This document shows positions 1 to 64,000 of a DNA stretch of 64,000 bases, piece by piece. Origin of the DNA: Thuidium tamariscinum (lineage: Eukaryota; Streptophyta; Bryopsida; Hypnales; Thuidiaceae); NCBI GenBank assembly GCA_947034885.2, contig OX344750.2:41774821-41838820 (forward strand). Direction: 5' to 3'. The notes beneath the pieces were generated by a model. That model was not told the DNA's origin, made no database searches, and was given only the letters and a program-made list of their open reading frames with translations. The position numbers and the translations under genes are program-made. Position 1 is the first letter of the stretch. Every line of letters begins with the position of its first letter.

Positions 1-62
1 ATTGGTGACAGAGGATAAAATTTGATAGAATTTGATAAAAATGTGACGGTTCATGCCTGCAG

Positions 63-868
63 TTCCACCCCGGTAAGAACGTCGGAATTGGAAGGGATTA
101 CACTATCTTTTCGTTGATCGACGGGCTCGTGAAATTTGAGAAATTCGGGCCTGACAGGAAGAAGGTGCGTGCTATTTCTTACTAATTGCGTTCTCGTTCT
201 CGTTTATCTTGCTAATTTGAAATCCATCATGATTTATCTGATTAGAATTCGAAGGACAGTAGATGCAATGCAGAATGCTTGAAGATAGTAAATCATCACG
301 GTTATCCAGTTTTGCCACAAACTTTAGCTATTGTGTTGGTAGGTTCTTGATTCTTAGTGCACCTAACCTAATATTCATTCAGTCCTAATTAACGTGAAAA
401 CGGATGTTCCCGTTCTCCGGTTTCTAATATAGTTTCACCTAGAACCCTTTATTTTGTTATCGTTTTTCAGTCTTTGTACAGTATTTATACTTACAGCTTT
501 AGGACAGAGTCTGGAATCGAGTTGAAAGAGAGCAGTGCAAGGCAATCAAAAGCACGATTGGAAATTGTGAGAACGAGAGCATTCCATGTTCCGGAAACTC
601 AGATTCAGTCATCTTTCACTCACATTGGCAAATTTGACAATCGGAATTGACTTACCGCTGCTTTGCGAACTTGCAGATTAGCGTGTATCCCGTGACCGAA
701 GTGAAGGTGGAAAACCCTAACAGCAGGCGTGTGAGGCGGCGAGAATTTTACAGGGAGCGTCGTGAGCGTCGCAGGGCTTACCAGGAAGGCACCGAAATAT
801 TTGAGCCTAGCTTGGCCGTGGCTTCTGCTGAGAGTGTGGACGAGTCCCAAGAGAAGGCTCTTTGCTAG
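63..868 (+). CDS. RPL27: Plastid ribosomal protein bL27, 3' part of gene (two exons)
   Basis: Nuclear-encoded large-subunit protein bL27 of the chloroplast ribosome, which reaches towards the peptidyl-transferase centre. Exon 63-164 follows an acceptor (cctgcag) and reads [17 protein letters not shown], then [17 protein letters not shown], the conserved bL27 core. Intron 165-676 runs from gtgcgt to ttgcag. Exon 677-868 reads [20 protein letters not shown], then a basic Arg/Glu-rich stretch and an acidic tail ending in Cys and TAG. The run [17 protein letters not shown] and the long C-terminal extension after NPNS match the plastid type rather than bacterial or mitochondrial L27. The start codon, transit peptide and N-terminal exon(s), including the RGTK part of the motif, lie left of the window. 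No frame damage is seen, so this copy is probably functional. Confidence 0.92.
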
Positions 869-1698
869 TTATGTTTCCTACGTGATCAGAGCATCATTCT
901 TTTTCTTTCAGTTTACGAAGCTAAATCTGATTACTAGTTCTTCGATTTCAAGAGTAGCCGACGGTCCCAATGATCATCGAGGTCGCCTCTAGTTCTGTAC
1001 ACCAACCCTAGAGCAGAGACTCTCATTTTGATCTAAATGGAGAAATTTACATGAATTTCACAGACCGCCAGTTTCTTAGGTTTGTTGCAGCATTCATTTG
1101 GGAATTTGCATCCAGTGTGAGTGGAATGAAACATAACATGTATACAATCTCTGTGAGAGTTCTAATTGGGACGATACTTTCTGTTTTGTGTTACCCATGC
1201 CCAAGTGACCAACACGGAATTATCACTGCTTTGTCAATTTTTATTGCAAGCTGTGTATGCATGCAGTCTCTACCAGTTTTTGTGAATATGTGAATTGTGC
1301 TAATTGTTTAATTGAGTTCTGTCTACTTTCTTTCTCTAGTCCTCTCAAATTATGAGAATTCTCCTATATTTCATAGCAATTTGGGTGATGAAAAATTCTT
1401 GAATGGAATGGTAGAGTAGAACGCTCTCCTGAGTGGTTTTCTGGGAGTTGTACAAAGATTCTTAAAGGGATTTTGTCCGTGGTCAGCTTTGCATCACTGA
1501 AATCACATTAAGGTAGAAGGTTCTATAATGGACTATCTAAGGGCTGAAACTGAATTTGGGGGAGGTGAAACATCTTGAAATAATTTTCAAAATATTTTCC
1601 TAGAAAGACAAGTGAAATTGACATCTAACCCAAGTCATTTCATATATTTGGGAGCTTTTTTGAATTAGTTATCAAATTCTGAAGTTGAAAGGGCATAG
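869..1698. other. 3' flank of RPL27, no gene recognised
   Basis: This stretch must contain the RPL27 3' UTR. An open frame at 1051-1293 resembles no family I know and has no splice or codon evidence for being real. Nothing else is visible. Confidence 0.5.
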
Positions 1699-1822
1699 GG
1701 CTCTAAAATGGTGCCCTAGCTAAAATGTACAATGTCTACTGAAGGCTATGAAAAAGCAACATGTACAAATGTTGTACATTTAAGATAGGGCACCATTTCA
1801 ATGCCTACTCCATTTTAGGACC
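1699..1822. repeat. Small inverted-repeat element (MITE-like)
   Basis: The two sides are inverted copies. ATGGTGCCCTAGCTAAAATG on the left is matched by a reverse-complement run around 1770-1800 containing ttgtacattt and agggcaccattt. An outer CTAAAATGG (about 1702) pairs with CCATTTTAG (about 1810). The copy is about 124 bp with no coding capacity. No clear target duplication was found, so the superfamily is left open. Confidence 0.6.
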
Positions 1823-2791
1823 TCTTATCTTACTTCCTCTAAGTCAGATGAAAATTGGACATTTCAATGGCTGCTTTTGTAACAGGTAAAGTAAACCACC
1901 CTATAACAGGCAGAATGACTAGATTTCCTTCTTGACATTTTTGAAAATTAAGAATTTTTTTCACATAAAGACAAACATGATTGAAAGTGTAAGTGTGTGT
2001 GTGTATTTGACAAAGTATGAATTTGTTACAAATTTTTGAAGTGTGCTCTCTAGTTGGCTCAAATCAATTTGTAGACACCCCAAAACCATCAAAAAGTGTA
2101 TTCATAGTGATCATCAAACCACCTAAAGCAATCACAATATTTCCTAATATGGTTGCAATATTATATAACATATGCATGAAATAAAGAAATAATAAAATTA
2201 GTTCTTGTAATAAATTTAGACTAAAAAGGTTGAAGTTCCTAAAGTACTCACTAATCAAGGCCTCACCATCACCGAAAGCATTGATTTTGGCCATTAACCT
2301 ATTTATTGAAGTCCTAATCTCATTTATAAGATTAGATTTGCTATGGATTGATGGAAGGCTGTAATGGGTGGTTTTGTAGGTGTTTGAATTAGAAAGTTAG
2401 CTTGTCATGGGATGGTAAACTTTAGTAGTTGTTGAATGGGCTACTCTTGATGAACCTAATTTGGTGACATTTGAATTTATAAAAGTAGTTCAAATGCAAA
2501 ATACATGCTCATGGTTTTGTTGGAGTTGCTCAAATTTCATATAGATTACAATAATTGTGGTCATTGTTTTGACTTCAACCAATGGAAAGTCCTTCTAGTA
2601 TTCTAAAGTACAAAGTAAGTAGAATTTCTACCATTGCTAAACCAATGAACTACTTGTAGAAATTGCATTTTTGTGAGGGTCTAAAACTCTTATTTGCATT
2701 GATGTAGCACTAAAACAAAAATTTGAAATCTCTTTGTAATTCAAAGTTGCAAAGGTGAGACTGTGAACATAAATTCTTGGGATAACTCTAT
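1823..2791. other. AT-rich intergenic DNA, no gene
   Basis: Only low-complexity AT-rich sequence with a short TG run near 1985-2005. Short open frames here are full of chance codons and match no family. Confidence 0.5.
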
Positions 2792-2944
2792 TACTACAAG
2801 AAAATGGGGGTATAAACAACTTGTCGGCAATGATTGCACCAACAACAATAACTGCAAAATGACTACAAAATGGTTGTTTTGCAATGGTTGTTGTTAGTGC
2901 AATCATTGTGGACAAGTCATTTATACCCCCATTTTCTTGTAGAG
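2792..2944. mobile_element. CACTA-type MITE
   Basis: A 153-bp almost perfect hairpin. The left end TACTACAAGAAAATGGGGGT and the right end (reverse complement CTCTACAAGAAAATGGGGGT) each differ by one base from the usual plant CACTA terminus CACTACAAGAAAA. It is flanked by a 3-bp direct repeat TAT (2789-2791 and 2945-2947), the duplication size of CACTA elements. It has no coding capacity, so it would need a transposase in trans. Confidence 0.8.
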
Positions 2945-3360
2945 TATTAACTAATGAAAAGAAGATTATTATCCCTTGGGGAGTTCATTCCCTTATATAT
3001 TTTGCATACACCTATGATAATGACCTATTTGATGGGGGGCTATCTATAAAATGACCTATTTATAACATGGAGGTGTTTTAGGGCACCCTATTTTACATAA
3101 AATCTTATTTCTCACTTATTACATAATCCTATTTTACATATAATCTTATTTCAATCTTTTTAAATATCCCATAGTAGATGTTATTTTTTACAAATTTTAC
3201 ATGGAATGAATATATTGGACCCTATTTTTTATCACACATGGTTTCTAAAACTTTCACCAATGATCTTCCTGAGTATTATCCTCAAATGTTTTGAAATTCA
3301 TAACTGGATTTTGAAAAGTCATCAATATTTCATATTTAAAGACTAGTTTGTTTTTTGGTT
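2945..3360. other. AT-rich spacer, no gene
   Basis: Contains loosely repeated phrases such as ccctattttacata and aatcttatttc, but no element boundary or gene can be defined. Confidence 0.4.
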
Positions 3361-4761
3361 GTACAGTGGGGTACCAATCAAAATGTCGTTTTCGAATTCG
3401 CAGTGAGAAAAATTTCAGTATTGCCAACTTTGAAAGCCTCCCTAGAGCTCAAAAATTGGTATTTTATCACGAAAGTTTTACTACAGCATTATCTTTAAAT
3501 TAATTATATGTATGATAAATTTTAAGGCCAAAAGATTCACCGAAAAAAAGTTATTTAAACTCTACCAACATGGGTAGTGGTGAGAAACATTTCACTACTT
3601 TCAACTTTGACACCTTCCTAAGTATTGAGTTTTTTTTCTTTTGCCATGAAATTTTTGTCATGAAACAATCTCTATGTTTTCAATATTCATAAAAAATTTC
3701 AAGGTAAAAAAAGTTTTTTTAAGAAGATATTTGAAATCTCCCAACAAGTGTAGTTTTGAGAAAATTTTCACAATTTCCAACTTTGACACCCTCCCAAGGG
3801 CTGAAAAATTGGTTTTTTACCATGAATTTTTTTTTGTGAAGTCATCTCTATGTCAATAATATACTCTCTAAATTTCAAGTTCAAATGAATTACCAAAAAA
3901 AAGATATACAAAATCTCCCAATATGTGTAGTTGTGAGGAGGAGTTTTTGAGCCCTTAGTAAGTGTTATTTTGTGGAGCAAAGTTTGACACGAATGTAAAA
4001 ACTCAACCTCACAACTACACATGTTGAGAGATTTTGAATATCTTTTTTTGGTTAAGTGTTTTGAACTTGAAATTTGGAACATATATTATCAACATAAAGT
4101 TGATCTTATTCAAAAAAATTCATGTTAAATAGACAAATTTTCATCCCTTGGGAGGGTATCAAAGTTGGCAATTGTGAAAATTTTCTCACAACTACACATG
4201 TTGGGAGATTTTGTATACCTTTTTATTGGTAATTCATTTGAACTTGAAATTTAGAGAGTATATTATTGACATAGAGATGACTTCACAAAAAAAAATTCAT
4301 GGTAAAAAACCAATTTTTCAGCCCTTGGGAGGGTGTCAAAGTTGGAAATTGTGAAAATTTTCTCAAAACTACACCTGTTGGGAGATTTCAAATATCTTCT
4401 TAAAAAATCTTTTTTTACCTTGAAATTTTTTATGAATATTAAAAACATAGATATTGTTTCATGACAAAAATTTCATGGCAAAAACAAAAAAACTCAATCC
4501 TTAGGAAGGTGTCAAAGTTGAAAGTAGTGAAATGTTTCTCACCACTACCCATGTTGGTAGAGTTTAAATAACTTTTTTTTGGTGAATTTTTTGGCCTTGA
4601 AATTTAGCATACGTATAATTAACTTAAAGATGATGCTGTAGTAAAAATTTTGTGGTAAAATACCAATTTTTGAGCTCTAGGGAGGCTTTCAAAGTTGGCA
4701 GTATTGAAATTTTTCTCACTGCGAATTCGAGAACGACATTTTGATTGGTACCCCACTATAC
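3361..4761. repeat. Long foldback: 1.4 kb inverted repeat
   Basis: Two arms of about 700 bp are reverse complements centred on position 4061. The ends pair as GTGGGGTACC (3366-3375) with GGTACCCCAC (4747-4756). Open frames at 3674-3859 (+) and 4263-4448 (-) encode the same 61 residues with only three differences, so the arms are very similar. Those frames are by-products of the repeat, not genes. Each arm is itself built of diverged repeats of roughly 200 bp, marked by caactttgacaccctccc and ctacacatgttgggagattt. A transcript would fold into a long hairpin. No target duplication is obvious. Confidence 0.9.
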
Positions 4762-7437
4762 ATTATCAAATATTCAAAACTCAAGTCAAAATGGTGGATA
4801 TGCCAAAAGGGTGGTATTCAATTAGAAAACACCTCACACAACCAATGATGCCATTAATTTTGAAAGACTCTTCATGAATTGAAAATTATTTTTGGTTGTA
4901 TGGTCTTAATTCAACATTAATAAGAATTCTCATTTTGAAAGATCAATTACACATTTGTAGCCACTCAACAACAATTTAGTGCCACCTCTAATTGAATCAA
5001 ATTTTGAATTCCAACTTAACTTAAAAGACAATGTGGCCAAAAGTGGCATTGCAATTTTGTGTAAATCCCCCAATAACATGAGCTATCGATTCAGAAATGC
5101 AAAAATGGGAGGCCCCTTGACGTCTTTGATGAAGCTTAAAAATTGTCCAAAAATTGCATCCAATGAGGGCTATTGATCTAATTTTTTAAAAATACAGTGG
5201 AGTTCTAACCGTCAATCAAGTGTCGACTATTAACAATTCCAGATCTATTGATGTGCAAATCTCTCGGATAGGGTTTGGCATCCATTCTTCCTCGCACAAT
5301 TCTCCTTCTTTGCACAATTCTTCCTTCACAACGGGTTTAGTATGGCATTAAGGAGGTTTGGTTTTTTTATTTTCGTGAGATCAAGGTCAAAGAGCCTATT
5401 CTTCTTTGAGGAGATCTACTGTCAAGGCGCCACTAGCTTGTTGGATCAGGGCCAACTCTTCAGGGGAGGTCGAGATCTGGGATCAAGAGCCATTGCAACC
5501 ATTGCAACCATTCCTTGCCTAATCCGACCATTGTGAACTGGGGTGAGGGGCGTGCGAGGTCTTTGGGGTCCAATGTAGGAGGTGTGGCATCGGAAGCAGA
5601 GTGTTGTGGTTTGTTTTTTAACTTTAATTGCATGAACATGTTTGTTTTTAAGTTTGTTTATTATTTTGCTTTTTGTAGCGTGTATTCACGTGAGTAAGTG
5701 AGTTTTGTGATTGCCATACTCCTCTCAGCATGCTCATTTTCAAGTTCGTTTTTGGTAAGTTCAGATGGTTCTACGAATTTGGTAAGTTTGCGAATTCTGC
5801 AAGTTCTAAAAGGTCTATGAGTTTGGGGAGTTATGTGAGGGAGGATTCAGCTGCACTTCTTCACTTGTGCCTTTCTACATATTTTGCACTTGTTTCTTCC
5901 CTTCCACATTTCATATTTCTATTAGTTCAAGCTAGAAATCAGTACACTTGGGAATACAATTTCCTTAGTACTTGCGCAATTTTTGTATATAATATAGAAT
6001 AGTAAGTCTTAGATGTTTGTACCTATGCCTTGCTTCTCTGAATATTCATTGTCTTATGTTGGTTGTAGACAAATATTGAAGTATACAAGTTTACAAAAGC
6101 ATTGGCTGCAACTTGAAGGTGTTCTATAAGAAATCATCCCTAAATAATCTCCCAAGTTTCTTGGATCAAATTGCAACTAGGAAGCTTTGTTGCAAAATTT
6201 TTAGGATTATTCAATACTCTAAGATTTTAGGGTTGTATGCCTTAGAATCTCTTAATTTAGAGTTCAATAGAAAAATGACACCTCCACCCTTTTTACAATT
6301 TAAAAAAAAATTGTACAACCAATCGGAAAATGACATGTATATCCCTCTTGAAATTTATGAAAAAGCTTAACAACAAATGGCATAATGCCATGTGTGCAAT
6401 CTATAGAAATTATGTGTGTTTTTCTTTGGATTCAATATTCTCTCACAATGTACTGAAAAGTGGCAATAACTACCAACACACACAATCTAGGTTGAAAGTG
6501 TCCCCATCCACCATAAATTCCCATCCAATTCCATCACTATTCCAAATTCAATAACTTAGTGTCTTTTTATTTATGATTTTTTATAAAACACTTCCATTAT
6601 TACATGCTCTTTTACCAAATTGCCATAAGAGATTTGATTGAAAATCCTAAGAAGAACAAACCCCAATCGCTTATAGAACATTGTGAAGAACATTAATATA
6701 ATTTATTTCTCAAATTTTATTTTATTTTATTGATATAGTATTACAATATTATTTCAACCTATAATAATTTAAAACAATAAGGTTTTTGTGAATCAGTGCC
6801 ATTTGCAATATTAAAATAAATTAGTATACTTTAAATACTAGTGTTCTTTGTATACTTTTAAGTTGAACTATGCAGTAGAGTACAATGTAAGATCCAACAA
6901 AAATTGAAAGTATAGCAAAAAAAGAAGTTTAAGTTAAAGAATAGAAGTATTAAAAATAAGGAAAGTTCAAGTATAAAAGAAAAAAATTTAATTTGCAAGA
7001 ATTCCTAAACAAGAAAAGGTTTCAAGTACAAAGGCCTTGAAGAGGAAGTGACTATTTGCATTAGTTGTTTTTTGAGGGAATTAGGGGATTGTTTCAAGCC
7101 TATTCCCAATGTTGTGAACTAGCCATTGCTAGCTAGAATAATGAATAATTGAAGAAATTAAAATTAAATTAAAAAACATCTTTTAATTCAAAATCCAAAA
7201 TTAAATTAAATATTATTATCTAACATGGCAGTCTCTTGACCACTTCAAATTGCTTACTTGGTAGAATTTATAAAGTCCAACAAAGTTTTTACAACCTAAG
7301 AACTCACATGGTCTTTTAATTAAAGGCTTCAAAAACCATCTAATGAATTCTATTGCTACTTTCAAAGCACAAAGCATAGTAAACAAATTAAATTTTTTTG
7401 GGGAGGTTTTAATGTTTGAAAAAGTAATCCCTATGAC
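4762..7437. other. Intergenic DNA, no gene recognised
   Basis: The part at 5200-5900 is less AT-rich than its surroundings, with several short plus-strand open frames (for example 5342-5536 and 5730-6002). No protein family, splice pattern or repeat boundary was recognised. 5900-7437 is plain AT-rich sequence. Confidence 0.4.
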
Positions 7438-7439
7438 TA

Positions 7440-7463
7440 AGGTAGAGGGCTCGTAAGTGGAGC
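7440..7463 (+). repeat. Left terminal inverted repeat of pogo element
   Basis: Identical over 24 bp to the inverted right end. A similar motif, GGCTTGTAAATGGAGCATGG, recurs about 300 bp inside (from 7755) and looks like a subterminal copy of the presumed transposase-binding site. Confidence 0.85.
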
Positions 7464-8129
7464 AGGATAGGGAAAAATGAGATCTATCTTGTAGGGCAGC
7501 CGCCTAATTATTCCCCATTTTTTTTGTGGAAAGAGAACTAAAGAAGGAATCAATAGCAGTTGAAACTGTAATTTTCCAACCCAAAATGAATTAGATATGT
7601 ATTTTCAAAGCCAAAAGCTGTAGGGCGCTATAATTGTCCATAGAGTACAGTTGGAGTGGAGAAGAAAATAGTTTTGAATAGAACAAGTCCAACCAAAAAT
7701 GGTTTAATAAGTTTCCTAATATGTTCGTGGAATGTCAGTGAATGCACCAACCCAGGCTTGTAAATGGAGCATGGTGCATGAATACCCTCTCTACTGCAAA
7801 CCTTGACAAGTTTCTATTCTAGTACTGTAGTGATTTTAAAATGGACTAGCCAAAATTTAGGAAGAGGACAGAGGGATTGAATTGTTGTGCAGGATGGGTC
7901 GTGAATGCGCACAGAGTATTTCTAAATCGGAGCAAGCATTTTCTTTGAATCCCTGACCCCCTCCCTGCAAAGTGAATATGTTAGGTCGGAAATAGCCATT
8001 GTGACCAACGGAATCTTCTTTTCTTCCACGCCGATCACGCACTTCCTGAGCCCCTGCTTGCTTTGAGGTGTTGCGCGTCGATGCTTGCTTAGAGAGTTGC
8101 GCGCCAAATCTTAGACTTTGAATGGCACG

Positions 8130-9285
8130 CTGCCTTCCCTTGCTAAAGAAGCAGAAACATTCTTAAGGAGCAGTTGGTCTTGCCTTCTCTCACAACTTCA
8201 TCGATTTGGATTTGTACCCGAGGTCATCGCTCCTCGATCTGGGAGCGCCTGAGTCTTCCAGTCGCCGCAAGGTAATTGCCTTCCACAATCTTGTCAACCT
8301 TCCATCTGCAGGTCTTAGGGTTTGCCTTCGTTGCACTTGCTGTGATTTTCAATGTTCTTACTTCAATTGTGTAACATTTGCGACTTGCAGAGAAGCGAAA
8401 AAGAAAGTTTTGTTGAAGTTGAAGTCATTGCACGTAATCTCGTTCCCTAATCTCTTATCGCAATTTCGCATTGCATCCTTCCTTTCCGAACTTTTAGGAC
8501 TCCCGAATTTCTATTGAATGTCACGCACAGTCGAATCTCGCAGCCTTTGCATTCTGCAAACGACTAACTTTTTGAACCCTTGTTTTGTTCATCAGCTTGG
8601 AGAAGACTTTTGATCAACCGGAAGCTCCTGTCGATGCCGCCTCCTGTTGATGCAATCTCCTTGGATTTGCTGTTGTTCTGGTGCAAAGATATCCGGCATT
8701 CAAGATGACTTCTTGATGATTCCTTCCGATGACTTGCTCGAATTTTGAGTTCAGGTTCTTTCTTGGGCTGATGCGCTCCCTCCTTGCTTTTCTTTACATT
8801 GCAAGTCATTCTCACTGCTTCGGTAATCTCTTCTTCGCTGATGACTGCTTTTTTCCTCCTGATGTTGATAATACCCATTTAAGATCCAGGCCTTCAAGTT
8901 GTGCACATCTATATTCTAGATGTTTAATCCCAGTCTTTACCTCAGTGATCTCCCCTTCTTAGCATGTGTTGTTTTGTTGAGGACAATGTATATCTCTCCT
9001 CCCAAATGCTAAAAAAAACATTGTGCACATGAATCAACATTGTGCACATGAATCAACATTCTTCAGTAACAACTCACTCTCTATATCCTAAAACAACTTC
9101 AAACTAACATGACTATTATGTTTTCTAAGCAGCACAAGTATGTATGCTTAATACTAATTTTTTGATTTTGAAACTACTAAATTGTAGCTAATCTTCCTCA
9201 TTTTCTAATTTTTGTGCAGAAATAGCAGCTCACTTCCTACTAACATTATCTCCCAAACATCTCAGTTCCATGTCCATTTTCACAG
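8130..9285 (+). pseudogene. Gene-like cargo inside the transposon (possible captured exons)
   Basis: This part is richer in G+C than the surroundings and shows plant-style splice signals on the plus strand. There is a donor gcaag/gtaatt near 8271, an acceptor gacttgcag near 8391, a donor near 8439, an acceptor gttcatcag near 8595, and a short exon-like piece between tgtgcag (about 9220) and cacag/gtaagt (about 9284). The longest open piece (8206-8517) reads through the first putative intron and matches no family I know. It may be a captured host gene fragment or the element's own second gene. The call is tentative. Confidence 0.3.
9019..9056. repeat. 19-bp direct duplication
   Basis: CATTGTGCACATGAATCAA occurs twice in tandem. 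It contains the palindrome TGTGCACA-like core. Confidence 0.8.
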
Positions 9286-9568
9286 GTAAGTGAGTTCTCC
9301 TGCGAACTTCTCTCTGTTCCATATTTAGACACCCGAAAAGGAACTCATCCCTGTGTTTATTGCAACACGTCTAATCTCTGAAACTCCTATGAAATTATTT
9401 GAGAAATGTTGATTTGCTGGTGCAAATACTTGGCTATAGTACCTTGGTAGAAATTGAAAATGTTGTCCAAAATTCAATGTCTGCGACCGAACTTCATGGA
9501 GAGGTGGGAAGTTTGAAATGTCTTTACCTTGTTCTTTAGCTCTTTTCCTTACTAAAACCAGTCTTTGA

Positions 9569-12133
9569 TTATCTTTGCATACTTGTGGCATGAATCCACA
9601 ATGGTTCCCTATAGCCTGTGATGGGAGCATTTTCTTTTATAGCTGCATATAATTTATCTCCAAGTGCCTTCACATTCTTCAAACTCCAAATTTCATTATG
9701 TTTTCTTTTGGATTTTGCTAGTTCAGTTGTTGCCTGTTTAGCTACAGCTTCTTCTTTCTTCTCTTGAGCCCTCTTCTCCTTATTTGCTTCTTTCTCCAAC
9801 TTCATCCTTTCTTTTTCTCTAACTACGTCTTATTTCCTCTCAGCTACATCTTGCAGATTTTGCAAGTGTTGCTCTTCTGTAAGCAGAATTGATTTCTAAT
9901 AATCAATCTTTGGCTCCATGCAATGTGTCTTCTTGGAAGGAACCTGTACGTGAGGCAGTTGTAAAAACCTGCTGAAATCAATCTGGCTAGAATCTTCATC
10001 CTGCTTAGGTATGTCATCATCATCGGCACTGCTACTCGCTGAATCCCTTTCTGAGTGATTGTCTTCACTTTCTACTTGGACAAAATAATGTGTGCAGTTT
10101 GGAACATTAGTAGGCAGTTCATCAAAAATTTCTTGAATCTCCCAATCTTGAAGTCAATGTGGCATACGATTTTCGTCTTCCATTTCCATACCCCTAGCTT
10201 CAGCTAATTTGAAAGTTTCACTTAGTCCCATCTTAGCATCCATAGCATGACAATTGATAGGATAGATACCTGTTGCTTGAAAATCCTTCTTTATATTGTC
10301 AACAGTTAATGCTCTCCTAAGAGCGCAATCAACCCATTGTGCCAAATCTTCCTTTATGGGAGTTTGGCCAGTATGATGAAATGACCATTTGTCCCTGTAA
10401 GCCCGGAATGTTAGTTTGAAGGGCTTAAAACAAGAGACATCTAGAGGCTACATGTAGTGTGAAGTTTGTGAAGGAAATGTCAACATCTCTAAGCCTTTGG
10501 CCATTGCTAACTTGATTACATCCAAGGTAACATGGGATCCATGCCCATCTAAAATTAACAAGTGCTTGTTGGATGGAGATAACTCATATTTCTCTTCTAG
10601 TTTTTTCAAAAAGTGTACCATCCAAGATTTAAACAATGCATAGTTCATCTATGCTTTGCTTTGCAAGGCAAAGACAACATCCTTTTCCCCTACTCTCATT
10701 AGAAAGTTTCTAGAATTCTTCTTCCCCTTAAATATGTAGAAGTTGGGTATTTTTCCTCCATCTGTAATGATGCAAGATAAGACAGAGAGCCATTCTCTTT
10801 GATCTGGAATAATCAAATGAACATTTCTAGAACCTTTTTTTGCAATAACATATTCCCCACCATCCTTTCCAGCTTGAACTCCACTCTCATCACAATTCCA
10901 AATTTGATGAGGTGCATAGTTGTGAAGATCATATATCTTCTATAAATTGTCATAGAAAGTTGCTACAGCTTCAAGGTTCAAATGCTTGGCTCTCTTTTGC
11001 TCCAATCCTTGGGCCTTTCTTATTGTCAATTTTGGACGTCTCCTCTTGAAACACTTGATCCAGCCTGGTCCAGAGACTCCATCTTTAAATGGAGTTACTC
11101 TTGTTTGAGTAAGTATGGTTACCATTTCTCTCAATTGTCTTAGATTTAGTGGAAAACCTAGGCTTTGCATTTTAATAAGGTAGTCTACCAATTGCTTCTC
11201 CTCTTCATCTGTCAACACTCCTTTCTTTCTTCTCCTCTTATGCATGGTTGTACCATAGACATGATTCCTCAAAGTGGTTGAAGGAATTCCGTGTTCTGTA
11301 GCTGCAACTCTTAAAGGAACGCCTTCATCTACATCATTTATAGCAGCTTGCAGTTGCTCATCAGTCCAATTTTTGTTAATAAGCTTTATCTTCTGACGTG
11401 TAGGGCATTTGGACTCTGAAATAGACTTGTGATGATGCAAATTTTCGGAAGTTGGAGTACCTTTGTTTAAAACGTCACTTGTTTTTTGATGATGTGCGTT
11501 GAAGTTATTCTTGACGTCCATTGTGTTGTCTTCAACAGATAGAGGCTCCATGTCTTCAGTTGGCCAATCTCTCCTGTCCTCTTGTATTGGTGATGCAGGT
11601 AAAGAGTGACCACTCTTTCTTAGTCGCTCATTGATGTCAGCAACGTAATCTATGCATGTCTCTCCTTTCAAAGTACCCCCATCTAAATTGATGTGCACAT
11701 TCTTTTGTTCATCCTCTAGTTCTCTCACTTCTGCATCGCCATTTTTGCATATCACTTGTCTACTGTGCAACTGCTCCCGTCCCTGTTTCAATCTTGTAGG
11801 TTGCAGCTGATGTTCATTTGATTGCCTCAAGTGTGTACTTGAAGATGGAAAGTTCGCTGGAGTGGGCCGTAGTATTCTTTGTTTACTGATGTCCTCAATC
11901 AGTACTACAGTATCATTCCGAGTAGGTAGTTGTGGAAGGTAGCCATCCTTCTGTAGCTCTAGAATGAGTTGACGCTTCTCCTCCTCTCTTGCCCAATCAA
12001 ACAACTTCTGATTTTGAATGACACCCGCCTCTCCATCATAGTCATAGTCACTACTATCACTACTTCTTGAACTCTCTTGCTTCTGCTAGGAAGAAGCTGA
12101 ACTCTCACTATCTTCATCACTAATGTCACTCAT
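9569..12133 (-). pseudogene. Pogo/Tigger-type DDE transposase, broken by stops
   Basis: One continuous minus-strand frame of about 854 codons starts at ATG 12133. Residues 1-45 are Ser/Asp/Glu-rich. A helix-turn-helix of psq/CENP-B type lies near 254-293 (GVPLRVAATEHGIPSTTLRN), followed by a second CENP-B-like HTH near 308-378 with FPLNLRQLREMV. The DDE_1 catalytic domain follows: D415 in IWNCDESGV, D529 in LLILDGHGSHV, D565 in PLDVSCFKPFK. A Lys/Glu-rich coiled-coil-like tail follows near 768-810. In-frame stops fall at codons 16, 398, 495, 562, 660, 746 and 768; codon 562 replaces the Gln of the family's QPLD motif. There is no frameshift up to codon 768, so decay is by point mutation. The true C-terminus is unsure because another frame is open at 9325-9630. 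Confidence 0.9.
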
Positions 12134-12715
12134 GTTGCTCTCTGTGCTTTCAACAATTTTTGAGTACGTAATCTATCAAAGTAGAATAAGACCAATGTAA
12201 ACGAAATGAAAACTAAATCTATCTCAAGAAAAGAGCTTTTACTGAGAAAATAACTTCCTCAATGGACCATATGTATTCTTATTGAAAGAACAGTGATGAG
12301 CATGCCACAGGACAGCGGTAGTTAATGGAGATGAAAGTATGCACAGTGTGTCTTTAAAATGGCGCATTGCAATTGTAATTTGCAACCGTCATTGCTCCCA
12401 AATTGGTGCTTCTTTATTTTGAAATGGCACACTCCTTGGTACTTAATTGAATGCCTCCATGTGTGGAATAAATCTCACTATCTCATAAACATTTCAGAAA
12501 TATTCTCGTCTCTCTGATAGGCACTGTCAGGCAAATCTGCTTCGCCTTTATTTGCCATTATGTTTACTTTTATAACCAATTATATAGTTCATTTAAGACT
12601 AAATTATAGCACATTACCTTTTCTATAATAAACCGCTTGTAGCTCTAAAACCACGCACTTAAAATGCATATGCAAACTTTTAACAAATGAAGTTCATTTT
12701 ACAACCAGACTGCTC

Positions 12716-12723
12716 TATTTATA
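12716..12723 (-). promoter_or_regulatory. TATA box candidate for the pogo transposase
   Basis: TATAAATA on the minus strand, about 55 bp inside the right TIR and about 580 bp upstream of the transposase ATG. Position and sequence suit a promoter, but no transcript evidence exists here. Confidence 0.45.
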
Positions 12724-12753
12724 GACCTTCTGTAGGGTCCATTCTTAGTGCCC

Positions 12754-12777
12754 GCTCCACTTACGAGCCCTCTACCT
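12754..12777 (-). repeat. Right terminal inverted repeat of pogo element
   Basis: Reverse complement of the left TIR over 24 bp, followed by TA (12778-12779). Confidence 0.85.
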
Positions 12778-12779
12778 TA

Positions 12780-13968
12780 TTAGAGTTGAGGACTTAAAAC
12801 TATAAGAGCCTAGTGCTTCCAATTTTCTTGAATGTGAAATCAAATATATAATTTTAGATATAAAAGTAGAGGCCTTCAATCTTAATAGTCAAATCAATTG
12901 GACTTGCAAAAATTAATTGTAAAATAGATAAATGAATAATAATACTACAAGAATTGAAAACCAAATAAATAAAAATGAAAGTCAATCCTTTTACTCTTAC
13001 CACTTTAAGCCAATATATATAAATCACCAAAAAATACACTTAGGTACTTCACTATACTTTATAATCCATATATACATGAGTTGAAACTTATTATTTTGGG
13101 ATCTATTTAGCAATTATTTCACAATAGATATGCCTTAGTTTTTTTTCTACTTTTACTTTTTAATACACTTTATGACACCCTATAGTAGTAATGATTGAAA
13201 TTTGATGCATTTAAATATGTATCTATTGTAATACAAAAATTTATAAACAATTTTAGGTTTGATTTGTGTACAATATGTGTAGTCAAATTACAATTAAACA
13301 CAACCCTTACAAATGGGATATATACAAGCATCATGTATCAAATATTTCATACAAATGAATCATACATATACAATAAAAAAAATTAAAAAACCCAAAGAAA
13401 CTAAAGACTCTATAAAAAGTACAAAGTATTATATTTGCTAAGCTTGATTTTTGTACTATGTCATTGAAAATTATTCGATACAAATTTGACTTGGAATAAA
13501 TGAACTAATAACAACCCATAATGAGATGTTATTAATTATTTTGTCTATTTGCAAATGAAAAATGGAAGCTCTTCATGTAGTTTTCTCTTTTCTAGGACAA
13601 CTCTTTGCGTAGATTTAGAAATTATGTACTATAGATCATTACTATGTATTGAATAGTAGGTATAACATTAGGGAGATTTGAGGGCAAAGGAGGGCCATAT
13701 CATGATCGTTCCCTTATTTGTTCCCTGTGATGTCTTGAAACAATAAATCAACTTATAATGGCTAAATTTTCAAATTTTTCAAAAAAAAATTTCAAAAATT
13801 TCAAAAGTGTTAAGAAACATAAAAATTATTTTTTCTTAAATTCAAAAATTTATACTTAATTTGATTAATTATTTAAATTGTTATTTTCTAACATAACAAT
13901 TTTTAGACCATATTAGACTATTGATGTGGCATATTCCAATGGTCTTAGAACTCAAGATAACTCGATGT
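12780..13968. other. AT-rich intergenic DNA, no gene
   Basis: Nothing beyond short chance open frames and A/T runs. Confidence 0.5.
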
Positions 13969-13976
13969 CTTTCAAT

Positions 13977-14274
13977 CTCGGAGAGGACACTTCTTGTGTA
14001 TTTGGGGGACCCACGTGCGGCGGTGGGGTATTTTTAGGGGAGCTATCAATTACTTGTAATCATTACTTGGCAACATTAAAAGAGCCCCTATTTTACCATA
14101 AAGTGGAAAAATCAGCCATATTATCATCCCTATTTTATTTTTAAAACACTTTGCTTTTTTAATGTCCCCTATTTTATATATAAATTTCTTATAAATTTTA
14201 CCCAAGATTATTTAAATGTACCCTATCTTCCGCCACACGTAGGTTATTAAAAAACGGGAAGTGTCCTCCCCTAG
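13977..14274. mobile_element. hAT-type MITE with 8-bp duplication
   Basis: A 298-bp element. The left end CTCGGAGAGGACACTTC matches the inverted right end CTAGGGGAGGACACTTC, and further inside CACGTGCGGCGG pairs with CCGCCACACGT. It is flanked by the exact 8-bp direct repeat CTTTCAAT (13969-13976 and 14275-14282), the duplication length of hAT elements. It has no coding capacity. Confidence 0.82.
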
Positions 14275-14282
14275 CTTTCAAT

Positions 14283-17200
14283 GCCTTGAAATCTTCCCTA
14301 ATGTATGGTACACTTCAAAATAGTGATGGTATAGTAACTTGAATATTTTCTAAATTATTAGCTTCAAAATTTAAAATGTATCATTTAGTAAGTCTTACAT
14401 TGTTTTCAATGTAATACTATAATCACTAATAAAGTACTTGAAAAAATACAAAACAAAATGTACGATATGCATAATGTGCTCTACTCTACTTACAACTAGT
14501 AGAAGACAAAAGAACTCAAGTCTTTGTTATTATGCATTGCATTGTTATATATCATGTCATTGTAAAACCTAGGGATGCCCACTATCATAAAATTGTGAGA
14601 GTTTAAGGAACCAAAAGGAGGTTTTAGTAATCTTGAGCTAGTTTATTTTTACATTAGTAGGCAATTGGGAAATTTTAGAAGGGCTAATAATCATCTCATG
14701 TGAAATTTTTATATCCTAGTAATGAAAAGCCTTCATCTTCTTCTAAATTATGAGTGATCTTCTTGTCTAATTGTTGCTTTTGTGAACCTTAAACATTATC
14801 TTTATTATTTATGGGTGCAATTTTATAGTATAAAGCAATCATTAGATGAAATTTAAGGCCTCTAAGAGACTGCAAGTTCCCACAATCTGAGAATACAAAA
14901 ACTATAGAATTGTAGAAATCTAACTTGATCACAATTGTGCCACATCATTCATTAATTATTTTTTCAAATTTCATCTAATGTGTTTTCAAAATTCATGACT
15001 TGTCAATTTGCCTTATGACATAAATGTATAACAAAACCTACAAAGCATTAAGTTTCAATAATCCAAAGATCATTAAAAACAAATAAAGAAGACAAACAAG
15101 GACAGATTAAAACTAATGATAACTACAATATAAGACTGTATTTATCACAGACTCCAAGCATGCTTGGAGTACCCCATGTTTATTGTCAAAACCCAATAAG
15201 AAGTTAATAACCATTTTTATAAATAAATATGTCACTAGAGAATGTAATTTAGAAAGGTATGTGATGTTCAATATGAATCTTAAGCTATGGTGATTGTAAT
15301 GCTTGTACACCTTCAAATAAATGTTTCATAAATGACTATATTTGGGAATGTTGCTACAAGTGACTTTGATTTAGGAATGCATAAGGTGTATTCAAATGAT
15401 GTAATTGGAAGCGGTGAAATTTATTATTGTAGATAAACAACACTTGAAGACCTTTTAAAAAGTCTCAAAGCATTTTATAACACTTAAAATTTTTTATTTT
15501 ATAACTTGAAATGAAGAATTGTCTTTATTATTGTGGTTCACATGCCAAAAATGCCAATTTTTTTTCTTCCATACATTTTTTTTTGCAAGTAGGTTTGTCA
15601 GACTTCTATAGATGTTTATGTAATTTGAGGATAGAAATAATAAAATTTTCATTTCTACACCAAAAAACTTTATAAGAGTAGTTACAAAAATATTAAAAAC
15701 ATTCCTTAAATTGTCTTTGAGTAAGTAGTACATATCTTAGAAAAAGCTGTAGATACATGTTGGAGAAGAGTAGATCATGACTATAAATTTTGAATTTTAC
15801 ATTGTGTGAAGAAGATGTCATCTTCATCATTTTCCTACTTTTTGGTTTTGCTACTTATCTTCTCTATCCTATTGCAATTCTTTCTTTGTTTTATTGAAGT
15901 ATTGATTGATTGTTCTAATTTTTTTAGTTTGTTTCACATTGTTCTATTATAATTAGAATTGCTCTTTGTAGAAGTTGTTACATGCATGTATATAGTATTA
16001 GCATATTTTGAGTATGTTCTTTGTTGTATAACTAATTTTCTAAAAGATGTATTAAATTGCATGTTGATTTTCTTTACTAGTTGGCATTATGGTTTGTTTT
16101 TTACTACAAAAATTTGTATATTGGAGTTTTAAATATTAAAATAAGGAATAGAATGCATTCTATTTTATTCTTCTATGATTTACAAAACTTGTACAAATCT
16201 TTCTTTCATTTAAAATAATATTTATCTTATAAATCACAAATCACCTAAATTTTTAGAGTATTGATTAGAATGACATTTTCTATGTAAGTGCCCAAGGTTG
16301 CTATTCTACGAGCATATGAGCATGAGCTTGTCAACTTGTGAGCATACAGTTTTTTAAAGATTACATCTAAAATTTTGGCCAAAATTTATTAACTTTAGTA
16401 AATTTTAATATCTATTACCATAGACCTATTACTATGGTCTCTTCAACAATCTTATTGTACCATTTATTGTACTTTATTAGATTTTAAGAAAAAAAAATTG
16501 GTGACTAATTAGAATTCTTTTGAAGTCAAATTAGGTTATTTCATTTAAATTTAGATTTTTATGATGACTTCCTTTCCTCTTCTTTCTTCCCAATATGTAT
16601 CTTATCAAGATGACAAGTGTTCAATCCTCTTTTCAATGTTGAGACATATCAAGAAAAAAGAAGGGAGTGATCAACTAAACAACCATTCTAAAACAATTTT
16701 TTTTTCATAATTGAAGATAATTCTTCTTTTGAAATTCTTAAAATTCTCTTCTCTTTATACTACTATAAGGCCAAGCTCTCCGTAGGGTCAAGTCTTTGCT
16801 AGCCAATACTTTCTATAGGGCCAAGGTTCCATGCTTGGTCAGGTATGGCTAGGGTTCTCTACCACTAGGTAGGGCATTCTCCACAAGCCTCTAGTCCTTC
16901 ACTGCCTACTAGGGGGTTCTCCGCCCTAGAAGACCCTCTCCATGTGGCCACATGTGCCCTACCAGTATACTATAGAGACTATATAGTTCTTCTATGGAAT
17001 AGAATTTGGTCCAACAAATAGAAGGAGAAAGGGGGAAGAAAGTAGAAGAATTTGAGAATTTGACTTTAGACAAAACTCTTTAATTTTAACAAATTACACT
17101 AAGAAAAGGATAGAATATAATTTAAAAACTTTTACAATTAAACTCTCAATCTCTTGAAACTCTAATAGATAGAACTTCTAATAGCAAGTGAAGAGAATGT

Positions 17201-20085
17201 AGAAAATACTTGGGGTTTGAAAGAAAGATTTGAAAGTTGATATAATTAATGAAAATCATTGAGAAAGAATTAGAACCATTAGAATTTAGATAGAATAATA
17301 ATTGACTTGAGAATGAAGTAGTAAGTTGAGAAAAGTCAATTATTATTTTGAAACAATATCCAAGGTTCACATTTGAGATGCAATAATGGAGTAGAATAGT
17401 GTAGAAGGAAAAAAATAGAATAGAAGAAAATGGTAATAGTGGAAATCACATTCAAATTTGTATTGAAACATCATTTTTAAGTGGTGGCAAAAACTATCCA
17501 ATGATGACAAATGCCTTAGAATGAAATGGCATCATTAATAACCTTCAAAATGATGTCCCTCCTAAGGTGAGTTGTTAATTACTCTCTTTGCTTTTAATTT
17601 TCAAAGTTAGTAGTTCAAAACTAGCAACCAAAGTTCAAATTCAAATCAAAGTGTTTAAGTCAAGTTTTTCCAAGATTTAAACTCACAAACTTATAGATTA
17701 GATTCAAAGATTTTCAAAAACATCTCATATTTAGAAAATAAATTCAAAATAAAGAAGGTATGAGTGAATGAAGTTTGTAGTTAAAATTGAATGAAAACTA
17801 GTTAGACTAACACATTTAGAACAAGTTGTGAGAATTGGAAAAAAGCCATGTAGTCAAGTTCATAAGTAGGGAAAAAAATTCAATTTCAAGTTTTAGATTA
17901 GAAAAAATTAGTGAATGAAGTTTGACAAATTGATTAGTAGTTAAACTTCATCCCTTAATAACTCCTAGAAGAAAAATTCAAATACTAAGTGTTGTAGCAA
18001 TTTAGAAAGCTAGAATGAATGTCTACAAGAAAAAAAATATAAAATTGCTAAAAATAAAAATTAATAATTTTCTTTTGAGATTTAAATAATAAAAAATTCT
18101 TTAACAAAGAACTTAGAAAATAGATTAGAGAAAGAAGTTAGCACAATAGACTAATAAAATGAATTAATTAAAACTTGTAGGTACTTAATTCTTGAGAAAA
18201 GACTTAAAAAAAAAAAAGAATTAGAAGGATGAAGTTTTAAGTTGAGTTTCAATGAGAACTTAGAGGAAGTAGTCTAATAAGTTCAAACTTAGAATTTAAG
18301 CAAAACACATATTGTAATTGCACTTGCAAAGTTTCAAATCAATTTGAATTAGAGAGATAGTTTAAAGTTGTGAATGAAGTTTAATGAATTGAGTCGTGGT
18401 CAAACTTCATAGCCCATAACTTTGGCTAGGAAGGTTGGATAAAAATAAATTTTATATTTTGTGAAAGAATTTTTTTTTCACAAGTTGATATTAGTAGTTT
18501 TAGTTTAATACATCTTTCATAAGAACCTCAATAGCCTAATTAATCTAGTCATTTACTTTACTATTAATCCTTAAAGTTGTACTTTGGATCGTTTCTACAT
18601 ATTTGAATATTCTAAAGTACTACAAAAGATTCATTCCTTAGAAGATACAATGAATTAACACTTGGACACTCAATTCGTCAAAATAATTTCAATGTTTAAG
18701 AACCTAATTGTGCTCGATTATTTACCAAAGATGAATAAATCAACACTTACAGCAGCTCCTCTAAATCATCTATTGTTTGTGAAAAAAGCCAAGTCAAATG
18801 TTGCAAACAAACCTAGAAGTCCTCACTTTTCTTTTGCTTGTGGTGTAGCTTGAGGCCTCTCTATCATCTTCATTGCTCCCAGTTATATTTGCACAAATTT
18901 TAGAGATGGTGTTTAAAAATGTCAAAAAACTATCAAAAAGAAAATCTGCTCTAGTGCCTTTTTGAAATTTGTTGATAACTTCTAGTTAGAATCATGAAGT
19001 GTAAGAAAAATTTGGAATTAAAACTTAGCTTGGTTACACAAATTTCTTTAATTCAAAATATTTTGAAAAAAATAATTCTACTATGCCTCAATGAGGTTTG
19101 TATTTCTATTTTGAACACAATACTTGTTTTAATTTCAATTGACTTAGTGTTGAAATTGTGAAAGATAAAAAAAAAATTGGGGATTAGTGCAATAGCTATT
19201 CATAGACATGATGCTGTGTGATTATTACACTAATTTCATATTTCTTAAATAGGCACTAATATTGCACAAAGTTAAATACTCATCACTAAATTACTGAAGT
19301 TATACATTTTCAGTCTTACATAGTTATTGTGCAATTTTAATACTTCAAATTCAAATATGAATAATATGCATAAACTTCATTGTAATTAACAATGACAATA
19401 TTGTGTTGTAACAATATTTTCAAATGAATGAATGCATGAAAGTAACGTCCAACAATAATCATATGATAACAATTGACAGTTCATGATAGGGAAACTTTGT
19501 GATGTTGTATTTGAAGTTTTGAAGTATAGAAATTGTAGATTATTAGATGAAAAGAGATTTTTTTACCTATTTTTATTCATCAACCGTGAAAGCTTCAGTA
19601 TGACATTTGTCTCCAAACTTTAAAGAAGTCACTATTAGATTTGACCACACCTCCTACAGTCTTGTTTGATGAAGTTGAGGATATTAATATGAGATTGTTT
19701 TTTGTGGCACTAACTTAGAGCATGTGCAGCTTAGCAATAGAAATGATGATCAAATGTGATTGGCTCTAGCTCATATGTCTACTTTCAAATTGTCTCTTTT
19801 TAAACAAATAGAAATTGCAAGTGAATGATTTCTAGTAGAACTACAGTTTTGGATGCATGCACATATATTACACTCTTTCTTAAAACCAGTAATTGGTGCA
19901 ACTTCTTTTGAAGAGATACCTCTAATGCAAATCTTGCATCTTCTTCTATAGCATAGCTAAAAACTTCAATTGATATGAAGAATGGCTAGATAGTAACCTC
20001 GTGAGAGTCATTCAAGCACTTTTTTGCTAAAGAACATGAATTAGAAAACGCTAAGAGAACTATGTGAGGTTATATATACAACTCT
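14283..20085. other. AT-rich repeat-derived DNA, no gene recognised
   Basis: No coding sequence could be supported. 16760-16970 is less AT-rich and holds several copies of a short tatagggcc/ctagggc motif. 17550-18560 repeats phrases such as gaatgaagtttgacaaattg and ggtcaaacttcat, which also occur in the LTR-like units at 23-25 kb and 53-54 kb, so it may be an old diverged relative. The rest is unremarkable. Confidence 0.4.
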
Positions 20086-20089
20086 ACTA

Positions 20090-20470
20090 AACTGCTCAAA
20101 AATTGTCATGTATCTATGTTGATTTTAAAGTTTTAAAAATTATCATATAGATTTAAGTAGAACTTATCCATTTATGTTTTGCAATTCTCAAAGAATTATC
20201 CTATTCATAAATCATTTCTTAAGTTGATTTAAAAACAAATTAAATAGTATCCGAGAATTAAGCATGACCTTGTTTTAGTATTTATATCCCAAAAAGTCTG
20301 CTCAATTATTAGAAAATTCTCATATTGATTTCAAAGTAAAAAAAAATAATGTTGATGTGACAAAAAACATTTTCTTTCTAATTTTGGACTATTGTTTAAT
20401 GTGAACTTAATCTTTTCAATTTTGAAGTCAATTTGTCTTTCAAAATGTAAATAGAGCTTATTGTTAATTC
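20090..20470 (+). repeat. Outlying copies of the ~106-bp satellite
   Basis: Carries the same unit as the 27.4-29.3 kb array: gatttaagtagaacttatcc, then ttttgcaattctcaaagaat and a TTGATTT block. It is closely similar, in the same orientation, to 31035-31400. Confidence 0.6.
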
Positions 20471-21055
20471 CATTTCCATTCCCATGTCAAATAGACTTGT
20501 AGAAATTGAATGAGATCTAAAAGGGTGCAAACTAGATGAATTTGGAAAGGACTAATAGAAGAATTGGAAGAACAAGTTGACAATGCACCTCGCGGTAAAG
20601 AGTTGTCTTCCTAGTTTTGGGACTATATGTCCAAATGTCTAGTGGATTTTTCTTTAGTGGATACAAGTAGTATGATTCACAGTGTTATTGTTTTCCAATT
20701 GTGAATATATTCTAAGTTTTCCCTTGTGCAAATTGTATGTGTCTAATTGATTGGAGTTGAGACAACAGTTGGCTGTGAGCTCTTCACTTTCTTGTTTATT
20801 TGCCTAATTACTTTGTGTGTGCTTTAATTCTGTTGGAATTTGTAATCTTTGTCTAATTGCCAATGCAAGCTTATAGTTTTTATTATAATGAAATTTAGTT
20901 CTCAATGTCTAGTAGTCAGTATGATGGAATTGGAGAATTCACTCTGTATGGAAGTCAATTCAATGGAGCAGCAGGTGGCTGAAAATTATCCCAATTAAAT
21001 AATTTGTAAGAATGCAAGTTAAATCAAGTTGTCTAAAATTTGGCTTGTGGTAGCT
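20471..21055. other. Intergenic DNA with short TCTAATTGA-type motifs
   Basis: The phrase gtctaattga/ttgtctaattgcc occurs repeatedly between 20730 and 20870, as in the array at 25.4-27.0 kb. No gene. Confidence 0.4.
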
Positions 21056-22205
21056 TGTAAGTCCCGTCATTGTCACTCAGGCCTCATATTTCAATCCTAC
21101 TTTTTTTTGCTTATCGCTCATATTTAGGGTTATTGTGGTTAAAAATCAACTAAAAAGAGTGTTCAAAGTAGGATTGATACAATCCCCTATAATTATGAGG
21201 GATTGATTATAATTATTCCGGAGTACCTTAAAAGACTCCTTAGAGCCAAATTTTACGTCTTATTAGATGATTAGATGTGATATTAAGCAAATAATAGGAA
21301 ATTGCACTAATTCATATTCGGGAAATGAATTAGTGCAAAGGCATCAAGACTGGCCTTATCGGAATTCTTGAGAAGGATCCTGGTAGGATTGGGCTAAATG
21401 GCAACCATGGTATTCCAACAATTGCCCAAAAGCGTCACGGCAAAGTTAACTTGTAGAGATTCCCTTATATGGAAATGATTCCTCCTCAGAGGAATTAATT
21501 CCGCTATAGTACAATTTATACTTTATTTAGATAATGTAGGTTTTCAGCAAAACTTTGCACTTGTCTTTAGGGGGCTTTTTAAAAGGTCCCCTAAAAGTTT
21601 CGTAATTTTTTAAATTATGGAAATGACTCCATCGAAAGTCAACTACTTTTATTGGCAATGGGAAATTCCTAGAAAATTCCATGGTGATGGTAAAATCCCA
21701 CTAAAAATTAGGATAGTATTTTTAGCATAAATAAGCGTCTTGCCAAATTTCAAGACATTTTGACATCGTCAAGTACCAGAACCGGCAATTGCGACAACTT
21801 TTCATAGTTTTATCTAAATCTTTGTAGGTTGATCAACGTATGGGGGGCATACGGTGTCTAATTTCAGTCAAATTAGACTCTTTTCTAGCATTCTTGGAAC
21901 TTCCCAACAACCCTAGCTAGTCAAAACTTTTGAGAAAAATCAATTCCAAAAGATGAATTTTCTACCCTTTTCACTGGATAGTAATTGTTAGCTTTTGAGT
22001 GCAATTAGGCTCCAAGAGTAAGAGGTAGGGGTTCCCTTCAGCTAATTTAGGTCTTTTGAAGCTATTGGTACTATCCGTTTGTCAATTTGACCATTTCTAT
22101 AAAAGTTAAGTAGTCATAGCAGTAGAGTAGATTTTTTAAAGTTGAATTGTTGTTTTTTTAGGGAGTTTAGAACGTAACTTGAGGGGGGAAGAGGCCTTGG
22201 AAATG

Positions 22206-22213
22206 TATAAAAG
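22206..22213 (+). promoter_or_regulatory. TATA box of LTR-like copy 1
   Basis: TATAAAAG followed by a C/T-rich leader, at the position equivalent to 62785 in copy 3. Confidence 0.5.
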
Positions 22214-23631
22214 GCCTCCCCTTCCCCTCATTTCACAACCTCTTATATACATATATCCTTTGGAGGCCTTAACCATTTTGCTTGTGTTTTGTTTTGAAGT
22301 CTTAACACCAAGATTATTTGATTTAAGTCTTTTGACAAGGGATTCACAGCTTGGATTGGCTTATCAAGGATCCCCCTAAGCTGAAACATTTGATTGAGGT
22401 CCTTATTTGCATCTGGGAAGTTTGGGTAGGATCCAAAATTCCTTTCAGTCCTTGAGTAAGCGGAACTTTGGCAAAATTATCCTAGAATTTGAGGCTCAAC
22501 CCTCTAAAATGGCAAAGCTATCACCAAAATTCTAGGATCCTTGTCTTAGCCAAAAATTCCATCAATTTACTTTCAAAATTCGGGCCTAAGCCTCTTGAAC
22601 GGCAAAGATTTGAACTTGCTCCTATTAATTATCCGGTTTGTTTTGCATAAAAGGGTCTCCCCAGGAGACTCCAAAAATTAGTTTTACTTGTGGCTAGCAA
22701 CTGTCAGGTTTTAGTTTTTTTGTTTCAAGTTCCGAAAATAGACCAGCCAACCCAAACTCCAAAGAGGCAGCTTGTACTGGCCAGTGGACCAGCTAGCAGC
22801 CCTACCAGCCACGGCAGTAGCCCAGCCAACACTAAGCCAGTCACTAACCACAGTTGACAAGATTGATTCAATACAGTACTGAACGATTAGCCAACTCAAT
22901 TAAGAGATGGCTCGGCTATGTATGGTTCCAATTAAGACATTCATATCAGGTTGATTGGAAACCAGATGGGAGGATACCCCAAAGGGTCCCAATTTTGAAT
23001 TTCTTTGAGAAAATACTACTGTCTAGTGTGTGTCTTAGAGGAAAATTTGTAGCTTTGGGATTTGAGATTTGATTGTAGGAAAAAGGATTGAGAATTAATT
23101 TTCAAAGTTGAAGTTAGCCAAAAGGAACAAGTGAGGAGAAATTTGGAAAAAACTCCCTGAAGGCCGTGATACAAAATTTTCCAATTTGGTTTAGGAAGGG
23201 CTAGAGGCCAGAGAGGAGCTAAGGAGTGAGAGTAATAAATCAGGGCAGGTCTGGTCTGGTCAAACTTGAGTTGACTACCAATCCATCAGCCTCCAATACA
23301 ACCAGCAGACTCCCAATCAATTGAAGCATAGCTAAGTACTAAAAAATCAATACAGAAAGGGAGGGGTACTCCAACATACCAGAGCCTTGTAGCAAGATAG
23401 TATACATACAAGTTCAGTTGGTAACCACAACCTGTTGAAGGTCCAATACAAGCAAACTTCCCAAAAAATTTCAATAATTGCAATTGCAAGCTCCAAATTT
23501 AAGTGCACAAGTGCAAGTGAAGGAGTTTGAGGAGGGTTTAAGCATTAGTATTGGGGAAGGAAGAAGGAGCTTGGGTGGTGCAAAAAACGACCATAGAATA
23601 AGTTGACTTCTCTAACCACGAATGTTTTAGA

Positions 23632-23635
23632 TTAA
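23632..23635. other. Empty TTAA target site
   Basis: GTTTTAGA-TTAA-AGACAAATAGA here corresponds to the sequence flanking the inserted element at 54729-55669, where TTAA is present on both sides. This is the unoccupied version of that site. Confidence 0.8.
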
Positions 23636-25369
23636 AGACAAATAGAAAAAAACAAATAAAATAATAATTTGACTTTGAGAAGTTCAAAGGTTTGCCAAAT
23701 TAGAGAAAAGTTGGAAAACCTTAGTTGTAGTGGAATTGACTTTTAAGACCATTTAGTGATTAATTTCAAAAATTAGATTATATTAGGATATTTTATAGAT
23801 TGACCTTGGAAGCCATTTAAAAGAAAAGAAAGGAGCTCAAAATATAAAGAAAACTACAAAAAGAAGTTAAAAGAAAAGAATGAGGTCTTGAAGGGAAATA
23901 CTTCATTCAAAAGTATTTAAGAGTGTAACAAACACCACATTAAAACATGAGAATGTCGAGATGGAAGTGCAGCAAGCGCAACATGGAGAATTTATGGAAT
24001 CACACAAAGATCTTGAAGTCGTCATAATTGAGGTTAGTCTTTGAAAATCCCCTTTCTTCTCATTTTTTCCACAATTTCCTTAAAACGTAGAATTTAGCCA
24101 TTAGTTTTTAATCTAAAAAGTAACACGAATTTAGAAGCTATCCAAAGCCCAACGTCATTAAAAATTAAACAAGATAGAATCAATAAGGAATGTATATCTT
24201 TGAACGTTAGACTTTTGATTAGAAGTAGAAGTAGAAAGTTAAAAGCCATAAACAATTCCAAAGAAAAGTAATTGATAGATAAATGTTGGTGGACCAGATA
24301 ACGAAAAAAATTTACTTATGATAATTTTATTCAAGGAATAATTAGTGAAAATTGGCTTTGATAAACTAGGGAAGGTAAAAGGATAAATCCAAAAGAATTT
24401 GACCATTTAGATTAAAAAAAAAGTTTAACAAGGTAAAATTTTGATGAACCGGTTAGCGGTCAAAATTTACCATAAAAAATCACTTTTATTCTAAAGTCAA
24501 ATATTGAGGTTTTTACTTCTGAAAGGATAAAATTATTCCTCTTTTAACTCAAATTATCTATTCCAGTGTTTAATCAAAGTAGTCAAAATTAGTCAAATAA
24601 TACATTAATGATATTAAAAGATAACCGAAGGAGAAATTAGAGATAGAATCCTATAAAAGACATCTTAAAACGGAAAAAACCCACATCTACTTTGAATTTG
24701 ATCAATTGGTGAGAAAGTTAGAATAGAACAAAATCTTAGCCAAAACTTGCTCATTTGTGTGAAAGTCAAATAGTATTGACCAAATCAATTGAACCTTTAG
24801 ACTCCCATAGATATTAAAAAATAGAAAATCACTAAAAAAAACTTATCCACTTTCGATAGTTAGAACAACCGCAGGTCCGCAGTCAATAGATGAAGTTTAG
24901 AAGGATAAATATCCCAACTTCATCCACAATTATTTGGTAAGGAATTAGGATTAACCATAGGTTTCCTTAACAAATTGGAAAGAATAAAACAAGTTCTACA
25001 AAGTTAATCCAATCCGCTTGACTTTTGAATATCGTTTGATAATACTTAATTGAATTGTCGTAGCTAGTTTCAACCAAACCTTATAGTAAAGTTATTTCAA
25101 CCTAGCAATTGCAAACGGGCTTATTAGGAGTAGGAAATTAGAAAGATCCATTGCTTGGAAGGCGTAATTGGATTACGCGTAGGTCAGATATCCACTAAGA
25201 ATTATCCACAAAAATAGTAGAACCTGGTTGTGTACACTTTATTCCAAGGGTGGGAATAAAGCGCCCACATAGCTTTGGGGAGAAACTGCCAGAAAGTCGA
25301 ATTGATTTACAGTATGGCTCCCAACATTACCACCCATCTGTGTAAGCATGGTCTAATTATCTAAATAAT

Positions 25370-27000
25370 CACAAAATCAATTAGGCAGATGGTGTATGAC
25401 AATGAGTCAAGTTGATTGAATAATTTAAATTAATTGCAGTATATTGAAGAGATTATTGAGGTTTGAAAACCTATGTGTGTATATAGAATGGTTGGCTAAT
25501 TGACTGAATTCATAGTAATCTGTATATTAATTTGTCTGAAATTCTTGAAATAAGATTATTCATTGAATTAGGTTCAATTGTTTGAACTAATTAATCATGT
25601 ATGCTATATAATTTATGTCTAATTGACTGAAGAGAGTAAATTAGATGTCAACTAGATATAAAATCCTGGGATGCATCCAATTAACTGAGTGTTGTATTAT
25701 GCATCATTGTATTAATTGTAGAAGTGAAAAGTGGATTTAATTAATATAAATTGACGAAAATGTTTGTTGCAAAACCATTTTTGGTTCTCAATTAATGGTT
25801 TGTATTGTAACTGAATGCTGTCAAATAGACTAATTGTTTGAGATCATGGGGTGGGAATAGAGGACTAGGGGTGTTAGATGTGATAATACTCAAGTCCAAT
25901 TGCCAACAACATTGAAAACTATGCCAACTGGACGGAACTATGTTGTATGCAACTGATGTGTTTGGACTCCATTTGAGTCTAATTAACTGGATGTATGTGT
26001 TGTATTGTAACAAGGTCTAATTGTCAATACAGCATGGTGGTGTTGTCTAATTGACTGAATAAATTTGGTCTATCAGACGTTGTGATTGGAGTCTTGTGAT
26101 AGTTTTATTGATAAGGTAATGTCAACTTGATTATAGGAATATTTGTGTTTATAGGAGATTATAAATCATGTTATGAAGAATTTGAATTTGAATACAGTTA
26201 AATGATAAGTATGTCAAATCGACTGTGAAGAATTCCAGTCTTAAAATTGTAAAGTCTAATTGATTAAATGCAACATAAAATTAATTTTGAAATTAACACA
26301 TGCTGATTTGATAAATTGAATCTTGAGAATCAATTATAAACTGCAATGGTTGTGATTGTATTAATGTCCATTTGATTATGTGAGAATGCAAAGATAGTTT
26401 GATTTGCTGTACTTGATCTAGAAGACTGAAATTAATTGGTAAATCGAATACCATGTCAAGAGTGATTTTATTAATGAGTTTTGCAAAAGTCTACAGTGGA
26501 AACACCCAAAACCGTCTGAATAAGGAATTCAGCATAGTTGGAGGCAGCGTTTTCTAAAACTGATATTTTTCTAGCATTAGCGAGTGAAAATCATGAATAT
26601 TCAAAAAAAAAAATTTAATTTTCGGAATCAGTATGTAATTTCTGTAAATTTTCAAAGTGTTGGCTCCCTAGACCACTGGAACCATCCTATAGGTGTACCT
26701 TAAACCGAACACCTGCTGAAATCAGATGTCAGTGAATGAAAACTACACATGTGTCTTACAAGTGCGTCAGCAAATTAGAATTAAACAGCTGTCGGACGCC
26801 TTAATGTATGCCTATGGATAGATTTAGTGACACTCTATGGCCCAAGAATAGGTACAGGGACGGAAATGGGTGTTTCTCCCTTAGTAGATTGAATACTATG
26901 TGTATGAATTGATTCAGTCTAGTGGACAATGATTCTTTTGATTGGTCTAAATTACCAATATATGAAACCAAATCTAATTGACTATTACATAGAGTCAAGT
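25370..27000. repeat. Degenerate array of TCTAATTGACTGA-containing units
   Basis: Variants of tctaattgactgaat recur at irregular spacing, for example near 25495, 25618, 25680, 25978, 26018, 26045, 26263 and 26970. Between them are similar phrases (ttgtattgta, aactgatgtg). This suggests a badly decayed tandem or internally repeated element. No coding sequence. Confidence 0.5.
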
Positions 27001-27429
27001 AATAGTTAGAATTGTAAAGTTGGAATTGTTTCCCAAAATCTAGTAGGTGGGATTTATTTTGAATACAAAATTAGATCAAGTAGTCTAAAAAGAGAGTCTA
27101 GGTCTACTAGAGTGAGTAGTTAATATAGATGGCTATTTGACATGATTCAAATCAAATGGAACGGCTAAGATTATTTAACATGCTAAAAAAGATCAACTTG
27201 GCAAGTTAAAGAAATAAAACAAGAGAAGGAAAGAAATTGAATTTTTTAAATTTGAAATTAAATTATAAACTTATAATTCAATTAAGAGTGATAAAATTGC
27301 CATGTGAGAGAGAAAAAAGAGGAATTAAATTAAAAATAAATATTTATATATTTATATATAATTGCATTAAGTGGCTATAGAATGCATAAGACAAATTGAC
27401 TACATCACATTTAAAATCCCTTTTGCAAT

Positions 27430-29300
27430 TATAAATCATTTGTCATGCTAATAATAAAAATAAAAATAAAAGTTAGAGATTTAAATAAGAGTTTTTCTAT
27501 ATATTTTTTGTAATTTTCCTTGAAGACTACTAATCTTGAATGATTTGTGAATTTGTTTTTTTAATTATAAAAATTGATAAGTAGAAGATTAAAGATCTCT
27601 TCCATTTATTCATTGGAATCTTATAAAATCATAGCATTTAGGAATCATTTGTCACATTGATTTGAAATTTTTTTTTTAAATGATGAATCAATGGAAAACT
27701 CATTCTTGCAATTTTTGTTACTATTCTTAAAGAATCCTTTCAATTTTGAATGATTTGTCATGCAATTTTTTTTTAAGAAATAATTAAGTGTAGAGATTTA
27801 GGAGAAGAACTTTCTTATTCATTTTTTACAATTCTCAAGGAATAATTTTAAGTCTCAATCACATATGATTTGTTATTTAGATTTAAGAATAAAATATATA
27901 AGGAGGAAATTGATGTAAGAATACATCTAATCATATTTGTCAATTGAAAAAAACATCTTCTTTATTTATAATTTGTCTCTTTGAATTTGGAATAAAACAT
28001 AGGATAAAGATTGTAGTAAAAACATGCCCAATTATGTTTTGGAATTCATATAAGATCATTCTTTTTATGTGATATTTTTGTTGTTGATTTCAAAATAAAT
28101 AATAAGAGGGGAATTTTCAAATAAAAACCTTCTTATTGTTTCTTGTAATTTTCTTAGATTCCTTATAATTATGAATAACTTGTCCCTTTGATTTTCTAAA
28201 TACAAGGTAAATGACGTTGATTTAGGTAAGAACTTTTTCCTTTAATTTTTTTCCTTTTAAATCACTTGTCATTATTGTTTTTGAAAACTAAAAATGAAGA
28301 GTGGGCATTGAAGTAAAAACATGTTCAGTTACATTTTGTAATCCTCAAACAATCATCCTACTTATATATGTTTTATTGCATTATTTGTCACATTGATCTA
28401 ATGATAAAAAAATAAAGGGTGGAGATTTAAATAAAAACATTTGATTTATTTTAAACAATGATAGAAAAAGTTTACTACCACTAATTTATTTGTCCCTTTG
28501 ATTCTATAAATTAAAAAAATGGGAAATTTTTTTAAGTATAGGATCTCTTCTAATTTATTTTTTGAAATCTTAAAAGAATTGTCTTGTTCATATATTAATA
28601 GTCACATTGAAATAAGAATAAAAATAAAGGATGGCAAATTAATTAAGAACTTCTCTATGTAACATCTGCAATTTTTAAAGACTCATCTTAATTTTAAATT
28701 ATTTTTCATGTTGATTTTTAAAATAAGAAATAAAAGTTAGAAATTTTAGTAAATTTTTTTTTTCTTTTTAAAAAAAAATTCTCAATGGATAATCCTGCTC
28801 ATGTATTATTTGCCAGTTTGATTGAAAAATAAAATATACATGAAAAGTATTGACGTAAAGATGTATTCAATTTATATTTTGCAATTAAGAAAGAATCATC
28901 TTTCTCATGTATTATTTGTCACATTTATTTGAAAATAAAAAGGGTGGATATTAAAATAAAAACTTTCCTATTTGACTCTTGCAATTTTTTATATTTTTCT
29001 ATATATTTTTCTATATTCCTTCTAATTATGAGTTATTTGTCATTTGATTTTAAAAATAAAGTCTAACAATTATAGATTTAAGTTAGGACTTCTTCATTCA
29101 TTTTTTGCAATCCTCAATGACGCATCCTACTCAAGTATTATTTGTCACATTGAGGTTGATTTCAAAATTCAAAATAAAGGATAGAGAATCATGTGAAAAA
29201 ACTAACTCTTATTTTTTGTAATTTTTTAATAGTCCTCCTAATTATCATTTATTTTCTATGTTGATTTTATGTTAAAGAGTTAAATAAAGACTTCATTTTT
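27430..29300 (+). repeat. Degenerate ~106-bp satellite array
   Basis: About 17 diverged units. The landmark ATTTGTCACATTGATTT or its variant ATTTGTCCCTTTGATTT recurs near 27647, 27753, 27868, 27970, 28178, 28383, 28488, 28599, 28701, 28807, 28912, 29033, 29139 and 29248, mostly 102-121 bp apart. Other shared blocks are gagatttaaataaaaac and ttttgcaattctcaaagaat. CACATTGA-type and CCCTTTGA/CATGTTGA-type units tend to alternate, suggesting a dimer of about 210 bp. Confidence 0.75.
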
Positions 29301-29662
29301 TTATATTTGGCAATTTTCATCTGAATTTATGACATGATTTTTTTTAAAAATTTTTAAAATAGAAAATTAAATAGCTATATGAGAATATTATTCTTTTCCT
29401 AAATGGTGCCTAAAATAACAAAATTATGCCCAATTAAGCTCAAAATAGGAAAGACTAAGCAATACAAAAATTTGAAATTTTGAATTAAATTTTTTCTTTG
29501 TAGATTATGTTTTTGTGTATATGGAAAGTTTTGATTCATTTCAATTAAATAAATAATGTGGAAGTTATGGACAATCTTGTTTTTCAAGCAATCTAAGCAT
29601 CTTTTTGAAGAAACAACTTTGAAGGATTTATTATCTGAATACAATTTTTACAATTATCCTAA

Positions 29663-29917
29663 AAGGCCTTATTCGTTATATTGAGACAAAGTGTAGTCTC
29701 AATTTTATCTTAGAGTCGAAGATAAATGGTCATAACTTTTTTATTTTGAGTCTATTTGATAATTTGAGACTTTAATATAGTAATACATGTAAAAACCTTT
29801 AATTGTCCAAAGGTTACAATCTCATTTGATCGTCGGCTCGATGATAAATGACTAAAAATTTTTTAGGGTGAAGTCTCAAAATGTGTAAATTGTCTCATTT
29901 TAATGAATAAGGCCTTC
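29663..29917. mobile_element. Tourist/Harbinger-like MITE
   Basis: A 255-bp element. The left end AAGGCCTTATTCGTTATATT and the inverted right end AAGGCCTTATTCATTAAAAT are near copies, and both continue into GAGACAA. TAA flanks both sides (29660-29662 and 29918-29920), as in PIF/Harbinger MITEs, with one terminal base mismatched on the right. No coding capacity. Confidence 0.7.
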
Positions 29918-29920
29918 TAA

Positions 29921-31030
29921 ATGAAGAGGTTCTAAATGATTAAGTTTGCTTCCTAAAAAAATCTCAATATTAGTATTATTGCATTTTAATTCCATCTTAA
30001 AGATATTAATAATTTAGATTTTCCTTCTATCTCATACCTCCTTCTAATCAACAATTTTAAATAAAATAAAAATTAAGTTATTTTTTACTTGAGTTCATTT
30101 TCTTTACCTAAACTCTCAACTGAATTTTTGACTATAAAAGTTCAAAGTTCAAAACTCTATAGTGCAAAAAATTAAAGTTAACAAGGCTAAAAATAAAATA
30201 ATCTAGTCTTGCAATGTGTTAAGAAACTTGTTTTTCACTTTAAATATAGAGATCTGGCAATCTTTGCAGTCAAAACTTCTGAAATTCTTTTCACACATTC
30301 TCATGCAAAATTAGGTGTAAGATCCTATATTTAGACATTAAAAATAACTTTCAAATTTTTTGACTCTTTACTATTTACTAAAGAAATGATAATTTTGAGT
30401 GTGTTTTTTGCAAAAAAATGGTTTTGGTCCTTAAAAATTTACTATTTAAAATCAAAATTTAAATTTACTATTTACTATTAATTGAAATTTCTAAATATTC
30501 ATCTTAAGTAAATCATATGTTTACCTAATTTCTAAAAATTTTGATTGTTTAAAGAAGATTAAATTTGAAGAGTATTGAATTTGAAAGAAACTGAATTCTT
30601 TTCTTCCCATAGTTGTCCCTTCACCCACTCAAGTAGCCTCTTTACTTACATGCACCCTCAATAACACCCGTAGTTGCTTTTTCCTTATTTTGAGTTGCCT
30701 TTCCTCACCCCACACTCGCTCCTTCCCATAATTACCTTCTTTTGGACCAATAGTCAACCACCCTTTATCTACACACGTTCCACTTGTAGTTGTTGATATC
30801 TTACCCTCATGCTCCCCATCCACAATTACCTTTGGTGACGTGGTTTAGAATTTTCACACAAGACAATTTTTTTTTGCTTATTAAGCATTGAAGAATTTCA
30901 AAAGTTTGGATAATCTCGAGTAGGACAATTTCAAGCTTGTCTCAATTGACCGACACTCGTTATATACAACATATAACATCAAACTAGCAATTTGATACTA
31001 AAATCCAAAAACATATTTGATGGAACAACC
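29921..31030. other. AT-rich intergenic DNA, no gene
   Basis: No feature could be supported. 30600-30830 is somewhat less AT-rich, but its open frame (30629-30823, minus) matches nothing known. Confidence 0.45.
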
Positions 31031-31034
31031 TTGT

Positions 31035-31440
31035 TTTATTGTTTGTCATATATCCATGCTGATTTTGAAGTTTTAAGAATTATAATATAGATTTAAGTAA
31101 GACCTTATCCATTTATGTTTTGCAATTCTCAAAGAATTGTCTTATTCATAAATCATTTCTAAACTGATAAATAAAAAAATTTAAATTGTTAAATAATTTT
31201 TTTTAATTATGTTCAAAAATTAATTATGACCTTGTTTCAATACTTGCATTCTCAAAGAGTTTGCTTAATTATCTTAAAATTCTTATATGTATTTCAAAAT
31301 AAAAAACAAACAATGGTGATTTGAGAAAAACATTCACTTTTTAATTTTGAACTATTATCAAAGAGCCCTTTGTAATCATAAGTTATTTATTGTCTTGATA
31401 ATAAAAATGAAAAATAAAGCGTGGAGATTTAAATAAGAGT
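31035..31440 (+). repeat. Outlying copies of the ~106-bp satellite
   Basis: Begins gtcatatatccatgctgatt and is collinear with 20100-20420. It ends with gcgtggagatttaaataaga, a phrase of the main array at 27.4-29.3 kb. Confidence 0.6.
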
Positions 31441-31834
31441 ATTTCTTGAACTACGTAGTTTGATGGTAAGTGGAATGTTTACATTGATAACCTAAATAGT
31501 TTTCATATGATTCTATCTTGTATGATTTTTTTTTTCAACTTCTATTATATCAAGCTTTACTTCTAATTTTATAAATGTGAAGTAGCCTTTACGACTTTTT
31601 GGAGTCTTGTCATGAATTGTGTAGTATTGGCTACTTCATTTTTTAAAGCTATTTTACCACTAAAATGCGACATTGTCCAATTTGTAATACTATAATAGAT
31701 AAGTAGTAGTATATTAATGGTTGATTTTCATTCAATGTTGTTAATGACTTTTGTAGATAACCTAGTAAGAATAAAATTTTGACCTATTTGTGTATATTTT
31801 AGTGAATTTATTTTGGATTTTGATAGTCTAATTG

Positions 31835-32065
31835 GGTGATTGCAAGAAACACTTGTCTTTTTTTTTGTCCCCTTGATTTCCAATAGCGAGGTAGTTTTTT
31901 GCGCATAACTTTTCTATGTTTTGTTCATTTGCCTCGAAATTTGGAATGAAGGTGCACAAAAAAGTTTTAGATGTTGATTAATTTTACCGAAATTTTTAAA
32001 ATTATTTTACTTGTCCATACTACTTATTTACCAAAAATATAAAAATATATTAGGCCATACCTTTT
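31835..32065 (+). mobile_element. Truncated GGTGATTGCAAG-type element
   Basis: Starts GGGTGATTGCAAGAAACACT and stays similar for about 230 bp to the left part of the complete element at 52127-52891 (shared phrases tagttttttgc and aatgaaggtgcaca). The opposite terminus was not found downstream, so this copy is probably truncated or rearranged. Confidence 0.65.
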
Positions 32066-33947
32066 GATTCTTATTTCCAAATGCCAAAAAATTTAGTATG
32101 CATGAAATATATTCCTTGTCTCCACCTTCTATTAAAATTTTGGATTAAAACATCTTAATCAACATTCACACCAACCTCTCTAAAATTACTATACAATCGA
32201 AAAACACAATCTAGTCCTTCAGATTTAAAAATAGATAAATAATCATTATGATTAAATCTTAAAAGGTGCAATAAAATCAATAAGATAGTAATAAGAATGT
32301 TTTAAAAATAATCTTAAGAAGAAGTTTAAATCAAAATATTAAAAAAAATAATTTTAGGTTCTTAAAACTAGTTTAGCCCTAAAGATTGAATAATATCAGA
32401 GAAGTTAAAATGGAATGAATTTTTTATTTAAGCTAAAGTAGATTTAGATGAAAATCAACTAAAGTTCACTATTTTTTTTTGAGTCAAAATTTAAGTAGAA
32501 ATATTAAAATAGAAAATAAATAAATAAATAAATAATGATAAATTTCAATAAATAGATTTGGAGTAATTGACAAATGAAGTTTTGAACATTAAAAGTAGGT
32601 GTAATATTTCATCCATAGATATCTTTTTATTAGAAAGTTTGATTTTATTATTTTAGAAATCTTTAATATTTTGAAAAGGACATTAGAAGCCTTAGAACTT
32701 AAACTATTTTATCTTTTTGTTTTACTGATCTTTCATAGATTTGGTTGAGTGGTTAAAACTAAAATTGATTTTAAGTACTAATTAGTTTTGAGTTAGATTA
32801 GTAATTTAGTATTTCAATGAGGGAGTTTCAAGATAGAACTCCATACCAAAGTTCTATTGCAAGAAAGGCATTTTTGAATTTTATGAATAGACATCCAATA
32901 GAATTCATTTTACAATATAGAATTTGATTGTATTTGCCTTATTTTAAGGGATGGAATAAAGCACTCAAAGAGATTCTTAAAAATAGAATGATGCAAAAGA
33001 TGAGATAATGTTAAATCTTATTCAAAAAATAGGATTTGTAAACAATAAACATGTTTCCTACCAATGGGATGATTTTTGCCTTCATAAAACAAAAAATTTC
33101 TTAGAATTTGAAACATTCTATGCTTAAGAATATAATGCATAATTATTTTTTGGTATAATAATTTATAGAATGACCTTTTCTGACAATGCTATCATATGCA
33201 ACAACTTTTACTATTGAGTATAATAAATAAAAATGTGCCTATGACAACTACTTTGTGCAAAATAAAGTTTTTTCTTGTACAATTGTTTTAATTTTGGATT
33301 AAAGGATTACTTCAACATTACATATATTATATCACAAGCTTTCTGCAAATACTACAAGTGACTATGAAAAATCTAGTGAGGATACTACCATTAGTACTAT
33401 AGAGTCCTTCAAGAGATTAGGTATAATTTTTTGTATAGAATTTCAAGAATATCATCTCATGTTATTTACATTTGTTCATTTTGAAAAAAAACTGACCATC
33501 AATGATAAGCACAAAATATCATGTATATAGAGAAGAAAATTGCCTTTTTTAGAAGCCACTCTAGATAGAAGATTGCATTTTTAGGACGGTTTTTTGACTT
33601 TTTAAATTTGAACAACAATCTTAACTTCTTAAATTATTCTTTGTTTGCTTAGAATTTTTAGAATGTTTTGAATGTCCACCTATTTGCTACCAAGCAAAAA
33701 CAATAATTTACGATAAACTGAACAAAGAGATTTTTCTTAAATTTTTTTCTTGTTGTTTAAGTCTTATATATATATATATTGTTCATTATTTTTAAATGTT
33801 AATGTAAAAAAAAATTGGTTTTGCAATCTCATGTGTAATCAAGTCTTGTTTACTATGCTAACATGTAAATTAAGATCATCAAAAAATTACTATGAAATGA
33901 TAAAGTATCATGTATAATAGTTTTACTTGAATAAAAGTTCTTATAGC

Positions 33948-34019
33948 ATTGTCATTGTTAAATTTTTAACAATGTTGAAATAGATTGTCATTGTTAAATT
34001 TCTAACAATGTTGAAATAC
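33948..34019. repeat. 36-bp tandem duplication of a small hairpin
   Basis: ATTGTCATTGTTAAATTT followed by YTAACAATGTTGAAATA occurs twice in tandem with one or two differences. Each copy contains the palindrome CATTGTTAAA...TTAACAATG. Confidence 0.85.
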
Positions 34020-35325
34020 TCCAAATAAATGAAACCATATCACTATTATGAACTTCAAAACTTGCAAAATATAGGTGCTACAATATCTATGTGCAATTAC
34101 TATTAAATTTTCTTTACTTCCAAATTTTGCAACATTTGACCATATAAATTATTCACTTATTTTTTATTTGATTCTCTTAATCTCATCTATTTCTATTGTA
34201 GTTTTATCAAAAGAATTTATATTTCATTTTTTTGTAAGAAAAACAACTCCCATTTGATGCTAATTGATTGTTTGCTATAACTCTACACCTAACAATTTTA
34301 AAGTCTAAAAATAATATGGATTCAATTTTTGATTTGATATAGAAGCAAAAATATTTTAGTAAAAAAAATTCTACTTTTTCATACTATTGTATGTGGATGT
34401 TTTGCTACAAAAATAAGCTAATTAATAATTAAGATTTTGAGAATGATTACAATTTTAATAACTATATAAAAAACTAGAATTTACATTATATTTTTTCTAC
34501 CATGTTTACAAATGTTGAAATTCTATATTACGATAAAAATTATTCATTTATAGTTGACCAATTCATATTAATATTCAATTGTAGAAAACATCAAATAATT
34601 ATAATATAAAAAAGTTAAAATACTTTTACTAAACCACATAATGAATACTATATTTCTATCACATCTATTTTAATCTATTATTATTATTCAATTATTTTTT
34701 ATGATCCCTACATGTAAAAATATGATACTTCCAATTCAGCTATATTTTTTTAAATTGTCATGGAACAAATTTTCTAAAGATTCTATTTTAGATTTGGATG
34801 CAATTTATAGAAAATTATAAACTCTAATTTCAAATAGTTTTTCAAGCTTGGATTTTTGATGGTCTAATGTAGCTATTTTACTTAGTGACTATCTATTGCT
34901 ATGAGCATGGATCTTCAATTAAAAAATTATTTTAAATAATCATAATAATATTTAAGTTCAAATAACATAATGACTATTATTTTTTTAATTTAACTTCATA
35001 AAAATAATACCATTATTTTTGTTTTTATATAAAATAATATTTTTACATCTCACACAATAGATGATTAGATGATAATATAAATGAGGTGGATTCTAATTAC
35101 ATATCATACTCATCAAGATGAGGCTTGATGTATGAATTTTTGGAAATGTGCATTTGGTGAGCTTTGGTAGAATATCCTAGCTTTTCTATGAAAGTATCAT
35201 TTACTAATCATCACCATATCTAATATCTTTGTTACTCTTGAGTTCCACAAATCCTCCATGCTCATAAATAAATTCAAAAGGTCATAACATTCTTAATACT
35301 TTTGCCTCCAAAAAACTATCCAAAA

Positions 35326-35330
<5 letters not shown>

Positions 35331-35361
<31 letters not shown>
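35331..35361. repeat. (TA)n microsatellite
   Basis: About 15 uninterrupted TA dinucleotides. A shorter TA run lies near 33769. Confidence 0.95.
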
Positions 35362-35363
<2 letters not shown>

Positions 35364-37931
35364 CCTTTTTTATAGACAAAAATGATTGAAATAATCCAAT
35401 TATTTAAAAAAGTCAATCTTACTACTTTCAATTTTCTTTTCTTTTCTTTTCAATCATTTCATTATTTTGTTTTCAAGTGCACATATTGATACATTTTATA
35501 CTTGTAACTTATGCCTGTTTATAAAAATAGTATTATTACTATTTGAAGTAATTTATTTATTTTTAAATATTTTTTCATACAATAGTTCAATGACATGTTT
35601 GTATTTTCTTGTTTCCCTATAAGCTTTTTATTGTTCTACCAAACAATAAAAATAAAAATTCATTTGCAAACATTGTTGTCTCTAAAATTCTATTGAATTT
35701 ATTATATATTATTTTATGATATATTGTGATGACAATCTAAAAAATAAAATAAAATTTGTTCATTATAAAATAATATTATTAAAAAGATATAAAAAATCAT
35801 TGAAAAAAAAAAATTAGATTTCTAAAAATTAAATATTGGTAAGAAATTCAATACAAACAATACTAATTCAATATTATAAACTTAAATATTTTTTTGAATG
35901 AATTTTTTAAATTCTGATTTATTACCAAATGTCATCCTGTATGATTTTTGATTAAAGAAAATCCAATGTTAAAATATTTTAATAATTTTTAAAGTCAATT
36001 TTATATTGAGTAGTTCAAAAATAATATAAATTAAAAAATAATAAATTAAAAATTTAAGTTAAGAAATAATATTTGTTATCTATATGATCAATAAAAATCT
36101 TTTGAATTTATATGATTTTCAAGATAAAGTAGGATGAACTTTCATTTTACATTGGATAAGATTTAGATGAAAGTAATAATCATTTTTCTAATTCACATAT
36201 AATAAATTTTTAAAAAAGAATCAAGATTTATTTAAAATCAATAGTACAAAATAAATATGCAATTAAATCATATAGTAAAAAGCACTCAATGGATGAATGG
36301 ATGGACAATTTATTGATAAAATTTTGTCTATAAATAGCTTTTGCTAGGAAAGATTGATTAAGAATTATTTCATCATTTTAGAATTCTAAGCATAAAACAC
36401 ATAAAACATTCTACAACTCAAGCTAATTAGAAATTAGATTTGATTAATGTTTATTAAAAAGTCCAAAAATGTATAAAAATTTATATAAGCCAAACCAATG
36501 ACTTTTCAAGATTGCATTGTTTTCAATTGACATTTTGATTATTTATGACATAGAAAAATACTAAAGAAATTTAGTACTTAAAAGGGACAATTAACAAAGT
36601 TCAAATATTTGATTTAAAAATTCAACACCAAAAAAACAAAGAGTCTAATTGAATCCATTCTATTTCAAAAGTGAAAATAAGATGATGATAGAATGCTTGA
36701 TTATTCAACTTCAGTTTTTAAAGTCCAACAATAAAAAATTGATTGTGTCTTATTTACTTTTCAAGAGTAGTAACAGATTAATAGAACACTCAAACCACCT
36801 ACCTATTACATTGCTTTTTATCACCATTCTAAATAAATGTTTTTTGTAAGACTTAGAGAATATGGACTATAAGATTAAATCTTGTATTAATGGTTTTTAG
36901 ATTTATTTGTTACTAAAACCTTGATTTTGAATTCTAATGATTAAATTTTTTTTTTCAATTATAATAATTTTAAAAATATTTAGATTACATTAAATTATTT
37001 TTTAAAATTTTGATTAAAATAGTTTTTAAATCTAATTTTAAAATTTTGAGTGAAAAGTAAAATTATTATATATTTGATTTAGATTCAATAATTTTGAATA
37101 ATCTAATTATGATAGTAAATTATCAATTTTTTATAATTAATAATTTTATTGACTAAAGAATATAAAAAGATGTAAAAGATGGATTTTTTTGGTTTGCATA
37201 GATAGTGGAAATATCTACAATGTTAAATTATTTTTTTATATTTGTAAATGTTATTTGAACAAAATATTAAATGCTTACTTAAGAAAATCAATTGCTAAAG
37301 GTATTGCCGTGGTCTTAAGGCATAAATTATTCTTACTTATTTCATTTCAAATCAGTTTATAAAGACATCATAGTTATTTTCAATGATGATTATGTCATAA
37401 AACTTATTTTATAGGTAACAAATTGTATGTTGATAATTTTTGTGAATGCATTGTGAGTGTTTTTATCTTCACTTTTAGAATAAAATGCAGACAATCAAAT
37501 TCAATTTTTTTAACACTAAATTCCTAGTGTTTTTATTTAATATGCTAATCTATTATGTTTTTTTAAATAATAGAAAAATGATTTATTGTCTCTATTTTTA
37601 ATTTACCTAGGTGCAAATTTTCAATATTTAACAATAATTTAGATGTGATGGCTAGTTTTCACACAATGTCATTAAAGAAAAGGTAAAATTTATATGAAGG
37701 AAAAGCATAAAAAATTTCAACTATAAAGATTATTATTCTCTAAGAAATGATAAAAATGAAAAAATTTAAACAATTTTTTCTAAAAATTATTATTAGATAA
37801 AATTTAATTTTAAAACTAAACTATAAAGTTTATTTTCCTTATTGCAATTGTAAAAATTGATATTGAATTTTTGAGTTATTTTTAAGTTTAATTCTATTCT
37901 TGAAATTTAAAATTTCACTTCATATGACTAT

Positions 37932-38180
37932 CCTCCCAAAATATGCGTCCCACTTTGGCTTACATTAGTTGCCCCTTTTTCTTCAAAATTTTTATAAGCC
38001 GTTGATTGTTTTTTTTAAAATATTGACCTTTGAAATCATTGACCTCAAAATATGCGTACCACTTTGGCTTACATTAGTTGCCCCTTTTTCTTCAAAAATT
38101 TTATAAGCCGTTGATTTTTTTAAGAAAATATTGACCATTGAAATCATTGACCTCAAAAAAATCACAAGTTGTTGATTTGT
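37932..38180 (+). repeat. ~110-bp tandem repeat, two copies plus a partial
   Basis: The unit, marked by atatgcgtcccactttggct and ttagttgcccctttttcttc, starts at 37932, 38043 and 38151 (the last partial). The first two copies are nearly identical. Confidence 0.9.
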
Positions 38181-38448
38181 CCTAATATAAATATGATATC
38201 TGAATACCCATATGGATATAAAATGAATATTGAGTATAGCTACAATATTTTATACAAATACTATAATGAATATTGGATATGGATATACATATAGATATGA
38301 ATGTAGTAATAGATACAGATACTAAATAAGGATGGGTACTAGATACGGGATTGAAAATCCCATATTGATTATCAATTACATTGACTTTTGAAAATTACAA
38401 GAAGGGTGGGGGGTGGAGGATGAAAATTTAAAACTTTAAATTTTTTTT
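38181..38448. other. GATA-rich low-complexity tract
   Basis: 38205-38345 is made of loosely repeated tggatat/agatac/gaatatt words, like a decayed short tandem repeat. 38400-38425 is a purine-rich run with ggggggtgg. Confidence 0.5.
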
Positions 38449-38466
38449 GGGGGGGGGGCTGGGGGG
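38449..38466 (+). other. G-run, possible G-quadruplex
   Basis: Ten G, then CT, then six G. Another G-rich run lies about 30 bp upstream (gggtggggggtgg). This is unusual in such AT-rich DNA. Confidence 0.6.
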
Positions 38467-38819
38467 AGATTTGTTTGAGTTAATAATTTTTTTAATTTAA
38501 AATTATTTTGGGTGGGTAGTGAGGCCTCATGGTATCTCTATCTCACTATCCACTATCCATTCAAAAGACATGTTATAGGTAACAACTATAAGCCCTTAAT
38601 TTTCACCTTTAAAAAAATAATGAGAGCGCAATTAGGTTTTATGCAATCCTAAGTCCTATAAGAATCTAAGCATCAATTCATGGTGCCTTTAAAGCAATGA
38701 ATCTTTTTTATTTATCTTGTTTTTTTTAATGCTCACTTCCTTCATAATTTTTTTTCTTTCATTTGTCTTCTTGTTTAATTTGCTTGCCTAATAGCTGTGC
38801 TAATTTTTTCTTGATTTTT

Positions 38820-39430
38820 CTTGATTTTTTAATTTGGACTAAATTCCATGAGATTAATTTGTTAGTACTAGATTAATTTGTCAATTCTAAACTAATTTCA
38901 ATCTTAATTTGATGACCCTAACTTAATTTAATCTACAAATTAAATTTGTCTTGCAAATCCTAGTTTAATTTGATGGATCTAACTTAATTTAATTTTCTAA
39001 TTTAATTGGACTTTGCTAATTCTAATTTGAATTTATAATTCTAGTCTAATTTGCTACTTGATCCTAATTTTGAATTATCCATTGATCCTAATTTGGATTA
39101 TTAACTTTAATCTAATTTTCTACTTAATTCTAATTTTAATTAAACTTTTAATTCTAATTTGAGTTGCTATTTCTCATTTGTCTTACTCTAATTATTTACT
39201 TCAATCCTAATTCTAATTGAACTTTTAATTCTAATTTTAATTCTTATTTTAATTGTTAATTTCTAATTTGTTCTTTTAGCTCAGTCCCTAGCTTAGTCTA
39301 ATCTCCTAATTTAATTTTACTCCCACTTTAGCATTCAACTCTAATTTGATTTGCTAGTCTATTTTCTATTCTAATTCAACATTCTATTCCATTCTTATTT
39401 TTAAATTTTTATTTTTTTAATCATTTCTAT
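38820..39430. repeat. Low-complexity CTAATTTGA repeat
   Basis: Dozens of variants of ctaatttgat, cctaatttta and ctaattctaattt follow each other for about 600 bp, with occasional ttgctac or ttgatcc words. It looks like an old expanded short tandem repeat. Confidence 0.7.
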
Positions 39431-39664
39431 TCATTTTTACTTTTACTTTTTTACTTCTATTTGCTTACCACCTATTTTCTAATTTAAAAATTAAATCCTA
39501 GATAATTTTTGTTGTGTTTGAAACTAAACTTTGGATACAAGCACCTTAAAAAGTCAATAGGTTAGTAGAAGCCATTTGACACTCTACTAGCATTTTTACA
39601 TCTCTAAGAACTCAAAGCTTTATAGTAAGTTCTCTCTTTAACACCCTCTTAAAACTTTTTCAAT

Positions 39665-39940
39665 CCTAGGGGATTCAAAGCTTTGTTGTACTAATGAGAC
39701 TTATTACAATTTCTTATAACTACAATGCAATTACGTAGTTAATAATACTTCATTAAAATTTTGAATCTTTAAAGGGTTTGAAACTTTACTATCCTAATGA
39801 AACTTAAGACAACTTCTCGCAATTATAATACGGTTAGTAACTTTCTATAGAATTTTGGATCTTCAGAGAATTCAAAGCATTGGCATTTTAATGAACCTTA
39901 CTAAATTTATTTTCAAAACAAGATGAGGTTAGCGTAGAGG
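39665..39940 (+). repeat. ~104-bp tandem repeat, about three copies
   Basis: The landmark ggattcaaagctttg / gggtttgaaactttac / gaattcaaagcattgg recurs near 39671, 39776 and 39880. Between copies are taatgagactta- and acaatttct-like phrases. A further partial landmark is at 39606. Confidence 0.6.
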
Positions 39941-41199
39941 AAATAATCAAAGGATAACTAAGATTTTAGATACTCCGTACAATTACTACCACTAGTAGGA
40001 GCCCCTGTTTTGGGGGATGCTTCAGAGAAACAAATAAGTTTTTGTGAACATAATAAGGGAGATGGAATTTGTGCAATTCTGAACTCATTAAATTTGATGT
40101 TAGAAAAAACATAAGCAAATCACATCAAACAATACCTCATGCCATGTTCAGCATGCTTGCTGCATGTGGCATGCGAGGAAGCACTCAGTGTTTTACACAT
40201 CAACTAAAAAAACACAAAACTGCCATGTGGTCTAGGAAATTTGAAATCACTGTGGATAAGTAATTTTGAATTACTCTTTAATGGGGTTAACTACTGCCCA
40301 ACCTCGGAAAACAAACTGCAAGGGCAAGCACATTGAACAGTGACACAGAGAACTTGCTGGGATGGATGAAGACGGTGCTTTAAAACCTTGTTTTCATTAT
40401 TTAGCCAAAATGAATACTGGTCTCTTGAGAGATTCAGGCATGAAGCTTTGACGATTGCAATAGTTTGGCATTAAACCCCTATAATAGAAGTACCCATAAC
40501 AAATAAAATTAATAAATTTGATTATAACACAGGCTAGTGCAAGGTAAAGTAAATTTTAGCACAGATGCATTCATAGAAATAATGGGGATTGCAAAAAAAT
40601 TGGTAATTTTATCTCTTGAATTGAATATACTATGAATTTTGGAAGGCTAAAGTTGGGCTTCACCTATAACCAACATCTACAGTCATTCAATTTCAATAAT
40701 TATAAAAAACTTTTCTACTAATTACTTCCTACATTTGTGCTCACTTATTTATCATTAACTTATTGGTCCAAACTTAAGAAACGTACAAAGACACACATTC
40801 CAAAGAGAAAATGGGAATCCATTTCAATCTTCCTTGGAATAGTGTACCCTATTTGAGGTTAATGGAGGGGTGTGTGTCAACTACAGGTACCTTTAATATA
40901 GAGGTTTAAGAATGTGTGTTCACGTGAAGTGCTATGAGGTTCTGATTTGTTAGGTATGTGCGACATTATATAGGAGCTTGGTTACTTTATATCCAATCAT
41001 TTGTGAAACTTAGGATCTAGTAATTAGAACGATGAAGCAACACAAATTTTTCCCATATAGAAAGATTTGGAAAATGTGGTGAATCAATTAAACTTTCATC
41101 TTCTCAAAATCCATGTGAGATTGTGAGCCTCCAATCAAAAGTTTTGACCTAATTTCAAAAAAGATGTTTCAAATTATCAAAGAATTTTTTCTTTCAACT
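39941..41199. other. Intergenic DNA, no gene recognised
   Basis: An open frame at 40069-40263 (+) encodes 64 residues with no recognised family and no flanking splice or domain support. It was left unannotated as a gene. Confidence 0.4.
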
Positions 41200-41600
41200 T
41201 TTGTTTTGAAATTTATTTGTAATTTTTGGTAAGAGGTTCAATCAATATTGAAGTCTAGTTTTAGTGGTTGAATTTTCATTTTTTAGTAACATATTTGGAA
41301 AATTTGACAACCATTTTTGTAAAGCTTGTTTGGCCAAAGTTAGTTTAATTCATTAATTTCCACTACATTTTAATAGCCAATCAACTCTGAAAACCATTTT
41401 CTCCTTTGTTGTAAGTCCAATTTCTGTGAAACTTGATGGGTTTTATAGATATTGAGGTCTAGTTTTAGTAGATAAAATTTTAATTCTTTATAGCATGTTT
41501 GGATAAGTTGGCAACCAATTTTATAGAAGTAGTTCGGCTAAAATTTGGAATTAAAAAGTTTCATTACTGAATAGTTTTAATCTAAAAGTTTGAATACATT
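41200..41600 (+). repeat. ~200-bp tandem duplication
   Basis: attgaagtctagttttagtg (41249) and attgaggtctagttttagta (41449) start two parallel stretches. Both continue through a gcatgtttgga/acatatttgga block and a gacaacca/ggcaacca block. Confidence 0.65.
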
Positions 41601-42026
41601 AAATTTTTCATTTTTCATTTTTAAAATTAAAAAGTCTGAATATTTGAAAATTTACTTTTAGAATAGTTCTAAGTTTAGAATTCTTTTTTTGACCAGTATC
41701 CCTTCAAAAGACAAAATGGATTTCAAACAAGTTTGTATGACATCAATTTGTGGTGAAATTTTGACATAAAACAAATATCTGATTACATTTTAACAATTAT
41801 CATTTGTATTTCAATGAGAGTTGTGGAGCAAAAGCTATGCCACATTAAGCTAAACTTGCTACACAATACAAACAACCTCACAAATTGTCAAACTGGAATT
41901 AGTCATTTTTCACTCTAACATCGTATCCTATGTATATGTGAAGCTTTGATTCACTGTAATTGTACTAGTGTTGAAAAAATTATAAATATTCTTAATTTAT
42001 ATGTATTCAAGTATTTCAATGATTAA

Positions 42027-42872
42027 CCCCTAGGTGCTCAAGTGACCATTTTATGGTCGTTGCCCAACTTCGGGTAGTATTTTGGGGCAAAAAAAAAAAA
42101 ATTCAAAATTTTTTTTTTCAAAATTTCTAAATATTGGATTGTGTTTCAGCATTTTCATTCAAAACTAAGATCTATATGGTCAAACAAAAGTTATAGCAAA
42201 AAAAGGAGAAATAGCACAGAGTGTCTAAAATTGCTTAGTGTTGAAAAACTTACTATTTGGGGGAAGTATTGATGCTCTTGTTAATAAATATTTTTTATTT
42301 TTTGACAAATCAATAAAAATCACAATTTTGACCAATCAAAAAAAATTTCAAATCCTAAAAGTAGAAATTGTATTTTTGGTGAGTTTTTGAAGTTATATCT
42401 TCAAAATTCATTTGAAGAGAATCTATAAATTATTTATTTATTTTGATCATATGGATACTTTCTAATTTTTGTGCTTTATATTATCTTCTTAACTTCTTTG
42501 ATGCTAACTTCAAAAAAGTTGTAAGGCTTATATTTTATAACACATTTGTATTTTGTCTTAATCCCTTGGGCTTTTAGAGGTTGAATATATATATATTTTT
42601 TTATAAATAAATAAAAAAACCACAATTTTGACCAATCAAAAAAAATTTCAAATCCTAAAAATAGAAATTGTATTTTTAGTGAATTTTTGAAGTTATATCT
42701 TCAAAATTCATTTAAAAATAATCTAAAAATATATTTTATACTTTGACTATATGGATACTTTCTACTTTTTGTGCTTTACATTATCTTCTTTGATACTAAC
42801 TTCAAAAAATTTGTAACACTTATATTTTATAACACATTTGTATTTTGTCCTAACCCCTTGGGCTTTTAGGGG
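42027..42872. mobile_element. TTAA-flanked element 1 (piggyBac-like ends)
   Basis: 846 bp between TTAA (42023-42026) and TTAA (42873-42876). The ends are CCCCTAGGTGCTC... and ...GGGCTTTTAGGGG. The right part is a tandem duplication: unit 42292-42590 is repeated at 42591-42876, each ending in the terminus (ccttgggcttttagaggttg and ccttgggcttttaggggtta). No coding capacity. Assigned by its ends and by similarity of layout to the elements at 44260 and 54729. Confidence 0.65.
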
Positions 42873-43306
42873 TTAAATAACCTACTAGATTCATGTGTTC
42901 ATATAATCTTTTTTTAAATCAAAATTTTATGCCAAGTTTAAAATGATTTGCTAAAATATTTTAGCAAATGATGTTGGAAAAGTGAAGTGCTGAATCGTAT
43001 GAAGCAATTCAAAAAATAAAATAAAATGTGGATTCCTCGATTAGTGCATCAAAAAGGGTAATATTGAATGTTTCAGTAGAAAAATGTTGTTGACAATTTA
43101 AGGCTTCAGAAATTCATATTCAATGAATTTAAAATTTAAAATTGAATTATAAATGGCACAAAAATTTAAAATTTAAAATTTAAAATTAGAATCAAATTAG
43201 AATAAGAACAAAAACATTTTGAAATATAAATTAGAAATTTAATGAACATGTATGTTTGAACTCTAGTCTACCTATATATTGTATTCAATAAAAATTGCAC
43301 TGGAAT

Positions 43307-43457
43307 CACTATTAAAAAACTAAACCTGAATTAACAAAATTTTGGTGTCCAAACCAACTCAAAAATGTCCGAATCAACAAAACTATGCTAAAATTATCTG
43401 AATCAAGTTGTCCTAATCAACTAAATTTTTGTTGATTCAAGTGTTTTTCTATTAGTG
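43307..43457. mobile_element. CACTA-type MITE
   Basis: A 151-bp element with ends CACTATTAAAAAAC and, inverted, CACTAATAGAAAAAC. The 3-bp direct repeat AAT flanks it (43304-43306 and 43458-43460). Internally it repeats caaccaactcaa / gaatcaacaaaa / aatcaactaaa. No coding capacity. Confidence 0.72.
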
Positions 43458-43460
43458 AAT

Positions 43461-44255
43461 GAGGATTAGGATTTTCATCACATCTAAATTAATCAAAGTA
43501 AGTTGAATGGAACTTTGTATTTTCGTCATGTTTTTTTAATCTAAATTTGAATTTGATTGAAATTTGATTAAAATGTAGATTATACTTGAAGTTCAAATCA
43601 CAATTATTGAATTTCATTGGAATTCAAATCAAAATCAAATTAAAATTATATTTAATACAAATTTAATTAATATTCAAAATCGAAATTCATACTTTCCGAA
43701 AGATTCCAAATGATTTCAAAAGACTTTGGAAAGTTGATTCTTTTTTTGAAAATTTGAATATATTCAGATAAATATGAAAAGATTCCAATATATTTAACAA
43801 CTTCTAAACAATTTTAAATAAATTTCTAGTAATAATTTTTAAATAGATGATTTGTAGATTCCTAGTAGATTTTGATAGATTTCTAAAGTCTTCAAAAAGG
43901 TGTTCGAGGGAGTGAAAAGGTTCTCATTCATTTTGAAAAGATTTTTGGAAGTTTCTAAAATTTGTTACTTACTTAAATTTTGGCTGGACTCTTCATTTTT
44001 GATGATTGTACATTTCAAATAAGTAGAAGTCAACAATTTCAGACAATCTATGTTGATTAAACTCAAGATTGTTTGTTCATTGATCATTGTACATATCAAA
44101 TGAACAAATATCTACATTCTTTAGGCAATCTATATTGATTGTCTAAACATAATGGTCAAATTAGCCATTTTAGGATAAATAATGGTTGAAATCAACAATA
44201 ATCAAAGCAAACTATGTAGAAACTGGCCCCATTTTCTAGTAGTGTCCTACAAGTG
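43461..44255. other. AT-rich spacer, no gene
   Basis: Contains two similar phrases (gatgattgtacatttcaaat and gatcattgtacatatcaaat, about 44000 and 44085), and a single CACTA-like terminus TTTTCTAGTAGTG near 44231-44243 without a partner. No gene. Confidence 0.4.
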
Positions 44256-44259
44256 TTAA

Positions 44260-45213
44260 CCCCTAAAGCCCTGAATTGTGTTTTTTGGCAACATAAAAAT
44301 TTGGGGCAGCTCACTACTAATGGAGTTTTTTTTTTTTTTTCTTTGAATTTTTTACGAAACATGTGTTCAAGCCTTCAAGGAGTAGCTTTAAGGCCCAACA
44401 ATTTTCATAACTTTCAACTACTCGGTTTAAAAGTTATGGCATCATATGTTGTTTCCTTTGAACTACGAGCAACCTGAGCAGCAAAAAAAACTTCTTTAAA
44501 ATTTATTTTTTTAAGAATTAAAATTTTGAAATAGGTTTATTAGATTTTTATCTATGTGAAAAGCTTTGAATAATTCCATTTCGAGAAATGAGTCAAAAGT
44601 TATATGGAATCTCAATTTGGGAAAGTTCGTGGGTAGTTATAGAATTTCTACTCTACAATAAAGTTTGAACTTCTTTATTTAATTCAGTAATTTAAATTTT
44701 CAAGAAAAAACTAAAACATTGGGTGAAGATTGTTTATTACAATTATTCAACCATTGGAATTGTCATTTTTCATTTTTATAAATCAATTGTTCACAATTTA
44801 GTATTTTCAAGCAATTTCTACTTCTTTCTACTTACTATTTTTTTCTTATAAGTTGTACAATTCCAAATGATTTGAATTTTTTTTACCATATAGCCAACTT
44901 GAATTGTAAGAGTAACCATCATTTTGAGTATTTCTTCATACAAATGTGGCCTTGTAAAGTGGAGATGCCCAAGTTTTTGCAGGGATAAAAAAAGGATTTT
45001 GGCTAGTTCAAACGAGAGTTCAAATCTTCAAATCTTGCAATCTACATGGTGAAAGTTTCTGAAATTTTTCCCACATCTTTCTAAACCACCTAACTACAAG
45101 ATCCTATGGTTAAATGTGTCAAAAAATGTCTTTTTCCATAAAAATTAAACTTGTACTATAAATCACAGTTTTGTTGTGATTTTGGTGGAAATATAGTCAA
45201 AAACCTCTAAGGG
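44260..45213 (+). mobile_element. TTAA-flanked element 2 (piggyBac-like ends)
   Basis: 954 bp between TTAA (44256-44259) and TTAA (45214-45217). The left end is CCCCTAAAGCCCTGAATTG and the right end is CAAAAACCTCTAAGGG. It is homologous throughout to the inverted copy at 54729-55669 (shared: cttttaaaccgagt-type, gttgggccttaaagctac-type and gccaacttgaattg-type blocks). A 74-codon open frame (44253-44477) is not conserved in the other copy and is not considered a gene. Confidence 0.72.
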
Positions 45214-45485
45214 TTAATAAAAAGTGTGAACTAGAAAAATTTCTATAGCTTGAATATGTTTGTACTTTCTAACAAAATTGTTCACAAGTTATTGTATGAT
45301 GCACTGTTCATTAATGAGCTCTTGCAATTCCTATACTTCTTAAAAAAGCCATTTTTCTCAATACTTTATTGCATGTTCAAGAAGTTAAAATGTGCTCAAA
45401 TTTAGTTTTACAATGTCTTAAACAAAGTCAAAGAGGGTGTACCAAAAAATATTGAGACTTCACCTCATTGATGTCCTCCTTGGGG

Positions 45486-46656
45486 GGTTGTTGCAAGAAA
45501 CACTATGTATAAAGCGTAGAGTTTTCAGTAGTCATTTTTTGGGGGAGTACTTTAATAATAGGAAAACACTTAACATTCAATAATAGTAAGCAAACCTGCC
45601 TTTCTGTGGATGGAATGGTGCGGAATATTCCGCACCATATCAGTAATTAGTGATTTCAAAGTTCAAGGTTGGGCAGAATGTCAGTTTTAGCTGGTTGGGA
45701 GGGCAGGAAGGCTCCGTCAAAAAAAGATTAAAACCCTATGCAAAGTGAATAGTGACTAAATCAATGCGAGCAGTGAACTTATGTGATGTGAAGCTTAATG
45801 GACTAATATGGCGGGTAAGTAACTTAAACTTAATGGCCATTGTATTTGTTTCTAAATAAATAACAAATGACCACCAAGGTGACATTTGAGTTCCTACCTT
45901 CCTATTGCCCGCTACTCTATGTGTTAAGTACACCCTCAAGGGAAGATGAAATTAGTTCATTCTGAGCTCATGAGAAGCAAAGGCAGCCACTGTGAAGGCT
46001 ACTGAATGTTATGCGAATTTTAAGAAAAGTGAAAAATATGTTTTATATATAAACCTTTAAGAAAAAGGTACCCTAAAAATGAAAAGTATAGGTAAAATCT
46101 CTAAATAGGAAAACCAAAAAAGTACTAAGTCTCAAGAAATTGGTACTTCCACATTTTAATTTGTAAAAATTAGAAAAATCAATTTTTGAAAAAAATAAAA
46201 ATTGTACATTTGAGGAAAATTGATGGTTATGAGATTCGACCAAAAGAACAATCTTAGAACCATCATCAATGTTCAAAAATTGTGTGCAACGGGAAAAAAA
46301 TTGTACTCATGTAGAGGACATAAAATAATATATTTTTAGATTTCATTTGAAATTTATAGGTTTTACACCTATACAAATATACTATGAAAGTTTTGTCTTC
46401 AAATCATTAAATTTAGGTACTTTTAACATAGTATAAAACAAAAAATTATATCTTGTAACAGCTCAACAAAAATGGTTTTTAAATATAGAATGATTTTTTT
46501 TAATTTCTAAAAAATCATGGATCTAATAACCTTCAAGTTCTATACGTTCAATAAAAATTTCATGTTCACTGGACTTAATTTCCAAAAGATATAGATAACA
46601 AAAAAAAATGGTTTGCATTGTGATAGGAAATATGATTGATGTTTCTTGCAATGACC
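45486..46656. mobile_element. GGTGATTGCAAG-type element, 1.17 kb
   Basis: The left end GGTTGTTGCAAGAAACACTA and the inverted right end GGTCATTGCAAGAAACATCA match the termini of the element at 52127-52891. The interior shows no convincing gene. The flanks no longer show an exact duplication, so this insertion is older or its ends are mutated. Confidence 0.6.
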
Positions 46657-46851
46657 CTAGGCTACAGCTTTGGTACATTACATCATATGTGTGAATACTT
46701 TAAAAACATAATGAACATGACTTTCTATACAATACAACACAACGTCATACATCTTTGGAACAACACACTATATATTCCAATTCACTATTTTTGTCGTTCA
46801 TAACTTGTTGTGTTTGATATAACTTTCAACAAAATCGACATACAATTCACA

Positions 46852-47301
46852 CTACTCAAGCTCTGGATTACGTTGTTGCGCATTAGCATCTTTAACTACT
46901 CTTATGTACACACCACTTACGACAATTGCTTTTTTCATTGACTTAGAGGCTAACATTTTAGGTTGTAGACCCTCAAACTCTTCATTGTTACCCACTTGCA
47001 CAATCCTTGGTATTGTTTCAGCATATTCCACTTCTCTACATCTGCCCCTGACATTTATTCAACATATTATCTTCCATCCATGTTTGTGTGCATCATTAGA
47101 TAGCATAACCTGTTGGCAATGTATTAGAAAAGTAAAAGAATCAATATACACGTTCTTATTTATATGGTTGAAGTTAACCATTGCAAAATCATATCGATCT
47201 CGTTGTATTGTTGAATAACAAATGTAACAACTTCCCTTCATCCAATCACACATCAAGACGGTGTCGTGGTTAGAAAATTTGTTTTAGGAAAATCCGAAAT
47301 T
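46852..47301 (-). pseudogene. Degenerate coding exon, unknown protein (3' part of locus)
   Basis: The minus strand is open in one frame for about 150 codons, broken only by stops near 47293 and at 47059-47061. It contains DWMKGSCYICYSTIQRDRYD, then FAMVNFNHINKNVYIDSFTF, HGWKIIC and a basic/acidic tail ending in PELE and TAG. The run RYDFAMVNF followed by a beta-like segment recalls C-terminal regions of some large plant transposase-like proteins, but I cannot assign a family. It lies in the same orientation, downstream of the dioxygenase-like relic, and may be its last exon or a separate unit. Confidence 0.4.
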
Positions 47302-47639
47302 TTTACTTGCAAATGAATATAGGTTAAAGAATATGGAGATACAAAAAAATACAAGGTGATAAGAAGCACAATATACTATTTCATATTAGTATGAGTATAA
47401 CACTTATTGTACAAACTCCATATAAAAAATATAAATAGCATATCATTTTGTATAGATAGAAGTGTATTCAATATAAAGACGTATAAGATAACATATCAAA
47501 ATACATATAGGAGTATACAATATAAATATATGTATATTTATATATATACAAACAAGTATAAATATTATGTAGACCATATATTATACCATATAAATATACA
47601 ATATGTCTCAAGTATTTTTTCAAACATTTGAAAGTACAG

Positions 47640-48230
47640 TCTAACTTTAAATGAATGTCATATTTGCCTTAAAAATCCAAATCAGATGAATCTTCATACA
47701 AAGATATTAAAAATCTCCATAATCCCTCAAAATCTCAAAATCAAAGAAGATATTGTCCGAAAGTTATAGCTTGTAGAAGCTGACAGCATCAAACTCAAAT
47801 AAAAAAGTGTCTCAAAACTCTTGAAAATGAAGTCTGACTTTGAATGTTTGCCATATTTGCTTTAAAACTCCAAATCAAATGAATCTTAGTTTCATAAAAA
47901 GATAATTAAAATCTCCATAATTTCTCTAAATCTCCAAATCAAAAAAGATACTGACCAAAAGTTATAGCTTGTTGAAGTTGACAGCCTTAAACTTAAATAA
48001 AAAAATCTCTTAAAACTTTTGAAATTAAAGTTTGACTTTGAATAAGTACCATGCTTGCTCCAAAACTTCAAATCAAATGAATCTTAGCTTCATAAAAAGA
48101 TAATAAAAATTTCTATAATTCCTTTAAATTTTCAAATCAAAGAAGATACTACCCAAAAGTTATAACTTGTTAAAGTTGGCAGCCTCAAGTTCAAAGGCAG
48201 TTGAATATATTTTCACTCCAAACTCTATAG
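47640..48230 (-). repeat. ~195-bp tandem repeat, three copies
   Basis: Units start near 47640 (tctaactttaaatg), 47833 (tctgactttgaatg) and 48031 (tttgactttgaata). Each contains aaatcaaatgaatctta-like and aaagttatagcttgt-like blocks. Weaker copies seem to continue to about 48650. It lies between protein-like segments and may be intronic. Confidence 0.8.
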
Positions 48231-48986
48231 CTTTCATATTAAGATTCTAAATGAAAATTACAAGAGCTTCATAAAAAGCTTACAAAAACTTATAGAACCT
48301 CTTAAAATCTCAAATTAAAACTATATACTTTCCAATTATTATAGCCATTCAAAAACTATTCTCTTTAAGTCTAAGACAACTCTCTTTTATACTACTTCAC
48401 AAGTATATAATTTTCACTTTTCAACTCCAAATAAAGTATATAATAGCTTTTTAGAAAGCTAACAGTACAATATACAAGTATACAAAGAACTAAAACTAAG
48501 AACTCTCTAACATATTAATTATGGTAGCTTCAAAGAAGATGCTCCCAATCTTTACTACAAACAAATCTCTTCTGCTTTAACAAACATAATTTTTGCACAC
48601 TAACTCCAGTTACAATAAATAATAGCTTTATAAAATCACAAAAAGAAAAAAAAAACACTCACAAAGTTTCATTATCAAATTCTCAAAATACATAACGATA
48701 TGACTCACTAAACATTCTACCTACACACCAATAACTAAGAGAAAGAAGAAGCCCTCCTTCTTATTTCTCACCTTATCTTCAACCTCCATCATTCAATCAA
48801 GTGGATTTCAACCCATATTTTGATTCAAAGGCATCTTAACAACCATTGATCAACATATAAGACTCTACCACTAATTTACTATTCAAACCTTGAAGGTTGA
48901 AAGACTTAAACTTCTACAAAAAGGTAAATTACTTTCATTCTTCTTTCTTACAACTTCAAACATATAATTTAACTTTTGAAATACTA

Positions 48987-49528
48987 TCAAACAGAGAAAT
49001 CAAAGCAATAAGGATTTAATATGTCTCTTAGAGATAAAAAACTAGAATCCCAAGAGGAGTAACACTCCATTTGTAGAAATGTGAGAATACGCTTAACGGT
49101 TGCAACAATATATTCTACATGGTCTGCTTTAAATAGAGGATTGATCGAACCATCTAATCAACATTCATGGCCTCAATTTCTTTCAACTAGCCTAATCATA
49201 CAAAAATACTGGTCGTTATTAAGACCTTCGAAACAGCCTTCAAATGTCAAATCTTTAGTGCCGGATTCAACACAATTAAATTGTAGTAAAATCACCATTG
49301 CCCGAGCATCATGTTGTAAGTTCCCGTGCCAACGCTTTTCAATTCGAGATTGTTTTGAAAGACGAGATGGCCTAACAATATCTTGTAGACGTTCATGCGG
49401 TAATGTAAGATTTGGCGGCATAAGAGGTTGAGTCGGTGGTTGCGACATCAAAAACTCAAATTCACGCTCTGCTTCAAGTTTTTCATCTTGAAACTCAAAA
49501 CCCCCCCTCTAATTTGACATATCAAAAT
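48987..49528 (-). pseudogene. Degenerate coding exon, unknown protein (middle of locus)
   Basis: After an acceptor-like cattttag, the minus strand reads one frame for about 180 codons with three internal stops. It contains EKLEAEREFEFLMSQPPTQP, then LTLPHERLQDIVRPSRLSKQ, KRWHGNLQHDARAMVILLQF and NPLFKADHVEYIVATVKRIL. Codon-like composition and the coherent frame support former coding. A plus-strand open frame at 49081-49431 overlaps it and is taken as its shadow. No family was recognised. Confidence 0.45.
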
Positions 49529-50790
49529 CTAAAATGAAAAGAAAGAAAACTACATCAAATTGTTGAAGCCCTTGAACAATCTCCTCCTCTTTATAGTTTG
49601 TTTGTTATAATAAAGAGAATGCTTCTTCTTGAAGTCACTCCAATTGACGTCACTTTCTTCTTTATAGTATTTTAATAAAATTCAAATAAAATCTTATTTT
49701 TATATATTGCACGGATTTATAATGCGACAACCATATTACAGTGGTTGCAATATTTAAACTCTAGTATTTCTCCAATGTAACCTACATATTCTTCGATATA
49801 CTCAACAAGTGTCATATTCATTAGACTCCATCGCAATTGTCGAGAGAAAGATGTTGCAACACATAAATCTCAAGTAATTAATATTGCTTCAGAACTTCTA
49901 ACACACAAATGTTGTGTTTAGGATTTTGTCGTATCTAGTGTAATCTTAAATAAGTTAGAAAATAATGTGCTTGCATTCTTGCAACAAAGGATTGGAGTTT
50001 GTACATTAATGAAAACCACCTTGTCATCTTTTGCGGAATGAATCAAGTTAAGGGATTTTGAATTTTGAATTTTGAATCTTAAATTTAGTGTCGAGCATTG
50101 CTTCAATTACGAGCCTAATTATCTCTAGACTCCTCGCATAGCTATGCTTCTAGTTCAAGATGAAATTCACTTTGGAAGTACATTCATTTTTGCTCCCCAT
50201 ATATTGCATTGTCAATTTGCCATTGCCATTTCCTCTGTAGTAGGCATTGTAGCGACTTTTTCATTTGATGAAATTAACCTCAAATTCAAATTAGACCTTC
50301 GTAAAGAAAATCACAAAGATTGATTAGTAATTCAACTATACAACTGTTTATTTTATATTTTGAATAAAATAATATATTTATATTTAGTAAAAATGAATAA
50401 TAGACAAGCAATGATACCAACAAACTAAAAGAAATCAAAAACCTAATAGACACAAAAGAAAAAATCAAAGAGAATAATTTCAACCAATCTAATAAAGTGA
50501 ACTCATCACCAAATGTATAATTCATATTTTTCTTAAAATATGATGTTTACATTTAAATTATTGACCTTATATAAACTACTAGTATAGCTATTTGAAGCAT
50601 CAAAACAATAATCTACACATACACATACATAGACTATGTATACAATTATAATATAATTATATATAAGTATGTAGTATTGATCACTAATTAAGATAAAATA
50701 ATATGATGTATACAGTCAAAGGTTCATTATACTACTATTACCTATGTAAGTAAAGTAAAAACACTAATACTCAATTGCACAATTGACAAC
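49529..50790 (-). other. Decayed sequence with scattered protein-like pieces
   Basis: On the minus strand, short in-frame pieces survive between stops, such as SYARSLEIIRLVIEAMLDT (about 50140) and RWSLMNMTLVEYIEEYVGYI (about 49810), in more than one frame. They look like further remains of the same locus. 50530-50790 holds only AT-rich sequence. Confidence 0.3.
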
Positions 50791-52953
50791 TCAACTTTCA
50801 ACAAGTTTGTTATACACATCCCTCTCCATATTACTTTTAAAAATAGAGAACCACTTGAAAAAATAAGCCTTTTGAAACAAAACAATTTCAAATTGACTTT
50901 TGTCTCTAATTGTCCTTGTACAATGCCATAGGTCCTTTGCTTTGCACATGAAGACATTATCAATGCGAGGAATTGTAAATAACTTTAATCCTGATATGTA
51001 AAATTTTGCCTTGTTGTCATTCTTATTTTTTGTACTTAAATCAAAAATTCAAAAATTGAGAAATAATTCTAAGCCTCGAAATATCAAATATATATCAAAT
51101 GAATTGCATAAATTGATACAAATGAGAAATTGACATACCATTGGCACCAAACCATACAAAAACCAAATGTTACATCATCCGAATCAGTATCGATGTTGCA
51201 ATTGTAATTCCGGGTTATAGACATTGTTGTAAACAACATATTACCCAATGTCACTTTATCTTCTTTGATAATCTCCTCCACTTTAAGCACATCTTCTAAG
51301 TGCAAAAAAATCTTTGGGAATAGCACCCTCAAGTGGTCACTTACCATAGTGGCTATCTATTCCACGCAATAATAGTAATCATGTACATTATGTCGAAATC
51401 TACAAAATTAAAACAGAAGTCATTATAAATATTCATTGAATAAAGTATATTGAATTTTCAAGCGCATTCAAATTGTTGAAAATATGTACAAACCTTCTAA
51501 TATCACCAAATGCAAATCGAAAAATAAAATACACTATTTGAGCATCATGTTGTCTTCTTTTCATGTCCCCTTACTTTATAGGATTTCCTTCTGCCTCAAG
51601 AAAATTAGCTAATTCACTCATGGCTATGAGTGTATTGTCAACAAATTTACCATTTACAAGTAGAAAGTGAAATCCAGATGATCCTGAATCAACACATAGT
51701 AAAGGACCTTTAATCTCCTCAAAACTATTGCTATCTGCATCCAAATCATATTCATAAATCCAAAATGTCTTGGGTCTAGTTAATTGGACTTCCCCTATTA
51801 TTTTCAATTTTTCAATGCCATGATATACAATTTGTGCATTAAAAGCTATAGAAGGATACTCCTCCTTTGAATTAACAAAATGCGCAGTTGCGCACCCAAT
51901 AGATGAGCATTTAGTTTCTTCACATCACGAAGAATACCAGTTTTTCTACATTGTTGACATTTGTACGTCTTTTCAGAAGGCACAAAAATAAGTTTAAAAG
52001 CTTCAAAAAAACGTATATACAAAACTAATTTCTCTAAATGACGATGTGTTTTTCCTATATAGTAGTCATTCAATGATGCATCTGTATTTGGTATAGAACA
52101 ACAGCAAACCAAGCAAAAATGCTTGTGAATGATTGCAAGAAACACTTGTCCTATTTCTTATCCCCTTGACCTCTAACGAGTAGTTTTTTGCTCATGACTT
52201 TTGCATATTTTGACCTATCAACTTGAAATTTGAAATGAAGGTGCACATAAAAGTTTTATATATTGTGTAAATTTTTAATTTTCTTAAAATTATTTTACAA
52301 TTTTTAAATTGCCCCCAAATGGCTGTCTATTTTGGCCATTTTGAAAGTTTTTAGTCCTATTTTTGACTCAAAAATCCGAATTTGAAGCTACAAATTAGAC
52401 AAGTTGGAGGCTTACTACTTTACTAACATTTCAAGGATTGACAATGAGTTTTTATAAAAACAGTAAAATGTCTATTGTCCACATAGGGTCAAAATGACCT
52501 TCCTTTGTACAAATGCTACAAAGAGGGAAAAAAAATTTAGAGGAATTTTTTGTTGTAATATGAGCGCAATTTCGTTTAGAAAAATGGATTCTCTTAAAAG
52601 TAATTTTTTGATTTTTTTTTTAATTATTAAAAATAAAAAGGTCCACAGACCCTTTTTATACTATTTTTTGCTCTCTCTGGCCTATGAAATACTTGTAGTA
52701 CTCTATAGTATTGTATAACACTGCATACTACTATATTGACGGCCCAAATCTACAGGCATGCAAAATCAACGGTTGACATTTGTAAGTGTATGTTAAACGC
52801 ATTATATTGTCAAGATTGCGTAGTACTGCCAGTACTATGTCCAAAAATAGCATTTTGAGCCAAAAATGTGAAGTATTTCTTGCAATCACCCTTGTTTGGA
52901 TCATCTATTGTCAAGTCTTTATTCTTCCCCTTTAATCGATATTTTTGAGCCAT
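50791..52953 (-). pseudogene. TET/JBP-like 2OG-Fe(II) dioxygenase relic
   Basis: Reading from ATG 52953: MAQKYRLKGKNKDLTIDDPN is cut by a 765-bp insertion, then continues with a Cys/His-rich region (HFCLVCCC, and YKCQQCRK near 51950). The frame shifts near 51890 and runs through QIVYHGIEKLKIIGEVQL and GPLLCVDSGSSGFHF to a stop at 51571. Introns 51400-51493 and 51035-51138 have GT/AG ends. The next exons read MLFTTMSITRNYNCN-IDTDSDD-VTFGFCMVW, then FTIPRIDNVFMCKAKDLWHC. This order (FTT..I..N, [H]-T-D-S-D-D, distal LWH) fits the double-stranded beta-helix of TET/JBP-like enzymes, which oxidise methylated or thymine bases. The first iron-binding His is Asp here, and another stop lies at 51357. 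The family call is by motif only; another 2OG-Fe(II) dioxygenase is possible. Confidence 0.55.
52127..52891. mobile_element. GGTGATTGCAAG-type element inserted in the dioxygenase relic
   Basis: 765 bp with ends GAATGATTGCAAGAAACACT and, inverted, GGTGATTGCAAGAAATACTT. It is flanked by the 5-bp direct repeat CTTGT (52122-52126 and 52892-52896). Ignoring the element and one CTTGT restores a continuous reading frame in the host exon (..DPNK/HFCL..), so both boundaries are exact. It has no convincing coding capacity. The superfamily is unclear from a 5-bp duplication and these ends. Confidence 0.82.
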
Positions 52954-54728
52954 CCTAAAATACAAAATAAAAGTGCTAAAAGAAGATACTTATGATCAAT
53001 AATTATACTAAACTTCATGTAAAATCAATTCAATGAATTATAAATTGATACTAAAAATCAGACTACACAAGAATTTTTAGGCATCTTGTGGCATTGCAAG
53101 GTTTAAGCAATAGATCTTGCTAATTTTACTACTCCTAATTGGTCCACTTTGTAGCTGTTTATTTGAATTAACTACTTGCTAAGGTTTTGGCTGACTTTGA
53201 TTGTAACAATCTAAATTGAGGTTCGCTAAAATGGCAATTGAACAAGAAATGAATTAGACTAAGTTATAGAGATTTTTTTATTCTTTGTAAGATGATGAAG
53301 AATTTTAAATTTGACCTAATTTCCTAGCAGATAATCATGGATGAAGTTTGACTACAAAATTTACCTCTAAAACTTCATCCGTTGATTGCAAATATTTTAA
53401 CTATTAGAATTGGATGTTTGTTGTTTGGTTATTTTCTATTTTCTAATCTCTATTGAAGTTTAAAGTTTAACTTGATTTACTCAATCTTAGTTGACTTTCA
53501 TCCAATTGGTTACTACTTTTGATTAAAACTTCATTCTATTCTAACTCCTTCACGATTTGATCAATTTGTAAGTAAATTTGAGATTTTTCAACTTTAAGAT
53601 ATTTTCTATAAGATTCTATTCCTAACCTGTCTTTTGATTTTCTTTTGACCTAATTGATGAATTGTTAACCAATTTTTACTATTTTGGTGAATTTTATTTT
53701 ATTTTAAAAGGGTTTGATTCTACCTTTCCAAAAGTAGAAAATCTTAACCCTTTGAGTTTTGGATAAATGTGAATTTTTATGGCAAATTTTGATCGTTGAT
53801 TGGTTTATCAAAATTTTATTTGGTTAAACTTTTTCTACTCAGGTTAGTCAAATTCTCTTGGTTTTTTTTCCTTTTCTTTTTTCTTTTTGATCAAATTAAA
53901 ATTTCCTCTTTTAATCCTTGGATAAAATTAATTATAAGTAAAGTTTGACCATCAACCGGTTCATCAAAATTTACCTATTAATTACTTTCCCTTGAAAATA
54001 CTTTTGGATTCTACTTTTTACTTCTACTTCTAATCAAAAAATTTCATTCCTTTCCAAAATTACTTCAAAGTAAATTCTAACTTATCATATAATTTTTGGA
54101 ATAATATTATTCAATTCTAACTTTTAAGAATCTTGTTCAATCTTTGGATTTAATATTGTTTTGGAAAGCCATTTAAATTAACAAAACTACTTTTACTTCT
54201 AAGTTGTAAATTCCCACTAATTACGTGTATCCAATTTTGAATTGATTTTCAATACTAGTAGCTAATCCTACTTTCAAGTTTCAATGGAATTATGCAAAAA
54301 AAGGAAAAAAAGGAAAGGAAAATTTCATGCACTAACCTCTATCATGACTACAATCTTTGTGCGCTCCAAAACCTTCTCCACAATGTGCCAACTCAACCTC
54401 CATTTCAATTATTTGGTATTTGAATGTTGTATTAAGTACGCTCATATAATTGTCCGTATTTTCCTTCAACAGTCTCTTTTCTTTTTCTTTCTACTTCTTT
54501 TTGAATTTACCTTTATCTTTTAAGTTCCCTCCTTTTCTTTTCAATAGGCTTCCAAAGTCAAAACATAAAATATCCTAATATAATCTAATTTCAAAATTAA
54601 TTGTTAAATGGCTTCAAAATCAAATCCCACTACTTCTAAGGTTTTCTAACTTTTTTTTAATTTAGAAAACCTCTAAAACTCCTCTGAATTCAAGGTATTC
54701 TCTAATTTATTTTTCTCTTTGTTTTTAA

Positions 54729-55669
54729 TCCCTAAAGGTTTTTGACTATATTTTCACCAGAAATGCTCTAAAACTGCCATTTCTAATACAAGTTCAATTT
54801 TTTTTTTAAAAACACATTTTTGATTTATGTAACCATAGGATCTTGTATTGAGGTGGTTTGTAAACATGTGGAAAATTTTTTAGAAATTTCCACCGTGTAG
54901 ATTGCAAGATATTAGCATTTGAATTGACAAAAATTGTTTTTTTATCCCTGCGAAAATCCGGGCAGCTGCACCTCACAAGGTCACATTTGTGTGAAAAAAA
55001 TTCAAAATGGTGGTTACTCTTTGAATTCATACTTCAATGCAAGTTGGCTACATTCTCAAAAAATTTCAAACCATTTGGAATTGTACAACATATAGGAAAA
55101 AATAAGTAAGTAGAAAGAAGTAAAAAATGAGCCAAAATACTAAATTGTGAACATTTTATTCATGGAATTGAAAATTTTCAATCCCAATGGTTAAAATGTT
55201 GAAATAAACAATCTACACCTTTTTCTTTTCTTTTTTTCCAAAAATATGAAAAATTGAATTAAGTGAAGAATTTCAAACCTTTTTTGTACTGTAGAGATTC
55301 TATAACTGGCCACAAACTACCCCAAACTCAAAATCTTCATAACTTTTGACTCATTGATCAGAATGGATTGATTCAAAGCTTCCCATGTCTGTAAAAAACT
55401 AAAGAATCAATTTGAAATTTCACTATAAGAAAAAAAGTTTTTTTGAAGAAGTTTTTTCAGCTGCCCGGTCTGCCCACTAAGTAAAGAAAACAACATATTC
55501 TGCCATAACTTTTTAACCGTGAAGTCAAAAGTTATGAAAATTGTTGGGCCTTAAAGCTACTCCTCGGTCACACATTGTATCAAAGTTTCAAAGAAAAAAA
55601 AAACTCCATCCGTAGGGAGTTGCCCAAAAAATTTATAATCTCAAAAAATGTTGTTCAGGGCTTTAGGGG
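54729..55669 (-). mobile_element. TTAA-flanked element 3 with proven TTAA duplication
   Basis: 941 bp between TTAA (54725-54728) and TTAA (55670-55673), homologous in inverse orientation to 44260-45213. The flanks, read on the minus strand as GTTTTAGA-TTAA and TTAA-AAACAAAGAGA, align with the single site GTTTTAGA-TTAA-AGACAAATAGA at 23632 in the homologous LTR-like copy. So TTAA was duplicated on insertion, as in piggyBac and a few other superfamilies. The C-rich ends (CCCCTAAAGCCC) favour piggyBac-like. No transposase is encoded. Confidence 0.8.
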
Positions 55670-56769
55670 TTAATCTAAAACAAACGTGGTTAGAAAAGTC
55701 AACTTATTCTAAATGTTGGTTTTCAAGCCACCTAAGTTCCCTTCTCTTTCTTCTCCAAATACTTATATTTAAACCTTCAATACAACTCCTTCACATATGT
55801 TAGTATTTGCAAATTTGGAGCTTGAACTTGTGTTTTAGAAATATTTATCAACATCTATGTGTTCCAGACCTCCAACTAGTTGCTGCTTCTCTAAGTAGAT
55901 GATTTGTGCTTGTATACTTCTTCTTTTAGGCTCTAATATGATGGTATCCCTCCCTACATTGATTTTTGAATTAACTTATTTTGTAACCTCTCAGTCTATT
56001 CACAAGGCCTCTGATGTGATTTGGTTTTTGAAACTTGTGGTCAATTTTGGTTGATGTGAGCGCTTCTAACTTCATCCTCGAGCTAGAAGTTTATCACACG
56101 AGTCCTGTATCTAATTGAATTTTCTCTCTAATTGGGTGTTCAAGAGAGCCTTTCAAGCAATGAACTCTTTTAGTCACGTCTTTTAAGTGTTAACTTTTCT
56201 TCCCGATTCGTTGTTACTCCAAGTCTTCGTGATAGATAATCCTAAGTCTATTTCGGTGTCTAACTAATATTTCCTATTCTAATCTACTGGTCAATTGCAA
56301 TCGTACCTAATCCTAATTCCAAGCATTTGGTAAAAAGAAACTTAGTAACAAAACAATGAGAATAAAAATCAAATGAGATCGATTTACCTCCTCCGCATAA
56401 ATCTCCATAGTCTCGTCGTCAAACATCATCATGTGAAGATATTCTCCCACGACCTCGCCATCAAAATCATCCCGGCTCCCCATCTAATTCATAGTAATTC
56501 TCACGTTGTTGGTCAATTAAATCTATCCTGATTGAAAGTAAACTAAAGGTTATGTAGTGCTAAATTAATTGCGTAATTCTTTATATTCCGAAATTTCCGG
56601 TAATTAGAAAATACTGCAATTCGACTTAATCTACCTATTTGGTTAGCAAATACTCTATTCTAAAGAAATCAATGGAAGTTTAATGGTTGGTTGTTTTTAG
56701 TTTTTTCTTTTGATTCTAAGTTAATATTCAAAATCCAAGTTGATTTAATTATTTTGAATCGGAAATTGT

Positions 56770-56990
56770 CATCAAATCTTTTCAAATCTAATTAAATTTT
56801 GAATTTGCATTAATTCTAAAGAAATTGGTTGGCAATTTGTTTGTTTTCCCTTTGGCTTATTAGAATATTTTAATAAAAAAATCATCTTCAAATCTTTTCA
56901 AATTTAATTAATTTTTGAATTTGCGTTAATTCTAAAGAAATTGGTTGTCAATTTGTTTCTTCCCTTTTGGGTTATTAGACCTAATAAAAC
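56770..56990 (+). repeat. 116-bp tandem duplication
   Basis: tcaaatcttttcaaatctaa begins at 56772 and tcaaatcttttcaaatttaa at 56888. Both copies continue through aattctaaagaaattggttg and caatttgttt with few differences. Confidence 0.9.
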
Positions 56991-57639
56991 AAAACCAACA
57001 AAATCCAAGCCGTCTAAGAATCTAATTAATAACTAACTACCAAAGAATGTAAAACATTCCTAAAGAACAAGAATAAATTCAATAGTAGGATTCCTTTTAA
57101 ATAGTTCTTTAATACCAAAGGTCAATCTTACGGAATAAAGAACCTTATTCAATAGTAATATTCTTTGGATATGAATATTTTAATCCTAAATCCTTCCTTA
57201 ATTCTTCTAATTCCTATCCTCCCTCCTCCCTTTGCTTTCGAGATGTTTTGCAATTTTTGTAAGAGGAGTGGTAGCTATGGAGTTTTGAGTCGGGAAGAAT
57301 TGGACTAATTCTCTTGACGTTACAATTGTTCAATTTTTGGTGGGAAATTGAATGTAGAAGTTGTTAGTTTCTCTTGCAACTTCCCTTTAATTCTACCAAA
57401 ATTCAAATGATTGTAATGACAAGTTTTGTGTGAGGATACACTTACGTGAAGATTGTTTGTGTTTTGAGAATGTGAGTGTTTTTTGGACTCCGATCTCCCC
57501 AAACAAACCCTGGCTTCCCTCGAACAGGCCCTCCCACATGGCCACCCCTGATGGGCTGGACCCCTCATCTAGGCCCCGTCACCCCTGCTACGTGGCGGGG
57601 TGTGATTGGCTAGCGGGGGGAAGGGGAGGTGGCTCGCTG

Positions 57640-57790
57640 TGGGCTAAATTTGAACGCTAGTCTGGCTCGGTCTGGACTGAATTTGAACACTAGTCTGGCT
57701 GTGGTCTAGACTGAATTTGATTGCTTGGTCTGGACTGAATTTGAATACTAGGCTGGTTGCTTGGTCTGGACTGAATTTAAATACTAAGGT
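57640..57790 (+). repeat. Short tandem repeat of GGTCTGGACTGAATTTGAA
   Basis: The phrase ggtctggactgaatttgaa with its neighbour actagtctggct recurs about four times at 35-55 bp spacing within LTR-like copy 2. Confidence 0.8.
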
Positions 57791-58077
57791 TGGTTATAGA
57801 AAATTGACTTTAAGGGCCAATTCCACCCTAACTACTTTAACCACAAGTGTAACACAAGGAATTGGATTTGTGGCAAAGTGAAGGAAAGGCACCAAGGGAT
57901 CAACCCCTTGACTACCAATCTTTTGAGAATTATGGGTTGTTGAAGTTGGCTAGGTGAACCTTGTCCTGTGATCGTTTTCTCAAGTTGGGGCTTAATGTGA
58001 TTGGTGTTATGGATAAGATAACTTCTCCTATGGAAAGCTATCCGTGGTAGTACTTTAAGAGCTATTAATCGCAAAAG

Positions 58078-58190
58078 GAGGTACACATGACGGTGTTTAA
58101 CCGAACTTTCACTTTGAGTTCTTAAAATTTCTCAGTATTTCAAGATTTTGCCACCAAAGGAGGTACACATGACAGTGTTTAAACCAAACT
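58078..58190 (+). repeat. ~79-bp imperfect direct duplication
   Basis: aggaggtacacatgac followed by ggtgtttaaccgaactt recurs as aggaggtacacatgac followed by agtgtttaaaccaaact about 80 bp later. Confidence 0.75.
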
Positions 58191-59370
58191 TTGGTACTCA
58201 ATGCTTGGAATTTCTACAAGGTGGTTGTTAGCACGAATAGAGGCTTAGCCTCTTATACAATCGAAGGCGGAGAAAATCAGTTGAAAGGGCCCTAAGCCTT
58301 CAAGGTTTCAATACAAAATAAGACTTGGCCAAAATCTTTGGTCCAAGTAGTGCTCCGACCACGGCGGTAGCACGACGGAAAAACAAAGTGTCGGTGTAAG
58401 AAATAAGGGTATTGGCAATCTCGAGGGGGGCCCTTCTATACCCGTGGTTGGGCCCCTCTCGGTAATTTTCAATGAAAACCGTCTGCGCCATTGTCTTCAG
58501 AAGACCCCAATTAGCCTAAGGGACACCTTACCCCTCACTCCTAAGCCGTTTGCATGCCCAAATTGGAATTACGGTAACTCTAATTAAAAGTCAAAAATCT
58601 AACTTTTAGAATTTGCGCATTTTGATGAATCTGTCAGGCCAGGGTTGTTAGGAATGTCTGTGAGAGTAAGGAATGACTCCTTATTTGCGACAATCGGACA
58701 TCATTCGCTCTTGATACGTCGGTCAATCTACTGCCAATTTGTAAATTCCATTGAAATTCGATGTCGCTGACGGTCCTGGTAGTTGGGAATGTCGGAATGT
58801 CTTCAAACTTGCCTGGGCGCTTATTAAGCATACAAAAACCTACCCTAATTTTTAGTAAGATTTTACCACATCATACGTAATTTCTAGGAATTTACGAAAT
58901 TTACGAAATTTACAAAAATCCGAAATAAATTGGGTAACATCTAGGGCACTCCTAGATTCTTAGTGTAAGTTCTACGCAACCTTGCACTAATCTAATTTTA
59001 GTAATCTGGAATTACTTTGTTCAATTAGACAATTTAATTCCCGATGCCCGGGAATTTTGGACAATTGTTTAATTCTCGTTCGCTCCTAGCATGCTCCTAC
59101 CCTTGGAACACCTTTCTGTAGTCTTCAATCTCCAATCCTCCATCTTTCATCTTGTGAAATTCCCATTCTTCAAGTCATTTGTAATTGTTTTACTTTTAAA
59201 TCCAATTTTTTCCAAAATTGAATTTAAGCCATGGTAAATCTTCTAGGCTTGTCGTAGACTCTTTTGACTTAGTCAGTATGTCGTGTGCATCCTTAAAAGG
59301 TTGATTTTGCACAGACAGACACTAGGACTGACTAACTCTCGATTCCTCATTTCTCTCGTGACTACTAAAT

Positions 59371-60521
59371 CTTCACACAAACCTACTTTGGAGACTTAGA
59401 ATGATTCAAATTTTCCACCTTCTAAGTTGGTTTTCCACCATTTTGGCATAGATTGACACCAAAAATCCTTCAATACTCTTTTTATGTCCTTTTCTTGTAT
59501 ATTTTAGCTAATTTTTGGTTTTTAATCGCAAAAAATGGACCCAAAGTCCTGAGTGCCATCTTGAGGGCTTACAGTTGACCAAAGAAAAATTGAATTTTGG
59601 ATGACCCTTCACTTCTCTCTTCTCTCTGCACTTCTAAGCTTCCTTTGGAAAATTAGAATTTCCCGTCCTTGCCTCTTAGGGAATTTTTTCCAAATCTTTT
59701 TCTCTCCTAGTCCTTCTCTAGCTAAACTTTCAACTTGAAATGAAATCCTAGAATTTCTTCCTCAAACTCAAATCCTAAGATTAAATTCTTTCACTGAATT
59801 TCAGACCAATCAGTGGTAATTTTCAATTAAAAAACAAGGTTGGAACCCCTTGAGATATCCTCCTAATTGTTTTTTCACAATCAATATGATGTAGAATGTT
59901 AATAAAAAACCATATCTAGTTGAGTTAAGCTAGTATCAAAGTAGATATGGGAAAGTTAAGCCAACACTGCACTCAATTGGCCTAATAGGTTGTATGGTTG
60001 CTAGTTGGTCCCTGCCAATGGCCAATGCTACACTAATGATGGTAAATAGTGTTGGCAACACTAATCACAAAGCACAACACTAAATGTCAACAACTCAGTG
60101 TTATCAACACTAAATGTCAACATAGACACTATTTGTCAACTATTGAATACAAATTTTTTACAAATCCACATTTAGTGTTGCCTGACTATTTCATCAAAAT
60201 GCAATAAAAATGTATAAACTTAATTATACAAATGCTAATTCAAATAAATACTTTATTAAACAAAAATTAGAAAGCTTTGCAAATGAGTATTCTTTCTATT
60301 CAAAACAAAAGCAACAAATCATGAAATGGAGTTATCTTCATATCATAAAAATGACAATTAAAAATAAAAATAAATTCAATATACAAAGTTACAAACAATT
60401 CAAAAGAAAATATTCATTGAAATTACCAACTGTACAAAATGGATCAATGAAATTGTGAATTGAAGATAAAACTTGTAAAATTTCATATTCATAATCAATG
60501 CATAAACAACAAGACCAATAT
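59371..60521. other. Intergenic DNA with short dispersed repeats
   Basis: At 59940-60190 the phrase aacactaaatgtcaaca and its inverse (tagtgttg) occur several times. This may be the decayed terminal region of the adjacent pogo-type element, but no clear TIR pair exists in the window. The rest shows no gene. Confidence 0.4.
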
Positions 60522-61379
60522 CTAAATTGGCCTAACAAAATGAGAAACATCTTGCCCACTAAAGTATACACGATGTTTTGTAACTATTTTTTGAAGATGT
60601 GAAAATAGTTGACCCACACTCCAAGACCCATCAACACCTAATGCCATGCTACAACGGATCATGGCTTTTCTAGCATAAGACATGTTGTTGCAATCTACTT
60701 ATCTATTGACATCTTCAACACTATCAACAGCTAATTGAAGAAAAAACCTTTTACCAGGATTGATAAGCTTCCGAAACCATTGACCATCTCCACAAGGAAT
60801 ATTTTGCTAAGCATTGGCTCCAATTAATTCTATTTTTTTGGCCTCCCACCGCTTGGTCCAAGCATCTTTTATCTTTGAAATGATAAATGTATCTGCAGGT
60901 TGACAAAGATGTGTTGAGTAAGGTGGCAAGTACTTCAAAACCGTTTGCTTTAGAACCAAAACGGTTGCCGATCTTGGAGTGATATTGTGGATACTACAAT
61001 TATCAACCCAAATCATTTTGGTGCGTTGTTGCACATCACCCTGAAAAATTCGAGGTTCTTCAAAGTATTGTGAAAAAAGAGATTGATCCATTCACCCTTT
61101 TGGTCCACTCCTATAAGTCACTTCTGAAATATCATTATGAAGGCCTCTAATGGGATAATTTCTATTTGTATTAGTAAATATTAACATAGGAGCTTCTATA
61201 TATCATGGCTCAACGCCCTCCAGAGATCTTAACAACCATAGTCATAGAATCTCCACCAGAAACTATTTTAGCATATTTTACAAAAATATCTCTTCGAAAT
61301 CCTAAAGTACGCTCGTTGTCAATGTTCACAACAAAGTGGGTTTCATCAGTATTCTCCATGAAGTTTTCATCTAACAAGT
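60522..61379 (-). pseudogene. Second pogo-type DDE transposase, truncated
   Basis: The minus strand encodes the catalytic half of a DDE_1 transposase of a different lineage from the one at 9.6-12.1 kb. It contains ENTDETHFVVNIDN (first Asp), KISGG, a frameshift near 61225, APMLIFTNTNRNYPIRG, SGPKG-stop-MDQSLF (TGA where the family has Trp), WVDNCSIHN (second Asp), YLPPYSTHLCQPADTFI (third Asp), KIKDAWTKRWE, and a tail with MSYARKAMIRCSMALGVDGS ending near 60522. Further stops lie near 60804 and 60700. The N-terminal DNA-binding part is missing because an LTR element begins at 61380. Confidence 0.88.
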
Positions 61380-62784
61380 TGTGAGCCCCCGATTCATCAC
61401 CGGGGACTCACAGGTTTTTTTTTTAGATTCCTATACAATTCAAGGTATAGTTAGGTCCATAAAACCCATAAAAGAGGATAAAATTGGTATTAGCATCCTA
61501 CATGCCAATATGCCATTTGGTCATTAGAAGGGGTTTAGGATAGTTTGTATCCAATAAGGGTCTTGCTTTAGTCAAACAGATGTCAATTCGATAGTAATAT
61601 GCGGGTTTAGGGTAAGAAGCCTAAAAAGGCCTTTGCTAAATTAGAAAGTCCCCAACTCCCCATGGGAGAATCTAGGAGGAGATTTCCCACTCCCCATAGC
61701 ATCGAAGAGAATACGGACGTAATACTAACCTTGAATTGTAGGTATCGGGCGTTTTCCTAATTTCAAGCGCACGTAGTGGGGATGTGAGTTCACATCCATT
61801 TGGGAGGATCCTATGGGAGGTTCCCTCCGAATTTTGAAAATTTTTCAAGACATTATGGATATTTTCCCAAGCGGCCAACCGTAGCAATCTTTGGTTGGGA
61901 ATTCGCAAGAATATCCCAAAGTGCGGTAAAATCCCACTAAAAATCCGGCAAGGCGGTCTCACATCAGTGGAGCACTCCTCTAAGTTTCAAGACATAATGA
62001 TATGCAGAAGACCCCAAATCGGCGACATCCCTCAACAAATGGCAATTTAAATGACGGTATTGAAAGTTGATTGGCGTATCGGGAGTATACAACATCGTAT
62101 CAAGGCCTAATTTAAGTCTATTCCTACCCCCCTCTATCTACTTAAGATTTTGGTGAAGGATTGGGGTTCAAAAAAGTCAAACTCCAAAAGTTGAGAATTT
62201 ATCTCAACTGTGACTTTAGCCTACACTAAGTTTCATTGAGATTTAGGGTATAGTTTAAGGGATAAAGGATTTATCCTAGATTAATTATGGCCTTCCAGAT
62301 TCAACGACGCTATCCGTTTGCAAATCGGAGCTAAACTCCAAAAGTTAGACTTTTGGGGACAACACATGGAGGAAATGGGGTTTAAAGCCCCCTAATGCAA
62401 ATTTGGGGGATTTGGGGCCCCTACAAATGTGGGGAATGTGTAGGAAACTTGTAGGGACCTTTAGGCACATATGGGAGCAAGTACCACCTCAAAAAGATAG
62501 CGGAAGAAGTTCTAAGTGCTTGGTGTAAGTAAATTTGAATTTTGAACTAAAAGTAGGTGGGAACACATGGGAACCACTCCCATGTAGGAACTTGTAGATT
62601 TTGGGAAGGTTAAAGTAGGTAGATGGAAAGTTCTTGCAAAGTTTAGGTGAGATTTGAATTTTCAATTCAAATTACGTAAATCTTAAGTGAATAGTTAGAT
62701 TTGGAAAAAGTAAACATGTACGGCCCACCTTAATTCCCTTATCTAGTTTTTCTTAGTAGATTAAGGGAGGGTGCTCCCTTTGCG

Positions 62785-62792
62785 TATAAAAG
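62785..62792 (+). promoter_or_regulatory. TATA box of LTR-like copy 3
   Basis: TATAAAAG followed by a CT-rich leader (ctcctctcattctctatctt), the expected layout of an LTR promoter. It aligns in position with 22206. Confidence 0.6.
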
Positions 62793-63624
62793 AGGCAGCA
62801 TTCTCCTCTCATTCTCTATCTTTCTCACTCCCCACAATTTGGGGGGAGTACTATTGGGCCCGGGTTATGTCGAATTCCTTTGACTTGTTATGCCAAAGGA
62901 GCCTTTGATAGTTTTTGGGGGGAGTTTACACCCTTAGTACTTGTGGTTTGCACTTGGGGACTTGAGACCCCCCCAAGGTTGGTTGGCATTTATACAAATT
63001 GATGTTGAGTTACATTTTGTGTTGTGAAATCATTAAAAGTTGTTGTGGGAGAGACTTGGGAGGAACCGAGGGGTTAACTAGTGAGGTGACTTATAGCGTA
63101 TGTTGCTTTATATGTACACCGTCTTCTCCCTCTTCTCTTGTTCACGAGGTTATAGTAGTCCCATGAGGGACAGCAGAGCTTTGACTCCCTTATGTTCCTA
63201 GGAAAACTAAAGTCTTAGTCAAGTGTCCAAAACATCACCCTCATAGCGAAGCTTTGAACCCCCTAAATCTTAGCGGGGTGTCAAAAACAACTCCCCTTAA
63301 GTTAATATCAACATTTAGTGTCCAACATGTTTGACACTAATTCAACGTTTAGCATTCAATAAAGTGACGTTAGTAGATTCTTTGGGTGGAATAAACCTTG
63401 GGCTATACCTTGGGAAAAGCCTTGCGTAGTTATTTAGTCCGTTTAAGGGGTGTATCTAGTTAGATAATTTATGCTTGTGAAAATCAGTAGTCCATTTTTG
63501 GGTAAGCCAGTACCAGCCAGCACCCAGCCGGAGACCAGCCGGGCACCCTAGGAGCCTTGGGTACGGGGGCTTTGGGTCTGGGGGCTTGGATTACAAAAAA
63601 CTAGTTTAGGATTTAAAAAGGGGT

Positions 63625-63930
63625 AATTAGAGGAATAGAATAGGGGATGGTTTTGAGGTAGAATATAGTTTAAGGAATAGTGTAGAATTAGAAAACAATT
63701 AGGGGAATAGTTTAGGGGATAGTTTAGAGGTAAAATATAGTTTAAGGGATAGTGTAGAATTAGAAAACAATTAGGGGAATAGTTTAGGGGATAGTTTAGA
63801 GATAGAATATAGTTTAAGGGATAGTGTAGAATTAAAAAACAATTAGGGGAATAGTTTAGGGGATAATTTAGAGGTAGAAAATAATTTAAGGGATAGTGTA
63901 GAATTAAAAAACAATTGGAGGAATAGTCTA
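63625..63930 (+). repeat. 72-bp minisatellite, about four copies
   Basis: The landmark caattaggggaatagttta starts at 63696, 63768 and 63840, and the variant caattggaggaatagtcta at 63912, exactly 72 bp apart. Each unit also holds tttaagggatagtgtagaat. Copies differ by only a few bases, so the array is young compared with its surroundings. Confidence 0.95.
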
Positions 63931-64000
63931 GGAAAGAGTCTAATTAGAGACAATTAAAGGGGGATAATTAGAAGAAGTAGGACCGGGGAACCAATTGGAA

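Follow-up and report, generated by a model that had tools for sequence, protein, structure and literature searches.

A decayed zinc-finger TET/JBP-like dioxygenase gene and its dispersed relatives in the genome of Thuidium tamariscinum

The window copy

The window analysed here is a stretch of 64,000 nucleotides of Thuidium tamariscinum DNA (C2:41774821-41838820 of the assembly, labelled G000). It holds a broken gene of three exons on the minus strand, running from 52953 to 50764 in window coordinates. The reference for reading this relic is L003, an intact relative of 405 aa at C1:23472783-23474197, likewise on the minus strand. Searched against the window, the L003 protein gives five alignments on the minus strand: aa 1-44 at 52953-52828 (E 9e-5, the last part entering an insertion), and four pieces that share an E value of 1e-152, namely aa 21-100 at 52124-51885, aa 97-231 at 51888-51484, aa 228-311 at 51401-51147 and aa 316-405 at 51036-50767. 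Four reversed family proteins, searched against the window as a control, reached E 0.59 at best. The initial annotation, which placed a dioxygenase relic at 50791-52953, is borne out by this alignment, and the MLFTTMSITRN, D-T-D-S-D-D and distal LWH that it described are all present. The gene ends at 50764, slightly past the 50791 first given, and 52126-52890 is an insertion rather than gene.

Exon 1 opens with MAQKYRLKGKNKDLTIDDPNK (52891..52953, minus strand), which aligns to residues 1-21 of the family protein; the DNA is again homologous to the C1 copy from 52891. The exon is split by a 765-bp insertion with terminal inverted repeats (52126..52890, no strand), delimited by its inverted-repeat pair and by the uninterrupted site in both C1 copies. 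Alignment and translation place two CxxC zinc-finger-like modules and a middle region in the remainder of exon 1 (51494..52125, minus). Intron 1 (51400..51493, minus) is a GT-AG intron of 94 bp. Exon 2 (51139..51399, minus) aligns to a helix region and the first part of the dioxygenase core. Within it, comparison with better copies identifies an Asp codon, GAT, at 51189..51191 (minus) in place of the iron-binding His of H-x-D. Intron 2 (51036..51138, minus) is 103 bp long and keeps its donor GT, with AA at the acceptor where L003 has AG. Exon 3 (50764..51035, minus) aligns to the second part of the core and contains the distal LWHCT, with its His codon at 50925-50923, and FFKW. The exon order first proposed is correct: L003 is an open frame in three exons with two GT-AG introns of 94 and 103 bp, and the introns in the window are of equal lengths. 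Beyond the gene, blastn finds a 3' flank common to the C1 copies (50224..50763, minus), a probable 3' UTR. An open frame at 50286-50546 probably belongs to this UTR, because it lies in the flank shared with the C1 copies and its sole Pfam match is sub-threshold (TM225, E 0.0046). A co-transposed system, which the initial annotation considered for the downstream protein segments, is not supported.

The window copy is an inactivated member of its family. The 765-bp insertion is MITE-like, with 27-bp inverted ends at 52130-52156 and 52862-52888 that are 81% complementary; a degenerate target duplication of 8-9 bp tentatively flanks it, and related pieces occur at 31837-32010 of the window and in L013 and L028. 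Frameshifts fall near 51885-51888 in exon 1 and near 51147-51160 in exon 2, and every exon contains one stop: after GNPIK in exon 1, in VE*IATM in exon 2 and before the normal end in exon 3. The acceptor of intron 2 is lost (AA for AG), and the iron ligand is changed from His to Asp (D-T-D against H-T-D in L003). On the window branch, G>A or C>T accounts for 63 of 111 changes with the C10 copy as outgroup and 42 of 75 with the C5 copy; the corresponding figures on the L003 branch are 11 of 69 and 18 of 107. The coding sequence of the window copy has a GC fraction of 0.325, against 0.399 for L003. The substitution bias and this low GC fit decay by deamination, perhaps of methylated cytosine. 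Because the iron His, the reading frame and a splice site are lost, the window copy cannot carry out the chemistry proposed below for its relatives.

Several other features occupy the window. A 381-aa open frame at 10940-12085 on the minus strand matches HTH_psq (E 5e-8) and a Tc5-type transposase DNA-binding domain (E 1e-6), and is a pogo/Tigger-like transposase remnant. Homology to the C1 copies stops at 53105, where a composite repeat begins (53105-55830); pieces related to it lie at 23481-25156, at 44256-45223 and at several other loci. The homology of window 29.4-30.4 kb to the 3' side of A and B copies (families defined below) was considered as part of a gene and is a MITE, with a copy at 29467-30432; the copy at 8406-9332 of L033 has perfect terminal inverted repeats of 18 bp. 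Tandem arrays lie at 63625-63932 (72-bp unit, 4.3 copies, 92%) and at 4008-4719 (177-bp unit, 4 copies, 72%).

A dispersed family with an intact member

Genome-wide searches covered this plant's own assembly (363 Mb in 19 contigs). Plant features of the assembly include CCCTAAA telomere repeats at the start of C2 (of the three other contig ends inspected, two begin with N and one has no repeat in the stretch read) and 49 matches to chlorophyll a/b-binding proteins. Nine matches to dynein heavy chains, which flowering plants are not known to have, point to motile sperm and, together with the genome size, suggest a bryophyte. A search with a 117-aa middle piece yields 16 matches, at 15 loci, and the 405-aa L003 protein gives at least 107 matches, at no fewer than 57 loci when matches are joined at 10 kb and no fewer than 59 at 2 kb; these counts are lower bounds, with 103 of 135 candidates scored. 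The family is thus expanded in this genome. Sequence was read at 27 of the 57 loci and at L032, which was found only with the Pfam model, and the loci read fall into seven groups, A to G. Family A was read at 14 places, the window included, with other partial copies, such as those at C5:1189895 and C3:6733042, left out. Family B (L029-L031) consists of intronless 433-aa frames, and family G (L045, L046 and L050) is intronless too. The remaining groups are C (L032), D (L041, L042 and L049), E (L043 and L044) and F (L047 and L048). The A and D proteins can be aligned along most of their sequence (E 1e-48), and B aligns with G at E 5e-30. The three family G loci are about 97% alike and differ in their 5' start points, as in 5'-truncated retrocopies.

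Of the 14 copies read in family A, L003 is the only one seen intact. In L002 the frame is broken and the second acceptor lost, L004 and L005 have a stop each, and L008 has a frameshift; of the 13 family A copies in which the region is present, 8 keep HxD intact. Better copies carry the iron-binding His where the window has D-T-D, which confirms the original reading of that site, and a search for homologues with the His restored succeeds: L003 has both H-T-D and the distal L-W-H. Between L003 and seven diverged copies (C10, C9, C6, C5, window, C7 and C10b), dN/dS lies at 0.17-0.26 over 254-404 codons. Stop codons were excluded from this comparison, and a few of the codons next to exon boundaries may be intronic. 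The L003-window pair has a dS of 0.6, and the other six pairs have 1.1-2.0, near saturation. Within the C10/C9/C6/C7/C2 group dN/dS is 0.21-0.66, and in the near-identical C1 pair it is 0.19. The low ratios therefore show past purifying selection, which kept the protein through much of the history of the family.

Domain identity

The relic's own six pieces and its read-through translation match no Pfam family, and the assignment to TET/JBP-like dioxygenases, the central proposal of the initial annotation, holds through the relatives. Tet_JBP (PF12851) matches family A at E 7e-5 and 0.017, B at 5.6e-7, F at 1.1e-4, D at 9.8e-4 and G at 0.11. These scores stay under the gathering cut-off of 34.9 bits, the best being 31.2 bits and another 29.4 bits. 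The profile search suggested at the outset therefore succeeds for the relatives, with significant E values but scores under the curated cut-off, and fails for the relic itself. The Tet-like 2OG-Fe(II) oxygenase superfamily (PF20515) matches D (E 6.1e-5) and F (E 0.0069), whereas the two family A sequences scanned give no match to it at E up to 10, with filters that drop most matches above 0.1. L003 has no NCBIfam match. Other folds, a first guess from sequence, were rejected: six window pieces have no Pfam match, and their PDB matches are at chance level (eL43 at 0.44, PduU at 0.13).

A family profile built from three A sequences and one B sequence was searched, also in a core version, against 177,635 PDB sequences. 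Its first match is CMD1 of Chlamydomonas, with E 3.3e-5 (whole profile) and 9.8e-6 (core). Against the core profile the CMD1 segment reaches 32.2 bits, and the best of 2000 shuffles 9.1 bits. The single sequence L005 has CMD1 as its sole PDB match, at E 0.55. Matches to NgTET are not significant, at E 0.2 and 0.28 for the core profile and 0.42 for the whole profile, where an unrelated phosphoribosyltransferase ranks above it at E 0.17. A later profile that includes CMD1 and NgTET is circular and was used for its alignment only. At the N-terminus, the whole profile matches zinc fingers in the PDB weakly (ZFa at E 0.0011, ZNF346 at 0.012 and Bud20 at 0.013); zf-met (E 1.6e-9) and zf-C2H2_jaz (E 1.8e-9) are strong Pfam matches in family C alone. 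No viral relative was confirmed among 66 pattern matches in viral contigs, and no prokaryotic relative among 23 in prokaryote contigs.

Active-site pocket

The motif table comprises 12 plant rows from the seven groups, including four of the 14 family A copies read; the distal strand was read in 11 rows. Relative to the iron His, Asp at +5 and Trp at +13 occur in 12 of 12 rows and Thr at -8 in 11 of 12. Relative to the distal His, itself present in 10 of 11 rows, Thr at +2 occurs in all 11 and Gln at +10 in 10, the other row having Ser. L003 has the complete iron triad H-x-D ... H, which the window copy lacks, and its T290, W311 and T355 are the candidate residues that would line a CMD1-like co-substrate site.

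The closest known system is CMD1, the 5-methylcytosine-modifying enzyme 1 of Chlamydomonas reinhardtii (PDB 7cy4-7cy8), which takes ascorbate as co-substrate, yields 5gmC and shares the core by profile. According to PMC7854593, His345, Asp347 and His397 of CMD1 bind iron, Asp350 and Arg418 read the base, and Thr337, Trp358 and Thr399 hold vitamin C; an Asp or Asn at +5 contacts N4 of 5mC. Plants keep the spacing of His345, Asp347, Asp350, Trp358, Thr337, His397 and Thr399, and Phe416 and Arg418 are matched in family A. Families A, D, E and F retain a modified form of the base-reading Phe-x-Arg, which was not found in B, C and G; R244, F245 and H249 of CMD1 fall outside the aligned core and have no plant counterpart placed. 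Unlike CMD1, the plant proteins have N-terminal zinc fingers and form a large family, and they have Gln at +10 where CMD1 has Lys. The register of plant +10 against CMD1 Arg410, which is not used for the co-substrate (PMC7854593), is uncertain at a gap in the alignment.

NgTET1 of Naegleria and the animal TETs also have the H-x-D...H iron motif and an Asp or Asn at +5 that contacts the base (PMC7854593). NgTET1 differs in having Tyr at +13 where plants have Trp, Val at +2 where plants have Thr, and the 2OG-binding Arg289 at +10, a position held by Gln or Ser in the plant rows, in alignments that contain gaps. The enzyme type first proposed thus stands as TET/JBP-like, but the co-substrate pocket of the relatives looks like that of CMD1 rather than that of a TET.

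Proposed chemistry and co-substrate

The window very probably holds an inactivated gene from a large family of land-plant Fe(II) dioxygenases that are TET/JBP-like and carry zinc fingers, a reading that includes predicted 5mC chemistry. Living members would fold as a double-stranded beta-helix and bind Fe(II) through H-x-D...H. A flipped 5-methylcytosine would enter the pocket, where the Asp at +5 would contact it and its methyl group would be modified. Selection of the nucleic-acid target would fall to the U1/JAZ-like zinc fingers at the N-terminus.

The co-substrate may be ascorbate rather than 2-oxoglutarate, as in CMD1, with a likelihood that we place just under even, because the 2OG-blocking Trp and the vitamin-C Thr residues of CMD1 are kept and Gln stands at the position of the 2OG-binding Arg of NgTET1. 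In TET2 and NgTET1 an Arg side chain holds 2OG; CMD1 has Trp358 in its place, and this Trp obstructs 2OG (PMC7854593). The equivalent plant Trp at +13 is present in 12 of 12 rows, where NgTET has Tyr in the HMMER alignment and CcTet has Leu339; this argues against an ordinary 2-oxoglutarate TET/JBP oxidase that converts 5mC to 5hmC and beyond, as does the replacement of Arg289 by Gln. Such an oxidase is nonetheless a serious contender, if somewhat short of even. It would hold 2OG in a mode of its own, with the CMD1-like residues ancestral rather than diagnostic, and would oppose the ascorbate part of the preferred explanation only. The Tet_JBP matches in A, B, D, F and G speak for it, and so does CcTet, a 2OG enzyme that holds 2OG unlike other TETs and whose Thr323 is likened to CMD1 Thr399 (PMC11040006). 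CcTet has Gly at +5 and, counted from His326, Leu339 at +13 (PMC11040006).

Mobility of the family

Transposon-borne TET/JBP genes are described for three fungal lineages, and the PU and PE types are reported to come nearest structurally to CMD1, CcTET, NgTET and TET2 (PMC12730594). The plant family resembles the fungal PU, AG and PE types in its multicopy, dispersed TET/JBP-like genes (PMC12730594). It differs in its plant host, in its N-terminal zinc fingers, in HxD against the HxE of the PE type, and in that no transposase was found in the flanks of the two loci scanned and no complete element at the edges examined.

Mobility of the plant family is possible. That the genes are cargo of a DNA transposon, KDZ or other, which would evade silencing by means of the enzyme in the way suggested for fungi, is rather doubtful. 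It would account for a dispersed multicopy family in which copies on C7, C10, C2, C9 and C6 share kilobases of non-coding flank, two copies share a sharp upstream edge (TGTCTCATTGAGACA), near-identical copies of the intronless families B and G lie scattered over the genome, and the unit common to family B copies holds Mlo and Arm gene fragments; the fungal precedent (PMC12730594) also favours it. However, KDZ matches are absent from the genome, in a search run without a positive control and in which the controls were also silent. None of 23 flank frames, all non-TET (14 of at least 110 aa at the L003 region and nine of at least 100 aa at L033), matches a transposase, KDZ included, at E 0.01. 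The edges looked at show no paired ends with target duplication, and two C1 copies sit in a duplication of more than 20 kb, at about 96-97% identity. The KDZ link envisaged in the initial annotation accordingly finds no support in these searches.

The Mlo fragment (E 1.8e-20) and the Arm fragment (E 6.9e-8) were identified in L033, within the unit that two family B loci have in common. L033 and L034, on C7 and C1, share 8.3 kb at 99.6% identity around an intronless family B gene. A kinase-like stretch, without a Pfam match at E 0.01, was seen by eye in this unit, and the unit resembles a recent copy, mobile or segmental, that has picked up fragments of genes. The shared edge c9:10961/16112 was considered as an element end and rejected, because other copies run on past it. 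Several genes are found as close pairs whose two members face opposite ways, separated by a few to tens of kilobases, at C7:19895779/C7:19933562, C8:12552099/C8:12554378 and C1:50528731/C1:50560560.

Nucleic-acid target

The zinc fingers resemble double-stranded-RNA-binding fingers, which raises the question of whether the family modifies RNA rather than DNA. ZFa and ZNF346 are the best zinc-finger matches in the PDB, and zf-C2H2_jaz is found in family C (E 1.8e-9). Such fingers also occur in other proteins, Bud20 for example, and the core is closest to the DNA enzyme CMD1, so that an RNA target is unlikely. Another Fe(II)/2OG oxygenase acting on a protein or a small molecule is very improbable, since, for all that the Pfam scores lie under cut-off, the oxygenase hits consist of Tet_JBP, Tet-like PF20515, CMD1 and NgTET, and the base-contacting Asp is present in 12 of 12 rows.

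Significance

To our knowledge, no plant TET enzyme has been established. Among the titles listed in the literature searched, none concerned a land-plant TET/JBP protein; older surveys of the family by Iyer and colleagues may mention bryophyte members. Plants remove 5mC by ROS1-type DNA glycosylases (PMC11065753), oxidised 5mC is reported from Silene and spruce, and CMD1-like proteins are confined, according to a review, to a few green algae (PMC11066809). What appears to be new here is a land-plant TET/JBP protein that combines zinc fingers with a pocket like that of CMD1, the presumptive vitamin-C residues being kept in seven groups.

Taken furthest, these observations might describe a land plant with a large, partly living zinc-finger family that uses vitamin C rather than 2-oxoglutarate to put a glyceryl or similar group on 5mC. 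A system of the CMD1 type would then exist beyond the green algae, with zinc fingers for targeting; it would be present at 57 loci or more and perhaps spread partly by mobile elements that escape methylation through it, with the window copy as its fossil; we consider this full picture possible but on the unlikely side. Given intact zinc-finger TET/CMD1-like genes in a land plant, it could be tested directly, with named loci and pocket residues, whether plants oxidise or glycerylate 5mC.
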